Program-made: the position numbers and the translations under genes
Shown here: piece after piece, positions 1-64,000 of the stretch
How positions within the stretch are numbered: position 1 is the first letter of the stretch
Layout: every line of letters starts with the position of its first letter
Source: Rickettsiella endosymbiont of Aleochara curtula
Lineage (GTDB): Bacteria > Pseudomonadota > Gammaproteobacteria > Diplorickettsiales > Diplorickettsiaceae
DNA length: 64,000 bases
Assembly (NCBI RefSeq): GCF_964030935.1
Contig: NZ_OZ034990.1
Span: 558,001 to 622,000, forward strand
Direction: 5' to 3'
Notes under the pieces: generated by a model
What the model was told of the DNA's origin: nothing
Seen by the model: only the letters and a program-made list of their open reading frames with translations
Database searches by the model: none

Positions 1-1614
1 GCTGTCATTAATTTCCGACGTGGAAGTTCCACTTCCAAAAATGCCAATCGCGACACCGCCGGTTGCTTGCAAAACATTAATCTGACTATCTACAATTGTC
101 GTTGTACCATTGCTAGTTAACGAGATACCTGTCTTATTACCTACACCACTCACATTAACTTCACTTGACTGTATGTTTAATGAAGCATTTTGTGTAACTT
201 GTATACCAGAAAGATTCGAAAAAATAACACTATTTGTTAATGTCGCAGAACTGTTAAATAATGATAATCCAGAAATATACGGATTACTCACACTTCCAAT
301 TTGGCTATTATTTATTAGTATATTCGAGCCACCCGTGCTAGTAACACCAAACGCTAACCCTGTATTATTTAAAATAACCCCTTCTAGCTGATTATTTCCA
401 CTAAGGTTAAATCCACCGTTAAAGGTAGAACGTCCCATACCATTGGCAGCGACACTATAATCCGCCGTTCTGGAAAATACTCCTTGGCCATTATTTAAAG
501 TTATTGGATTGAACCCATTACTGGCTGGGTAGGTTCCACCATTAAAATACATCATAGTATTCGGTAATAAGGTATTTAAGGTGTTAACTCCGGTTTGACT
601 AAAATCCGTTGGTCCACACGGATTTTCGAATGTACAATTAGCTAAGGTTAAACCTGCTCCACCCGCATTCGGTGTTCCGGTTTGACTAAAAAAAGCGATG
701 TCGCTGCTTATGAGTTGTGAACTACTGCCACGACCCATTCCATATAAAAGCGTTTTACTTGGAATACCCGAACCATGACCTAAATTCGCTAAATAACGAT
801 CCACTGGATCGGTTAAACGTTCGGATAAACTTGGATCTGCCCAATGTTTTCTTACACCACCAAAACTAATACCTAAACCGCCGACTACGTTACTATGTTG
901 ATAATTATCATAACTATAATTCGCAAATACACGGATGTTATCATCAAACCAATATTCTAAGCCTGCTGCACCGCCGGTTATATTATTGATATTTGGAAGC
1001 GCAAAGAAATACGCGCCTATATAACCTTTTAATGGAACTTGGTGAAAAAATTGATACCCTACTCTGGCATCGGCACCATTGCCAATTTGTTGGATAGCAT
1101 TTTCATTAATAAACGCACTATTTATTGATGCAGTATGTCCAGTAAAAACCGGAGTATTCACGATATTAAATTCTTCTAGCCCTATCTCATTACTACGTCC
1201 TGCTACCGGAATATAGGCATTAATCCGCGCATCCCAGCGACGGCCTAAGGCTTCCACACCTGGACTGACTATCCAAAAATTACTCTTATTTTCGACGCGG
1301 CTATGTCCGGCAAATAAATACGCGCCTAGTATTGCCGCATCATTTTTAATCCAGCGATAACCTAAGCCGAGATCCCCATACCATTGTTGATCAGTGCCAT
1401 ATGCGCCTTGCGGATCCACATAGAGATTATGTTGGTTATCGCCATCCAAAGAAACCATCAAATCGGCTAGTCCTACGGTATACACTCCGGTATAAGCATT
1501 CGCTGAAAATCGCGGCGGTAATGGTTCGCGTGCTTGTAGATTAGGTATGAAAAATATAAATAAAATTAAGACAGGACAAAATATGCGCTTAAAATTGTCG
1601 ATCTTCTTGTGCAT
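1..1614 (-). CDS. Inverse-autotransporter-type outer membrane protein with beta-helix passenger, N-terminal part (partial)
   Basis: An uninterrupted minus-strand reading frame of 538 codons begins with ATG at 1614 (AAGGAA four bases upstream) and is still open at the left edge, so the C-terminus lies outside. Residues 1-28 form a signal peptide (basic start, Ile/Leu/Phe-rich core, ending LQA). Residues about 35-285 alternate aromatic and small residues in strands such as WYGDLGLGYRW and VGGLGISFGG, like the N-terminal beta-barrel of inverse autotransporters (intimin/invasin class). From about residue 310 the protein becomes Asn/Ser/Thr/Gly-rich with short repeating strands and a TFENPCGP segment, as in right-handed parallel beta-helix passengers. 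Known proteins of this build are surface-exposed adhesin-like factors in Legionellales. The specific ligand cannot be read. It sits 69 bases downstream of ftsI on the same strand but is not part of cell division. Confidence 0.8.
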   Translation of the reverse strand, partial: MHKKIDNFKRIFCPVLILFIFFIPNLQAREPLPPRFSANAYTGVYTVGLADLMVSLDGDNQHNLYVDPQGAYGTDQQWYGDLGLGYRWIKNDAAILGAYLFAGHSRVENKSNFWIVSPGVEALGRRWDARINAYIPVAGRSNEIGLEEFNIVNTPVFTGHTASINSAFINENAIQQIGNGADARVGYQFFHQVPLKGYIGAYFFALPNINNITGGAAGLEYWFDDNIRVFANYSYDNYQHSNVVGGLGISFGGVRKHWADPSLSERLTDPVDRYLANLGHGSGIPSKTLLYGMGRGSSSQLISSDIAFFSQTGTPNAGGAGLTLANCTFENPCGPTDFSQTGVNTLNTLLPNTMMYFNGGTYPASNGFNPITLNNGQGVFSRTADYSVAANGMGRSTFNGGFNLSGNNQLEGVILNNTGLAFGVTSTGGSNILINNSQIGSVSNPYISGLSLFNSSATLTNSVIFSNLSGIQVTQNASLNIQSSEVNVSGVGNKTGISLTSNGTTTIVDSQINVLQATGGVAIGIFGSGTSTSEINDS

Positions 1615-1683
1615 AGTATTTCCTTATACCTATACCCAATACAGCTATTTAATAAATTACAAATTCATTTATATAATCACATC

Positions 1684-3432
1684 CTAATCCTGCATTCCTT
1701 GTGAAGGTAACATGACTTTCGGCAGCGGTTGATTAAGACTGGTTAAATCATCGGGTGGAATATTGAGTAAATGTAAAGCATTATTCATCACATGAGAAAA
1801 AATCGGTCCCGCCGTATAACCACCATAATACAAGCGACCTTTTGGATCATGCAAAACCACCGCTACAACGAGACGTGGATGACTCGCAGGAGCAATACCA
1901 ATAAAAATACTATTATAGCGATGTTTTTCATATCCATGCGCGCCGACTATACGCACCGTACCAGTTTTTCCTGTGACTCTATAGCCCGGAACTCGCGCTA
2001 AGGGCGCTGTTCCACCTTTAGTCAATACTGACTCTAACATGTCTAAAACTTCCCTACTGATAGTCTTATCCATCACACGCTGCCCTACTGGCTTTTCATC
2101 TTGTACTTTAAGAAAAGTAACCGGAATTTTGATACCTCCATGCGCTAACACGGCATAAGCTTGCGCCAATTGTAAAGCAGTCACTGAAATTCCATAACCA
2201 AATGATAAGGTCGCAAGTACAAAAGGATTCCATACTTTAAAATTCGGTAAACTACCGGTACGTTCTCCCGGGAAACCACTTTGTGTAATTTGACCAAAAC
2301 CGACTTGATTTAAAGTGTTCCATAAGTTTTCTGCGGGTAAGGAAAGGATAAGTTTTGACATGCCCATGTTGCTAGAAATCTGTAATATCTTGGTCAAATC
2401 CATAACACCATTATTACGTTCATCCATAATTCGCTTACCCGCAACAATCATCCAACCGGGCGATGTATTGATTTCACTGCTGGGAGTATAGCGTTCACTG
2501 GCCAACACACTCGTCATACTGAAGCTTTTGATGGTGGAACCCGGTTCAAATAAATCGGTTAATGCACGGTTACGCGTACGTCCATCCTGCGCCGTTAATC
2601 GATCATTAGGATTATAAGAAGGCCAATTTGCTATCGCCAAAATTTCACCGGTAATCACATCAAGTACAACGACCGATCCTGAGTCCGCTTGATAGCGCTC
2701 GATGCCGCTCTTCAGTTCTCTAAAAGCAACATATTGAATGCGTTTGTCGATGCTTAATTGTAAGTCATGTCCGGGTCTTGGCTGACGTATCGATCGGATA
2801 TCCGCTACAACATGTCCTAATCGATCTTTAATTACTTTCTTTAAACCAGATTGTCCTTCTAACCAATTATTATACGCCAACTCTAAACCTTCTTGCCCTT
2901 TATCATCCACATTGGTTAACCCAACCACATGCGCCATTACTGGACCTTCTGGATAATAACGATGATATTCATTTTGTAAAAATACGCCCGGTATTTTTAG
3001 ATCCTTAATTTGTTTCGCTAAACTCGGATTTAAACCACGTTTTAAATAAACAAATTCTTTAAATTGACCATGCAACCATACTTCACGAATAGCTTTCAAA
3101 GATATTTGTAAAAAATGACTTAACACAGCGAGTTGTTGTCGATTAGGCTTAAAATAAGCGGGATCAATCCAGACTGCATCTACCGGTGTACTAATGGCTA
3201 AGGGCTCGCCATGCCGATCCAAAATCATACCGCGATGCGCCGGAATATTTAGAGTACGCACGGTTCTTGCATTTCCTTGATTGCGCAAGAACTGACGGTT
3301 AATGACCGTTAAATTGATGAGTCTTCCAATTAAAGCTAAAGCGATGATTAGTAGTATAAAAACCACTATCATTAAACGCCACTGATATGTCGAAGCGATA
3401 GGAGTGCGTTTGTTTTTTTTGAATAAAATCAA
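1684..3432 (-). CDS. ftsI: Peptidoglycan D,D-transpeptidase FtsI (PBP3)
   Basis: Class B penicillin-binding protein that cross-links septal peptidoglycan in the inner-membrane divisome. The 582-residue protein has one N-terminal transmembrane segment (about 20-40), a PBP-dimer region, and a transpeptidase domain with all three active-site motifs: STIK with catalytic Ser299, SSN at 353-355 and KTGT at 489-492. Length matches the gammaproteobacterial family (E. coli 588). It is the last gene of the minus-strand mraZ-rsmH-ftsL-ftsI run, 37 bases after ftsL. In most relatives murE and murF follow directly. Here the next gene is a surface protein, so the division/cell-wall cluster is interrupted after ftsI. 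Confidence 0.97.
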   Translation of the reverse strand: MILFKKNKRTPIASTYQWRLMIVVFILLIIALALIGRLINLTVINRQFLRNQGNARTVRTLNIPAHRGMILDRHGEPLAISTPVDAVWIDPAYFKPNRQQLAVLSHFLQISLKAIREVWLHGQFKEFVYLKRGLNPSLAKQIKDLKIPGVFLQNEYHRYYPEGPVMAHVVGLTNVDDKGQEGLELAYNNWLEGQSGLKKVIKDRLGHVVADIRSIRQPRPGHDLQLSIDKRIQYVAFRELKSGIERYQADSGSVVVLDVITGEILAIANWPSYNPNDRLTAQDGRTRNRALTDLFEPGSTIKSFSMTSVLASERYTPSSEINTSPGWMIVAGKRIMDERNNGVMDLTKILQISSNMGMSKLILSLPAENLWNTLNQVGFGQITQSGFPGERTGSLPNFKVWNPFVLATLSFGYGISVTALQLAQAYAVLAHGGIKIPVTFLKVQDEKPVGQRVMDKTISREVLDMLESVLTKGGTAPLARVPGYRVTGKTGTVRIVGAHGYEKHRYNSIFIGIAPASHPRLVVAVVLHDPKGRLYYGGYTAGPIFSHVMNNALHLLNIPPDDLTSLNQPLPKVMLPSQGMQD

Positions 3433-3469
3433 TCAGCAACACCGATTAAAAAAAGATCCCATAGCATTT

Positions 3470-3811
3470 CTAAGCTGACTTAGTTAATAAAACCGTGTTT
3501 TTCATTTCAGGAATTCGCATGCCTAATTCTTGTTGCGCTAAGGTTTGTATTCTCACTGGCGCCACCCAGGTATTTTCTTCGAGTAGGAGTTGGCTCCATT
3601 CTGTTTTTAAATTTTCGTAATCTTGCTGACTGCTTTGTAATTGACTATATAAATTACGTTGTACGGTTTTTATATAGATAACTGAAAGCGCTGAAGACAA
3701 TACCGCCAGTGTTAGTAAAAAGAGTCCTAACATCTTTAAGGAAATAACCCAACTTTGCCCTCGCTCCCATGTCAAAGAACTTTGTGTTAAAGCTCGTGCT
3801 GCCATATTCAT
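3470..3811 (-). CDS. ftsL: Cell division protein FtsL
   Basis: Small bitopic divisome protein that pairs with FtsB and FtsQ and helps activate FtsWI. The 113-residue product has a single hydrophobic segment (about 27-46) followed by a heptad-like, Gln/Glu-rich periplasmic stretch typical of the FtsL coiled coil, and a conserved-looking tail (AQQELGMRIPEM). The start ATG at 3811 overlaps the rsmH stop as ATGA, indicating translational coupling and fixing the start. The sequence family is poorly conserved, so the call rests equally on position between rsmH and ftsI. Confidence 0.93.
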   Translation of the reverse strand: MNMAARALTQSSLTWERGQSWVISLKMLGLFLLTLAVLSSALSVIYIKTVQRNLYSQLQSSQQDYENLKTEWSQLLLEENTWVAPVRIQTLAQQELGMRIPEMKNTVLLTKSA

Positions 3812-4749
3812 GATATTTTCTCCGCAATTCGTAACACAGCGCTACGCGATCGTGGATTGGCTTGAATCGCATACGCATCCGGTTTAATCCCCCGACCTAA
3901 ATTTTTTAATTTAGGCCTCCATTCAGCTGGCATGAAGGGCAGCTTTTTTAATTCCACCGCTTCATGAGTATGTTGACGAATAAAACGTTTTACGATTCGA
4001 TCTTCTAATGAATGAAAGCTAATGACTAACAAACGCCCACCTATCTTCAATACTTCTACACTTTGTTCTAAGCAGATCTTTAAATCTTCCAACTCATTAT
4101 TAATTCGAATACGTATTGCCTGAAAGCTTTGCGTAGCGGGATGCTTGTGTCTCTCCCAACGCGGATGAGCCAACTTCACCACATTCGCTAGATGCACCGT
4201 CGTTACAATAGGTCTTAATTTTCGTTCTTCTGCTATTGCTCGAGCAATACGTTTTGCATAACGTTCTTCGCCATAGTCCTTTAATACTTGTGCAATTTCC
4301 TTCTCAGCTGCACAAGCTAGCCATTCTGCTGCGCTGAATCCGGTTTTTGGATCCATACGCATATCCAATGGCCCATCTCTTAAAAAACTAAATCCTCTAT
4401 CCGCTTGATCTAATTGGGGAGAAGAAACCCCTAAATCTAATAACAGCCCCGACACTTGCCCCATGATCCCTTCGGCTTCTGCTATTTCTTTAATACGCTT
4501 AAATGAGCCCTGATAAATCTTAAAACGCTTATCATGGCCCCATTGCTGTTGTGCATAAGCTATGGCAGTAGGATCTTTATCAATCGCAATTAATCTTCCT
4601 GTTTCTCCTAAATTGCGTAAAATCTGCCCAGCATGTCCACCGCGTCCAAATGTAGCATCGATATAAATTCCATCGGCAGCTATAGCTAAATATTCAATTA
4701 CCTCGGCCAGTAAAACCGGTTGATGCTGTTCTTGTTTTTGCATCGTCAA
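3808..4749 (-). CDS. rsmH: 16S rRNA (cytosine1402-N4)-methyltransferase RsmH (MraW)
   Basis: SAM-dependent methyltransferase that N4-methylates C1402 in the 16S rRNA decoding centre. The 313-residue protein shows the family opening HQPVLLAEVIEYL, the SAM-binding IDATFGRGGHAGQIL, the GLLLDLGVSSPQLD block and the late RLLVISFHSLEDRIVKRF motif. Length agrees with E. coli RsmH (313). It follows mraZ by four bases and overlaps ftsL by four, so it lies inside the same transcript. A start six bases further in (MQKQEQ) is possible. Confidence 0.97.
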   Translation of the reverse strand: MTMQKQEQHQPVLLAEVIEYLAIAADGIYIDATFGRGGHAGQILRNLGETGRLIAIDKDPTAIAYAQQQWGHDKRFKIYQGSFKRIKEIAEAEGIMGQVSGLLLDLGVSSPQLDQADRGFSFLRDGPLDMRMDPKTGFSAAEWLACAAEKEIAQVLKDYGEERYAKRIARAIAEERKLRPIVTTVHLANVVKLAHPRWERHKHPATQSFQAIRIRINNELEDLKICLEQSVEVLKIGGRLLVISFHSLEDRIVKRFIRQHTHEAVELKKLPFMPAEWRPKLKNLGRGIKPDAYAIQANPRSRSAVLRIAEKIS

Positions 4750-4753
4750 AGGC

Positions 4754-5209
4754 CTACAACGCTAAATTCTGTAACTCATCAGGTATGTCTTCAGGCTTAA
4801 CTGTCTCTGCAAGCCACTGAGTACGGTAATCATCCCATTCGCTGGCGCCCCACAACTCGATTTTTCGACCTTGACCTACGACCATAATTTCTTTTTCTAA
4901 ATGCGCATAATTTCTTAACAACGACGGCAATAAAATTCGGCCATTGGTATCTAAATCCAAGTCCGTTGCATGTCCTATCAGTAAACGCTGAATACGCCGC
5001 ACTGCTGGATTAAAGCTTGGTAAAGCCTGCAATTTTTCTTCGATGATTTCCCATTCCTGCAAAGGATAAAGCAATAAACAAGGAGACTCGGTATCGATGG
5101 TGAGTACTAGTTGAGGTTCTTTATCTGTAGGTAGTAACTGTCGATAGCGAACCGGTAACTTGATCCGGCCTTTCGCATCGAGCACTACCAAATTTATACC
5201 CCGAAACAT
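4754..5209 (-). CDS. mraZ: Transcriptional regulator MraZ
   Basis: DNA-binding autoregulator of the division cluster, made of two AbrB-like SpoVT half-domains. The 151-residue protein opens MFRGINLVVLDAKGRIKLPV and repeats the pattern near residue 80 (DLDTNGRILLPSLLR), giving the two DxxGRIxLP copies diagnostic of the family. Its ATG at 5209 lies just downstream of four phased TGGG-type boxes, the known MraZ operator architecture, so autorepression is likely. It is the first gene of the operon. Confidence 0.97.
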   Translation of the reverse strand: MFRGINLVVLDAKGRIKLPVRYRQLLPTDKEPQLVLTIDTESPCLLLYPLQEWEIIEEKLQALPSFNPAVRRIQRLLIGHATDLDLDTNGRILLPSLLRNYAHLEKEIMVVGQGRKIELWGASEWDDYRTQWLAETVKPEDIPDELQNLAL

Positions 5210-5216
5210 AATTTAT

Positions 5217-5250
5217 CCCATTTTTGCCCACATTTACCCACTTTTTGCCA
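5217..5250 (-). promoter_or_regulatory. MraZ operator: four boxes phased at 10 bp
   Basis: Read on the minus strand, immediately before the mraZ start, the sequence carries TGGC, TGGG, TGGG and TGGG, each separated from the next by exactly ten bases (plus-strand complements at 5247-5250, 5237-5240, 5227-5230 and 5217-5220). E. coli MraZ binds TGGGN repeats separated by five bases, so spacing and sequence both fit. The array lies in the 5' leader, just downstream of the predicted start of transcription. The promoter-distal three boxes are canonical and the first is degenerate. Confidence 0.85.
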
Positions 5251-5259
5251 CTTAATTAC

Positions 5260-5289
5260 ACTATAGGAATTAGAATTGCTTCTTGTCAA
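5260..5289 (-). promoter_or_regulatory. Sigma70-like promoter of the mraZ operon
   Basis: On the minus strand a consensus TTGACA (-35; plus 5284-5289) is followed after 18 bases by TATAGT (-10; plus 5260-5265). Transcription would start near 5253, right at the upstream edge of the four MraZ boxes, which explains how MraZ could block initiation. No mapping data are available, so this is a pattern match strengthened by position. Confidence 0.7.
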
Positions 5290-5398
5290 GCATTAGCTGG
5301 GCGGGTTTGGATAAATGTGTTTTATAAGTACAAAACGAGCAGATGGACTATAAAAATTGGAGAATTAATTACCTAAAGGGTAATATTTTAGAAAGAGA

Positions 5399-5755
5399 GT
5401 TAGCCGATAAGCCGGGTTCTGTCGTGGACAGTCATTCATCTAGGATATACGTCACCATACACCTCAAGCGACCTACCCGAACCTAGCGTGGGCCACGCCT
5501 AATAGGTTCCTATTTGGTCTTGCTCCAAGTGGGGTTTGCCCTGCCATCACTGTTACCAATGATGCGGTGTGCTTTTACCACACCTTTTCACCCTTACCTA
5601 TTTATAATCTCATCAGAGACAAAACTACGCTTAGGCGGTATATTTTCTGTGGCACTTTCCGTAGGCTTGCGCCTCCCAGGCATTACCTGGCACTTTGCCC
5701 GATGGAGCCCGGACTTTCCTCTGTAAAAAATACAGCGACTGTCTAGCCAACTCTA
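5399..5755 (-). ncRNA. rnpB: RNase P RNA (bacterial type A)
   Basis: Catalytic RNA of RNase P, which matures the 5' ends of tRNAs. On the minus strand the 5' part contains GACAGTCGC followed by the conserved P4 strand GAGGAAAGTCCGGGCTCC (plus about 5704-5722). Mid-molecule is a block resembling the type A core (GACCAAATAGGAACC, plus about 5503-5520). The 3' part has ACAGAACCCGGCTTATCGG (plus about 5404-5422), the partner of P4 and the terminal helix. The ends AGTTGGCTA and TCGGCTAACT pair to form helix P1. The length of about 355 nt suits the class. Ends are approximate. The plus-strand reading frame inside this region is not a gene. Confidence 0.95.
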
Positions 5756-5891
5756 CTTGGGCGCTAGCGTACTATTTTTTCACAGTATATTGCAATACAA
5801 TTAAACAAGTTTCGCGAATAAAGATCATCATAAGAAAAACTTAACTCTTTTCTACCCGCTTGTCATTGCAAGCGCGTAAAATATATTAATT

Positions 5892-5961
5892 GTCATGGCG
5901 AGCACCGTAGGTGCGTGGCAATCCATGGATGGCCACGCTCATCACATTCGCTCGCCATGAC
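5892..5961. repeat. Dispersed palindromic intergenic repeat, family A, copy 1
   Basis: A 70-base element bounded by perfect 12-base inverted repeats (GTCATGGCGAGC at 5892-5903 and GCTCGCCATGAC at 5950-5961), with an inner segment CACCGTAGGTGCGTGGCAAT and an ATCCATGGAT palindrome. Closely similar or partial copies occur at about 10209-10241, 55861-55934 and 61669-61765. It codes for nothing and lies between rnpB and anmK. It resembles REP/MITE-like elements. Whether it is mobilised in trans cannot be seen. The rest of the 5756-6054 gap shows no gene. Confidence 0.8.
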
Positions 5962-6054
5962 GGTAATTTTTTTAGTTTTTACTTAATTTAACTCAATTTG
6001 CGGAACGACTGTAGAAAGTTTTATTGGGATAACGCAGGTTCAGAAAGAGGTCTA

Positions 6055-7179
6055 ATGAAAAAATTGTATATCGGTTTAATGTCGGGTACGAGCATGGATG
6101 CAGTGGATGCTGCTTTAGTGGACTTTTCTAACGATCAACCGAAATTACTTGCTACCTATAAGTCCCCTTTGCCGAATACTCTGCGCGAAGAGCTAACCAA
6201 GCTTTACAGCATAGACTCTATCAACATCGTAAAATTTGCGGAACTCGATCAAAAAATAGCGTTAATTTCTGTGGATGCGGTAAAGAATTTATTAGCAGAA
6301 AGACAATATTCTGCAAAAGACATTTTGGCCATCGGTAGCCACGGCCAAACTGTTTTTCATTATCCACATCTTACCAATCATCCTTTTACGATTCAGATGG
6401 GTGATCCTAATATTATTGCCGAAAAAACCGGTATTACCACCATTGCGGATTTTCGCCGGCGCGATATCGCTGCCGGTGGTCAAGGAGCACCTCTCACACC
6501 TGCTTTCCACAACACTATTTTTCGCAACCAAAAAGAAGACACGATAGTATTAAATCTCGGTGGTATTGCCAATATCACTTACTTGGCCGCAGATTTAAAA
6601 ACACCCGTTTTAGGTTTTGATACTGGGCCCGCTAATTGCCTACTCGATCAATGGATACACCATCATCTTAAGCGCTGGTTTGATGAAGCTGGCACTTGGG
6701 CAGCAAGTGCTAGCTTTGACCAAGCCTTATTAAAACAATTTTTATCGGATGCTTATTTTCAATTGCAGCCCCCCAAAAGTACTGGACCGGAGTACTTCAA
6801 TTTTAAATGGGTACAGACTCAACTTGCTGCTCTAAACCGGCAGTTAGAACCTGCTGTAGTGCAAACAACGCTTTGCGAATTGATTGCAGTGAGTATTGCC
6901 AAAGCCATACAAGCTTTTAAAAGTACGCGTGGTGTCATTTTACTATGTGGCGGAGGCAGTAAAAATACTTATTTAAGAAAACGCATACAACATCATTGTC
7001 ACTCACATCAAGTATTATTAACCGATGATCGTGGTGTATCCAGTGAATGGTTAGAAGCAATGGCCTTCGCCTGGATTGCAAAACAAACCTTAGAAGGAAA
7101 ATGTAGTAATCTTCCTGAAGTAACGGGTGCTAAAAATCCAACAATACTCGGCGGTATATATCTCGCCCTTTCCGTCTAA
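6055..7179 (+). CDS. anmK: Anhydro-N-acetylmuramic acid kinase AnmK
   Basis: Cytosolic recycling enzyme that converts 1,6-anhydroMurNAc plus ATP into MurNAc-6-phosphate. The 374-residue protein opens MKKLYIGLMSGTSMDAVDAA, the family phosphate-binding motif (usually GTSMDG, here GTSMDA). It continues with ADFRRRDIAAGGQGAPLTP, NLGGIANITYL, GFDTGPANCLLDQW and LLCGGGSKN, all typical of AnmK. I chose the ATG at 6055 because AGAGG lies just upstream and the homologous N-terminus begins there. The longer frame from 5998 adds unrelated residues. It stands alone on the plus strand. Confidence 0.95.
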   Translation: MKKLYIGLMSGTSMDAVDAALVDFSNDQPKLLATYKSPLPNTLREELTKLYSIDSINIVKFAELDQKIALISVDAVKNLLAERQYSAKDILAIGSHGQTVFHYPHLTNHPFTIQMGDPNIIAEKTGITTIADFRRRDIAAGGQGAPLTPAFHNTIFRNQKEDTIVLNLGGIANITYLAADLKTPVLGFDTGPANCLLDQWIHHHLKRWFDEAGTWAASASFDQALLKQFLSDAYFQLQPPKSTGPEYFNFKWVQTQLAALNRQLEPAVVQTTLCELIAVSIAKAIQAFKSTRGVILLCGGGSKNTYLRKRIQHHCHSHQVLLTDDRGVSSEWLEAMAFAWIAKQTLEGKCSNLPEVTGAKNPTILGGIYLALSV

Positions 7180-7248
7180 ATTTTAATTTTTTGTTCACCA
7201 TAAAATATGCTACAATTGTATAAATATGAAACTTTTGTAGGTATTCTA

Positions 7249-7476
7249 ATGGGTGTTCCAATAAGGATTGACGAATCTATATATAAAGCCGCCAAAAAGG
7301 TAGCACGTGCTGAGTGCCGTTCTATTCCCAATCAAATCGAGTTTTGGGCAAAAATAGGAAAATGCGCCCTAGAAAACCCTGATTTGCCAACCGAGTTCAT
7401 CAAAGAAGTGTTAATCTCAAAACATACCGATCGATCACTGGCAGAACCTTTTAATTTTGATAATAACGATGACTAA
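7249..7476 (+). CDS. ParD-like antitoxin of a type II toxin-antitoxin pair
   Basis: A 75-residue protein, MGVPIRIDESIYKAAKKVAR followed by ECRSIPNQIEFWAKIGKCALENPDLP. This matches the ParD_like antitoxin family: an N-terminal beta strand and helices that bind operator DNA, then the SIPxQIEFWAKIGK core and an acidic disordered tail (NFDNNDD) that would wrap the toxin. The ATG at 7249 is preferred. The frame extends to 7207, but a TACAAT -10-like hexamer at 7211-7216 suggests transcription starts after that codon. It overlaps the toxin gene by eight bases, so the two are translationally coupled and probably autoregulated. Confidence 0.8.
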   Translation: MGVPIRIDESIYKAAKKVARAECRSIPNQIEFWAKIGKCALENPDLPTEFIKEVLISKHTDRSLAEPFNFDNNDD

Positions 7477-7753
7477 GATTGTTATTACACAAATGCCTAC
7501 TTTTAAAACTACCTATAAAAAGCTGCATTTGCGGGATAAATTACAGGTCAATGACGCGATAAAAGCTATCATTCAAAACCCAAGAATAGGCCAAGAAAAG
7601 AAAGGTGATTTAGCGGGAGTATTTGTTTACAAATTTAAAATGGAGCGACGTGAAATATTATTAGCTTATGAGTGGGATTTCAAACGTAGAATTTTGCTAG
7701 CTATGGGCTTCCATGAAAATTTTTATCGCGATTTAAAAAAATGCAGAAAATAA
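7469..7753 (+). CDS. RelE/ParE-superfamily toxin
   Basis: A 94-residue basic protein beginning MTKIVITQMPTFKTTYKKL. The middle has a GDLAGVFVYKFK strand followed by EILLAYEWD and ends with GFHENFYRDLKKCRK. The order of strands (GxxVYKF, then the ILLA strands) and the small basic helix-first build are those of RelE/ParE superfamily toxins, which either cleave mRNA on the ribosome or poison gyrase. I cannot tell which. The ATG at 7469 overlaps the antitoxin stop by eight bases, the usual antitoxin-first arrangement. It converges on erpA with a five-base gap. Confidence 0.8.
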   Translation: MTKIVITQMPTFKTTYKKLHLRDKLQVNDAIKAIIQNPRIGQEKKGDLAGVFVYKFKMERREILLAYEWDFKRRILLAMGFHENFYRDLKKCRK

Positions 7754-7758
7754 AGTTT

Positions 7759-8175
7759 TTAAGCGGCAAAAGAAGAACCACAACCACAAGTGGTTTTAGC
7801 ATTCGGATTACGGATAATAAACTGTTCCCCGGTTAAATCAGATTTATAATCGATTTCTGCACCGACTAGGTAAACTAAGCTCATGGGATCCACTAGTAAT
7901 TGAACTTTAATGATATTGTTATTTTGGTCTTTTCCACTTTCTTTAACTATCACGGTATCATCTTCATTGATAGTCTCATCGAAACTAAATCCATATTGAA
8001 AACCAGAACAACCACCGCCGGTAATAAAGACACGTAACTTTAATTGAAAATTCTCTTCCTCAGTAATCAACTCCCATATTTTGTTGGCCGCATTTTCAGT
8101 AATAATAATCGGCTGCATCTCTGCTAAAGGCAGCTCTGAAGCAGCTAAATTTTGCTGTGACGCTATTTCTGACAT
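7759..8175 (-). CDS. erpA: Iron-sulphur cluster insertion protein ErpA
   Basis: A-type carrier that receives Fe-S clusters from the assembly scaffold and delivers them to apoproteins. The 138-residue protein has the HesB/IscA fold signature, with [13 protein letters not shown] (Cys56) and the C-terminal CGCGSSF (Cys130 and Cys132) supplying the three cluster ligands. ErpA rather than IscA is favoured by the [19 protein letters not shown] block and the GSSF end. The first 20 or so residues are an extension relative to E. coli ErpA (114), so a later start is possible. It is monocistronic on the minus strand. Confidence 0.93.
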
Positions 8176-8302
8176 AAGAACCTACTACTGGGAATTTGAA
8201 TAAAAATTATACATTATTCTGAGTCCTAAGCCTATACTCTATAGAGATAGTCGTTAGAAATAGCCGCAGCGCCAAAACACATCTTGGAGCTTAAAAGGAG
8301 AA

Positions 8303-8728
8303 TTACGCTACGCCGTGTAATTGCCGACGTAACCGTCTAAAGTCCTTGGGGTTTAAACTATCCGGCAATAACACTAAAGAAATTTTGGTTTTTTTCTTGC
8401 CTAAGGAAGCAAAGTTTAATAGCACAAAATAACGCGTACAAACACTTTCATTGGCTAAATTGAACACACTTACTTCGCCAAGATTATTTCTTAATTGCCA
8501 ACAGCCCGAACTTTGTTGCCAAAATTCAATGACAGAATGAGGATTATTTAGCAAGACATGTTGGCAGAAAAGCGTAACAAAACTCATTAAACAAGCTAAG
8601 CTTAACAATAATTTAGTCCACCAGGGCCAGGGCAAAAAACACAAACAAGCAATAGCTCCACCATGCACCACTAAGAGCAAAATCGCTAAATAATAAGAGG
8701 GTTTTAAACGATAAAAATTAGTGGCCAC
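8303..8728 (-). CDS. ygfX: YgfX/CptA-family inner-membrane protein
   Basis: A 141-residue protein with two hydrophobic segments near the N-terminus (about 12-31 and 36-54) and a soluble tail containing LLPDSLNPKDFRRLRRQL. This tail and topology fit YgfX (CptA), the membrane partner of SdhE. In E. coli it has been described as a toxin acting on the cytoskeleton, but its role is debated and a housekeeping part in succinate dehydrogenase assembly has also been considered. The start overlaps the sdhE stop by eleven bases, so the pair is co-transcribed and translationally coupled. Confidence 0.75.
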   Translation of the reverse strand: MATNFYRLKPSYYLAILLLVVHGGAIACLCFLPWPWWTKLLLSLACLMSFVTLFCQHVLLNNPHSVIEFWQQSSGCWQLRNNLGEVSVFNLANESVCTRYFVLLNFASLGKKKTKISLVLLPDSLNPKDFRRLRRQLHGVA

Positions 8729-8966
8729 AACTTATCCGTTCTATTAAAGCCTGCATCGCTCCACTCTCATTAGACTGACGCTTAATCATATAGCAGTAAA
8801 GATCTTGGTCCGAGTAAGTTAATAATTCCTCAAATAACGCTTGATCGTCAGCACTTAAATATAGATAATTTTTATCTAAAAAAGCTTGCAAAATGAGATC
8901 TAATTCAAGCATGCCACGCCGGCATTGCCACTGCAAACGCCGTACTTTTTCTTGTAAATTCATCAT
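8718..8966 (-). CDS. sdhE: FAD assembly factor SdhE
   Basis: Small five-helix cytosolic protein that promotes covalent flavinylation of SdhA (and FrdA). The 82-residue sequence carries the family core RRLQWQCRRGMLELDLILQA, including the RGxxE motif (Arg17, Gly18, Glu21) that contacts the flavoprotein. It continues with FEELLTYSDQDLYCYM. The length is typical (E. coli 88). Two adjacent ATG codons (8966 and 8963) could both start it. Upstream of ygfX in a two-gene unit, as in enterobacteria. Confidence 0.92.
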   Translation of the reverse strand: MMNLQEKVRRLQWQCRRGMLELDLILQAFLDKNYLYLSADDQALFEELLTYSDQDLYCYMIKRQSNESGAMQALIERISCGH

Positions 8967-9002
8967 AGCTAAGAAATTATCATCTCAGTCAAAAATCAAA
9001 CT

Positions 9003-9548
9003 TTATTTCACTAGAATATCACGAATTTGCCGTTGGCTACTATCGCCCATAATGGCATAGCCTGCTGCATGAGGTAGCTTATCCTGATATATTTGCGAAA
9101 ATTGGCCTAGATAATCCGGATTAAAAAAAATACTCTTCACACCTAAACTCGCTAAAGTCACATAATTGGCACGTATTCCTAAAGGCGTTTTCCTCAAAAA
9201 AAGTAATTCCAATTCTGAATAAAGAGGGTCTGAGTCTTGTAGGGTATTTTTGTTAGTTTTTTCAACTAAAGCAAAAATATCTCGGGTTTCAAGGATATCG
9301 TCGCGATGATCTTCAGCCGATTTCGTTGGATGAACGACTAAAAATCCAGAGTTTTCTGGTAAAAAAGTAGCATAATCTTTATTGCTTTTAATGCTTAGAT
9401 CCAATACCAACGCTCGGGTTATTGCTCGGGATCCGATAAAAAACACTTCTTCACTCGGAAAAAAACGCGTCAATAAGATATAAGCCAGACTCGCGATAGC
9501 AATCAATAAAACCGCTATCAATACTTTCAAGCCAGTCATTTTGGTCAT
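9003..9548 (-). CDS. Unrecognised membrane-anchored protein
   Basis: I do not recognise this 181-residue protein. It has one N-terminal hydrophobic segment (about 7-27: LKVLIAVLLIAIASLAYILL) with a short basic front, so it is probably anchored in the inner membrane with a periplasmic domain of about 150 residues. That domain has no Cys and no obvious catalytic motif. The ATG at 9548 has AGGAAG just upstream, a convincing ribosome binding site, and codon use resembles its neighbours, so it is likely a real gene. Its leader (about 9574-9700) is a repeat-like element. Gene context (sdhE on one side, ccmE on the other) gives no clear role. Confidence 0.6.
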   Translation of the reverse strand: MTKMTGLKVLIAVLLIAIASLAYILLTRFFPSEEVFFIGSRAITRALVLDLSIKSNKDYATFLPENSGFLVVHPTKSAEDHRDDILETRDIFALVEKTNKNTLQDSDPLYSELELLFLRKTPLGIRANYVTLASLGVKSIFFNPDYLGQFSQIYQDKLPHAAGYAIMGDSSQRQIRDILVK

Positions 9549-9573
9549 TTGCTTCCTGCCTTATCAAAAAGTA

Positions 9574-9699
9574 ATATACTCACAGCAATTGGATTTTTTG
9601 AGAGTGACTCCGTGTAGTAAGCAACCGGAGTGTATGAGTATACATGAGGATTGCGAATTGAGCGGCAACACAGACAATGTTAAGTGCGAAAAGTATACG
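9574..9699. repeat. Dispersed intergenic repeat, family B, longest copy
   Basis: A non-coding element of about 125 bases upstream of the unrecognised gene. Its right-hand part, read on the minus strand (GTATACTTTTCGCACTT, then TGTGTTGCCGC), is closely matched on the plus strand at about 61712-61750 (GTATACTATTCGCACTT, then TGTGTTGCCGC), where it lies inside a family A repeat. GTATAC hexamers occur at about 9638-9643 and 9693-9698. Only two copies are visible here, so the family boundaries are uncertain. Confidence 0.55.
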
Positions 9700-9709
9700 C
9701 ATTGATAAA

Positions 9710-10108
9710 TTATTTAGCGGGCCTATATCGTTCATCATGCTTGGCCAACACTTGTTTAGCTTGCATAATCCCTGCTTGATCTAAGCTCCCTTCAACAACC
9801 ACAGACTGTCCTTCACGAAATAAATCCGGTAATACACCTTGATATTCAACTAGAACATTATGTGATGCGTCACTCACTACAAATGAAACTAACAATTGCT
9901 GTTCATTTTGCTTCACCGTGCCTTTTTTAACTTGGCCACCTAAACGAAAAGGCCGTCCCGGTGTTATGTGTCGTTCAGCCAGTTGCGTCGGTGTATAAAA
10001 CAAATTAATATTTTGTTTTAAGGCGTACAAAGATAAAGCTATCACTAAGCCAGCTACCAATAACATCAACAAAACGAAATTTAAACGTTTTTTTTGCAGC
10101 GCATTCAT
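9710..10108 (-). CDS. ccmE: Cytochrome c-type biogenesis haem chaperone CcmE
   Basis: Periplasmic, membrane-anchored protein that carries haem covalently on a histidine between CcmABCD and the CcmFH ligase. The 132-residue protein has an N-terminal membrane anchor (about 10-30), an OB-fold core (RLGGQVKKGTV, VSFVVSDASHNVLVEYQG) and the haem-binding AKHDERYRP tail with His124 and Tyr128 in the HxxxY motif. The C-terminus is shorter than in E. coli (159), ending soon after the motif. No other ccm gene lies nearby, which is unusual because the genes are normally clustered. Confidence 0.93.
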   Translation of the reverse strand: MNALQKKRLNFVLLMLLVAGLVIALSLYALKQNINLFYTPTQLAERHITPGRPFRLGGQVKKGTVKQNEQQLLVSFVVSDASHNVLVEYQGVLPDLFREGQSVVVEGSLDQAGIMQAKQVLAKHDERYRPAK

Positions 10109-10208
10109 TGCATTTTTCTATCCCTAATCCTACAGAAATTTCATGAACTGCATTCAACAATAATAAAAATACTATAAACAAACACCATCATGACCGAACC
10201 AATGTATA

Positions 10209-10315
10209 GATTGCCACGCACCTACAGTGCTCGCAATGACGATTACTATACGTGCTCGCGGACTATTAATATAAGGGCGGCAATGAAGATTAATCTGCTA
10301 GTCCTCGCAATGACG
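10209..10315. repeat. Dispersed intergenic repeat, family A, partial and decayed copy
   Basis: GATTGCCACGCACC at 10209 onward, followed by AGTGCTCGCAATGACG, matches one arm of the family A element. A second CCTCGCAATGACG occurs at 10303-10315. Between them is unrelated or decayed sequence. The stretch lies in the gap between ccmE and the end of guaC and holds no gene. Confidence 0.65.
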
Positions 10316-10341
10316 AGTAAACTTTTCCCAGAAAAGACTCA

Positions 10342-11406
10342 CTAGTTATCATTGGCCCATTCATTGACTTGTAACGCTGCAAAAACTTCATTTAATTGTT
10401 GAGTGACACGTAAAAAAGTCGTACGTTTAGAAAGTTCTTTTAAACGCTGTGCACCCACATAAGTACAGGCAGAACGCAAGCCACCTAAAATATCAAGCAC
10501 GGTATTTTCCACCTTACCGCGATAAGGGACGTTCACAGAACGACCTTCACTCGCACGATAAGCATTCATCTTGCCATGATGCTTATGCATCGCCTCACTT
10601 GAGCTCATTCCATAAAATCGCATAAAGCATTGGCCATTTTCCTCGACTGTTTCGCCAGCGCATTCCTCATGGCCAGCCAACATGCCTCCCAGCATAACAA
10701 AGTCCGCACCTGCCGCAAAAGCTTTCGCGACATCCCCCGGCGAAACGCAGCCACCATCGGCACACAGATGACCGCCTAAACCATGTACCGCATCAGCACA
10801 TTCTATGATAGCGGACAATTGCGGATAACCAACACCGGTTTTCAAACGTGTGGTACAAACAGAACCCGGACCAATGCCTACTTTAACAATATCGGCTCCT
10901 GCTAATACCAATTCTTCAGCCATTTCAGCCGTCACTACATTACCGGCAATCAATGTCTTCTTAGGATATTTTTTTCGTAACGCACGGATACTATCAACAA
11001 AACGTTGCGTATAACCATTGGCAACATCAATGCAAATAAAAGGACTAGGCGCAATCTTAATAATTTTTGCCAGCATATCCGCATCTTCGGCTTTAATCCC
11101 GGTGGTTGGAAAACAATACGCGGTAAGCTTGGGATGTTGATTATAAAATTTCTTCCAGTCGCTTAAGCTTGCAAACTTATCTATCGCGGTAAGTAACTTA
11201 TGTTTTGCTAAACTTTTCGCCATTGCAAAAGTTCCGGTATGATCCATATTTGAAGCAATAATAGGGATCCCTTTCCATGAGAGCTGTGAATGTTTAAATC
11301 TGTATTCGCGAGTTAAATCAACATCCGCACGCGTTTGCAAGGTGCTACGTTTCGGGCGAATTAATACATCCTTAAAATCTAATCTTATTTCTTGCTCGAT
11401 ACGCAT
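10342..11406 (-). CDS. guaC: GMP reductase GuaC
   Basis: NADPH-dependent enzyme converting GMP to IMP in purine salvage. The 354-residue TIM-barrel protein opens with [21 protein letters not shown], characteristic of GuaC, and contains [21 protein letters not shown] with the catalytic cysteine. [19 protein letters not shown] and the [10 protein letters not shown] flap also belong to the family. There is no CBS pair, which separates it from IMP dehydrogenase. Length fits E. coli GuaC (347). It is divergent from polA across 87 bases that must hold both promoters. Confidence 0.96.
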
Positions 11407-11493
11407 AATAACCTCATCAATGGGATAGTTGTTCGCTGTATAACGACCTATAAATCTTACTCGCTTTAAAAGCGCCTATGTTATCATATCACC

Positions 11494-14193
11494 ATGAAAA
11501 AACCCTTAGTTCTAGTCGATGGCACTTCTTATCTTTACCGCGCCTTTCATGCGCTTCCACCTTTAAGTAATTCGAAAGGAGAACCTACCGGTGCGGTCTA
11601 TGGGGTGATTAATATGCTACGCAAATTAATTAAGGATACTAACCCAGAATATATGGTCGTGGTTTTCGATGCTAAAGGGAAAACCTTCCGTGAAGAATTA
11701 TATACTGAATATAAAGCACATCGGCCTACGATGCCGGATGATTTGCAACTGCAAATAGAACCGTTGTATGCCATCGTGCGTAGTTTAGGCTTGCCACTCA
11801 TCATCCATCCAGGCGTTGAAGCCGACGATGTGATAGGCACATTAGCTTCCAAAGCAGTACAACAACAACTACCGGTTTTAATTTCCACCGGCGATAAAGA
11901 CTTTGCACAATTAGTCTGCGAACAGATTACCTTAGTAAACACCATGACCAACACCCGCCTAGACCAGCAAGGTGTTGTTGATAAATTTGGCGTCACTCCC
12001 GAACAAATAACTGATTATTTAAGTCTGATTGGCGATACGGTGGATAATGTCCCCGGAATTCCCAATGTAGGACCAAAAACTGCCGCAAAATGGCTTAACC
12101 AATATGGAAATCTCGAATCACTCATAATAAATGCGCATGAAATTAAAGGGAAAGTCGGAGAAAATCTTAAAGCACATCTCGATAAACTCCCCTTATCTCG
12201 TCAATTAGTCACGATTAAAAAAGATGTCGACTTCGAATTTGATTTGGAAAAATTTCGGCCTAAAACACCCGATACAGCGGCGTTAATGGAGTGGTATAAA
12301 AAATTAGAATTCAAAGGATGGGTACGAGAATTAGAAAAAAACCTCACTCCGGACAGCGAAGTTAGCGATAAAAATCTGCCCACATCCGCACCTTACACAT
12401 TAATTCTCGACGAAAAGGCTTTTCAAAACTTCTTAACACAATTAACTGAAGCAAAGACCTGGGCATTCGATACCGAGACCACAAGTTTAGATGTCATGCA
12501 AGCAGAACTGGTAGGCCTGTCTTTTGCCATAAAAGGTGAAAAACCGGTTTATATTCCTGTAGCGCATGATTATGTTGGGGCCCCAAAACAATTAAATAGA
12601 AATTGGGTGCTGCAGCAGTTAAAACCTACGTTTGAAGATCCTAAGCAATTAAAAATAGGTCATAACTTAAAATATGATAGGGGTGTTCTCGCCAATTATG
12701 GAATACAACTGCAAGGAATTAGTTTTGATACCATGTTAGAGTCTTACCTATTGGATAGTGCAAGTAATTCACATAGTCTTGATAGCGCGGCAATAAAACA
12801 TCTCGATCATAAAACCATACGCTTTGAAGAAATTGCGGGTAAAGGCGCTAAACAAAAAACCTTTAATCAAATCGATATTCAACAAGCCGGTCCTTATGCC
12901 GCCGAAGATGCCGATATTGCTTTACGCTTACACGAAGCACTTAAGCCGCAATTAAATGCGTTGCCAGGATTATCTAAAGTTTTCACGCACATCGAAATGC
13001 CATTAGTCCCAGTGCTTTCTCATATCGAACGTCATGGTGTATTAGTCGATGCAGAATTACTGCAAAAACAAAGTCGTTCTATTGCGAAACGTTTATTAAA
13101 ACTCGAAGAACAAGCTTATCAATTAGCCGGTAAAAGCTTCAACTTAGCATCACCCAAACAACTGCAAACGGTGTTATTTATTGAGCAACGTCTCCCTATT
13201 TTAGAAAAAACACCCAAAGGCCAAGCATCCACCTCTGAAAGTGTTTTACAAGCGCTCGCCATAAAATTTCCCTTAGCAAAAGTCATCTTAAAACATCGCA
13301 GCCTCAGTAAATTAAAATCAACCTATACCGATAAACTTCCGCTACAAATTAATCCAAAAACCGGTCGCATCCACACTTCTTATCATCAAGCGGCGGTGGT
13401 TACCGGACGACTTTCCTCATCGGATCCTAATCTACAAAATATTCCTGCTCGGACTAAAGAAGGCCGAAAAATCCGTCAAGCGTTTATTGCGCCACCGGGT
13501 TATAAAATCCTTGCAGCGGATTATTCGCAGATTGAATTACGCATCGTAGCCCATGTTTCACAAGATCAAGGTTTACTGGACGCGTTTGCTAAAGGACTCG
13601 ATATTCACCAAGCCACTGCGGCAGAAGTTTTAAATATCCCCTTGGATCAAGTCACACCTGATCAACGGCGTAGCGCTAAAGCGGTTAATTTCGGGCTCAT
13701 TTATGGAATGTCTGCTTTTGGCTTAGCCAGACAATTAGGCATCTCGCGGGAAGAAGCTAAAAATTATATTGATCGTTATTTTACTCGCTACCCAGGCGTA
13801 AAAGAGTATATGGAACGCACACGACACCTAGCGCATGAACACGCTTATGTCACCACCTTATTTGGGCGGCGTTTGAATTTGGCTTACATTAACTCTAGTG
13901 ACCCGATACAACGTCGATCCAGCGAACGTGCCGCCATCAATGCGCCTTTACAAGGTAGCGCAGCCGATATCATCAAAAAAGCGATGATCACTATTGACCA
14001 TGCTTTAACGCAACATGGTCTTAAAGCACATATGATTATGCAAGTTCACGATGAACTGGTATTTGAAGTCGCCGATGTGGATCTTAACCCTGCAAAACAA
14101 CTGATTGAAGACTTAATGGTCAATACCACACCACTGTCTGTTCCACTCCTGGTCGATATTCAGATAGGCTCGAATTGGGACAAAGCAATTTAA
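11494..14193 (+). CDS. polA: DNA polymerase I
   Basis: Repair and Okazaki-fragment polymerase with three domains in 899 residues. Residues 1 to about 290 form the 5'-3' exonuclease (VDGTSYLYRAFHALPP, GVEADDVIGTLA, GDKDFAQLV). About 300-490 is the 3'-5' proofreading domain, which keeps the DEDD residues (FDTETTSLD, GHNLKYDRGVL, YAAEDADIALRLH), so proofreading should be active. The C-terminal polymerase has DPNLQNIPARTKEGR, AADYSQIELRIVAH and QVHDELVFEV carrying the catalytic aspartates. The ATG at 11494 gives the canonical N-terminus. Monocistronic, followed by inverted repeats. Confidence 0.98.
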   Translation: MKKPLVLVDGTSYLYRAFHALPPLSNSKGEPTGAVYGVINMLRKLIKDTNPEYMVVVFDAKGKTFREELYTEYKAHRPTMPDDLQLQIEPLYAIVRSLGLPLIIHPGVEADDVIGTLASKAVQQQLPVLISTGDKDFAQLVCEQITLVNTMTNTRLDQQGVVDKFGVTPEQITDYLSLIGDTVDNVPGIPNVGPKTAAKWLNQYGNLESLIINAHEIKGKVGENLKAHLDKLPLSRQLVTIKKDVDFEFDLEKFRPKTPDTAALMEWYKKLEFKGWVRELEKNLTPDSEVSDKNLPTSAPYTLILDEKAFQNFLTQLTEAKTWAFDTETTSLDVMQAELVGLSFAIKGEKPVYIPVAHDYVGAPKQLNRNWVLQQLKPTFEDPKQLKIGHNLKYDRGVLANYGIQLQGISFDTMLESYLLDSASNSHSLDSAAIKHLDHKTIRFEEIAGKGAKQKTFNQIDIQQAGPYAAEDADIALRLHEALKPQLNALPGLSKVFTHIEMPLVPVLSHIERHGVLVDAELLQKQSRSIAKRLLKLEEQAYQLAGKSFNLASPKQLQTVLFIEQRLPILEKTPKGQASTSESVLQALAIKFPLAKVILKHRSLSKLKSTYTDKLPLQINPKTGRIHTSYHQAAVVTGRLSSSDPNLQNIPARTKEGRKIRQAFIAPPGYKILAADYSQIELRIVAHVSQDQGLLDAFAKGLDIHQATAAEVLNIPLDQVTPDQRRSAKAVNFGLIYGMSAFGLARQLGISREEAKNYIDRYFTRYPGVKEYMERTRHLAHEHAYVTTLFGRRLNLAYINSSDPIQRRSSERAAINAPLQGSAADIIKKAMITIDHALTQHGLKAHMIMQVHDELVFEVADVDLNPAKQLIEDLMVNTTPLSVPLLVDIQIGSNWDKAI

Positions 14194-14230
14194 TTGCTTT
14201 AATTTAAGATGCGCATTCGTATCTTAAATT
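14182..14230 (+). terminator. Stem-loops at the end of polA
   Basis: Two perfect inverted repeats lie back to back: AAAGCAAT/ATTGCTTT (14182-14200, overlapping the polA stop) and AATTTAAGAT/ATCTTAAATT (14201-14210 and 14221-14230). They are AT-rich and not followed by a clean T-run, so they may act as a weak terminator or 3'-end stabiliser. Between here and hfq (14231-14524) there is no gene. A smaller hairpin AGCCTA/TAGGCT at 14315-14332 is the only other structure I see, and the hfq promoter must lie in this gap. Confidence 0.4.
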
Positions 14231-14524
14231 ACCATATATTACCCATTCGGTATTAAATTAACAGCTGCTAAAAAAAATCCAGATTGACTTTTTATCACTA
14301 TTTTTTAGGTTGTTAGCCTATTTTTCTAGGCTCACGGATGGTTAGATTACAGACTTATATTCTCTCTGACTTCCTAGAGACTAGACAAAATCTTAACGTT
14401 CAGGGCTATGCCCTATGCATTTCCCATGCTAAACTTACTGCGCTTGGTTATAAGCTAAATAAATTTAAGGCCAAGGCTTTTTGAGATTATATTTATATTT
14501 AAAATTTGCATGGAGAAGCTAATT

Positions 14525-14806
14525 ATGTCTAAAGGGCAACTACAAGATCCTTTTCTAAACGCATTGCGTAAAGATAAAGTTCCGGTTTCAATCTATCTTG
14601 TTAACGGGATTAAACTTCAGGGTTTAGTAGAATCATTTGATCAGTTCGTAGTGTTATTAAAAAACTCAGTTAGCCAAATGGTCTACAAACATGCTATTTC
14701 AACCGTCGTTCCAGCAAAGAATGTTAAATTAGCAAGTATTGATGAATGCGATGATCAACAAAATACTAATGTGCCAGTTGAGGAATTAGAAATCAGTAAT
14801 GCTTGA
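14525..14806 (+). CDS. hfq: RNA chaperone Hfq
   Basis: Hexameric Sm-like RNA chaperone that pairs small RNAs with mRNAs. The 93-residue protein reads [20 protein letters not shown], then [41 protein letters not shown], keeping Sm1, Sm2 and the YKHA core. The C-terminal tail (about residues 70-93) is acidic and short. I start at 14525, not the in-frame 14510, because that earlier ATG forms part of the GGAGAAG ribosome binding site and the family begins MxKGQ. The stop overlaps hflX by eight bases. Confidence 0.97.
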
Positions 14807-15986
14807 ACGTCCCCAAAGCGGTGAGCTAGCACTATTGGTTCATATTTATTTTAAAAAATATGAACCCGAAGAAATAGTAAAAGAATTTCAGGAGCTAGCT
14901 CTAGCAGCGGGCGCCCGCGCGATGACTCTCATCACTGGGCGACAGCGCAAAGCACAAGTAAAGTATTTCATTGGCTTGGGTAAACTTGAAGAAATTTACA
15001 CTGCTGCAATTGCACATCGAGCACAATTAATTCTATTTAATCACGATTTAAGTCCCGCTCAAGAACGTAATTTAGAACAAAAATTACATTGTCGGGTATT
15101 AGGGCGTACTGGGTTAATTCTAGATATTTTCGCGCAACGTGCACGTACCTTTGAAGGGAAATTGCAGGTTAAACTTGCGCAACTAGAACATCTTTCCACG
15201 CGGCTCATCCGTGGTTGGACGCACTTGGAAAGGCAACGCGGTGGTATTGGCTTACGCGGTCCCGGTGAAACGCAATTAGAAACCGATAAGCGTTTGATTC
15301 GACAACAAATAAAAATTATAAAAAAACGTTTAGAAAAAGTTCGCGCACAACGTGCGCAAAGCCAACGTGCAAGAAGAAAGTCTCGTTTAGCACATATTTC
15401 GCTAGTCGGATACACGAATACCGGGAAATCCACGTTATTTAATCGTTTGACTAAAGCCACGGTTTTTGTCGCTAATCAACCTTTTGCCACATTAGATCCC
15501 AATATACGTCGACTGCCTCTTAACGACGGACAAATCGCTATTTTGGCCGATACGGTAGGTTTTATACGCCACTTGCCTCACCACCTCGTCGTGGCTTTTC
15601 GAGCGACTTTAGAAGAAACACAACAAGCCGATCTACTATTACATGTAGTGGATGCTACGAATAATGATAAAAATGAATGTAATCTAGCGGTAAATAATGT
15701 TTTAAAACAAATACATACCGATCACATTACGCAATTGCTGGTGGTCAATAAAATTGATTTACTAGACGATACGCCGCCTCGTTTAGAACGCAATGCGGTA
15801 GGCCTACCTATTAAAGTTTGGATATCCGCTCAATCGGGTATAGGTATCGATTTATTACGACAGGCAATCATCGAATGTCTGGCTTATCAAGCGGATAGCG
15901 AAAAATCTTATCTGCCAAACCATCATACACAAGCTAGTCTATTTGACCCCGCTTCATCTGATCATAACGACGCGGTGATGAATTAA
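14799..15986 (+). CDS. hflX: Ribosome-associated GTPase HflX
   Basis: GTPase that binds the 50S subunit and splits stalled or heat-damaged ribosomes. The 395-residue protein has an N-terminal HflX domain (residues about 20-190, with [20 protein letters not shown] and the [14 protein letters not shown] signature). A G domain follows with Walker [11 protein letters not shown] near residue 205, [10 protein letters not shown] for G3 and NKIDL for G4. It overlaps hfq and follows the conserved gammaproteobacterial order. The C-terminal tail is short compared with E. coli (426). Confidence 0.96.
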
Positions 15987-16064
15987 TAGTTGCGAGAATG
16001 GCTCAGCATGCCTAAAATGCTCTCCTCAGCAGGCAAGTTACATAAAAAATACCGTCTAAGCTAT

Positions 16065-16095
16065 TTGACAGCTAGCTACTAAAAAGCGGTAAACT
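16065..16095 (+). promoter_or_regulatory. Possible promoter for hflKC-purA
   Basis: A consensus TTGACA (16065-16070) is followed after 19 bases by TAAACT (16090-16095), in the 148-base gap between hflX and hflK. The spacer is longer than ideal, so this is tentative. It would give hflK-hflC-purA a start of their own in addition to read-through from hfq-hflX. Confidence 0.35.
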
Positions 16096-16134
16096 GTATT
16101 GTAAAGTATAGAAGGCTAACAATTGGAGCATATT

Positions 16135-17315
16135 ATGCCCTGGAACGAACCGGGTGATCCCAGTAAAAACAAAGATCCGTGGACAGGACGACCCAAACAG
16201 ACTCCTCCCGATCTTGAAGCGTTTCTACGTGATTTAGTAAAGAAGATCGTCGCTTTATTTAAGCTAAGAATTTTGAATAAGAAGTCGGCGCTCGCTCGTC
16301 CTTTCCCTTTCTTACCCACAAAACTTAATGCCAAGTCACTTAGTCTGATTTCGATCGTCTGCTTACTTGCATGGCTTGCGCTCGGCTTTTTCAAAGTCAA
16401 TATGGGTGAATCAGCCGTTATTACTCGCCTTGGAGCCTATAGCACAACACTAGGTTCAGGCTATCATTGGATCCTTAAACCTTTCCAACATTACACAATA
16501 GTAAATTCCGGCAAATTAGCTAAACTTTCCACTCAGGTTAAATTATTAACGCAAGATGAAAACAAAATTGCTGTAGACGTCGATATTGATTATTCTATCG
16601 CTAATCCGCGCAACTACCTTTTTGCCACCGCTCAGCCTTTACTCAGCGTTCAAGAGACCTTACACAATGTAGTAAATCAGGTCCTCAGTCAGTTTACATT
16701 AAAGCAACTGCTCAGCACTTCAAATTTCTCGCTCGCAGAACGCTTACAAAAACAGTTGGATACTTTAACAATACAACAACAAACCGGCTTAGCTATCAAA
16801 AATATTGAGTTGGGACCTATCCAAATTCCAGAGCAACTGCATGCTTCTTTTACTGATGTTGCTAATGCCAAAAATGATAAGCAACAACTAGAAAAGCTAG
16901 CCAATGTTTATGCCATCCAAGTGGAACCACGCGCTCGAGCGCTGGCACAACGACTTATAACGGATGCCAAAGCTTATCAACAAGAAGTCGTATTAAAAGC
17001 TAAAACCGATATCATTCGCTTTTTAGCCTTACTACCGGCTTATGAAGCTGCTCCTGCATTGACGCGAAAACGGCTTTATTTAAGCGCTTTGCAAACGATG
17101 ATGGCACATAGCAATAAGCTGGTTGTAGCCAATAATGCGAATACTAATTTTTCATTAACCTTAGACCAACTCCAAACCGCATCGCCAGTAAACGCCAAGA
17201 TAGAAAAAGCCCCTACTTCGACTAGCAACGATAAAACATCAAGTATTGATAACGAATCGAATAATAAAACAAATAATACTATCCCCAGTAGTTACAATAT
17301 TTCCGGAGGATATGA

Positions 17316-17319
<4 letters not shown>
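16135..17319 (+). CDS. hflK: FtsH-modulating membrane protein HflK
   Basis: SPFH/prohibitin-family membrane protein that with HflC forms a large cage around FtsH protease and modulates membrane protein turnover. The 394-residue protein opens MPWNEPGDPSKNKDPWTGRP, the conserved HflK N-terminus, has one membrane segment (about 62-83) and then an SPFH domain beginning NMGESAVITRLGAY. The Ser/Asn/Thr-rich tail is low complexity. I start at the ATG at 16135, six bases after GGAG. A TTG twelve bases earlier is in frame but not needed. The stop overlaps hflC by four bases. Confidence 0.95.
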
Positions 17320-21402
<4,083 letters not shown>

Positions 21403-21418
21403 AAAAAAACTTCTAAAT

Positions 21419-21436
21419 AAGTTTAAATTTAAACTT
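21419..21436. repeat. 18-base perfect palindrome in the intergenic gap before the ThDP gene
   Basis: AAGTTTAAATTTAAACTT is perfectly self-complementary and sits in the 48-base gap between the aldolase and ThDP enzyme genes. A further AAACTAAGTTT follows. It is the only sizeable gap in the 3' half of this operon. It could be a protein binding site or a processing hairpin, or a by-product of AT-richness. Confidence 0.4.
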
Positions 21437-21450
21437 AAACTAAGTTTATG

Positions 21451-22461
21451 TTAGCTAGTATGTTCTTTTGCTAAATCACTAGCGACTTCAAGGATGATGT
21501 CTTCTTGGCCGGCTATTATTTTACGCCGCCCTAATTCAATAAAAATATCTCTGGGATCAACGTCAAATTCCTTTGCAATACGCAAAACCGGTTTTAAAAA
21601 TCCGGAAAAAATACCCGCAAGCCCACTAATAATACTTAATGATTTTATTGAAGGAATTTCGTGCAGCAGTTCTCGTTCAGCGATATCGCTGGCATCCAGC
21701 ATTTTATAAAAATCTATACCCGTATGATATCCTTTTCGCTCCAGCACTCCTACCAACACCTCAAGTTGGGTGTTTCCCGCACCTGCACCCAAGCCACGTG
21801 CACAACCATCCAAAATCGTTGCTCCCGCTTCTACAGCAACTAATGAATTTGCTATAGCAAGGCCTAAATTATTGTGCGCGTGAAATCCTACGGGAATAGA
21901 AAGATGATCAACTAATATTTTTACTCTATCAAGCACATCCTCTGGCAAAAAATTACCTGCCGAATCCATAAAAACTATGCCCTGTGCACCATAAGCTTGC
22001 ATCTTAGTCGCTTGCACAAGCAATTCTTCGGCACTCATCATATGTGCCATCATCAACACGCCGTAAGCAGTTTTTTCTTGTATACGAGTGAATTGTATAT
22101 GTCGCTCAGTTATATCTGCTTCAGAACAATGAGCAGCCACACGCACCACATCAACTCCCAATTCAACAGCCGGACGCAAATCTTTTTCAATGGTTCCGAA
22201 TCCGGGAATAATATGAATCCCTAAACGCGATTTTTTAAGATGCATTCTTGCTATGCTCAGCATTTCTTTATCTGTCAGTTTAGCCATTCCGAGTTGCAAG
22301 GAAGAGGCACCCAAACCATTACCATGGCCAACTTCCACAATCGGAATACCTGCAGATTCTGCCGCAATACAATAGTTAGTAATTTGATCGCGGTTTAATT
22401 GATGTTTTAGGGCGTGATTTCCATCGCGCAAAGTCGGATCACTGATTAAGATTGATCGCAT
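21451..22461 (-). CDS. 4-hydroxy-2-oxovalerate aldolase (DmpG/MhpE-like)
   Basis: Class II metal-dependent aldolase that interconverts 4-hydroxy-2-oxopentanoate with pyruvate plus acetaldehyde. The 336-residue protein opens ILISDPTLRDGNHALKHQ (catalytic Arg12 and metal ligand Asp13 of the TLRDG motif, His16). It has VEVGHGNGLGASSLQLG and the metal-binding FHAHNNLGLAIANS, followed by a C-terminal DmpG communication region (residues about 265-336). It overlaps the acylating dehydrogenase gene by 16 bases, as in catabolic meta-cleavage operons where the two proteins form a channeling complex. No ring-cleavage or hydratase genes are nearby. The surroundings are sugar-nucleotide genes, so I infer a biosynthetic, synthesis-direction role. 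Confidence 0.88.
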   Translation of the reverse strand: MRSILISDPTLRDGNHALKHQLNRDQITNYCIAAESAGIPIVEVGHGNGLGASSLQLGMAKLTDKEMLSIARMHLKKSRLGIHIIPGFGTIEKDLRPAVELGVDVVRVAAHCSEADITERHIQFTRIQEKTAYGVLMMAHMMSAEELLVQATKMQAYGAQGIVFMDSAGNFLPEDVLDRVKILVDHLSIPVGFHAHNNLGLAIANSLVAVEAGATILDGCARGLGAGAGNTQLEVLVGVLERKGYHTGIDFYKMLDASDIAERELLHEIPSIKSLSIISGLAGIFSGFLKPVLRIAKEFDVDPRDIFIELGRRKIIAGQEDIILEVASDLAKEHTS

Positions 22462-23351
22462 AGAATTTCCTTACTCAATCTATTCATTGCGTATTTTTCT
22501 GCTATCGCCAACGCAGCACAATTGATAATATCAAGGTTTCCAGCATAGTCAGGCAGATAATCACCCTGTCCTTTCACTTGCACGATTATAATGATGCGCT
22601 TATTTTCTATTAAAGGATTTAAAAGTATTTTATAGCCCGGCACATAACTCTGAACTTTTTTCTCAACCCATGCGGCCATTTTAGTAAATTTTTGCAAATC
22701 TAAATCCTTAACTTTAGCAAAAATTGTGGTTTGCATATCAATACACGGTAATGCGGGATTTAGATTTAATATAGCCTTAGCGCTAGAAATGCCCGCAAAA
22801 AATTTTATGGCTTGCTCGGTAGTGTGTATATACTCATCTAGATTAATTCGCGTAGCCGGCCCTGCACTCGATGATGCAATACTGGAAACCACTTCGATGT
22901 ATTGAATCTTCGCACCAGAAGTGCTGAGCGCATGAATAATCGGTAAAGTGGCTTGCCCGCCACAGGTTATCATATTCACATTTTTATGCTGTAATGCAGT
23001 CTCTAAATTTATGATCGGTACACACATTGCTCCTTGTCTTGCAGGTGTAAGATCAATGGTAAATTTATTCAATTTTTTCAAAATCGGTGCATGGACAGCA
23101 TGTGCAGTGGCTGAAGTTGCATCGAACACCAACTCACAACAATCGGGATTTTTTTGAATATACTCAATACCCAAACTTGAAGTATGAATTCCCAATTCTC
23201 CAGCTTTTTGTATGCCCTTAGATAATGGATTTCGACCAATAAATGCACCACATTCTAAATAAGGTGATCGCAAAATTTTAATTAATAAATCGGTACCTAT
23301 GTTGCCACTTCCAAGTATTGCAACTTTCACATTTAAATTAATCTCATTCAA
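22446..23351 (-). CDS. Acetaldehyde dehydrogenase, acylating (DmpF/MhpF-like)
   Basis: NAD-dependent enzyme interconverting acetaldehyde plus CoA with acetyl-CoA. The 301-residue protein has a Rossmann motif VAILGSGNIGTDLLIKIL, FDATSATAHAVHAPIL, DLTPARQGAMCVPI and the catalytic Cys130 in MITCGGQATLPI. Length matches MhpF/DmpF (about 310). It overlaps the upstream SDR gene by four bases and the aldolase by 16. In this setting it would most simply run in reverse, reducing acetyl-CoA to acetaldehyde and handing it to the aldolase. That direction is my inference. Confidence 0.88.
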   Translation of the reverse strand: MNEINLNVKVAILGSGNIGTDLLIKILRSPYLECGAFIGRNPLSKGIQKAGELGIHTSSLGIEYIQKNPDCCELVFDATSATAHAVHAPILKKLNKFTIDLTPARQGAMCVPIINLETALQHKNVNMITCGGQATLPIIHALSTSGAKIQYIEVVSSIASSSAGPATRINLDEYIHTTEQAIKFFAGISSAKAILNLNPALPCIDMQTTIFAKVKDLDLQKFTKMAAWVEKKVQSYVPGYKILLNPLIENKRIIIIVQVKGQGDYLPDYAGNLDIINCAALAIAEKYAMNRLSKEILCDQS

Positions 23352-24376
23352 GCATTTTCCCTTTTAAAAATATGCCATGCAAAAGTCCTTTTTATAGCCT
23401 CTGATAAATTAATTTGTGGTAATAATTTAAAATCTTTTGTTGCTCTTAAAGTATTAGGCACATACCTTTCAGGTAAGTTATCATTCTTAACATAGGGTTG
23501 CAAAATATTTATACTACTCTTCGGCTGATAGGAATTAGCAATCAATTCTGCAAGCTCCTTAATAGTTACCGCCTGATCAGAGCCTACATCATATGGAAAT
23601 AAATTTTTTCCTCGAAATAATATATTCCATAACCAAATAGTTAGATCTGCAGCATATAAATAAGACCGAATTGATGTACCATCACCGTTTACTTTTATAG
23701 AATTACCATTAAGTTTATCTCGAATAAAGTTACCAATTGCATAATGCAAATCAAGTGGTAAATAAGGACCAACAAAAGAAAAACATCTTGCAATTTTTAT
23801 ATCAAGTTGATATTTTTCTACATATAGATTACACATTGACTCTGCTATGTCTTTCCCCCCAGCGTAACATGACATAAAATTATTTAAATCTATCTTTTCT
23901 CGGTTAGTTATTTGGTTTCGATATACCGCCCCTGAGCTAATAAAAAGCACTTTTTTTATTTTTTTTATTCTTGCAAATTCTAATATACGCTTAGTTCCAT
24001 TTGCAATATTAGTTAGCATAGGTAGATAGTAATTCTGCTTTGTAACTATGCTAGTATCAACTGCGGCATGTATTAAATAATGAAAGCTTTCTTTTGAAAA
24101 TTTAAAATCTAGAATATCTCCTTTACAAATTCGAAGAAAAGGTTCTTTGGCAAGATGAGGACACTTTTTATTAAATTTATTAGGGTATCGAGTTATGATA
24201 GTTATGTTTACATTTAATTCAATTTTCTTATTAATAAAAACAAGACTTTCTAAAATCCAACACCCAAAAAACCCCGTTCCCCCAGTAATAAAAATATGTT
24301 TATTTCTAAGCTCTTCCCATAAATGCTTAGTATGTAAAAAAATATAATCTAAATCCGCTTGCAATGGATTAAACAT
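23348..24376 (-). CDS. NAD-dependent epimerase/dehydratase-type SDR (candidate branched-sugar reductase)
   Basis: Extended short-chain dehydrogenase of 342 residues with the nucleotide-binding FITGGTGFFGCWILESL (about 29-45), active-site Ser/Tyr/Lys arrangement (FISSGAVY, then CYAGGKD) and a C-terminal sugar-binding half. About 25 N-terminal residues precede the Rossmann fold. Family members are sugar-nucleotide epimerases, dehydratases or reductases. By position, next to the ThDP/aldolase trio, it could reduce the keto side chain after carboligation, as YerF does in Yersinia, but sequence alone does not fix the reaction. Four-base overlap with the downstream gene. Confidence 0.75.
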   Translation of the reverse strand: MFNPLQADLDYIFLHTKHLWEELRNKHIFITGGTGFFGCWILESLVFINKKIELNVNITIITRYPNKFNKKCPHLAKEPFLRICKGDILDFKFSKESFHYLIHAAVDTSIVTKQNYYLPMLTNIANGTKRILEFARIKKIKKVLFISSGAVYRNQITNREKIDLNNFMSCYAGGKDIAESMCNLYVEKYQLDIKIARCFSFVGPYLPLDLHYAIGNFIRDKLNGNSIKVNGDGTSIRSYLYAADLTIWLWNILFRGKNLFPYDVGSDQAVTIKELAELIANSYQPKSSINILQPYVKNDNLPERYVPNTLRATKDFKLLPQINLSEAIKRTFAWHIFKRENA

Positions 24377-24388
24377 ACATGCTATTTG

Positions 24389-25336
24389 CTAATTAGAACG
24401 AGTGTTAAAATTTATACGTTCTTTCTCTATGATTATTGGTCTTTTCATAGTTCGAGTGTGAATAGATAGAATATACTCTCCTAACAAACCTATAAAGAAT
24501 AGTTGTACCGAAGAAAAAATAAATAAACCACATAAAATAGAGGATATTCCAGTATTGAATGATTTCCAAGATATCAATTTAAGTACTAGAAAAAGAAAAG
24601 CTGCACATAAACTCAACACTGAAAGAAAAAAACCTCCTATAGTTGCCAATCGTATAGGAAGTTTAGAGTGATTAGTAATTCCAAGCATTGCAATATCATA
24701 AAGTGTATAAAAATTATTTTTTGTCACTCCAAAACTTCGTTTGGGCTGAGTATAAAAAATTTCTTTACGCTCAAAACCGATATCTGATATTAGACCTCTC
24801 AGATAAGGATAAGGATCGTTGATTTTTTTTAGAATTTTTAATATTGACTTATCATATAAACCAAAGCCAGTAAAATTTTTAATTAATTCAATATCCGCAA
24901 TTTTTGTAACAAAATTATAATAAAGCCTTCTCAAAAAAAACATTATTTTAGATTCTTTACTTTTATTCTTAATTCCAATTACAATTTTGTAACCTTTTTC
25001 CCATTCCTTAATAAACTCACCGATCATTTGAGGGGGATCTTGTAAATCAGCGGCAAGAATTATTGCAGCCTCACCACTAGCTTGTAGTAAAGCATAATAG
25101 GGAGAGCGAATATGACCAAAATTACGCGAATTAACTATAATTTTTATATTTTTGTCTTTTTCAGAAATTTCTTTTAATATTTTTAGCGTATTATCTTGGG
25201 AGTTATTGTCAATAAAAATATGTTCGTATTGATAAGCTTTAAATTTATTAAAAATAACTTTCGTTTTCTCATAAATTTCTAATATATTTAGCTCCTCATT
25301 AAAACATGGAGTTACTATTGAAATAATTTTTTTCAC
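24389..25336 (-). CDS. gtrB: Bactoprenol-phosphate glycosyltransferase GtrB-like (GT2)
   Basis: The 315-residue protein has an N-terminal GT2 domain (SIVTPCFNEELNI, DNNSQDNT, ADLQDPPQM as the metal-binding DxD region, GFGLYDKSILKIL). Two C-terminal transmembrane segments follow (about 226-252 and 262-285) and the tail EYILSIHTRTMKRP. This is the GtrB/DPM1-type enzyme that moves a sugar from its nucleotide to undecaprenyl phosphate on the inner leaflet. GtrA lies 38 bases upstream. The pair would supply a lipid-linked sugar for periplasmic decoration of the polysaccharide. AT-rich even for this region. Confidence 0.88.
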   Translation of the reverse strand: MKKIISIVTPCFNEELNILEIYEKTKVIFNKFKAYQYEHIFIDNNSQDNTLKILKEISEKDKNIKIIVNSRNFGHIRSPYYALLQASGEAAIILAADLQDPPQMIGEFIKEWEKGYKIVIGIKNKSKESKIMFFLRRLYYNFVTKIADIELIKNFTGFGLYDKSILKILKKINDPYPYLRGLISDIGFERKEIFYTQPKRSFGVTKNNFYTLYDIAMLGITNHSKLPIRLATIGGFFLSVLSLCAAFLFLVLKLISWKSFNTGISSILCGLFIFSSVQLFFIGLLGEYILSIHTRTMKRPIIIEKERINFNTRSN

Positions 25337-25374
25337 GGATACACTCTAATAGGTTAATTATAAATTAATTTATA

Positions 25375-25752
25375 CTACTTGAAAACAACATATTTGTTTA
25401 AAAAAAAAGTTATAATTGAAACTGGAAATATGGCTAAAAATCCTGAAAAATAAATACTTTTGGCATAAAAATTTAGTATTATTTTAATAAATTCTACTCG
25501 TATATAATATAATAAAATGGCTATAATAATAAATTTTATAAATAAATTAAAATTATTATTTTTAAATACAATTCTTCCTGTAGTAAAAAAATTAAAAAAA
25601 ATTCCTATACAGGTTGAAACTAGGGTTGCAATATAAAATGAACATCCCATAAAAACAACAAAACTGTATATAAAATAACCAAAAGCAGTATTTAACCCTC
25701 CAACTAATATAAAACGCATAAATTGTTTTCTAGTTTGCAAACTTTCTTTCAT
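25375..25752 (-). CDS. gtrA: GtrA-family polyprenol-linked sugar translocase
   Basis: A 125-residue, four-helix membrane protein beginning QFMRFILVGGLNTAFGYFIY, the GtrA family signature. It continues with FFNFFTTGRIVFK and a final helix ending FLNKYVVFK. GtrA proteins are thought to flip Und-P-linked sugars to the periplasmic side. The start overlaps the upstream aminotransferase-fold gene by one base (TAATG), so it is part of the CDP-sugar operon and directly precedes gtrB. Confidence 0.88.
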   Translation of the reverse strand: MKESLQTRKQFMRFILVGGLNTAFGYFIYSFVVFMGCSFYIATLVSTCIGIFFNFFTTGRIVFKNNNFNLFIKFIIIAILLYYIRVEFIKIILNFYAKSIYFSGFLAIFPVSIITFFLNKYVVFK

Positions 25753-26975
25753 TAGAGAGCAACAGTGTTTTGTAAATAAATGTTAAAAAATTTTTTAAAT
25801 ACCGTGTAAAGATGGGTGATCATTTTTGAAGTCAACCCATGATGGCATGCTACCAACATGCCTCCACGCATTATTTGATCCGCATGGGGATATCCAAATT
25901 CTGTTTCGCGACGTAAAATATTGGTAAATCCAGGTTGTCGCAAAATATTTCCGGTAAATATTGTTCTAGTTTGTATATTTCTCTGTTCTAAAAATATTTG
26001 TAAATCCTTACGTTTAAATGGCGCATCATCTCTCACAATAAAGGGAAAAGCTAGCCAAGCCGTTTTTGAGCCATGCAATTGTCTAGGTAAAATAAACCAA
26101 TCTGTATATTTAGAAAAAAAATATAAATGTGAAGCAAAAATTTTTTCACGAACGCTAATATTTTTATCCAGTTTAGATAATTGAACCAATCCAAATGCCG
26201 CCCCTAATTCTGATGGTTCTAAATTATAACCAACTTCTTCAAAGATAAATTTAGCGTCATAATCAATTTCATCAATTTTATTTTGAAAACGATTTTCTAT
26301 GCTTTCTGACTCTACATATAAAGACGAACTACGTCCCCAGCTACGCAGTAATTTCGCTTTCTCTGCAAAAAACGGATTGTTTACACACAACATACCACCA
26401 TTTCCAGCACAATTAATGATGTGCGATCCGTAAAAACTCGTTGTGGTCATATCAGAATAAAAACCACTAGCATTTCCATCTAGAGTAGCCCCTAAGGTAT
26501 CACAGGAGTCTTCGATAACGACTAGATTATATTTATCAGCAATCAATCTAATTTGATGCCAGTCTGGTAAATTTCCCAGTAAATTTGGAATGATTAACGC
26601 TTTAGTTTTGTCAGTGATCATGCTTACTATCTGCTCGGCATCAATATTGAATGTATCCAATTCGACGTCAACGAAAACTGGAACTAATTTATTTTTTATC
26701 AATGGGGCTACGGTAGTTGAAAATGTTAGCGCTGGTGTTATTACTTCAGAAAATTCTGGTAATTTTAATAATTCAATCGCTAGATAATTGGCTGATGAGC
26801 CTGAATTAAGCATTATCCCAAATTTCTTATTAAATAATGCCGATATTTTCTCTTCCATTTCACGGACAGCTTTACCCATTTGTGTAGAATTACGCAATAC
26901 AGATACAACCGCTGCTATCTCTTCTTCTCCATGCACAGATTTTCCGTAGGGCACATGAATAAATCCCTTAGACAT
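25752..26975 (-). CDS. PLP-fold sugar 3-dehydratase (RfbH/ColD-like), lacking three Fe-S cysteines
   Basis: A 407-residue DegT/DnrJ/EryC1-fold protein. The usual PLP lysine is replaced by His185 (SFYGSH), the hallmark of dehydratases such as E1/RfbH and ColD that use PMP to remove the C3 hydroxyl rather than transaminate. Between rfbG and gtrA it should act on CDP-4-keto-6-deoxyglucose to give the 3,6-dideoxy ketosugar. E1/RfbH carries a [2Fe-2S] cluster on four cysteines. Here only the first (Cys158, EDSCDT) remains, and the WGRxCxC region reads WGRSSSLYVESE. No RfbI-type reductase is nearby. I therefore infer ColD-like, reductase-independent turnover. The ATG at 26975 has AAGGAA upstream and overlaps rfbG by eight bases. 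A longer frame from 27023 is less likely. Confidence 0.82.
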   Translation of the reverse strand: MSKGFIHVPYGKSVHGEEEIAAVVSVLRNSTQMGKAVREMEEKISALFNKKFGIMLNSGSSANYLAIELLKLPEFSEVITPALTFSTTVAPLIKNKLVPVFVDVELDTFNIDAEQIVSMITDKTKALIIPNLLGNLPDWHQIRLIADKYNLVVIEDSCDTLGATLDGNASGFYSDMTTTSFYGSHIINCAGNGGMLCVNNPFFAEKAKLLRSWGRSSSLYVESESIENRFQNKIDEIDYDAKFIFEEVGYNLEPSELGAAFGLVQLSKLDKNISVREKIFASHLYFFSKYTDWFILPRQLHGSKTAWLAFPFIVRDDAPFKRKDLQIFLEQRNIQTRTIFTGNILRQPGFTNILRRETEFGYPHADQIMRGGMLVACHHGLTSKMITHLYTVFKKFFNIYLQNTVAL

Positions 26976-28062
26976 TGAATGTTTCCTTAATAAAATTTTT
27001 TTCAGCAAAGCCCTGCATATCATTTCTAAATTGGTTAATTTGACTTATGGTCTTATCGTGCATATTTTCTTCAGTTTGATAAGCTTGAAACCAATCTACC
27101 GTTTTTTTGAGACCTGTTTCTAGATTCCAGATTGGACCCCATCTCAAAAATTTCTTTGCTTTGCTACTGTCTAGCTGCAAGATGTTTGCTTCATGCAAAT
27201 GTTTAGTTTCATCCTTGATCCATTTAACAGTGCTATTAGAAATTTTTATAATATATTCAGTAATCCAGCTTACCGATTTTATATCCTCAATTTCCGGCCC
27301 AAAATTCCAACTTTCTGCGAAGATAGCAGGCGCAGAATACAATTTTTCGGCTAATATTAAATATCCATAAAGCGGTTGTAACACATGTTGCCAGGGACGG
27401 AAGGCATCTGGATAGCGTAGCAAAACATTTTCTTCCTTATTGCAGGAATTAAGCACGTCAGGAACCAAGCGATCCTTAGCCCAATCTCCCCCCCCGATAA
27501 CGTTTCCGGCTCTTACCGTAGCAACGCCTACGCCTCTAGGTTTGAAATATACATCCCGATAAGTTTGGGTTACTAATTCTGAACAGGCTTTACTGTTACT
27601 ATAGGGATCATGACCACCAAGTCTATCTTCTTCCCGATATTTTTTATTTAAATCAGCATTTTCATAGCATTTATCACTGGTTACGTTGACTATAGCTTTA
27701 ACAGACTCTGTTAATCGCGCTGCTTCGAGTAAATTTATCGTGCCCATAATATTGGTTGTATAGGTCTCTAAAGGGGCTTGATAAGAATGACGAACCAGTG
27801 ATTGCGCGGCCATGTGAATAATAATTTCTGGCTGGTATTTCTTTATTACCGCATGTAATGCTGAAAAATCTCTTACGTCTGCTAAGATGCTTATCATCCC
27901 AGTGCTAAGCTGTGTTATATCAAAGAGACTCGGAACCGTGGTCGGGACTAAAGAATAACCAATCAAATTAACGCCAAGTGATTTTAACCATAAAGACAAC
28001 CAACTCCCTTTAAAGCCAGTATGGCCAGTTAATAATACTGTTTTTCCTTGCCAAAATTTCAT
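26968..28062 (-). CDS. rfbG: CDP-glucose 4,6-dehydratase
   Basis: Extended SDR that converts CDP-glucose to CDP-4-keto-6-deoxyglucose. The 364-residue protein opens FWQGKTVLLTGHTGFKGSWL, the RfbG nucleotide-binding signature (TGHTGFKGSWL). It has HMAAQSLVRHSY, NVTSDKCYEN and the catalytic DPYSNSKACSE region, followed by RAGNVIGGGDWAKDRLVPD, which distinguishes CDP-glucose dehydratases from dTDP-glucose ones. Twelve bases after rfbF and overlapping the 3-dehydratase gene, it is the second step of the CDP-sugar operon. Confidence 0.95.
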   Translation of the reverse strand: MKFWQGKTVLLTGHTGFKGSWLSLWLKSLGVNLIGYSLVPTTVPSLFDITQLSTGMISILADVRDFSALHAVIKKYQPEIIIHMAAQSLVRHSYQAPLETYTTNIMGTINLLEAARLTESVKAIVNVTSDKCYENADLNKKYREEDRLGGHDPYSNSKACSELVTQTYRDVYFKPRGVGVATVRAGNVIGGGDWAKDRLVPDVLNSCNKEENVLLRYPDAFRPWQHVLQPLYGYLILAEKLYSAPAIFAESWNFGPEIEDIKSVSWITEYIIKISNSTVKWIKDETKHLHEANILQLDSSKAKKFLRWGPIWNLETGLKKTVDWFQAYQTEENMHDKTISQINQFRNDMQGFAEKNFIKETFNV

Positions 28063-28074
28063 TAATATTACTAA

Positions 28075-28881
28075 TTAGTTACAGATTGAGTTTTTTATTT
28101 TCTGCGAATTAATATCCCAAAGCTTCCAAGGAGCATTTCCAGAAGACCAGATTTCCTCTAAAGTATTCTTATCACGCAATGTATCCATCGGATGCCAGAA
28201 ATCATGATGAAAATAGGCAGACAGCTCACCCTGCTGTGCTAAAGTCTCCAAAGGTTGCTTCTCCCATAACGTATTATCATTTTCAATATAGTTAAGGACT
28301 AGAGGGGATAAAACAAAGAACCCACCATTAATCCAAGCACCATCCCCGTGCGGCTTTTCTTTGAACGCAATGACTTTCTTATCTGAGATATTTAGCGCTC
28401 CAAATCTACCTCCAGCCTGCACCGCTGTTAATGTTGCTAGGGTATTTTGCTGTTTGTGATAGTCAATGAGTACTCTAAGATTAACATCGCCGAGTCCATC
28501 TCCATAAGTAAAACAAAAATCCTCATCATCTAGGTAAGGAGCCACTCTTTTTAGCCGCCCCCCTGTCATGGTTTGCTCCCCTGTTTCCACTAAAGTTATC
28601 CGCCAAGGCTCTGCCTTATTCTGGTGAATTTTAGTCTCATTTTTAGTCATATCAAAAGTAATATCCGAAGTATGTAAATAATAATTCGAAAAATATTCTT
28701 TAATCAGATAGCCTTTATAGCCTAAACAGATAATAAAATCGTAAATCCCATACGCAGAAAATATTTTCATGATGTGCCATATTATAGGTTTACCACCTAT
28801 TTCAATCATGGGTTTAGGTTTTACACTAGTTTCCTCACTTATACGCGTCCCACTACCTCCAGCTAATATAACTGCTTTCAT
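28075..28881 (-). CDS. rfbF: Glucose-1-phosphate cytidylyltransferase
   Basis: Makes CDP-glucose from CTP and glucose-1-phosphate. The 268-residue protein has MKAVILAGGSGTRISEETSV and KPKPMIEIGGKPIIWHIM, the cytidylyltransferase version of the sugar-nucleotidyltransferase signature. It also has CFTYGDGLGDV and FKEKPHGDGAWINGGFFV. The ATG at 28881 is preferred (AAGGAA upstream, canonical N-terminus) over an in-frame start at 28911. First gene of a minus-strand operon that runs to 19531. The AT-rich 28882-29148 stretch before it has no gene and must hold the promoter. Confidence 0.95.
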   Translation of the reverse strand: MKAVILAGGSGTRISEETSVKPKPMIEIGGKPIIWHIMKIFSAYGIYDFIICLGYKGYLIKEYFSNYYLHTSDITFDMTKNETKIHQNKAEPWRITLVETGEQTMTGGRLKRVAPYLDDEDFCFTYGDGLGDVNLRVLIDYHKQQNTLATLTAVQAGGRFGALNISDKKVIAFKEKPHGDGAWINGGFFVLSPLVLNYIENDNTLWEKQPLETLAQQGELSAYFHHDFWHPMDTLRDKNTLEEIWSSGNAPWKLWDINSQKIKNSICN

Positions 28882-29148
28882 AATTTTCCTTGTGAAATGG
28901 CCTAGTTGCATAATAAGTAAGTTGTATATATTAATTCCTAACGGTTAAAAAAAATTTAATTAAATATATAGTTTAAATTTCTAATAACTCATATTTTTAA
29001 GTAATTTTTTTCTAGAAACTAAAAAAAATAAATTCTCCTACGAAATATAATTTAAAAGCAATATCTATCTAGATTTGTAAAAATCTATGAATTATAGTTT
29101 TTTTTAATTTATTAAATAAGTTATTTTAAATGCAAGCAAATGTATCAA

Positions 29149-30525
29149 TTATTTATTTATAAAAAAAGCTAAAATTGCAGGAATAAGAAATATTGAAATA
29201 CCACAATAATAATTTATACGTACTTGATGGTAAGAATAATAACCAGGTCCTTCTGACGATACATCAGATATTATCCTATATTTGGTTATAAGTTGAAAAA
29301 CTAAATAACCTAAAAAAATAGAAAAATAAATGTTCGCTTTAAAGCTATCAAAGTAATCTAAGAATGGATAAAAATTATCCATTCGCAATAAATATTTATG
29401 TTTTATATGAAATATATTTGCGTGGAACATTGCTAAATCAAAGATATTTTTGTAAGCATTAAGAGTTACAATATAAGCAACAAAAAAATAAAATCCATAC
29501 AGATCCAGCATTAAAAGCTTAGCAGTTTTATTATGCTGGTTTAGAACAGTAGTTAATAAAATACCTGGTGTAGTAAACAGTAACCAATTAGGATGCCATG
29601 ATAGACATAAAAAAGGGAATATAGAACCTACTAGCAAAATATAAGCAGACACTCTTTTATAGTTTTCGGTAAAATTTAAATAATAAGAAAAGCAGCAAAG
29701 GAAGGAAAATATCAAGAAAAAAAACAAAAGCTTTACATCGTACGCTCTAAAGTTTAAATAGACATCAAAAACGCGATACATAACCGCAAAACACCTTACA
29801 CCTTGAATATAAGCTAAAGAATGACCGTATATAATTTTTATTATAAGGTGCGGAACAAGAAAAATAAAAAAATAAAAAACTAATTTAAAAGGTTTTTTTT
29901 CAAAAAATAAAAGTAAAGGCAAGAAAACTAGAAAAGGGAAATATTTAAAAGTAACCGCAATACCAAAAATAAAAGAACCTAAGAAAATTCTTTGTTTTAG
30001 AAAAAAAAGAAACCCGACAAGTGTAAAAAAAACATAAAAAATATCATACTCCGTAAATATAAATTGAATACAGACCGCAATTGGGGTTGATAACCATAAC
30101 CAAGTTGCTTGTATACCCCAATTTTTATTTTTGTAATATGATTGAGTTATTTTATAAAAAACAATACCAGCAGCAATATATACTAAAGTAGTTAAAGTTT
30201 TCAACCAATAGACTAGATATACGGGAAAATTATATGGATTTATTATTAACCCTAATAATTTCAATGGAAAAATCCACAATGCAAAAATTAGAAAAATACT
30301 AGGAGGATAATTCACTAATGGAATAATTCCGTGACCTTGGATTTTTTTACAATTTTCATAAAAATCCAGCGGGTCTCCAAATAGGAAATTTAAAGAATTT
30401 AATCCAGTGTAAATTATATCAGGCTCATAAAATCCTAAAAATAAAAATAAAAAAATCGCTCCGCCAAGAATATAATCTATCTTTCCCAATTGATCAAAAG
30501 GGAACAAATTGCTTTTAATTTTCAT
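29149..30525 (-). CDS. Multi-spanning GT-C-like membrane glycosyltransferase, paralogue 1
   Basis: A very hydrophobic protein (458 residues from the ATG at 30525; a TTG at 30546 is in frame) with roughly ten transmembrane segments. It shares long stretches with its upstream neighbour: the luminal YPPSIFLIFALWIFPLKLLG, TEYDIFYVFFTLVGFLFFL and AVTFKYFPFLVFLPLLLFFE. The acidic residue in the first loop (EPDI) and the FKYFP segment are typical of polyprenyl-phosphate-sugar-dependent GT-C enzymes (mannosyltransferase/GT87-like), but I cannot name the family with certainty. With GtrA/GtrB nearby it may be the periplasmic transferase of a Gtr-type system. Confidence 0.6.
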   Translation of the reverse strand: MKIKSNLFPFDQLGKIDYILGGAIFLFLFLGFYEPDIIYTGLNSLNFLFGDPLDFYENCKKIQGHGIIPLVNYPPSIFLIFALWIFPLKLLGLIINPYNFPVYLVYWLKTLTTLVYIAAGIVFYKITQSYYKNKNWGIQATWLWLSTPIAVCIQFIFTEYDIFYVFFTLVGFLFFLKQRIFLGSFIFGIAVTFKYFPFLVFLPLLLFFEKKPFKLVFYFFIFLVPHLIIKIIYGHSLAYIQGVRCFAVMYRVFDVYLNFRAYDVKLLFFFLIFSFLCCFSYYLNFTENYKRVSAYILLVGSIFPFLCLSWHPNWLLFTTPGILLTTVLNQHNKTAKLLMLDLYGFYFFVAYIVTLNAYKNIFDLAMFHANIFHIKHKYLLRMDNFYPFLDYFDSFKANIYFSIFLGYLVFQLITKYRIISDVSSEGPGYYSYHQVRINYYCGISIFLIPAILAFFINK

Positions 30526-30586
30526 TAAAAATATTCTCTTTAACAATTTAAAATAAATAATAATTTTTATTTTAAATTGAATGTTT

Positions 30587-32383
30587 TTAAATTTTATTAA
30601 ACTTCAATCGAAATGCAAAATCGGAACCTTGCGGCTTTCCATCTACTATAGCGGAACCATTTTTATAATGCGGTTGCTCAGAAGCCCACCAAGAGATAGC
30701 ATTACCAAGATAGCTTGTTGGCGACGTTAATCGTATATAATAAATATTATTTTTTTTCGTTTTGATATTTGGCAACTTAAAAGCTTCCCAACTATTATCT
30801 TGTAAATGACTTGCTTTTCGTTTAATTGTATAAAGTGATTTATGATCTCGCGTAAGTATCTCTAACTGAATATCCTTATTGTTTTTTCGTGAAAATGTGG
30901 CTAAAAATAAATCTATTTGTTTAAGCTCTGAACCTTTAGCCTTGAAACTTTGTTCAAATATTCTATTAGCTGTTAACTCACCAAAAGTTTTTTCTCTGTA
31001 AATGCTTGCAATATATCTATCACTATTTAGAGAATTTATTATAAACATAATACTAGCGGGCATAATGAAAATAAATATTCCTATATAATACCGCTGCCGA
31101 ATTTTAGTGTATAAACAAGATCCAGATTTAATTGAAGAATTTATTAACACAAATTGGTATTTTAATATTAATTGTAAAATTAAATAACCCCAAAATAGCG
31201 AAAGATAAACATTCGCACTAAAATTTTTAAACACCCTAAATAACACGCTCATATTTTGGTTGTGCTGAAAAGGGATATGAAACAATTTAGTTTGTAACAT
31301 ATTTAAATCCACATTATCTTGAAAGGATAAGACAGTATAAGCAATAAAAAATAACATCCCACACAAGTCAAAAAATAAAAGTTTTGATATTTTATTTTTT
31401 TGACTTAAAACTGTAGTTAACGCCATAGCGGGGGTGATAAAAATTAACCATTGCGGATGCCAGGTTATAAATAGAAATGGAAATATACTTGAAGATAAAA
31501 AAATAAAAGCGGCTATTTTTTTATAATTCTCAGAAAGATCTAAATAGTAAGTAATTCCAGATAACATTAAAAATACTGAAAAAATATAATATATTTTCTG
31601 ACCATTGTAAGTTAAGCCTGCTGAAAATACACGCGCAAGGGGGGAAAATTCCAATACACCCGCAACATAGGCAGGCGAATGGATATATAATCCCTGAATA
31701 ATCAGCGTTGGAATTGAAAAGATCAATCCACATAAAATTATTTTTATTATTTTTTTTTCAAAAAATAGAAGTAAAGGTATAAAAACAAAAAAAGGGAAAT
31801 ATTTGAAAGTTATTGCTAGGCCAAATACAAAAGAAGCCCAATAGATTTTTTTTTCTAAAAAAAACAGGAAACCCAATAGGGTTAAAAAAACATAAAAAAT
31901 ATCGTATTGAGAAAAAATAAACTGAGAGAAAAACGCTAGCGGAGATGTTAACCAAATCCAAGTGGAGTAGATCCCCCATTTTTGATTTGTTTGATAAATC
32001 TGCGTAACCCGATAAAAAACCAAGCCGGTGACAGCATAGACTAAAGAAGTTAACGCTTTTAGCCAATATACTAAGTAGATTGGAAAATAGTGAGGAGAGG
32101 TAATGAAACCTAAAAGTTTAAAGGGTAAAAGCCATACTGCAAAGATTAAAAATATCGATGGCGGATAACTAGCCGCGTCAAAAATACCTTGTCCGACAAT
32201 TTTTCTACAATTCTGGTAAAAATCAAGTGGATTTCCATACAAATAGTTTAAAGAATTCCATCCCGTAGCAATTATATCACCTTGAAAAAAGGCGAAATAA
32301 CAAAATAAAAAAAGTATTCCGCCAAGGAAGTAATCAGCTTTACTTAACTGACAAGTCGGAAATAAACCCTTATACAACGACAT
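30587..32383 (-). CDS. Multi-spanning GT-C-like membrane glycosyltransferase with C-terminal soluble domain, paralogue 2
   Basis: A 598-residue paralogue of the downstream gene. Residues 1 to about 450 give the same membrane pattern (QGDI in the first loop, YPPSIFLIFAVWLLPFKLLG, SQYDIFYVFLTLLGFLFFLE, AITFKYFPFFVFIPLLLFFE). After a last membrane segment (about 438-455) there is a soluble region of about 140 residues rich in Lys/Ser and beta-type segments (DIQLEILTRDHKSLYTI, YYIRLTSPTSYLGNAISWW), perhaps a periplasmic carbohydrate-binding module. The downstream copy lacks it. Only 61 bases separate the two, so this is a tandem duplication with domain gain or loss. Substrate unknown. Confidence 0.6.
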   Translation of the reverse strand: MSLYKGLFPTCQLSKADYFLGGILFLFCYFAFFQGDIIATGWNSLNYLYGNPLDFYQNCRKIVGQGIFDAASYPPSIFLIFAVWLLPFKLLGFITSPHYFPIYLVYWLKALTSLVYAVTGLVFYRVTQIYQTNQKWGIYSTWIWLTSPLAFFSQFIFSQYDIFYVFLTLLGFLFFLEKKIYWASFVFGLAITFKYFPFFVFIPLLLFFEKKIIKIILCGLIFSIPTLIIQGLYIHSPAYVAGVLEFSPLARVFSAGLTYNGQKIYYIFSVFLMLSGITYYLDLSENYKKIAAFIFLSSSIFPFLFITWHPQWLIFITPAMALTTVLSQKNKISKLLFFDLCGMLFFIAYTVLSFQDNVDLNMLQTKLFHIPFQHNQNMSVLFRVFKNFSANVYLSLFWGYLILQLILKYQFVLINSSIKSGSCLYTKIRQRYYIGIFIFIMPASIMFIINSLNSDRYIASIYREKTFGELTANRIFEQSFKAKGSELKQIDLFLATFSRKNNKDIQLEILTRDHKSLYTIKRKASHLQDNSWEAFKLPNIKTKKNNIYYIRLTSPTSYLGNAISWWASEQPHYKNGSAIVDGKPQGSDFAFRLKFNKI

Positions 32384-32629
32384 CTTACAAATTATCCCTA
32401 TTCGTAACAGACACTGATTATACAGAGGTACAATTAAAAGTAAATGTTAATACTATAGTAAATTGAGCCATGATTTTACTAATTTTTATGCATTAAGATG
32501 CTTAAACTGGCAGGTCAATGAGCCATTTATATAATCGAAAAATCAAATTTCACTACAACTAGTAAATATTTTCCGCGCTCGCAATATCAGCTAGGAGTTT
32601 CTCAAAGTTAAATCTCAGATAAAATAAAG

Positions 32630-33415
32630 TTAGATGGCTTCACCCACTCGATTAATCTTCAAAAGATTTCTTATTTTCCTTATTGGAGCAGTCATTCGCC
32701 AACTTGATGAATTATATATTTCCTCTATAGCGATCCTTTTTTGTTCCAATTCACGCGAAACGTTTCTTAATTTGCTTTCTAGATCGACAGTTTCGTATTG
32801 TGCTTCTTTGTAATTAGTAAAAGACGGATTTTCATAAGTTATTCCGTATATATAGTCTTGATAAATTGCTTGAATTCTGTTGGGATAATTTGGAATAAAA
32901 GCCTGATCTTTTAAAAAAACCGCTACAAAATCATTCCAAATGTCAGTGATGGGCGTGCCTGTAAACGATTCTAAAAGAACACATGGATACTGATTTCTTT
33001 TTCCCCAGTTTTCTAAGGCTTTCCCACTATCTGGGTAAAAACGCCAACAATCCACTGGAAAACGGTGAAAAACGCCATTTGCAGGAACATTAAGGTAAAG
33101 AATTCCGCTTGGCTTTAATGCCCTTAATATTTCGGTAAACATCAGCCAGAAAAACTCGGCATGCTCAAAGCACGAAGAACAAACAATCACATCAATCGAA
33201 TTATCTTCAAAAGGTAAGGTATAAGGATCGGTAATAACAATATCTACCCCTTTACCTTTTACAAAATCAACGCCTGTATATTTATTTTGCGCTGAACTAA
33301 CTGATCGTAACGACCCATTCACATCCTGTGCGCCAATATCCACAATATGCAATCCGGATTTTTGAACATATTGATCAAAGAACATTTTTCCCAGCATCAT
33401 TGCAGTATCATGCAT
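32630..33415 (-). CDS. SAM-dependent methyltransferase (class I)
   Basis: A 261-residue class I methyltransferase. Motif I is weak (LHIVDIGAQDVNGSL), followed by a clear acidic loop (TGVDFVKGKGVDIVITDPYTL) and the post-motif IDVIVCSSCFEHAEFFWLMF then LKPSGILYLNVPANG, as in the Methyltransf_11 family. A predicted coiled-coil helix (about 215-240) ends the protein. GGGAG lies eight bases before the ATG. By location it probably modifies a sugar of the surface polysaccharide. The 246 bases between it and paralogue 2 hold nothing I recognise. Confidence 0.7.
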   Translation of the reverse strand: MHDTAMMLGKMFFDQYVQKSGLHIVDIGAQDVNGSLRSVSSAQNKYTGVDFVKGKGVDIVITDPYTLPFEDNSIDVIVCSSCFEHAEFFWLMFTEILRALKPSGILYLNVPANGVFHRFPVDCWRFYPDSGKALENWGKRNQYPCVLLESFTGTPITDIWNDFVAVFLKDQAFIPNYPNRIQAIYQDYIYGITYENPSFTNYKEAQYETVDLESKLRNVSRELEQKRIAIEEIYNSSSWRMTAPIRKIRNLLKINRVGEAI

Positions 33416-33660
33416 TTCGATTTACTCCCTTAAATATCACAGCCTAAAATATCATAATCAGCGATGGTTACTAGTGTGTTCGATATCTTTGCTAAAGAAA
33501 ATACTAACACTTTTTTTTTCTTTATCTCAAGCCTTTATTTTAGTAAAATATTGCAAGATAAAGCAGAGTGTTATATGTTTACAACCAATTTTGGATTTTT
33601 CAGCGGGAATTGCATTTAACTGAAATATTTTCCTAATTGAACGAGATAATGGAAGATCAG

Positions 33661-34452
33661 ATGATTACGTTTATTAAAAACTTATTACGCAATAAAACTT
33701 CACCCACTGCTAACCTACAAACTATCCCTTTTAAAGAAGTTTTTTATCGACACAATATCAATGCTTGTGATAAATGGATCAATTATCTCGATATTTATGA
33801 AGAATTTTTTAAACCCTACATCTCTCATTCACCTTCGGTATTAGAAATAGGCGTACAAAACGGTGGAAGCTTACAAATCCTTAAAAAATATTTTAGAAAC
33901 GCTACGATTCATGGTGTCGATATTGATTCAAGGGTATCGCAATTAGATCTTGGAAAGGATATAAAAGTATATAATTTTGATATTACTGAGAAGCAGTCTA
34001 TTGAAAAAAATTTTCAAAAACTGAAATTTGATATCATCATTGATGATGGTTCTCATATCTGCTCTGATATAATAAGTACTTTTTATTTACTTTTTTCACG
34101 ACTTAAACCAGGCGGAATTTATTTGACGGAAGATTTGTGCACGTCTTATTGGCAAAGTCATGGCGGCTCATTTCCAAGTGAAAATTCTTCAATTGCGTTC
34201 TTCAAAAAGCTGACTGATTTATTGAATTTTTATCATATAGAAAATAATAAAGCGCTGGAATTTTTTTCAGAACACGATCTGGATATTGCTAAATGGCTAC
34301 ATGCCATCACCTTTCATGACAGTGTCACTATTGTAAAAAAACTAAAAAAACAGCGGACAAGCCCTTATAAGCGTTCAGTGGTAGGAACTTACGATCCAGT
34401 CACCTCTACTATTCGCGAGGCGAAAAAACAGGGTTGGTATTACAATACTTAG
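33661..34452 (+). CDS. SAM-dependent methyltransferase
   Basis: A 263-residue protein with SVLEIGVQNGGSLQILKKYF (SAM-binding motif I), GVDIDSR for the acidic loop, FDIIIDDGSHICSDI and FSRLKPGGIYLTEDLC. The DDGSH motif and the GGIYLTEDL segment resemble the methyltransferase families that act on macrolide or sugar hydroxyls, so O-methylation of a polysaccharide sugar is plausible. The ATG at 33661, five bases after GGAAG, is preferred over an upstream TTG at 33637. Its last 44 bases overlap the 3' end of rmlB on the other strand. Confidence 0.7.
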   Translation: MITFIKNLLRNKTSPTANLQTIPFKEVFYRHNINACDKWINYLDIYEEFFKPYISHSPSVLEIGVQNGGSLQILKKYFRNATIHGVDIDSRVSQLDLGKDIKVYNFDITEKQSIEKNFQKLKFDIIIDDGSHICSDIISTFYLLFSRLKPGGIYLTEDLCTSYWQSHGGSFPSENSSIAFFKKLTDLLNFYHIENNKALEFFSEHDLDIAKWLHAITFHDSVTIVKKLKKQRTSPYKRSVVGTYDPVTSTIREAKKQGWYYNT

Positions 34453-35440
34453 TCAGTGTTTTTATAATCCCACTTAAAAAAGTCTCTTTTGGTTGCCAAT
34501 TAATCTCTTCTTTTATTTTTCTTGAATTAATAGCATAACGCCAATCATGTCCAGGTCTGTCTTTCACAAAAGTAATTAATTTATTGTAATTGAAAGTGCT
34601 GGCTTTAATTTTAGCAAGTACATCACAAATAGCAGAAATAACAGCTAAATTACTCAATTCATTATTACCTCCTATATTATACGTTTCTCCCACCCGCCCC
34701 CTACGAATCACTGCATCGATAGCGCTACAATGATCATCGACATACAGCCAATCACGAATATTCGAACCATCGCCATAAACGGGTATGGGTTGCTTAGTTA
34801 AACATTGCTGAATAACCATGGGAATGAATTTTTCTCTATGTTGCAAAGGACCATAATTATTCGAGCAATTGCTTATGCTAACCGGAAGTCCATAGGTAGC
34901 ATAATAAGCGCGCACCAGATAGTCTGAAGAAGCTTTGCTAGCTGAGTAAGGAGAATTAGGTCGGTAAGGCGTAAATTCAGTAAAAGCAGGTTCATCTTTT
35001 TGTAAGCTACCATACACCTCGTCGGTAGAGATATGGTGAAATCGACAATCACCTTGGCCGAAACCCTGTTCTTGCAACCAATATTTTCGACATGTCTCTA
35101 ATAAAGCGAATGTGCCCGATATATTGGTTTGAATAAATTTCTCAGGTGAGTTAATCGAACGATCGACGTGGGTTTCGGCAGCAAAATGCACCAGCGTATC
35201 TACCTTAAAATCCTTGAACAATTTCAACACTAAATCACTATCCAGTATATCTCCCTGCACAAAATGATGTTGCTGTGGAAAGCGTAAATTTTTTAAATTA
35301 TTTAATGATCCAGCGTAAGTGAGTTTGTCGAGATTGACAATAAATATCTCCGGATGATGCTCTTGGTAATAACGCACAAAATGACTGGCAATAAAACCGG
35401 CACCTCCTGTCACTAACATGTTTTTAGGCGTATATATCAT
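34409..35440 (-). CDS. rmlB: dTDP-glucose 4,6-dehydratase
   Basis: Second step of dTDP-L-rhamnose synthesis. The 343-residue SDR has LVTGGAGFIASHFVRYYQ, HFAAETHVDRSINSPEKFI, HISTDEVYGSL with the catalytic Thr-Asp-Glu, and YSASKASSDYLVRAYYATYG. NCSNNYGPLQHREKFIP is also diagnostic of RmlB. It overlaps rmlD by four bases and is the last of the pair. The overlap of its 3' end with the convergent methyltransferase gene is unusual for such a conserved gene. Confidence 0.96.
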   Translation of the reverse strand: MIYTPKNMLVTGGAGFIASHFVRYYQEHHPEIFIVNLDKLTYAGSLNNLKNLRFPQQHHFVQGDILDSDLVLKLFKDFKVDTLVHFAAETHVDRSINSPEKFIQTNISGTFALLETCRKYWLQEQGFGQGDCRFHHISTDEVYGSLQKDEPAFTEFTPYRPNSPYSASKASSDYLVRAYYATYGLPVSISNCSNNYGPLQHREKFIPMVIQQCLTKQPIPVYGDGSNIRDWLYVDDHCSAIDAVIRRGRVGETYNIGGNNELSNLAVISAICDVLAKIKASTFNYNKLITFVKDRPGHDWRYAINSRKIKEEINWQPKETFLSGIIKTLTKYCNTNPVFSPRE

Positions 35441-36306
35441 GTAGAAATTACCATTTTCTTCAATCCCTCAGACCAATTATTCGGTTCAATATTAAATATT
35501 TGGGCAATCTTATTACAAGCCAATTCAGAATTATAAGGTCTGCGCGCAAGATTCGGATATTCTAATGCCGTAATAGGACTAATTTTTCTTAGTATTAATG
35601 GTTGCTGTTGTTTCACTTCATCCACTATTTTTTGAGCAAATTCATACCAACTCAGCACAGGTGTCCCTGTATAATGGTAAGTCCCCCACGCACACCGACC
35701 ATTATGTAGACACGCCACTATTTTAAGCAAAGTCTGCGCAATATCGCCCGCATAAGTAGGAGCCCCTTTTTGATCAGCAATAATGTTTAATTCTGGTTTT
35801 TCCTTTGCTAAACAAATAATCGTTTTCACAAAATTATTGCCGTATGCTCCAAATACCCAACTGACTCGTAAAATGATATGCTTAAACCAAGTTTCCCTTA
35901 AAAAATTTTCACCGCTTAATTTACTTAAACCATAAACGGATAAAGGATTAGCTACATCGTCTTCACAATAAGCCATTTTTTTTTGACCATCAAAAATATA
36001 ATCCGTCGAAATATGTAATAAAGGTATGTCATATTCTTGAGCAATTTTGGCTAAATGTTTAACGCCTAAGGCATTCACAGCAAAAGCACATTCACTATCT
36101 TTTTCGGCCTTATCAACCGCGGTGTAAGCCGCAGCATTAATAATGTAATTGGGTTTAATAACAGCTACGGCCTGTTTTAATTGTTCGAAGTCTGTGATAT
36201 TAAGCTGCTGATGTGTCAGCGGATATAATTCCAAGTTATATTTTACCGCTAAATCAATAATCTCATGACCTACTTGACCATGTGCACCGGTTAACAAAAG
36301 TTTCAA
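35437..36306 (-). CDS. rmlD: dTDP-4-dehydrorhamnose reductase
   Basis: Final reductase of dTDP-L-rhamnose synthesis. The 289-residue protein has LLTGAHGQVGHEII at the N-terminus, INAAAYTAVDKAEKDSECAF, HISTDYIFDGQKK, the YGLSKLSGE active site and LARRPYNSELAC near the end, all typical of RmlD. Preceded by a GT2 gene 16 bases upstream, and overlapping rmlB, so the rhamnose genes are transcribed together with rhamnosyltransferase-like genes. Confidence 0.95.
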   Translation of the reverse strand: MKLLLTGAHGQVGHEIIDLAVKYNLELYPLTHQQLNITDFEQLKQAVAVIKPNYIINAAAYTAVDKAEKDSECAFAVNALGVKHLAKIAQEYDIPLLHISTDYIFDGQKKMAYCEDDVANPLSVYGLSKLSGENFLRETWFKHIILRVSWVFGAYGNNFVKTIICLAKEKPELNIIADQKGAPTYAGDIAQTLLKIVACLHNGRCAWGTYHYTGTPVLSWYEFAQKIVDEVKQQQPLILRKISPITALEYPNLARRPYNSELACNKIAQIFNIEPNNWSEGLKKMVIST

Positions 36307-36322
36307 TGACTGTCCTTAAATA

Positions 36323-37252
36323 TTATTTAAACGTTTCTAGGTAAACCCCTTTTCTAGATAAAAAGCCATCTTTTAAACCATGTAGTGCCGCTATTAAACT
36401 TTTTTTAGACTCAGGTACAAAGGGTATTTTCTTTATTTCTAATATATTTCGAATTAAAATAAAAATACGGAAGTTAAATGGATACTGTTTCTCTCCAAAA
36501 AGTAAAAAACTATTCCGAATAGAATAATAATAACGTAGCGGCTTTTGATAGTGCAACACACTATTTTTATTTTTCTTCACTTCTCCTATCGTATGCCGAA
36601 TCTTAATATTTTTAAGCATCTCAATATGATAGTTTTTAGAAAGTGCGCGTAAACACCATTCTATGTCAACTAAATCAATAAAATAATGTTTTTCTGGATA
36701 GCCAATTTCCTTAAAAGCATCGACTCGTATTAACATTCCTGAACTTATGATAATATTGTCCAGTCTCAGTAAATTATGTATTTTTTTCTTTTTTTCAGTA
36801 ATCTTTAATAGATTTCGCAAACTATTTCTCAGACTAATTCTTTCTCTTCTTTCCTGATACCAATTGTAAGTTCTAGGATCGATCCAGGTAGGTCCAACGG
36901 CAATCAAACGAGCATGTAATTTTTGTAATTGATAAAATTCTGAAATGATATTATGTATAAATTCTTCGGGTAGCTGCGTATCTTGATCGAGAAAAAGAAC
37001 AAAATCAGAATTTTCCCTTTCAGCCATTTTACACGCATAATGATGCGCACCCGCCACGCCCACATTTCTAGGGCTATTAAACAGAATAATGTGATCTGAA
37101 TTAATATTTTCTAGGCATTCAGAATTTGACGCATTATCAAACAATAAAATTTTAGCCGATTGATACTTAGAGCAAATGCGAATGAGCTCTAATACTTTAT
37201 CTCTATCAGGATTATAAAGTACGATATTAATTAGTACAGTAGCATCAGACAT
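36323..37252 (-). CDS. Family 2 glycosyltransferase, rhamnosyltransferase-like (paralogue A)
   Basis: A 309-residue GT-A enzyme with INIVLYNPDRDKVLELI at the start, LFDNASNSE, SPRNVGVAGAHHYACKMAE and FVLFLDQDTQLPEEFI (the metal-binding DQD). FIDLVDIEWCLRA follows and a basic C-terminus. This pattern is that of O-antigen rhamnosyltransferases. Its neighbour at 37283-38161 is a clear paralogue, suggesting duplication to give two rhamnose (or related) linkages. Lies 16 bases upstream of rmlD. Confidence 0.82.
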   Translation of the reverse strand: MSDATVLINIVLYNPDRDKVLELIRICSKYQSAKILLFDNASNSECLENINSDHIILFNSPRNVGVAGAHHYACKMAERENSDFVLFLDQDTQLPEEFIHNIISEFYQLQKLHARLIAVGPTWIDPRTYNWYQERRERISLRNSLRNLLKITEKKKKIHNLLRLDNIIISSGMLIRVDAFKEIGYPEKHYFIDLVDIEWCLRALSKNYHIEMLKNIKIRHTIGEVKKNKNSVLHYQKPLRYYYSIRNSFLLFGEKQYPFNFRIFILIRNILEIKKIPFVPESKKSLIAALHGLKDGFLSRKGVYLETFK

Positions 37253-37282
37253 TATATTTCTAATCCTTAAGATAATAGTAAA

Positions 37283-38161
37283 CTATATTTCGTTAGTATG
37301 GTTTTTCATTAATAATCCATCCTTAATGCCGCGACTAGCCGTGATTAAACTTTGTATCGGTTTAGGTGAGAAAATTATTTTTCTTAACTTAAATAAATTT
37401 CCAGCTAAAATAAAAAATTTGCATGCAAATGAAATATGTTTTTCATGAAATAGAAATAAGCTATTACGCAGTGAGTAATAATAGCGAATCGGCTGTTCAT
37501 ATTGAAAATTGAATTTACTTATTTTTTTGATTTCACCGATTCTATGCGACATATGAATATCAGGTAACATGAATATTTGATAATTTTTATATAAAGCCCG
37601 TAAACACCACTCTGTATCCACTAAATCGATAAAATATTCTTTTTTTGGGTAACCCACATCTTTTAAGCAAGCTACCGAAATTAACATTCCTGAGCTAATT
37701 AACACATGCTTTAAATTTGGCGCTTTTAAGAAGCTTCTTAGCTTATCTTTTAATGCCCTTGTTAATCCTCCATCGAGCTCAGGATCTCTCCAGGAAGGAC
37801 CAATAGCACACAAACGCGGATGTAATTTTAGTAATCGATAAAATCCGGAAATCATATCCGTTAAAAATCCTGTAGGGAGCTGACTATCTTGATCGAGAAA
37901 TAATACAAAATCAAAATTTTTTTCTTCGGCCATTTGACATGCGGCATGATGTGCACCACCCACGCCGACATTTTTCGGGCTTTTAAATAAAAAAACGTTC
38001 TTATTATTATCAAACTCAAAGGATAGAGAACCTTCGCTATTATCAAATAATAAAACCTTGCCTTTTTCATATTGGGAACAGATATCGATTAGGTCTAATA
38101 CTTTTTTCTTATCAGGATGATAAAGAACGATATTAATTAATACAGTGGGTTTAGACATCAT
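37283..38161 (-). CDS. Family 2 glycosyltransferase, rhamnosyltransferase-like (paralogue B)
   Basis: A 292-residue paralogue of the gene downstream, with INIVLYHPDKKKVLDLIDIC, SPKNVGVGGAHHAACQMAE, FVLFLDQDSQLPTGFL, FIDLVDTEWCLRA and IRYYYSLRNSLFLFHEK. It shares the DQD metal site and likely uses a dTDP-sugar. Two adjacent ATG codons (38161 and 38158) are possible starts. The frame open from a TTG at 38167 is less likely. It is divergent from rmlA across about 110 bases, which must hold both promoters. Confidence 0.82.
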   Translation of the reverse strand: MMSKPTVLINIVLYHPDKKKVLDLIDICSQYEKGKVLLFDNSEGSLSFEFDNNKNVFLFKSPKNVGVGGAHHAACQMAEEKNFDFVLFLDQDSQLPTGFLTDMISGFYRLLKLHPRLCAIGPSWRDPELDGGLTRALKDKLRSFLKAPNLKHVLISSGMLISVACLKDVGYPKKEYFIDLVDTEWCLRALYKNYQIFMLPDIHMSHRIGEIKKISKFNFQYEQPIRYYYSLRNSLFLFHEKHISFACKFFILAGNLFKLRKIIFSPKPIQSLITASRGIKDGLLMKNHTNEI

Positions 38162-38271
38162 GTTCAAAAGCTATTTTAATAAACCGCAATATACCTTACA
38201 CTAGGCAAAAATTAAAGCGATAGAATTGGAATTGCACTTTTTTCACCCGCATTTAACAAGGATAGTTATCA

Positions 38272-39144
38272 GTGAAAGGTATCGTATTATCAGGTGGTTC
38301 AGGTACGCGTCTACATCCTATAACTAAAGGAATTAGTAAGCAGTTATTGCCGGTTTATGACAAGCCGATGATCTATTACCCGCTCAGTGCATTAATGTTA
38401 GCCGGTATTCAAGAGATTTTAATTATAACCACCATTGAAGACTTATCTCAGTACCAGAGTTTACTAGGGTCAGGCGAACAATGGGGAATCAATCTTAGTT
38501 ATTTAACGCAAAAAAATCCTGATGGTTTAGCTCAAGCTTTCATAATAGGTGAAAATTTTATTGGCAAAGATTCGGTCGCGCTCATTCTGGGCGATAATCT
38601 ATTTTATGGGGAAAAATTTTCTGAAAACTTAACATCGGCAGCTGGACAGCAAAATGGCGCAAAGATTTTCTGTTATTTTGTCAATGATCCTGAGCGCTAT
38701 GGGGTTGCAGTATTTGATAAAGATCAGTGTTTAATTGATATAGAAGAAAAACCCATACAACCTAAGTCTAATTGGGCAGTCACTGGCCTGTACTTTTATG
38801 ATAATCAAGTGATTGATATTGCTAAAAATATTAAACCTTCGAAGCGTGGTGAATTGGAGATTACCGATGTGAATCGGCAATATTTAACTCAGGGACAACT
38901 TTCACATCAATTAATCAGCCGCGGCAGTACTTGGTTAGATACGGGGACACACGATGCCTTACTTGAAGCCTCGCATTTCGTGCAAGTCATCGAAAAGCGG
39001 CAAGGCTTGAAGATAGCCTGTTTAGAAGAAATCGCTTGGCGTAAAGGCTTTATCAGCGCCCAAGCCCTAGAGATTTCTGCTCGTAAATTACTCAATAGTA
39101 ATTATGGTAACTATTTACTCGATATACTTGAAAGAGCAATATGA
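38272..39144 (+). CDS. rmlA: Glucose-1-phosphate thymidylyltransferase
   Basis: First step of dTDP-L-rhamnose synthesis, forming dTDP-glucose. The 290-residue protein has [65 protein letters not shown] and [20 protein letters not shown]. The start codon is GTG (38272) with AAGGAT upstream, and the family N-terminus begins exactly there. It overlaps rmlC by four bases (ATGA). The rml set is split: rmlA-rmlC run rightwards and rmlD-rmlB leftwards, with two transferases between. Confidence 0.97.
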
Positions 39145-39689
39145 AAATTATTCCAACGCCTATCCAAGATTTAATGATAATTGATCCGAAATCGCATCAA
39201 GATGAACGAGGTTTCTTTTTAGAAGCTTTTCAGGCAGAACGTTATCAACGATTGCTAAAAAAAGATATTTATTTCGTTCAAGATAATTTATCTCGTTCCA
39301 GTAAAAATGTTTTACGTGGTTTACATTATCAGCTCCAGCAACCACAAGACAAACTAGTTACCGTCATACGTGGCAGCGTATTTGATGTATCCGTGGATAT
39401 CAGAACCCAATCTGCAACATTTGGGCGATGGTTTGGCATTATTTTGAACGATGAAAATCATTATCAACTTTTTATACCCCAAGGATTTGCACATGGATTT
39501 TGTGTGCTGAGCGAGATCGTTGATTTTCATTATAAATGCAGCGATTACTATAACCCTGAAGCAGAACAAGGCATACTTTGGTCCGATCCTAACTTGGCTA
39601 TTAATTGGCCTTTGCAAGCACCGATAATATCGCCGAAAGACAAAAATTATGTTTGCCTACAGGACCTCTCCTCTGAGCTATTGTTTTAA
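39141..39689 (+). CDS. rmlC: dTDP-4-dehydrorhamnose 3,5-epimerase
   Basis: Cupin-fold epimerase, third step of the dTDP-L-rhamnose route. The 182-residue protein has [36 protein letters not shown] with the active-site His, [18 protein letters not shown] and [14 protein letters not shown]. Length is typical. Coupled to rmlA by a four-base overlap. The last twelve bases overlap a convergent glycosyltransferase gene. Confidence 0.97.
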
Positions 39690-40487
39690 CAACCATTTCC
39701 ACGAATAATATAAGGCCGATTTACTTGCAATCCATGCCATACGCTTGTCTTTATAGGCGGCACGGCGCCAGACATGTTTAATTTTAACCGTTGGGGAATA
39801 AGCTATTTGCGAAATTTTTGCCAGTCGTCGACCCAAATCTGAATCATCGTAATACATAAAAAATTTCTCATCGAATCCACCTAAACGTTTAAGTACATCC
39901 AGTCGGCAAAACATAAAACAACCTGTGGGATTACTTAATTTAAACATAACTTCATTATAATTTTTATCTTGCATCTCAAATTTACTTAACTGATTTTTAA
40001 AGAATTTCTTTAAAAAGTCGGGTGAAAAACGACGCAAAAAACTTATCCAAAGGCTAGGATTAAGCCGACAAAGATGCACTCTGTTCTCATCCACATCGTA
40101 TACATCAGGAACGAGCATCCCGATTTGCTGATGTTGTTGCATAAATTCAAACGCGTTTTTGAGTGTGTCTGGCATTAAATACACATCGTTATTCAGAATA
40201 AGATGATATTCCGCATCACTTTTTAATAGTGCATGATTATGACCATAGCCATAACCCCCGTTTTTGGGAGATATTAAATAATCGATCGGTAAATTTGGAA
40301 AAAAAGCTTTAATTTTCAGATCAAAGTCGTTTTTTTTATTTAATTCTAAAGCACCATTATCTACCAGTGTAATTTTATAAGATGTATCCTTAGGAATCGC
40401 GTTGAGTAAACTCAAAAGGCATTCTTTAATTTGCTCAAAATCTTCTCCATACACAACTATGCTAATAGACAGTTTAATTGGATACAT
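39678..40487 (-). CDS. Family 2 glycosyltransferase, WbbL-like rhamnosyltransferase
   Basis: A 269-residue GT-A protein with LSISIVVYGEDFEQIKECLL, SPKNGGYGYGHNHALLKSDA, YHLILNNDVYLMPDTL (NND metal site) and NPTGCFMFCRLDVLKRLGGF. FMYYDDSDLGRR follows. The NGGYGxGHN pattern and FDEKFFMYxDDxDL are those of WbbL-type enzymes that add L-rhamnose to GlcNAc-PP-undecaprenol. With a WecA-like transferase at 59855 and RmlABCD here, it is a good candidate for the second sugar of the chain. The acceptor is inferred. Confidence 0.8.
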   Translation of the reverse strand: MYPIKLSISIVVYGEDFEQIKECLLSLLNAIPKDTSYKITLVDNGALELNKKNDFDLKIKAFFPNLPIDYLISPKNGGYGYGHNHALLKSDAEYHLILNNDVYLMPDTLKNAFEFMQQHQQIGMLVPDVYDVDENRVHLCRLNPSLWISFLRRFSPDFLKKFFKNQLSKFEMQDKNYNEVMFKLSNPTGCFMFCRLDVLKRLGGFDEKFFMYYDDSDLGRRLAKISQIAYSPTVKIKHVWRRAAYKDKRMAWIASKSALYYSWKWLLKQ

Positions 40488-40506
40488 AAATTTCTCTTAG
40501 ATTATA

Positions 40507-41646
40507 TTAATTAAAATGATGAATTTCCTGATATAGATTTTTAATCTGTGCTACCATTTTTTGTGTAGTAAAGTTTTCTTTAGCGTAATGATAAGCCGAT
40601 CGACCTAAAGAGCGTCGTAATACAGGTTCCTGATAGAGTGTATAGATTGCATTGGCCAAGGCTCTAGGACTGCGTGGAGAGACGACAAAGCCGGTCACGG
40701 CATCTTGATTCACATTACTCGCGGCATGCGTCACATCACAACAAATAACTGGTTTTGCACAAGCCATCGCTTCCAATTGAGCGATCCCAAACGCTTCGCT
40801 TTGATCAATCGATGGCAAACAAAATAAGTCACAGGCATGATAATAAGCCGGCAAATTCTGTTTAGCTATTTCACCCAGAAAATAAACTTGATGCTCAAGT
40901 TGTAAAGTTTTGACCTGTTGCTTCAATTTTCGAGTTAATGCCCCCTCCCCTCCTAATAATAAAGTAATATTTTTAGGTAAATGTTGCATTGCTTCAATTA
41001 AATAACAGAATCCTTTGTAATAAACATGTCTGCCTAAAGCAAATACCAGAAAACGATGCGAGTATTGCTGTTTAATCTGATCCATTTTTTCCTGATATTT
41101 ATTGATCAAAAAATAATCGAAATCTACACCGTAAGGAATGGTATGAATAATCTTGCGGTCCCTGGCTATCTTAATTTGTATAGACTTTTCAGCTAAATAG
41201 GGGGTCGAAACAATTAACGCGCTGGCCTGTTTTAATAAGCGATTAACGAAAGGTTGATATATTTTTAATAAATTTTTTTGTCGTATCACATCACTATGCC
41301 AGCTAATAATTCTTTTCACCGAATCAGGTAAAGTTTCTGAAGCGAGGTGCGCCATGGGATTGGGTAAATGCAAATGCACAATAGAAAACTGATAGCGCTG
41401 ATAAAGTTTTCTTATTTGGTAAGGCATGCTAGGGCAAAAAGGAGTACGCGCAAGCATTCCTGCTAAAGCTGCGTTATATTCGATATACCCAGCTTGCTCA
41501 ACTATCTTATTTTTAAAACTGCTGCTTGCAACTAAATTGAACAATTTAAAATCTAGGCTCAATCGGGTAAGTAGCGTATCAACAACGGTTTCGATACCTC
41601 CTACCTGCTCATTAGAGAATTTTCCTAAATGTAAAATGCTTTCCAT
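40507..41646 (-). CDS. Family 4 glycosyltransferase
   Basis: A 379-residue GT-B retaining glycosyltransferase. The N-terminal half has LHLGKFSNEQVGGIETVVDTL and HLHLPNPMAHLASE. The C-terminal GT4 domain has FALGRHVYYKGFCYLIEAMQ and PSIDQSEAFGIAQLEAMACA with the EX7E acidic pair (Glu-Ala-Phe-Gly to Glu). Likely adds mannose or a related hexose from GDP- or UDP-sugar to the growing lipid-linked chain. I chose the ATG at 41646 (MESILHL). The frame to 41667 uses a TTG. The 251 bases up to manC have no gene. Confidence 0.85.
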   Translation of the reverse strand: MESILHLGKFSNEQVGGIETVVDTLLTRLSLDFKLFNLVASSSFKNKIVEQAGYIEYNAALAGMLARTPFCPSMPYQIRKLYQRYQFSIVHLHLPNPMAHLASETLPDSVKRIISWHSDVIRQKNLLKIYQPFVNRLLKQASALIVSTPYLAEKSIQIKIARDRKIIHTIPYGVDFDYFLINKYQEKMDQIKQQYSHRFLVFALGRHVYYKGFCYLIEAMQHLPKNITLLLGGEGALTRKLKQQVKTLQLEHQVYFLGEIAKQNLPAYYHACDLFCLPSIDQSEAFGIAQLEAMACAKPVICCDVTHAASNVNQDAVTGFVVSPRSPRALANAIYTLYQEPVLRRSLGRSAYHYAKENFTTQKMVAQIKNLYQEIHHFN

Positions 41647-41897
41647 AAACCCATTGCGACCCTTCAATCACTCGAATACAGTTTGATATATTGATATACT
41701 AAAAAAGCTATGTTTCAATGGTCCTTTAAATTGTTTGGCTTACTTTAATAAATACAATTCAATCTTTACCCAAGCCATACGTTAGTGTTCAATAACAATA
41801 CCTCTAATCCTAGAATCAAACAATAAGAGAGTCCTAAGGATAAAGAAAAAGCAAAAAACGCTGTTAAAAATCTACTAGATTTCAAGGATGAAATAAG

Positions 41898-43367
41898 ATG
41901 CTTGTCCCTGTTGTTTTGTCAGGAGGAAATGGATCTCGCTTATGGCCTGTTTCCCGCGAAGCATACCCTAAACCTTTTATCCGATTCAATAATGATCCCA
42001 ATTCATTAATACAAAAAACTTACCAACGTGCCGTCAACTTACTTAATGTCAAAAAAATTATTACCATAACCAATGTTGAATATTATTATCAAACCAAAAA
42101 AGAGCTTAAAGAATTAGGTTATCCTAATACTTCAAAAGAATTTAGCTTTATATTAGAACCAGTATCACGCAATACCGCAGCAGCTATCATTTTCAGTGCA
42201 TTATTTGTTAAAGAAATGATCAATCCAGACGCGGTATTATTAGTATTACCCGCTGACCATATCATTTTGAATCAAGATAAATTTAATTTAAGCATAGAAA
42301 AAGCCTATCAACTAGCCAAAAAAAAATTATTAACTATGTTTGGAATTATTCCTCACAAAGCAGAAACTGCGTATGGTTATATTCAATATGGTGAATCATA
42401 TGAGATAACCTCCTCAGCTTATAAAGTAGTGAAGTTTCATGAAAAACCTACACATGAAGCGGCTCAATCTTATATCGAAGAAGGTAATTACCTTTGGAAC
42501 TCAGGAATTTTTTGTTTTGAAGTTAAAACTTTTTTGGATTCAGTGAAAGCCTATATTCCAGAACTTTATATTAAAGCCTTAGATTGTTGGAAATTGAGTA
42601 CTAAAAAAAATAGTATACTTCAGGATAGAATTAAATTGGATGAACAAAGCTTTGCTAAGCTGGAAAATATTTCTATTGATTATGCATTAATGGAAAAAGC
42701 ACAAAATATTGCTGTCTTATCTGCAAATTTTGGTTGGTCCGATATCGGTTCTTGGAGTGCATTAAACACATTATTAGAACCCCAAGAAAACGGGAATCGC
42801 ATTGTAGGAAATGCTGTTTTACAAGAAACTTACCATACAACCATCTATAGCCAAAATTATCCTGGACGAGTAATTGCCACATTAGGCATTAAAAATTTAA
42901 CCATTGTTGACACCCATGATGCATTATTGATTTGCGCAAATTCTCATATTCAAAAAATAAAGCAATTAGTTAAAGAGTTAAAGACAAAGGGTCACGAGTC
43001 TTATCGTTATCATCAAACTATTTATCGTCCTTGGGGACATTATACTATTTTAGATCAAGGTCCAAATTATAAACTAAAAAGATTGGTAGTACATTCCGGT
43101 GCTAGCTTATCCTTGCAAATGCACCAATATCGTAGCGAATATTGGGTCGTTGTTGCAGGCACCGCCAGTATAGAAAATGATCACAAAAAATTTACGCTAA
43201 AAGAGCAACAATCTACTTTTATACCTCTCGGAAGTAAGCATTGCTTAAGTAATTTCGATGATCAAGACTTAGTTTTGATTGAGCTGCAAATAGGTAGTTA
43301 TTTAGGTGAAGATGACATTATACGATTTAAAGATAATTATGATCGAGAGCATCACACAACTGTCTAA
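41898..43367 (+). CDS. manC: Mannose-1-phosphate guanylyltransferase / mannose-6-phosphate isomerase
   Basis: Bifunctional enzyme of GDP-mannose synthesis. Residues 1 to about 350 are the nucleotidyltransferase (VVLSGGNGSRLWPVSREAYP with KPF, EPVSRNTAAAI, LVLPADHII, FHEKPTHEAA, YLWNSGIFCFE). From about 375 the cupin isomerase domain follows (RPWGHYTILDQGPNYKLKRL, LSLQMHQYRSEYWVVVAGTA). At 489 residues it is slightly longer than E. coli ManC (478). It stands as the first gene of a short plus-strand pair with a methyltransferase. GDP-mannose would feed gmd and the GT4 enzymes. Confidence 0.96.
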   Translation: MLVPVVLSGGNGSRLWPVSREAYPKPFIRFNNDPNSLIQKTYQRAVNLLNVKKIITITNVEYYYQTKKELKELGYPNTSKEFSFILEPVSRNTAAAIIFSALFVKEMINPDAVLLVLPADHIILNQDKFNLSIEKAYQLAKKKLLTMFGIIPHKAETAYGYIQYGESYEITSSAYKVVKFHEKPTHEAAQSYIEEGNYLWNSGIFCFEVKTFLDSVKAYIPELYIKALDCWKLSTKKNSILQDRIKLDEQSFAKLENISIDYALMEKAQNIAVLSANFGWSDIGSWSALNTLLEPQENGNRIVGNAVLQETYHTTIYSQNYPGRVIATLGIKNLTIVDTHDALLICANSHIQKIKQLVKELKTKGHESYRYHQTIYRPWGHYTILDQGPNYKLKRLVVHSGASLSLQMHQYRSEYWVVVAGTASIENDHKKFTLKEQQSTFIPLGSKHCLSNFDDQDLVLIELQIGSYLGEDDIIRFKDNYDREHHTTV

Positions 43368-43431
43368 TAAAAAAATATTAGCCACTAATTTTTAATAGAT
43401 TTCTTGAAACAAATTAACAGGAAAATTAATT

Positions 43432-44145
43432 ATGCAAGAAAAAAACATAGATACATTTAAGTCAGACGTTCTTACAAATGGCGGATATCAATATTCAATT
43501 ACTAAAAAATTATCTAGTACATTGTCTAGCAAGAGAACAAGCAAAATTATTCATCAAACCTTAGGCGATGTAAAAGGAAAGCGAATTATAGATATTGGTT
43601 GTGGAGATGGCGTATTTACTGAAGAACTACTTGTATTACGGCCTGAATTTGTAACTGGAGTTGATCCTAATGATGCCGCCATTGCAGTTGCAAAAAAAAA
43701 TATGGCGCATATTAAAAATATTGAATTTCAAGTAATGGATGTCTATCAGATTCCTCTTATTAAAAAATATGATATAGCCATTGTAAGAGGAGTTTTACAC
43801 CATCTATATCAAGTAGAAAAAGCTATCGAAATAATATGTAATATCGCAAATGAAATTATTGTTGCTGAACCAAATGGATATAATCCTGTGCTGAAAATCT
43901 TAGAAAAAGTTTCTCCGTACCACATCGCTCATGAAGAAAGATCTTATTCTCCAAGAAAATTGGATAAATGGTTTAAAATTAATGGCGGAATTATTACTGA
44001 ATCTACGTTTGTTGGGTTTGTACCTTTGTTTTGCCCAGATTTTCTGGCCAAAATATTGAATTTTTTTGAACCCTATTTTGAAAAAACTCCCCTTATACGA
44101 GTATTTTCCTGTGGTTCATATATACAAAAAATTTACATAAAATAA
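43432..44145 (+). CDS. SAM-dependent methyltransferase
   Basis: A 237-residue class I methyltransferase with GKRIIDIGCGDGVFTEELLV (motif I), TGVDPNDAAIAVAKKN, MDVYQIPLIKKYDIAIVRGV and HHLYQVEKAIEIIC, a Methyltransf_11-type layout. C-terminal residues (about 160-237) are basic and hydrophobic. It lies 64 bases after manC on the same strand and converges on a GT4 gene with one base between the stops. Target probably a sugar of the polysaccharide. Not assignable from sequence. Confidence 0.75.
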   Translation: MQEKNIDTFKSDVLTNGGYQYSITKKLSSTLSSKRTSKIIHQTLGDVKGKRIIDIGCGDGVFTEELLVLRPEFVTGVDPNDAAIAVAKKNMAHIKNIEFQVMDVYQIPLIKKYDIAIVRGVLHHLYQVEKAIEIICNIANEIIVAEPNGYNPVLKILEKVSPYHIAHEERSYSPRKLDKWFKINGGIITESTFVGFVPLFCPDFLAKILNFFEPYFEKTPLIRVFSCGSYIQKIYIK

Positions 44146-44146
44146 T

Positions 44147-45301
44147 TTAATTATTAAGTGTTTTTTTATAAACTTCTATAGTACTTTCTATGCAAGATTC
44201 CCAAGAAAATTTTGCTGCTTGAATAGGACCTAGCTTTTTCAGCCTATCCCGTAAAGTTAAATTATTTATTAATTGATTTAATTGTTCGGTTATCCGATCG
44301 ATATCGAATGGATTAACTAGCATGGCTGCTTCACCTACTACCTCCGGCATAGCAGATTCACTACTAGCCAGTGTAGGTATGCCGCTGGCCATAGCTTCCA
44401 ATAAAGGTAAACCAAAACCTTCGTATATGGATATATAGACAAATGCATATGCACCTGAATATAAATACGGCAAATCAGTTTCCGGAATATAACCTAAACA
44501 ATATAGTTGTCCTTTTTTAATAAGTGATTGAATCATTTTTTCTAAACGATGCGACTGCCAACCCTTCATTCCTATTAAAACTAAAGGATATTCTTTTCGT
44601 TGTTTTTCGGATAGGCTACTGAAAGCTTGAATTAAACGTTCTAAATTTTTCCTAGGCTCTAAGGTTCCGACACTAAGTAAATATGATTTATAATGTAAAT
44701 TATAATGTAGCAAAACATTTCTTACATCATTAAATGATCGCGGCCTAAATAACTTAGATACCCCATGATAAATACTTGTAATTTTATATGGCGGAATTTT
44801 AAAATAATTAATGAGCTCATTCCTAATAAAGCTAGAGCCTGTAATAATATGATCCGCATTATTTATAGTGATAGGTAAATTACGCATTAAATATCTAACC
44901 CTTTCCTTAGGGTGATACTTTGAGTAATGAATATGCGATAAATCATGTATTGTACAAATTTTAGGACCTGAGTAAGGTTTTAATACATAACAAGGTTCAT
45001 GATAAATAAATTTATCCTCTACTAAAAAACGAGTTTGTTTTATAAATCTAGCATTCCGATAATTGTTTAATACAGAATAAGTACCCGGAAAATATTTTAT
45101 AATTTTCTTTATATTCGATTCAGAAATAATATTTTTCTTTATTATAAGATTATTTTTTTTAAAATCAGGAATACAAATAAGTTGATTAATGCATTCATGC
45201 TCTTGTAAACCTTTCAACAGATATCGAGTATACCAACCAATTCCAGTCAAAGGATACTGTAAACTTTGTATGTTAAAAATAATATTCATATCGTCTAGCA
45301 T
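44147..45301 (-). CDS. Family 4 glycosyltransferase, mannosyltransferase-like
   Basis: A 384-residue GT-B protein with INNADHIITGSSFIRNELI, SVGTLEPRKNLERLIQAF and SIYEGFGLPLLEAMASGIPT carrying the EX7E catalytic pair. The TLEPRKN/EGFGLPLLEA combination is typical of O-antigen mannosyltransferases such as the WbdA/WbdB-like family. Start either at 45301 or at 45289 (MNIIFN). It is divergent from gmd over about 105 bases. Confidence 0.85.
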   Translation of the reverse strand: MLDDMNIIFNIQSLQYPLTGIGWYTRYLLKGLQEHECINQLICIPDFKKNNLIIKKNIISESNIKKIIKYFPGTYSVLNNYRNARFIKQTRFLVEDKFIYHEPCYVLKPYSGPKICTIHDLSHIHYSKYHPKERVRYLMRNLPITINNADHIITGSSFIRNELINYFKIPPYKITSIYHGVSKLFRPRSFNDVRNVLLHYNLHYKSYLLSVGTLEPRKNLERLIQAFSSLSEKQRKEYPLVLIGMKGWQSHRLEKMIQSLIKKGQLYCLGYIPETDLPYLYSGAYAFVYISIYEGFGLPLLEAMASGIPTLASSESAMPEVVGEAAMLVNPFDIDRITEQLNQLINNLTLRDRLKKLGPIQAAKFSWESCIESTIEVYKKTLNN

Positions 45302-45379
45302 ATTCTATTAAACAATAAATATAAGTATAGTTAGATAGAATATTTAGCAACAGTAGAATTTTTGATAAGAGTTTGCTAA

Positions 45380-46372
<993 letters not shown>

Positions 46373-46421
46373 AATAACGGCTAATATTCTGACTTGTAAA
46401 AATAATAGGAAACATTTTTAA

Positions 46422-46994
46422 ATGGAATTATTCTTACAAAATTTTTGTTATATTTATAATAAAAAAAACTTAATAATGAATAGTCTATTGGAACTTAAAG
46501 ACTTAATGTTAAATTATATAAGCTTAACATACGCATTGCTTCTCTATCTATTAAAATTAATGCTGATTCGTATATTTATTTTTTCAAATAAAATAATTCC
46601 AATAAAAATTAAATTTAAACTTAAAAAAATAATTTTTAATAACGCCAACTTTTGGATGTTATTGGTTTATATTAAAAAATGGATTATAACACCTCCATCA
46701 GCAAATAAAATACGGCGAATTAATAATATTGTTTTTCATTTTATTTCTTTATTTTTTATTCCTTTGTTTTTTATTATTTTAAAAAAAGAAAACTGGGAGA
46801 TTCTAATGATTGAAAAATTAAAAAAAAATTTTAGAATGAAAGAGAAGTTTAATAAATTTACTACTAAAACTGAAATATCTGAAAAAGAAAATATATGTAT
46901 TAAAATAAATATAGACAATTTAACTAAAAATGAAATTGATATTTTTAAAAAATTTAATAACGCATTTTTTTTAAAAAAAAATAATCGGCTATGA
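46422..46994 (+). CDS. Small Lys/Ile-rich membrane-associated protein of unknown function
   Basis: I do not recognise this 190-residue protein. It is extremely AT-rich and Lys/Ile/Asn/Phe-rich, with two hydrophobic stretches (about 34-55 and 105-121) and a basic amphipathic region between (KIIPIKIKFKLKKIIF). Reasons to think it real: GGAAAC upstream of its ATG, and an ATGA overlap of its stop with the start of the large GT4 gene, which implies translational coupling. The basic segment resembles the linker seen before glycosyltransferase domains in long O-antigen enzymes, so it may be a detached or decaying N-terminal piece. It could also be a chance frame in AT-rich DNA. Confidence 0.45.
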   Translation: MELFLQNFCYIYNKKNLIMNSLLELKDLMLNYISLTYALLLYLLKLMLIRIFIFSNKIIPIKIKFKLKKIIFNNANFWMLLVYIKKWIITPPSANKIRRINNIVFHFISLFFIPLFFIILKKENWEILMIEKLKKNFRMKEKFNKFTTKTEISEKENICIKINIDNLTKNEIDIFKKFNNAFFLKKNNRL

Positions 46995-49900
46995 AAATAG
47001 TTATAGATTTACAGGCAGCACAAAGCGTCAGTCGTCTACATGGAATTGGTCGCTATAGTTTGTCATTTACAAAAGCTCTAGCAAAGAATGCCGGCCGACA
47101 TGAAATTTGGCTTGCTTTAAATAGTTGCTTTCCTGATTCTATACAAGAATTGCGAAATAATTTTAAAGATTTAATCGATCACGAACATATAAAAATATTT
47201 TACACTAACCAACCTACAGCAGAGTATTTAAATAATTCTTCTAACATAAAGATTTCAAAAAAGTTGCGTGAACATTTTTTAAATACTTTATCACCTGATA
47301 TTATTCACATATCGAGTTTATTTGAAGGCTGGGTAGATGGGGCCGTTACTTCTATAGGTGAATTAGGCAACCGATCATTAACTACTGTCACGCTATATGA
47401 TCTAATTCCTCTTATACGGGAAAAAGAGTATTTAAAAGATATTAATATTTCAAAATTTTATTATAAAAAACTACAAAACTTAAAACGCGCTGATCTTTTA
47501 TTTTCCATTTCACCATCAGCACGACAAGACGCTATTGATATGTTATCAATTTCTTCTGATAAAATTATCAATTGTTCTGCGGGTATTAGTAATGAATTTT
47601 GTCAGTATAAAGTTAGTGATAAAGATCGATTCGAATTAATGAAACTGTATCCTATTAATCGCCAGTTTATACTTTATGTTGGAGGATTCGATCACCGTAA
47701 AAATATTGAAAAACTTATTGAAGCTTTTTCTATATTACCTCATAAATTGAGAAAGTTACACCAATTAGTCATAGTCGGTAGAGTAATAGAATCTACAAAA
47801 CAGTATGTTGAATTATTAAAAAATAGATACAACCTTACAGATGATGAGCTTATCATAACCGATTATATATCTGATAATCTTTTAATTAATTTATATAACT
47901 TATGTAAATTATTTATACTGCCTTCATTACATGAAGGTTTTGGCTTGCCTTTATTAGAAGCTCTAGCTTGTGGAGCCGCTGCAATTGCTTCGAATGTGCC
48001 AAGTCTATCTGAACTTATTAATTGCAAGGATGCATTATTCGATCCAACGCAAACGAATAGTATTAAAGAAAAAATGATTATTGCTTTAACTAATGAACCA
48101 TTTAGACAATTTTTAAAAGTAAATGGCAAAGAACAAGCCCAAAAATTTACCTGGGATGCTTGCGCTAAAAAAGCATTAATTGCTTTTGAGGAATTAAAAA
48201 AAGGAAAACAAACAAAGTTTTATGGGAGATGTTATACCAAAAATAAAATGGCTTTTATTTCACCCATTCCGCCTGAAAAAACTGGTGTGGCAAATTATAG
48301 CCTGCAGTTATTACCTGAATTAGCGCGATGTTTCGATATAGTAATCATAGTTGACAAAGTTTTAACTGAAAATATGTGGTTAATAGCCAATTTTCCTATG
48401 CATGATGCTCAATGGTTTACAGAAAATTCTGATAAATTCGATATTATTTTATATCAGTTTGGTAATTCTCCTTTTCATTATTACATGTTTAAACTATTCG
48501 AATCTAATCCGGGAATAGTTGTATTACATGACTTTTTTTTAAGTGGTGTGCTACATTGGGCAGATGCTATGCTGTCTCATGAAAGAAATACTTTCTACAA
48601 AATACTCTATGAGTCTCATGGTTATTCATCATTACTATACCATAAAGAAAAAGGCAGAGAAGCAGCTTTAGAGACTTATCCCTGTAATATCCATATTATA
48701 AAAAATGCCTATGGAATAATTGTTCACTCTCAACATGCTATTGATCTAGCAAATAAGTGGTATAACCTCAATAATCCATGTTACACACAAAAAATTTCTC
48801 AACTCGCACTTAAAACACATTCAATTCAAAGAACTCATGCCAGGAAAAACTTACAATTAACCGATAATGATTTTTTAATTTGCTCATTTGGCTTTGTTAC
48901 GCCTAATAAACTTAGCCATCGTATATGTCTAAGTTTGATAAATTCGAATTTTTTCAAAAATTTAAATGTGTATTTAGCTTTTGTGGGTGAAAATCATCTT
49001 GGAGATTATGGTACTGAAATGAATGAAATAATAGAAAAAAATAATCCTAAGAAAATTAATATTACTAATTTTATATCAACGGAACTTTTTGGAACTTACT
49101 TAAGCGCAGCAGACATAGCTATTCAGCTAAGGGCGCAGTCGCGAGGAGAAACATCTGCTTGTATTTTTAGTTGTTTATATTTCGGTATTCCTACTATTGT
49201 AAATACGCACGGTAGCTTGAGTGAATTACCGGAAGATATCGTTTATAAACTAAATGAAAATTTTACTGATGCTGAACTAGTAACGGCTGTAAAAACTTTA
49301 TACGAAAATCAATCTCTACGCTATCAATTATCACAAAATGCGCTTGAATATTTAAAAAAACATCATCCTAGTTCTGTAGCCAATGAATATAAAAAAGTAA
49401 TTAATCACTTTATAAATCATAATCCTAATTATATGGAAAAACATTTAATAAATGACTTGGCTGAAAATAACCACTTCGAACTTGAAGCTACAAATTTACT
49501 TTCTACCGTAACAACTATAGCCTCTAATCGTCTTCCCTTAGGATTAAATCAAATCCTAGTAGATATTTCAATACTGATTAATTCAGATGAAAAAACCGGT
49601 ATCCAAAGAGTTGTTCGGGCAATTTTAGTTTCACTATTACATAATCCACCTCGTAGTTTTCGTATAGAACCTGTTTATTTTAAAAATACTGGCCAATATT
49701 TTTATGCACGTCGTTATATTACTGATATTTTAGGCCTAGAGAAAAATATATTGGAAGATAGTATTCTAGAAATAAACTCCGGCGATATATTTTTAGGTTT
49801 AGATTTTTGTCCGACTACCATTCCACAATCAAAGGCTATTTTGCAGGATTGGCGCATTAAAGGAGTAAAACTTTATTTTATTCTTTATGATCTCTTACCT

Positions 49901-50734
49901 ATTCTACGATCTGAATTTTTTCCCAATCAAACAAAACCTACATTTCTTTTATGGTTAGAAGCAATCACAGCACTTTCAGATAATGTCATTTGTATTTCTA
50001 AGCATGTCGCTATCGAATATACAGCTTGGATTCAAAGTACTAATTCTTTCAAGAAACCGAAAGTAGATTTTTTTCACCTCGGCTCCAATGTTGAAGCAAG
50101 CTTACCCTCTTTAGGTCATTTTGAAGATAATCTGCTTTTACAAACTATTTTTTCGAAACTGAGTTTTTTAACGGTCGGTCGAATTGAACCTAGAAAAGGC
50201 CATACACAAATATTAAATGCCTTTAATAAACTATGGCTAAATGGACTTGATCTGTATCTAGTCATTGTTGGTCAGCAAGGATGGATGGTAGAACAATTAA
50301 TCAATGGCATTCTTAATCACCCAGAATATGGCAAGCGCCTTATATGGTTAAACAATGTTTCTGATGAAATATTGAAAGACCTGTATCTAGCGTCAACAGC
50401 TTTAATTTTAGCATCTGAGGACGAAGGTTTCGGCCTACCCCTTATAGAAGCAGCTCAACACGGTTTAAACATCATTGCCAGAGACATCCCAATTTTCAGA
50501 GAAATCGCAGGAAATCACGTATTTTATTTTAAAGGATCAGACCCTTTAAAATTAGCACACTCAATCGAAAAATGGCTGACATTACGGTCACAGAACATGG
50601 AGCCAAAAATAAAAGATATGAAATATTTAAGTTGGAAAGAAAGTACACAGCAGCTGCTAGAGATAATAATAACTAATAAAAAGACATATAATCAACAGAA
50701 TGAATTTTCGATATTGTTATCTCAGGAAGTCTAA
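46991..50734 (+). CDS. Three-domain family 4 glycosyltransferase (1247 residues)
   Basis: Three GT-B/GT4 units in one chain. Unit 1 (about 1-400) has HGIGRYSLSFTKAL, YVGGFDHRKNIEKLIEAF and LHEGFGLPLLEALACGAAA. Unit 2 (about 415-800) starts FISPIPPEKTGVANYSLQLL and has AQSRGETSACIFSCLYFGIP, where the usual EGFGLPxxE acidic motif is degraded to RGETSACIFSC, so its activity is doubtful or altered. Unit 3 (about 850-1235) has NSDEKTGIQRVVRAIL, TVGRIEPRKGHTQILNAF and SEDEGFGLPLIEAAQHG. This resembles multi-domain mannosyltransferases (WbdA-like) that build a polymannose-type repeat in one enzyme. The sugar specificity is inferred from manC/gmd nearby. One-base overlap with the FkbM gene. Confidence 0.88.
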   Translation: MKIVIDLQAAQSVSRLHGIGRYSLSFTKALAKNAGRHEIWLALNSCFPDSIQELRNNFKDLIDHEHIKIFYTNQPTAEYLNNSSNIKISKKLREHFLNTLSPDIIHISSLFEGWVDGAVTSIGELGNRSLTTVTLYDLIPLIREKEYLKDINISKFYYKKLQNLKRADLLFSISPSARQDAIDMLSISSDKIINCSAGISNEFCQYKVSDKDRFELMKLYPINRQFILYVGGFDHRKNIEKLIEAFSILPHKLRKLHQLVIVGRVIESTKQYVELLKNRYNLTDDELIITDYISDNLLINLYNLCKLFILPSLHEGFGLPLLEALACGAAAIASNVPSLSELINCKDALFDPTQTNSIKEKMIIALTNEPFRQFLKVNGKEQAQKFTWDACAKKALIAFEELKKGKQTKFYGRCYTKNKMAFISPIPPEKTGVANYSLQLLPELARCFDIVIIVDKVLTENMWLIANFPMHDAQWFTENSDKFDIILYQFGNSPFHYYMFKLFESNPGIVVLHDFFLSGVLHWADAMLSHERNTFYKILYESHGYSSLLYHKEKGREAALETYPCNIHIIKNAYGIIVHSQHAIDLANKWYNLNNPCYTQKISQLALKTHSIQRTHARKNLQLTDNDFLICSFGFVTPNKLSHRICLSLINSNFFKNLNVYLAFVGENHLGDYGTEMNEIIEKNNPKKINITNFISTELFGTYLSAADIAIQLRAQSRGETSACIFSCLYFGIPTIVNTHGSLSELPEDIVYKLNENFTDAELVTAVKTLYENQSLRYQLSQNALEYLKKHHPSSVANEYKKVINHFINHNPNYMEKHLINDLAENNHFELEATNLLSTVTTIASNRLPLGLNQILVDISILINSDEKTGIQRVVRAILVSLLHNPPRSFRIEPVYFKNTGQYFYARRYITDILGLEKNILEDSILEINSGDIFLGLDFCPTTIPQSKAILQDWRIKGVKLYFILYDLLPILRSEFFPNQTKPTFLLWLEAITALSDNVICISKHVAIEYTAWIQSTNSFKKPKVDFFHLGSNVEASLPSLGHFEDNLLLQTIFSKLSFLTVGRIEPRKGHTQILNAFNKLWLNGLDLYLVIVGQQGWMVEQLINGILNHPEYGKRLIWLNNVSDEILKDLYLASTALILASEDEGFGLPLIEAAQHGLNIIARDIPIFREIAGNHVFYFKGSDPLKLAHSIEKWLTLRSQNMEPKIKDMKYLSWKESTQQLLEIIITNKKTYNQQNEFSILLSQEV

Positions 50735-51531
50735 TGCAGAAAGAAATTTATATTAATGATAACAGTTATTTAATTACTGGTGATGCAAAATACTTAGAAA
50801 GTCGCGGGGAACATTTTGAACCCAATACTGTAAATATCTTTAAGCATTTTTGTTGTGAAAATTCATATGCATTAGATATTGGTGCCAATATAGGTTTAAC
50901 CTCCATTGCTTTAGCAAATATATGTCAGCAAGGAAAAGTAGTAGCTATTGAACCTATCATAGCTTCTTATAAATATTTAACTGAGAATATAAAAAAATCT
51001 GGATTAAATAATATTAGCTTACACAACTTTGGAGTAGGTAATAAAGAAGATAATGTAGTAATGCAAGGTTGCAATGATTTTTTAGCTGGTTCGTTCGTAG
51101 CAGAACGTTATAAGATCCATGAAAATCATTTCTCTATAATCATTCCAATGAAAACTCTTGATCGGGCCTTTCCAGAATTTTTAATTGATTCAATCGATTT
51201 TATCAAACTTGATTTAGAAGGTTATGAGCTGTTTGCCTTAGAAGGTGCCCAGAAAATTCTTAAAGAGTTTAAACCCATTGTTTATCTAGAGATGAACCAT
51301 TGGTGTCTTAATGTTTTTCATAGAATTACTTTGCCAGAATTTCATGAAAAACTTATGCAAATTTTCCCTTATATTTTTGCAATTGATGAAACATCCTATT
51401 TAGATTTTTCAGATTATAAAAACTTCCATTATATAGCTCATGAGCACATAACAAAATTTAAGTTTTCTAATATTGTCGCTGGATTTAATAAAAGTTATAT
51501 TTTAGATATTCTTAATTTATTTTCAAAATAA
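50734..51531 (+). CDS. FkbM-family SAM-dependent methyltransferase
   Basis: The 265-residue protein has YALDIGANIGLTSIALANI, GKVVAIEPIIASYKYLTENI and DSIDFIKLDLEGYELFALEG, the FkbM signature of sugar or polyketide O-methyltransferases. Its ATG shares one base with the stop of the three-domain glycosyltransferase (TAATG), so the two are made together. In ABC-transporter O-antigens a methyltransferase often caps the chain end, and this one is placed for such a role or for modifying each repeat. Confidence 0.82.
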   Translation: MQKEIYINDNSYLITGDAKYLESRGEHFEPNTVNIFKHFCCENSYALDIGANIGLTSIALANICQQGKVVAIEPIIASYKYLTENIKKSGLNNISLHNFGVGNKEDNVVMQGCNDFLAGSFVAERYKIHENHFSIIIPMKTLDRAFPEFLIDSIDFIKLDLEGYELFALEGAQKILKEFKPIVYLEMNHWCLNVFHRITLPEFHEKLMQIFPYIFAIDETSYLDFSDYKNFHYIAHEHITKFKFSNIVAGFNKSYILDILNLFSK

Positions 51532-51559
51532 ATAAATAGTGTTAAAACATTTATTTTAA

Positions 51560-53125
51560 TTAAATAAGTTTTTTAATTTTTAAACCATTCTCAGGATAAA
51601 TAAGTAATTTTTTATCTCCACACATTATTATTTTTTTTGGTTTTCCATTAATACTTTCGATAAGGCTCTGATCTAATACCCAGGTTGAAAAAGTATCTAT
51701 AATTGCAAAACTATAGAAATTCTTATTTTTAATATTTGCTGATTGTAAAAATGGAGATAAGTTAGGCAACACTTGATTAACATTTAGACTTTCTTTACTC
51801 AACATAGAAAGAGGCCTAGCTGTCCAATATTGAGCAACTCCATTACGTCCCTGACCACGTAAAGCATTATCAATACAACGTATATCTTCTGGATAATAAT
51901 TTCCTTTAAGTTTAAATCCTTGTTTATTATAAACAATAAATACACTTACAAAAAACCAAAAAAAAATACCCAACACAATGGTAGTTGATATTTTTGAAAT
52001 TAAATTATAATTATTTATACTGCTAATAGGAATAAAAAATAATAAGAAAGAAAAAAAATAGAATGGCATAATATATCTATCTAATACGTAATTTACCCCA
52101 CACAAGGGGAAAATGGATATAACAGAGGAAAAAATGCTAAAAAATATAAAACTTATTATAAAAATGTGACTTTTTTTGAAGTTAAAAAAGTATTTTTCTT
52201 TAACTTTTTTAAATGTCATTGCATATAAAATAACAAATATGTTTATATAAAAAATAATAAAAAATAAACTCATTACGTAATTAATATTTTTAAAAATATT
52301 AATTACTGCGTGTAACTGATAAATTATTGTATTCAGCGTTATTTTTCTTATAGATGGATGGTTTAAATATTTAAATAGGATCGCGTGGGGTACCAAATAT
52401 TTTGATATAAAACCTCCAAAAATTGCAGGTAAAATAGCTAGATTGGAAAAAACAATCCATTGCTTAAATTTTAATTTATTTTTTAAAAAAAGAAAAGTAT
52501 AAGCTAGACAAGAGGAACACGCGAATTGTGGAATAAATAATAAATCTGATAAACTACTTGAAAAACTTAGGACAACTGAAATCCCCAATAAAGCATAAGT
52601 ATTAAAACTAATTTCTTCCTGGTTAAGTATTTTTACCTGTATACCAATAAATAAAATTCCAATTATAAATTCACCCACGTGAACAGCTGGAACAAGTGCA
52701 AGTATATAGGGAGAAAGCCCCTTCAGAGCTAACAAAAAAAAACTGCTTGTTGCAGCTAATGCAAAAATTACAGATTTTTCCTTAGTAAAGAATTGGCTGT
52801 AAATAAATTTAACTGCAAAATATGTAAATATTACCATTAACCAAAGGGTAATTAGAAATTGATAATAAATATTTTTGGTTAAAAAAAGAAATGGAAAAAA
52901 AATTAACATATCGGGAAAGAAATGAGGCGCTGGTGACAAACTCCAGTCCCCATAATGAACATGATTTAAAAACATATCCTGGAAAAAATTAAAAAATCCA
53001 AGAATATCTGCATTAAAGAAGAAATTAACAAATTCCTGGTTCAGATAAACCATGCTTGCAAAAGTCAGTAATAATAATAACCAGAAAATTTCTATAAAAT
53101 AAAATAGTTTACTTTTACTACTCAT
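51560..53125 (-). CDS. Multi-spanning membrane protein, possible GT-C glycosyltransferase
   Basis: A 521-residue protein with about eleven predicted membrane segments and a short soluble C-terminal part (about 430-521). After the first helix there is a periplasmic loop with FNADILGFFNFFQDM and HVHYGDWSLSPAPHFFPDM. An Asp in this first loop is a feature of GT-C enzymes, but I cannot place it in a named family. It is not an obvious Wzx or Wzy. The ATG at 53125 has GGAGG six bases upstream, which decides the start over a TTG at 53155. It is the last gene on the minus strand after wzm-wzt. Confidence 0.5.
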   Translation of the reverse strand: MSSKSKLFYFIEIFWLLLLLTFASMVYLNQEFVNFFFNADILGFFNFFQDMFLNHVHYGDWSLSPAPHFFPDMLIFFPFLFLTKNIYYQFLITLWLMVIFTYFAVKFIYSQFFTKEKSVIFALAATSSFFLLALKGLSPYILALVPAVHVGEFIIGILFIGIQVKILNQEEISFNTYALLGISVVLSFSSSLSDLLFIPQFACSSCLAYTFLFLKNKLKFKQWIVFSNLAILPAIFGGFISKYLVPHAILFKYLNHPSIRKITLNTIIYQLHAVINIFKNINYVMSLFFIIFYINIFVILYAMTFKKVKEKYFFNFKKSHIFIISFIFFSIFSSVISIFPLCGVNYVLDRYIMPFYFFSFLLFFIPISSINNYNLISKISTTIVLGIFFWFFVSVFIVYNKQGFKLKGNYYPEDIRCIDNALRGQGRNGVAQYWTARPLSMLSKESLNVNQVLPNLSPFLQSANIKNKNFYSFAIIDTFSTWVLDQSLIESINGKPKKIIMCGDKKLLIYPENGLKIKKLI

Positions 53126-53179
53126 ACTAAACCTCCATGTAATCTGAAAACCCAATAGAAATTTTTTGTATTTTTCGAG

Positions 53180-53926
53180 TTAATTATTTAAGGCGCTATA
53201 TCTTGCAAATCCTTCTTCTATAGGGCCAAAATATTTGAGTTTTCCTTTTTCCAAGAGCACAACTTTATTACAAAGCCTTTGGATAGTTTCATTCGAATGT
53301 GAAGCCAGCACCATAATACTGGATTGCTCTATAAACTCTGCCAAGCGACCTTCGGCTTTCTTCTTGAAGGTTGCATCTCCAGCCTCGATCATTTCATCCA
53401 TTAACAAAACTTCGGGTTTAATACATGTAGCGACAGCGAAAGCTAGGCGTAATTGCATCCCTGCAGAATAAGTACGGATAGGCACAGACAAATATTCACC
53501 TAATTCAGTAAAATCCGCAATTTCCTGCATCTTGGCTTGAATTTCTTCCTGACTAAGGCCCAACAAAAGTCCACGCACTAAAATATTTTCATAACCTGTT
53601 GATTCTGGATTAATTCCTAACATGACATTCAAAAGAGGAGATACCCTCCCCTCAATGTTGATGTTGCCCTGATTCGGTTCGTATATTTTAGCAAGCACGC
53701 GTAATAAAGTACTTTTTCCTGCGCCATTATGGCCAATAAGTCCTACTCGATCACCATGTTCTAAAGTAAATGTAATATTATCTAACGCCTTAACAATTAC
53801 TGTATGAGTTGTTTCTTTACGTAGAGCACCGCCAGTCAGACGTAGAAAACGTTTTCTAATAGAACGAGCATTTAAATGATAGATAGGAAAATCTATAGAT
53901 AACGAATTAAGTTGTATTAATGCCAT
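53180..53926 (-). CDS. wzt: Polysaccharide ABC transporter ATP-binding protein (Wzt)
   Basis: Nucleotide-binding half of an ABC-2 O-antigen exporter. The 248-residue protein has Walker A GLIGHNGAGKSTLLRVLAKI, signature YSAGMQLRLAFAVAT and Walker B PEVLLMDEMIEAGD, with the Wzt-type insertion GRVSPLLNVMLGINPEST. It ends after the nucleotide-binding domain, so the C-terminal carbohydrate-binding domain found in Wzt of O8/O9a-type systems is missing. The ATG at 53926 is preferred. An upstream TTG at 53956 would overlap wzm. Thirteen bases separate it from the wzm stop. Confidence 0.93.
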   Translation of the reverse strand: MALIQLNSLSIDFPIYHLNARSIRKRFLRLTGGALRKETTHTVIVKALDNITFTLEHGDRVGLIGHNGAGKSTLLRVLAKIYEPNQGNINIEGRVSPLLNVMLGINPESTGYENILVRGLLLGLSQEEIQAKMQEIADFTELGEYLSVPIRTYSAGMQLRLAFAVATCIKPEVLLMDEMIEAGDATFKKKAEGRLAEFIEQSSIMVLASHSNETIQRLCNKVVLLEKGKLKYFGPIEEGFARYSALNN

Positions 53927-53939
53927 TTCAAAATGCTCA

Positions 53940-54749
53940 TTATAACCAATATGCAATTCTAGCGCGGTAACGGCTGAATATTATAAATGCACAAAAAGTA
54001 CCTAAGATTGTTAAACCTAAGGTTGTAATTAACGTATAGTTTGAAGGTAATGTACCTAATAAAGGATTTCTAAACAATTCCATGAATTGTGCAAAAGGAT
54101 TTAAATCAATAATATAATGATAACGTTCCGGTAAAATACTTGGTGACCACATGATGGGAGTCATGAAAAAAACCACTTGTATCAAACTCGCTACTAATAT
54201 TGGTATATCTCGGAATCGTGTACCCAATAGAGCAAGTATTGTGCTGTAAGAAATCGCATTGATCCAAAGTATCAATAAACTAACAAATATAAACAGCGTA
54301 TTAGCATTAATTTTGAGATGAAAAAAAAATATCAGTGGAACTAATACTAAGATATTATGAAAAAAGATAATAAAATTTCGCGTCACTGATTGAAACATAA
54401 AAAATGAATACGGTTGTTTCATTTGCTTTATAAATTGATCAGCATTGACAAACGTCATAGTTGCGTCATTAACAATCAACGAAATTAAATTCCAACCCAG
54501 AATCCCCGTGGCAAGAAAAGGATAATAGACATCTAAATCCATCTTGAATAAATGTCCATAGAGCACGCCCATGGTATAGATAGTAATCGCCATGCTGATG
54601 GTGATCCAAAATGGACCCAGCGTAGAGCGGCGATAACGAAGTTTTACCTCATGCCAAGCAAGTAACAGCCAAATTCGCCAGGATTTCAAACCGTCTGCAA
54701 TATCATCCCGAGCACGATGATATTTTTCATAAAATGGCGAATTAAACAT
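53940..54749 (-). CDS. wzm: Polysaccharide ABC transporter permease (Wzm)
   Basis: Membrane half of the exporter, moving the undecaprenol-linked O-polysaccharide across the inner membrane. The 269-residue protein has the ABC-2 cytoplasmic front RIWLLLAWHEVKLRYRRS with TLGPFWIT, six membrane segments, and the NPFAQFMELFRNPLLG motif near the end. Start at ATG 54749. A TTG at 54788 would add 13 residues. Divergent from a methyltransferase gene across about 190 bases. Confidence 0.92.
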   Translation of the reverse strand: MFNSPFYEKYHRARDDIADGLKSWRIWLLLAWHEVKLRYRRSTLGPFWITISMAITIYTMGVLYGHLFKMDLDVYYPFLATGILGWNLISLIVNDATMTFVNADQFIKQMKQPYSFFMFQSVTRNFIIFFHNILVLVPLIFFFHLKINANTLFIFVSLLILWINAISYSTILALLGTRFRDIPILVASLIQVVFFMTPIMWSPSILPERYHYIIDLNPFAQFMELFRNPLLGTLPSNYTLITTLGLTILGTFCAFIIFSRYRARIAYWL

Positions 54750-54942
54750 AGTTCTGCTTATGTTTTTTAGATACGTAAAATTTTTCAAGCCATGAATATA
54801 CTCAGCTCAACATAGCTCGTCAACCTATACAGTCTAGTTCTTAAAAACAGCTTTCATTTAAAGGTTTTATTTTAGGAAAAAGAAATTTTTTCATGTAAAA
54901 TGCTAAGCGTTGGTAATTTATGCATCTTTAAGGGAATATACA

Positions 54943-55836
54943 ATGGAGCTAGCTTTTCAATTGCCCCCACTGGTGCAAAATGGTCCATATCCAATATGGA
55001 CAGGTCACGATTTTCAGCTTGGCGATGAACGGACTAAAATATTGCATTACAACACCAATTATGCTGGGTGGAATGACGAGCTTAACTCCTTTCATGAGGA
55101 TGCCTTTGAAAATCATTTCCTAAATAAGCTATCGAGGGATTATACTATTCATCAGTTAAAAACATACTTGGCGCCATTAACTAAACCTGCTATCTTAGAA
55201 ATTGGTTGTTCATCCGGCTATATGTTACAACAGCTAAGTCAATTATTCCCTTATGCAACAATCATTGGCTCTGATGTAGTTTATAAGCCACTTTTAGAAT
55301 TATCTAAACGACTCGCCCTTCCATTGCTGCGCTTTGACATCTTACAATGTCCTTTGCCTGATAATTGCATAGACGCTATTATCATATTAAATGTTTTAGA
55401 GCACATAGAAGATGATGTCACTACCTTAAAACAAATTTACCGTATTTTGAAGCCTAACGGCGTTCTTATTCTGGAAGTGCCCGCAGGTCCGCATTTGTAT
55501 GATGCGCATGACAAAATCTGCATGCATTTTCGCCGATATAAACTTTCTAAACTATGCCAATTAATTACTAAACAAGGATTTAAAGTCATTAGTCGTTCAC
55601 ATCTAGGCACTTTGATTTATCCTGCTTTTTTCTTAGCTAAACTATGGAATAAACGCCTACTATCAAAACCAGATAGCGAACAGCGCCAATTAATGGAAAA
55701 GAAAATTCGTCAAACTAGCAAAAATAAGTTGTTGTCTATACTTATGAATATAGAATTAAAACTTGGAAAATGGATAGCCTATCCGTTTGGAATTAGATGT
55801 GTAGTGTCTTGTATTAAACCCACAGTTGTTAGTTAA
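54943..55836 (+). CDS. SAM-dependent methyltransferase
   Basis: A 297-residue protein with AILEIGCSSGYMLQQLSQLF (motif I), IIGSDVVYKPLLEL, DAIIILNVLEHIEDDVTTLK and RILKPNGVLILEVPAGPHLY, a Methyltransf_11 arrangement. RRYKLSKLCQLITKQGF and a basic C-terminus follow. I start at ATG 54943 (AAGGGA eight bases upstream). A TTG at 54910 is less likely. It is the last gene of the polysaccharide island before a repeat and pyrG. Target unknown, probably a sugar or lipid-linked precursor. Confidence 0.75.
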   Translation: MELAFQLPPLVQNGPYPIWTGHDFQLGDERTKILHYNTNYAGWNDELNSFHEDAFENHFLNKLSRDYTIHQLKTYLAPLTKPAILEIGCSSGYMLQQLSQLFPYATIIGSDVVYKPLLELSKRLALPLLRFDILQCPLPDNCIDAIIILNVLEHIEDDVTTLKQIYRILKPNGVLILEVPAGPHLYDAHDKICMHFRRYKLSKLCQLITKQGFKVISRSHLGTLIYPAFFLAKLWNKRLLSKPDSEQRQLMEKKIRQTSKNKLLSILMNIELKLGKWIAYPFGIRCVVSCIKPTVVS

Positions 55837-55860
55837 TTAAGCTCTATGCACAATAAAGCC

Positions 55861-55934
55861 CGTCATGGCGAGACCGATCAGTCAGTCCGTGGTCATCCAT
55901 GGATTGCCACGCACCTACGGTGCTCGCAATGACG
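55861..55934. repeat. Dispersed palindromic intergenic repeat, family A, copy 3
   Basis: CGTCATGGCGAG at 55861-55872 and GGTGCTCGCAATGACG at 55919-55934 flank ATCCATGGATTGCCACGCAC, closely matching the reverse complement of copy 1 at 5892-5961. It lies in the 213-base gap between the methyltransferase gene and the 3' end of pyrG. The remainder of that gap shows no gene. Confidence 0.78.
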
Positions 55935-56049
55935 AAAAATGCTTTACTGCAGACTAAAATAAAAAAATTAGCTGTTTTTTTAAAAGCTTAAGTTCATGCA
56001 TGACATTTTTTTGTACTATACCGAGAATTACTATCTAAATTATAAAAAA

Positions 56050-57705
<1,656 letters not shown>

Positions 57706-58485
57706 TTAAGAGAGTTGAACCTCCGAAAATAAATGATTATTGAGCCAATGCGCTAGTAAATTGCCCACAAAGTTAGCTGCCTGGGATTCACTCATAAAGC
57801 CTTTATCATAAACTGCTTCGCAGACATCTGCAAAGCATGAACCCTGGAGTAGATTTAAGACTAATGCTTCTGCCTCGGTTAAAGCAATTGCGTATGACTG
57901 TAATCCTTTACGCCAAACTACGCAATGACTCTTAGTCATTAAGACTTCTGGCACGGGTTTTTCTTGGACTAAGGCTTGCCATATCGCATAACTATTGTAA
58001 TTAAAGTTAAAATATTGTACTGATGGGTGAAATTTAAAGCATAGGGACGGCCAATTTTGTTCAGCGACATTGGATAATGCTGCAAAACTCAAATAAGGCG
58101 CATCGGCTGCTTCTAAACTCGTGATTAAGGCTTTAATCAATTGGGCTAATTCACTTAAATGTGGTTGTTCAGAATAAACTGCGTCTTCGCTTAAAAATTG
58201 CGCCAAGGGCTCGCTAAATTTTGCTATCGAATAAAACTGTGAAGGATAACGATCGATAAAGACTTCTGCCAGTTCGGTAAAGGCTTCATCACCTAATAGC
58301 TTGGCCAGCAAGCCGTATTCTTGTTCTAAAGCATCTATCAAGCGCCAAGCATATGCGTTGCCATAGACTGCCAAACGTTCGTATATCGTGCCTTTTACTG
58401 GCAATACTAAGCGATTTAAGATGCGCTCATCTTCTTCGATTAAATGGGTTTGCAAGTCGTGTTGCAAATTAGCTAATGCAGACAT
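57706..58485 (-). CDS. DUF2063-family partner of a DUF692 enzyme (HvfC/BufC-like)
   Basis: A 259-residue protein with an N-terminal helical DUF2063 domain ([51 protein letters not shown]) and a C-terminal winged-helix-like region ([20 protein letters not shown]). This family is nearly always next to DUF692 and in studied systems binds the precursor and supports the oxidase. The gene overlaps the DUF692 gene by 17 bases and ends one base before pyrG. Confidence 0.85.
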
Positions 58486-59305
58486 TTTCTTTCCAATTAT
58501 TTTCTGCTATCTTTTTGGCCTGTTGTAACTCGGCAAATAAAACTGGAAACTCGGGTATATCATCGTCACGTTCTATCATGGTAGCCACTCGTCCAAATCT
58601 CTTTACTGCTTGCTCATACAGAGACCAAACGCCATCGATAATCGGCGCGTCATGTGTATCAATAATATAATCGCCACAATTTTTATGTCCGGCTAAATGA
58701 AACTGCCGTACTCGATGGATAGGCATCGCATTTAAATAGTCTAATGGATCAAAATGATGATTTACAGCGCTGACATAGATATTATTAATATCGAGTAAAA
58801 TAAAACAATCGGCTTGTTCGGCGATAGCCGTTAAAAATTCCCATTCTGTTACTTTAGAATCGCTATATTCTATGTAACTTGAAACATTTTCTAATAAGAT
58901 CTGTCGACCTAAAAAATCTTGTACTTGTTTAACGCGATCAACGACATGTTTCAATGCTTCTTCGGTGTAAGGGAGTGGCAATAAATCATGCATATTTAAT
59001 CCGGCTATTCCCGTCCAACACAAATGATCAGAGATCCAAACCGGCTGTATTTTATCCGCCAATACTTTTACTTTTGTTAAGTATTCGGTATTAAGCGGGT
59101 CACAACTTCCTATTGACAAAGAAACACCGTGCATCACTAAGGGATAGTGTTCGCGGATCCGGTTAAGATAATGCAATGGTTTTCCGCCAGGCACTAAATA
59201 GTCTTCAGTAATCGCTTCAAACCAATCTACTGCAGGTCGATGTTCTAAAATATAAGCATAATGCTGGGTACGTAAACCAAGACCAAAACCTAAAAAAGCA
59301 TCCAT
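58469..59305 (-). CDS. DUF692 (MNIO) multinuclear non-heme iron oxidase
   Basis: A 278-residue TIM-barrel protein opening [17 protein letters not shown]. The likely metal ligands are spread as in MbnB/TglH/Hvf[55 protein letters not shown] and the late MIERDDDIP. Members use two or three irons to oxidise cysteines of a precursor peptide (to oxazolone/thioamide, thiooxazole or excised beta-carbon products). The gene overlaps the DUF2063 gene and lies downstream of a Cys-rich lipoprotein gene on the same strand, the likely substrate. The reaction here is inferred, not shown. Confidence 0.88.
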
Positions 59306-59328
59306 TAAGGTATTAACCTATAAAAAAA

Positions 59329-59368
59329 TCTTTTAATAAAAAAAAGCCGCGTATTGTTACGCGGCTTT
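59329..59368 (-). terminator. Rho-independent terminator between the Cys-rich lipoprotein and DUF692 genes
   Basis: A perfect 11-bp stem, AAAGCCGCGTA/TACGCGGCTTT with a four-base loop (59343-59368), is followed on the minus strand by a long T-rich run (complement of 59329-59342). It is a textbook intrinsic terminator for transcription coming from 59691 and would leave only partial read-through into the DUF692-DUF2063 genes. It could also act for plus-strand transcripts, though no plus gene ends here. Confidence 0.85.
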
Positions 59369-59424
59369 ATTGTACACAGTCGAATGGCTAATGAACAGCC
59401 ATTACAACATCGATAAATTAATTA

Positions 59425-59691
59425 TTATCCGTTCATTTGACTGGTTGCATTTTCAGCGGTTCTGCAACGATGGCGGCGGTGATGTCTACGATGTTTTGGA
59501 GGACATACTTGCTTGCATCGGCTCATACATTTACATGTATTACATGGAGCTGCGCAAGGTGCCGCACAAGGTGTTTCACAGATTGGTGTATTTTCTGGTA
59601 TGTTTCGCGCACCGGTTGCACAACCAGACAAGAATATAGCAGCTGCAGCGGCAGCAATAACTAAACCTGACTTTTTCATGATCATGATCAT
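59425..59691 (-). CDS. Small Cys-rich lipoprotein, candidate MNIO precursor peptide
   Basis: An 88-residue protein with a lipoprotein signal peptide (basic start, Ala-rich core, lipobox LSGC with Cys24). The mature part has nine further cysteines (38, 42, 46, 50, 53, 55, 59, 63, 76), the first four at exact four-residue spacing in CETPCAAPCAAPC, then CKCMSRC and a His/Arg-rich KHRRHHRRHRC tail. This looks like a metal- or thiol-active peptide. MNIO enzymes act on cysteines of secreted Cys-rich precursors encoded beside them, so it is a strong candidate substrate. It is not a recognised BufA/HvfA sequence. The exact start among three in-frame ATG codons (59691, 59685, 59679) is unsure; GGGGAT lies just upstream. 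Confidence 0.75.
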   Translation of the reverse strand: MIMIMKKSGLVIAAAAAAIFLSGCATGARNIPENTPICETPCAAPCAAPCNTCKCMSRCKQVCPPKHRRHHRRHRCRTAENATSQMNG

Positions 59692-59745
59692 CTATCCCCT
59701 GTAATAAAAATGGATAAGAAAAATTTTTCTGTCACTAATCCACTG

Positions 59746-59754
59746 TTTATAGCA
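59746..59754 (-). promoter_or_regulatory. Possible extended -10 promoter of the Cys-rich lipoprotein gene
   Basis: On the minus strand TGCTATAAA (complement of 59746-59754) forms an extended -10 about 55 bases before the start codon. No good -35 is visible at the usual distance. Assigned from pattern and position only. Confidence 0.35.
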
Positions 59755-59854
59755 TTACACTATAGAATATCTAGTGACACTTAGTTTTTATACATAATTG
59801 TAAAAGAATGCAAGTATTTTTTAAACTTCAGTCTATAAGCGCACAAAAAATAAA

Positions 59855-60901
59855 CTATTTTGAATTTTTCATTAACATTTTGCGACAATAATTGACAGTG
59901 AAAAAATAAATAATAAACAGCATTAAAAAAACTATAAACATCGTGCTTTCATCAAATTGATAATAAAACGCGCATAAACCGACTAAACCTAATACAAAAT
60001 TTGTACAACCGAAAAGTAAATTAATTTGTAAAGGAGAAAAATTTAACGCTAATAATAAATGATGACCATGCTGTCTATCAGAAAAAATAACGGATTGGCC
60101 TTTTATTAAGCGATAAAGCATCACCGCAGTTGCATCAAACAAAGGGATCGACATGATCCATAACATTGTCACTGGTGTTATTGGCTGAATGGTGTTTTGC
60201 GATAGTTCAATTAAAAACCACACTAAACCGAATCCTAATAACATACTCCCCGCATCACCCATAAATATTTGCGCATGTGTGCGACCTGGAAAAGGAAAGT
60301 TAAAGCAAAGAAAACCTATAACACTGGCTGCCAATAATAGTAGTAACATAGTGGCTGAAAAATGTTGTGTAATTATCGCGCAACCGATCAATAAGATTAA
60401 TTCGACTAAAACTAAAGTTCCCGCCAAACCATCTACACCATCTATCATATTAATCGCATTAATAATTCCTAGCCCGGCAATCAATGTCACTATTAAACTG
60501 GTGTAATGCCCCAAATGAATATTTTTTAAAAAAATCAAATTACCTAGATGGGCAATATAATTTTTTCCCCAAAAAATCATTAATAAAACTGCCACAATTT
60601 GCGCAAAAAAACGACTTTTCGCTGATAACTCTTGAAAATCGTCTAATAAACCGACAAACACCAATAAAGCCGATCCGGCAATAAAACTACGATATTGCTG
60701 CAATGAAATCGGTAGCGTTAATAAGCCGACGAGTAAACCCATTAGCATCGCTAAACCACCAATCAAAGGGATATTCCCTTGATGTTGTTTGCGGATGTCC
60801 GGTGTATCCATTAAACCAAGACGCAAAGCTAAGGGGCGCAGTAAAAGAATACAGAACACCGTAATGCAGAAAACGAGTCCTGCAGATAATAAATCAAACA
60901 T
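59855..60901 (-). CDS. wecA: Undecaprenyl-phosphate sugar-1-phosphate transferase (WecA/MraY family)
   Basis: Initiating enzyme that transfers a sugar-1-phosphate, probably GlcNAc-1-P from UDP-GlcNAc, to undecaprenyl phosphate. The 348-residue, eleven-helix protein has PLIGGLAMLMGLLVGLL, VGLLDDFQELSAKSRF with the DD pair, INMIDGVDGLAGTL, FMGDAGSMLLGFGL and the cytoplasmic loop DRQHGHHLLLALNFS. These fit WecA better than MraY. Start at 60901, 16 bases after the transaldolase. It would begin the O-antigen chain exported by Wzm/Wzt. Its exact sugar is not proven. Confidence 0.85.
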   Translation of the reverse strand: MFDLLSAGLVFCITVFCILLLRPLALRLGLMDTPDIRKQHQGNIPLIGGLAMLMGLLVGLLTLPISLQQYRSFIAGSALLVFVGLLDDFQELSAKSRFFAQIVAVLLMIFWGKNYIAHLGNLIFLKNIHLGHYTSLIVTLIAGLGIINAINMIDGVDGLAGTLVLVELILLIGCAIITQHFSATMLLLLLAASVIGFLCFNFPFPGRTHAQIFMGDAGSMLLGFGLVWFLIELSQNTIQPITPVTMLWIMSIPLFDATAVMLYRLIKGQSVIFSDRQHGHHLLLALNFSPLQINLLFGCTNFVLGLVGLCAFYYQFDESTMFIVFLMLFIIYFFTVNYCRKMLMKNSK

Positions 60902-60917
60902 TTTTTATCTCATTTTT

Positions 60918-61631
60918 TTATAATACAAACTCAGCCTCTAGGGCATCATTTCTAAACATTTTCACCGTTGCCAAAGACACTTCGTTTAAATCTCTACCGA
61001 TCCAATCCAATTTTTTTAAAATATCATTAGTCAAGGTTATAATATGACAATGTATATTATCGGCCTGAATAATATTCAGCACTTCTCTAGGGCTCGCCCA
61101 AATAAGCTCTTGATTAGGCTTATCTTTTAAAAACTCCACACATTTAGCCATTAATGGCACTGGATCAATACCGGTATCCGCTATCCGACCGGCAAATACC
61201 GAAATACACGCCGGTGTATTGCTTCCCAATGACCGGCTTACCTGTACTACTTGTTCAAATGTAGTCAATGCGGTTACATTTTGTTTCACACCCTGCTGAG
61301 CCAGGTCTTCAATCAAGGTGAAAGTAAATTTACCATAACTATCCGTAATGGGGATTTTAACATAAACGTTTTCTGCCCAGTCCTTGATAGCCAATGCTTG
61401 GCGTTTCATTTCAATCAGCTCGTCAGAAAAAACTTCAAATGATATCGGTCGATCCGGAATAGCTTGTAAAATTTCTAAAGCAAATCTTCGGTAATCAGTA
61501 ATACCTGATTTTTTCATTAAGCTAGGATTAGTCGTGAATCCCTTAATCAATGGATTTTTATATAAATCCAACATCGTGCCTATCTCTGCTCCGTCAGCAA
61601 ACAATTTTACAGCTAAATCTTTGAGTTTCAT
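60918..61631 (-). CDS. Transaldolase-family protein (short TalC/MipB-like type)
   Basis: A 237-residue TIM-barrel protein with LFADGAEIGTMLDLYKNPLI, KGFTTNPSLMKKSGI, VYVKIPITDSYGKFTF (Schiff-base Lys in the VKIP motif), KQNVTALTTFEQV and ISVFAGRIADTGIDP. This is the short transaldolase/fructose-6-phosphate aldolase class. Placement between the GmhA-like isomerase and wecA-like genes suggests it supplies sedoheptulose-7-phosphate, the GmhA substrate, to heptose synthesis. That link is inferred from context. Confidence 0.85.
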   Translation of the reverse strand: MKLKDLAVKLFADGAEIGTMLDLYKNPLIKGFTTNPSLMKKSGITDYRRFALEILQAIPDRPISFEVFSDELIEMKRQALAIKDWAENVYVKIPITDSYGKFTFTLIEDLAQQGVKQNVTALTTFEQVVQVSRSLGSNTPACISVFAGRIADTGIDPVPLMAKCVEFLKDKPNQELIWASPREVLNIIQADNIHCHIITLTNDILKKLDWIGRDLNEVSLATVKMFRNDALEAEFVL

Positions 61632-61668
61632 CCAATCTACTCCTTAACTGAAGAAAAAAAAGAATATC

Positions 61669-61772
61669 GTCATGGCGAGCGAATGGAATGAGCCTGGCCA
61701 TCCGGTTTACAGTATACTATTCGCACTTGAATTTTAGTTTGTGTTGCCGCGTGTTAAGTGCTCGCAAAGACG
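61669..61772. repeat. Chimeric intergenic repeat (family A interrupted by family B)
   Basis: CGTCATGGCGAGCGAATG then GAGC and TGGCCATCC (61669-61702) matches one arm of family A. It is followed by GTATACTATTCGCACTT and TGTGTTGCCGC (about 61712-61750), a family B piece. TGCTCGCAAAGACG (61759-61772) then resembles the other family A arm. It lies in the 171-base gap between gmhA-like and transaldolase genes, and holds no gene. Confidence 0.65.
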
Positions 61773-61802
61773 GCAATATATTTAATGCTCAGAATGACAA
61801 AC

Positions 61803-62399
61803 TTAGGCGGTCACCGATTCCCATTTTGTGGTCGTCGCTTTTAATTTAGGGTGTGCAACCATTAAATGCCATATTACTGCCTGAAAAGCTTCTGCATGGG
61901 GCGTAATATGATACTCATTGACGGTAGGAATTAATACATAGGCATCTGCAAGTTTTGCAGTGTAGCCTCCATCTCTACCTAAAATACCGACTATTTTAGA
62001 GCCCTGCTGCTTCCCATAATCTAAAGCAGTGACAAGATTAGGGCTAATATTTTTTTCTAAATCTCCTCCTCCCACAGACAAGACAAACAACATATCTTGG
62101 GCAGACAAATGACTAGTCGCCAACCAGCTTGAAAAAACAGTATTCCAACCTTCATCATTAGCGCGCGCGGTTAATTCAGCGATATTATCGGTTGGAGCGT
62201 AAGCTTCAATTCCTACAATTTTTCTAAAATCATTCACTGCATGCGAAGCATTCGCCGCGCTACCACCTACACCCAAAAAAAATAGGCGGCCTTTTATTTG
62301 CCTTAGCTCTAGTAATAATTCTACTATTCGTTCAATATGTTTTAAATTTAACTTATCAATTATAAGCTTAGTTTCGGTTAGAAATTTTTCTGCGAACAT
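61803..62399 (-). CDS. SIS-domain sugar-phosphate isomerase, GmhA-like
   Basis: The 198-residue protein has FFLGVGGSAANASHAVNDFR (SIS phosphosugar-binding), SKNI-equivalent FVLSVGGGDLEKNISPNLV and KIVGILGRDGGYTAKLADAY. This pattern is that of phosphoheptose isomerase GmhA, which converts sedoheptulose-7-phosphate to D-glycero-D-manno-heptose-7-phosphate. With a nucleotidyltransferase and GHMP kinase upstream on the same strand it belongs to a GDP-heptose set. Thirty bases after the methyltransferase gene. Confidence 0.85.
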   Translation of the reverse strand: MFAEKFLTETKLIIDKLNLKHIERIVELLLELRQIKGRLFFLGVGGSAANASHAVNDFRKIVGIEAYAPTDNIAELTARANDEGWNTVFSSWLATSHLSAQDMLFVLSVGGGDLEKNISPNLVTALDYGKQQGSKIVGILGRDGGYTAKLADAYVLIPTVNEYHITPHAEAFQAVIWHLMVAHPKLKATTTKWESVTA

Positions 62400-62429
62400 A
62401 TAAAATCCATGTAATAATTAAATAAAAAA

Positions 62430-63167
62430 TTAACTTTCAAGTTCGAAATGCTGTTTAGGCCGAAAATTCATCCCTATAGAAATATTACACCAAGTATAAG
62501 GTAATAATTTCAACGGAAAAAATTCACGTGATTCTAATTTGAAATAAGGGGTAATCTCATCTAAAATTTCTTGAGGAACATTGACATGTTCTCGCTCTAT
62601 AAACCATTTATAAGGTTGTTGATATCTTTTTTCAAAAATTCTTTGGATAGAGATCCTTCTTCCAATTGAGTAACCAAATCCTCCCTCACAAGGAATGACA
62701 ATAGAAAAAACTCCATTCTGTTTATGGCATACGCGATAAATTTCTTTGATGGCTTTAGGCAAATTTGGAAGATGTTCTAATACATGCGACGCAATAACTC
62801 GATCAAATTCATGATCTTGTGCAGAAATCTTTTCTTGACAATCACCCACCCATACTTGAATATCCGAGTGGTTATTGCGTATGCCTTCAGCCATATTCTC
62901 TCTTAATTCAAGAGCAACATAATTTTTCCGCTGTAAATCAGAAAGTTTTTCATGAAAAATATGCTCGCCTAATCCAGCACCAATTTCTAAAGTTTTAGTA
63001 AAAGTAAGAGGCCGGTTTTTAATTATATAATTATTATTGAACCGCTCCAAAAATGAAAATTTATTAGGAAAAATGGTATATAAATATTTTACAAAATCAT
63101 CACGTATCCACTTTTGTTCTTCAGTTAACTCTGAAAAAGTTTTAGGCCATTTTTCCCTATCGATCAT
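62430..63167 (-). CDS. SAM-dependent methyltransferase in the heptose operon
   Basis: A 245-residue class I methyltransferase: TKTLEIGAGLGEHIFHEKL (motif I), YVALELRENMAEGI, FDRVIASHVLEHLPNLPKAI and YRVCHKQNGVFSIVIPCEGG. The start overlaps the nucleotidyltransferase gene by four bases, so it is tied to heptose metabolism and may methylate a heptose residue or another sugar of the same chain. Target not assignable. Confidence 0.75.
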   Translation of the reverse strand: MIDREKWPKTFSELTEEQKWIRDDFVKYLYTIFPNKFSFLERFNNNYIIKNRPLTFTKTLEIGAGLGEHIFHEKLSDLQRKNYVALELRENMAEGIRNNHSDIQVWVGDCQEKISAQDHEFDRVIASHVLEHLPNLPKAIKEIYRVCHKQNGVFSIVIPCEGGFGYSIGRRISIQRIFEKRYQQPYKWFIEREHVNVPQEILDEITPYFKLESREFFPLKLLPYTWCNISIGMNFRPKQHFELES

Positions 63168-63874
63168 GCAACTGTCTTCCTTCGTATAACAAATTTTTTA
63201 AATTCATTTAAGCCGTTAATTGAACCTATCTCATAAAAATTCTGAAAAACTTCATAACTTACTAATCGATTCTCTGCTAATAGTATCTGATAAAGATCGC
63301 TTAAATCACTAAATGTAACATTATTAGAGAAAATATTTTTTTTAAACAAAGACAACCCAAAATCGATATAATTCATACTAATCGTTTTATTTTTTTTATC
63401 ATATTTTATAATACGATTATTATTAAATTCGATATTACTATTGTCTCCTCTATCATTATTTTTAAAAACAGTCATTAAAGCCGGTTTAGCTTGCCTTTCG
63501 AAAAAGTTCTGAATTTTTCTATAATCAATTGGTAAATAACTATCGCCAAATAAAACGAAAAAATTTTCTTCTAATAAGGATGTTGCTTTATATAAAGCAC
63601 CGGCTGTACCTAATAATTTTTTTCCATCGTCCGAATAAGCGACTGACAAGCCAAATTGTTTGCCATCCTTCACATATGCCCGGATTAAATCACCTAAATA
63701 ACCGATGCATAAAATCACTTTTTCGAAACCTTGACTTTTTAGTAAGCGTAATTGATGAGCAATAAATGGCTCTCCATCGATTAATATCAAAGATTTTGGT
63801 ATAGTTTTAGACAGTGATCCCAAACGAGTAGCCAGTCCACCTGCTAAAATAACTAAAGAAAATAATTTATCCAT
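63164..63874 (-). CDS. hddC: Sugar-phosphate nucleotidyltransferase, HddC-like
   Basis: A 236-residue nucleotidyltransferase with VILAGGLATRLGSLSKTIPK, then SLILIDGEPFIAHQLRLLKS, KVILCIGYLGDLIRAYVKDG and KKLLGTAGALYKATSLLEEN. This fits D-glycero-alpha-D-manno-heptose-1-phosphate guanylyltransferase (HddC). Neighbouring GmhA-like and kinase genes support GDP-heptose. A GmhB-type phosphatase is not in the window. The start ATG at 63874 lies one base upstream of the stop of the kinase gene. Confidence 0.85.
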   Translation of the reverse strand: MDKLFSLVILAGGLATRLGSLSKTIPKSLILIDGEPFIAHQLRLLKSQGFEKVILCIGYLGDLIRAYVKDGKQFGLSVAYSDDGKKLLGTAGALYKATSLLEENFFVLFGDSYLPIDYRKIQNFFERQAKPALMTVFKNNDRGDNSNIEFNNNRIIKYDKKNKTISMNYIDFGLSLFKKNIFSNNVTFSDLSDLYQILLAENRLVSYEVFQNFYEIGSINGLNEFKKFVIRRKTVA

Positions 63875-63875
63875 T

Positions 63876-64000
63876 TCAAGATTGAGCGATTAATTTAGTA
63901 CCTTCAAAATCAAAGCGGAATCTCACTTCCTGTAAACCTGCTTCACGCATACTACGACGTAATAATATTTTATTCTGAGCAAAAAACATCAAGAATCCTC
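63876..64000 (-). CDS. hddA: GHMP-type sugar kinase, C-terminal 40 residues (partial; HddA-like)
   Basis: The frame entering at the right edge (first whole codon at 63998) reads GFLMFFAQNKILLRRSMREA, then GLQEVRFRFDFEGTKLIAQS and stops at 63876-63878. The opening GFLMFF followed by a helix and REVxFRFxxxGxxxI is how heptose-7-phosphate kinases of the GHMP family (HddA) end. Position directly before hddC supports this. Everything upstream of the last 40 residues is outside the window. Confidence 0.7.
   Translation of the reverse strand, partial: GFLMFFAQNKILLRRSMREAGLQEVRFRFDFEGTKLIAQS

Follow-up and report, generated by a model that had tools for sequence, protein, structure and literature searches.

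Whether the small cysteine-rich lipoprotein encoded beside an MNIO (DUF692) gene in this DNA is the substrate of that enzyme, and to which kind of modified peptide it would then belong, is the question raised by this locus in the stretch of 64,000 nucleotides analysed here (the window). The original prediction was an uncharacterised MNIO module with a modified metal-binding envelope lipoprotein of a distinct class. Our analysis makes it likely that the module is of the captophorin/bufferin type and that its precursor is related to BufA2 but reduced and lipid-anchored. Direct support comes from the gene identities, their conservation, the enzyme subfamily, the link to BufA2 through intermediates, the lipobox and the terminator. 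In the order of transcription, the locus consists of the following features:

59855..60901, minus strand: glycosyl transferase family 4 gene (PF00953), conserved upstream flank, outside the pathway
59425..59691, minus strand: precursor lipoprotein gene (88 aa ORF), product probably a reduced BufA2-like protein, predicted to be lipid-anchored, His/Arg-tailed
59343..59368, minus strand: intrinsic-terminator-like hairpin of 11 pairs with a T tail, in the 119-nt gap between precursor and MNIO genes
58469..59305, minus strand: MNIO enzyme gene of BufB2 type (PF05114, NF050167 MNIO_BufB, tree, relative 3BWW)
57706..58485, minus strand: DUF2063 + RRE partner gene (PME-type 1, BufC; PF09836; structure model compared with TglI 8hi7_A and 3dee)
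56050..57705, minus strand: pyrG (CTP synthase; PF06418), conserved flank directly downstream, outside the pathway

The three same-strand genes and their domains (PF05114, PF09836) were thus found where they had been predicted. The lipoprotein gene is indeed the upstream neighbour of the MNIO gene, but the description as directly upstream passed over the 119-nt gap with its strong terminator-like hairpin. Likewise, the extent of three genes holds, but the module runs on without a gap into pyrG at 57705. In detail, 17 nt are common to the MNIO and DUF2063 genes, and the stop codon of the latter adjoins the pyrG start (57705-57708), so that the modification genes may be transcribed together with the essential gene for CTP synthase. 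A pyrG gene in a position like that of the window is also present at the loci L048, L049 and L059, the last of which comes from outside the family and yet has both flanks in common with the window, its gene order being glycosyltransferase, lipoprotein, MNIO, DUF2063 and pyrG. The pyrG genes near L051, L057 and L064 were rejected as instances of this arrangement, as they lie on the opposite strand and about 3 kb away. There is no DoxX gene in the cluster and no metal-responsive regulator was seen there, both of which count against a bufferin.

Among the 55 relatives examined, of which the named close ones are Rickettsiella (an uncultured species and R. massiliensis), the lipoprotein gene was found in 14 of the 15 family genomes searched, and the sole genome without it is 64% complete. 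At all 14 family loci the gene lies between the glycosyltransferase gene upstream and the MNIO gene. A DUF2063 gene can be seen at 13 of them, the remaining contig stopping inside the MNIO gene. Values of dN/dS against the window copy range from 0.03 to 0.22, which together with the retention throughout the family indicates that the lipoprotein gene is real and constrained.

As had been proposed, the adjoining MNIO pair very probably has the lipoprotein as its substrate, because the latter occupies the BufA position at every family locus read, is retained one-to-one with the MNIO gene, and because 24 of the 27 class-wide matches to the lipoprotein family profile adjoin a related MNIO gene. A wide occurrence without DUF692 neighbours, named beforehand as an argument against this pairing, was therefore not what we found. 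The lipoprotein might instead be an unmodified metal-binding bystander, with the MNIO pair acting elsewhere or being a relic; a terminator does separate the two genes, the window protein, compared directly, resembles BufA2 weakly, and some bufferin genes are located away from MNIO genes (PMC12452194). Besides the linkage just described, the same BufA position in related loci, the conserved Cys-Lys core and the intact ligand and base residues of the MNIO make this very unlikely.

The enzyme itself is less enigmatic than the term uncharacterised had implied. It matches Pfam PF05114 with 376.5 bits and the NCBIfam model NF050167 (MNIO_BufB) with 389.9 bits at a cut-off of 310, which makes it a bufferin maturase, and it stays below the NCBI cut-offs of the HvfB, ApyH, MbnB and ChrH models. 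In a tree of 87 MNIOs it nests among BufA2-associated enzymes; the branch of the family is starred in this tree, and Legionella loci with CKG repeats are found nearby. Most of the best 80 database loci carry canonical precursors of the BufA2 type (C.GxNxCKGxxxCxTAxxxCKGxNxCKGxG), two of which were confirmed by NF050166. The residue of interest is the following:

58562..58564, minus strand: D248 of the MNIO (ERD-D), from alignments; site reported to be Asp in Cys-Lys enzymes (PMC13097082)

Next to the catalytic-base Asp, enzymes that act on Cys-Lys have been reported to carry Asp and those that act on Lys-Cys to carry Phe (PMC13097082). In the window enzyme, D248 directly follows D247, the equivalent of the proposed catalytic base. 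Asp is found at position 248 in 112 of 124 related MNIOs, and the relative 3BWW has Phe at the equivalent site. D247-D248 and the position in the tree together place the enzyme in the BufB2 or Cys-Lys subgroup. In addition, H59, H94, E139, D172, N175, H203, H207, D216, H218, E245 and D247 are invariant in at least 124 of 125 MNIOs, so that by homology these His, Asp, Glu and Asn residues are candidate metal ligands of a presumably competent catalyst.

Several related loci pair such enzymes with other precursors. At L029/L061 a His-tailed lipoprotein upstream of the MNIO has Cys followed by Ser (KCS, ACS) and has lost Cys-Lys, and the MNIO there has Gly in place of Asp at position 248. A general rule by which enzymes that lost D248 would have substrates that lost the Lys was considered and rejected; L029/L061 conform to it, but most of the other non-Asp enzymes keep CK substrates. 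Legionella precursors with many CKGKNG or CKSxNx repeats and a non-lipoprotein signal peptide (L036, L062, L063, L068, L077, L084, L104) adjoin BufB2-type MNIOs close to that of the window. At L074 a short DUF2282-like (BufA1) ORF at 3061-3291 lies upstream of a BufB2-type MNIO gene with a YceI-like gene in between, both identified by eye.

The partner protein matches PF09836 with 61.1 bits at a cut-off of 27.2. As a phmmer search of the PDB returned chance matches only, a structure model was needed; this model (pLDDT 91.9) matches TglI (8hi7_A) and NGO1945/3dee and, at weak E-values, RRE proteins such as 5v1u_B. With its DUF2063 signature and the RRE-fold domain of the model, the partner is, as modelled, a PME-type 1 protein of the architecture described in PMC12452194.

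Four elements were recognised in the precursor, read from the sequence and, for the ladder, also from alignments:

59620..59622, minus strand: lipobox cysteine C24 (LSGC), predicted lipidation site, Ala at +2
59542..59580, minus strand: CxxxCxxxCxxxC ladder, C38-C50; copy number of its xPC unit differs in relatives
59512..59541, minus strand: core NTCKCMSRCK (N51-K60), predicted modification site(s) C53 and/or C59, equivalent of BufA2 NSCKGxSxCK
59470..59493, minus strand: His/Arg-rich tail HRRHHRRH

The protein comprises 88 aa, or 84 aa if the third ATG is used. The nine further cysteines (38, 42, 46, 50, 53, 55, 59, 63 and 76) beside C24 and the His/Arg-rich tail had been described correctly. 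G23-C24 of the lipobox is invariant in alignment A2, and lgt, lspA and lnt are all found in the window genome, so that the protein is a predicted bacterial lipoprotein and, in this respect, resembles the DAG-RiPPs. The ladder is followed by KHRRHHRRHRC. C53, K54, C59 and K60 are each at least 90% conserved in A2, and when the mature window protein was shuffled 20000 times, a core motif with the same spacing arose in 13 cases.

The ladder, to which attention had been drawn first, is strict in the window (C38/42/46/50) but not across relatives: the xPC unit was gained or lost in L007, L009, L010, L011 and L013, while NxCKCxSxCK and the lipobox are kept across the family. In L014 and in L028/L059 the ladder is absent altogether and the C-K motif persists. 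The emphasis on the ladder was thus misplaced. This variation also bears on the possibility that the same pair is at work but that the enzyme modifies the ladder or CKC cysteines, with a different chemistry or for another metal. The ladder cysteines are indeed the dominant ones of the window protein, the family alone has CKC in place of CKG, and many MNIO-adjacent precursors have 1-18 Cys and products that are unknown (PMC12452194). Given that the ladder varies or is missing while the C-K motif stays, that its cysteines follow Pro, which the related FonBC did not tolerate at the core sites tested (PMC13097082), and that the enzyme is an ordinary BufB2, we consider this quite unlikely. The preferred target remains the Cys-Lys core.

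Beyond the genus of the window, lipoproteins at the same position next to related MNIOs have the signal peptide and the C-K core in common, and usually a tail rich in His/Lys as well. Their cores read TSCKGASSCKG in L014, PSCKGMSSCKA in L015, CCKGMSSCKG in L022, MNSCKG in L027 and MNSCKGVSSCKG in L137, and L028/L059 have a single NSCK followed by KVVKKHHHHH. His/Lys-rich tails are also found in L014, L022, L025, L027, L028, L029, L137 and L141. At L031 (869-1413) two short lipoprotein precursors are placed in tandem ahead of one MNIO gene.

Does the precursor then descend from BufA2? Its sequence contains no EGKCG repeats of the Oxazolin or Buf_EGKCG kind, and the Pfam search returned no match and hence no DUF2282 (PF10048) as in BufA1, in agreement with what had been noted at the outset; Pfam and NCBIfam models together gave no useful direct match. 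The BufA2 model NF050166 (cut-off 60 bits) gave no match to the window lipoprotein at E up to 10. In place of six conserved Cys with two CK/CKG pairs, the window protein has one CKx4CK pair. A profile of canonical BufA2 places it 279th of 312 reported segments, and direct membership in BufA2 is accordingly not claimed. The intermediates score 33.7 (L023), 24.2 (L014), 19.5 (L027) and 14.4 bits (L025) against NF050166, all below the cut-off of 60. When the window protein alone was compared by HMM with shuffled versions of itself, 26 out of 1000 scored as high. As this test is weak, transitive tests via intermediates were used, restricted to mature regions so that signal peptides could not drive the outcome.

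A profile built from seven lipoproteins outside the family gives the window protein the top rank among 438 segments of the window, at E 5e-5 compared with 0.23 for the next one. L014, which belongs to the same family and locus, on its own retrieves canonical BufA2 as 20 of its 20 best matches among 6689 segments, and for a joint profile the best 40 matches listed are all BufA2 precursors. A family-only CKC profile finds BufA2 weakly (7 of the 20 best matches), and a two-sequence profile of L137 and L027 places the window protein at rank 11, not first. In the family a Cys follows C53-K54 where BufA2 has Gly. With C53-K54 and C59-K60 beside an MNIO-PME1 pair, the protein falls into the captophorin Cys-Lys precursor group in the wide sense.

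At the level of sequence comparison, intermediates connect the precursor to BufA2, which is the Cys-Lys precursor group. We take the precursor to be a reduced descendant of BufA2. A rival still to be considered is convergence, in which an unrelated Cys/His-rich lipoprotein was recruited to a BufB2 enzyme and CKxxxxCK arose independently. Short Cys/Lys-rich sequences of low complexity can converge, and on the MNIO tree the loci of the His/Lys-tail type fail to group as a single clade (4 changes, of which starred branches force 1). We nevertheless regard convergence as unlikely in view of the graded series of intermediates that occupy the same place (L023, L027, L137 and L014, of which L014 shares the locus of the window), the signal peptide common to the window and related lipoproteins and the flanks shared with L059. 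Even then the mechanism could be the same, and ancestry alone would differ. With an enzyme that is an ordinary bufferin maturase and a precursor tied to BufA2 through intermediates, the distinct class that had been proposed does not hold. What is new is a precursor group missed by the current NCBI BufA2 model. In addition, L028/L059 suggest that a bufferin precursor can shrink to one NSCK with the enzyme kept, which points to a minimal Cys-Lys MNIO substrate.

The hairpin between the precursor and enzyme genes is present in every family locus, and hairpins of unrelated sequence occupy the same place in L014, L015, L022, L023, L025, L027, L028, L029 and L040; the placement is thus alike at L002-L015, L022, L023, L025, L027-L029 and L040 despite differing sequences. 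Compensatory changes were seen at two pairs, in one sequence each, so that covariation is thin and the positional conservation is the stronger fact. An excess of precursor over enzyme is a common need of peptide modification pathways, and the hairpin probably sets such an excess by yielding more precursor than enzyme. Against this counts that it would cut transcription of the enzyme gene, barring read-through or a second promoter beyond it. The MNIO survey uses neither the word terminator nor the word hairpin.

We infer the modification chemistry and its sites, the membrane destination, the metal and the function as follows. The DUF2063-RRE protein would present the precursor to the BufB2-type MNIO in the cytosol, and the MNIO would oxidise the Cys of Cys-Lys (C53 and/or C59 in NTCKCMSRCK) to 5-thiooxazoles, with a loss of 4 Da each. 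The precursor would then be exported by Sec, lipidated at C24 and cut by signal peptidase II, and Ala at +2 would direct it to the outer membrane according to the +2 rule of E. coli. There the thiooxazole thiols, the unmodified Cys and the His/Arg tail may bind copper(I) and buffer copper at the membrane, while the terminator hairpin 3' of the precursor gene would keep the precursor in excess of the enzyme. A captophorin is defined at the product level by a 5-thiooxazole, -4 Da per site, an absorbance near 305 nm and copper binding.

An MNIO was found in 13 of 13 good family genomes, with one match each except in the fragmented G380, and the MNIO cassette in 15 of 16 family genomes. A copper-exporting ATPase above the TIGR01511 cut-off is present in 7 of the 16; the window genome has one, and several complete family genomes carry the cassette but lack such an ATPase above this cut-off. 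With the cassette in all good genomes and the copper ATPase patchy, the membrane-anchored modified peptide becomes a candidate for basic copper handling in these host-associated bacteria. A search of the literature on copper in Rickettsiella found nothing relevant. It is conceivable, although we think it unlikely, that the single Cys-Lys pair yields a site for copper or another metal unlike those of described captophorins, formed by the thiooxazole, the free CKC cysteine and the His/Arg tail, and that this is the core envelope copper defence of the family.

Among known systems, the GIG operon of Legionella pneumophila (lpg2105-2108; PMC5413113) shares the DUF692 and DUF2063 module, but differs from the window in its DUF2282 (BufA1) precursor and DoxX gene; its promoter is induced by copper and gold (PMC5413113). 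The lipidated CxxxxC precursors (Cluster X, PMC12636315; CxxxxC family, PMC12452194) are likewise short lipoproteins adjoining an MNIO gene, but there is no Lactamase_B_2 gene between the flanking genes of the window, and the CxxxxC spacing, given in the window by C50/C55, is absent in L010 and L014. The DAG-RiPP or lipo-oxazolin NedA of Neisseria dentiae (PMC12636315) resembles the window in its MNIO, partner and lipoprotein signal peptide. It differs in having EGKCG (Lys-Cys) repeats where the window precursor has Cys-Lys and lacks EGKCG, and its lipidation and a change of -12 Da were measured (PMC12636315), whereas lipidation in the window is predicted. As lipidated MNIO products have already been published (PMC12636315), lipid anchoring does not make a distinct class.

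Known bufferins bind copper via Cys-derived 5-thiooxazoles (PMC12452194, PMC13097082). With Bufferin 2 (BufA2-BufB2-BufC; Buf_6/12Cys, Cys-Lys captophorins) the window shares the gene order A-B-C, a signal peptide, a BufB-class MNIO with Asp at the specificity site, a PME-type 1 partner and the NxCKxxSxCK unit of the precursor. Unlike in Bufferin 2, the window precursor fails NF050166, has one CK pair only and C for G after C53-K54, and its CxxxC ladder and His/Arg tail replace the second CKGxxxCKG half and the terminal C..GG. About 16% of the Buf2 precursors are themselves predicted lipoproteins (PMC12452194).
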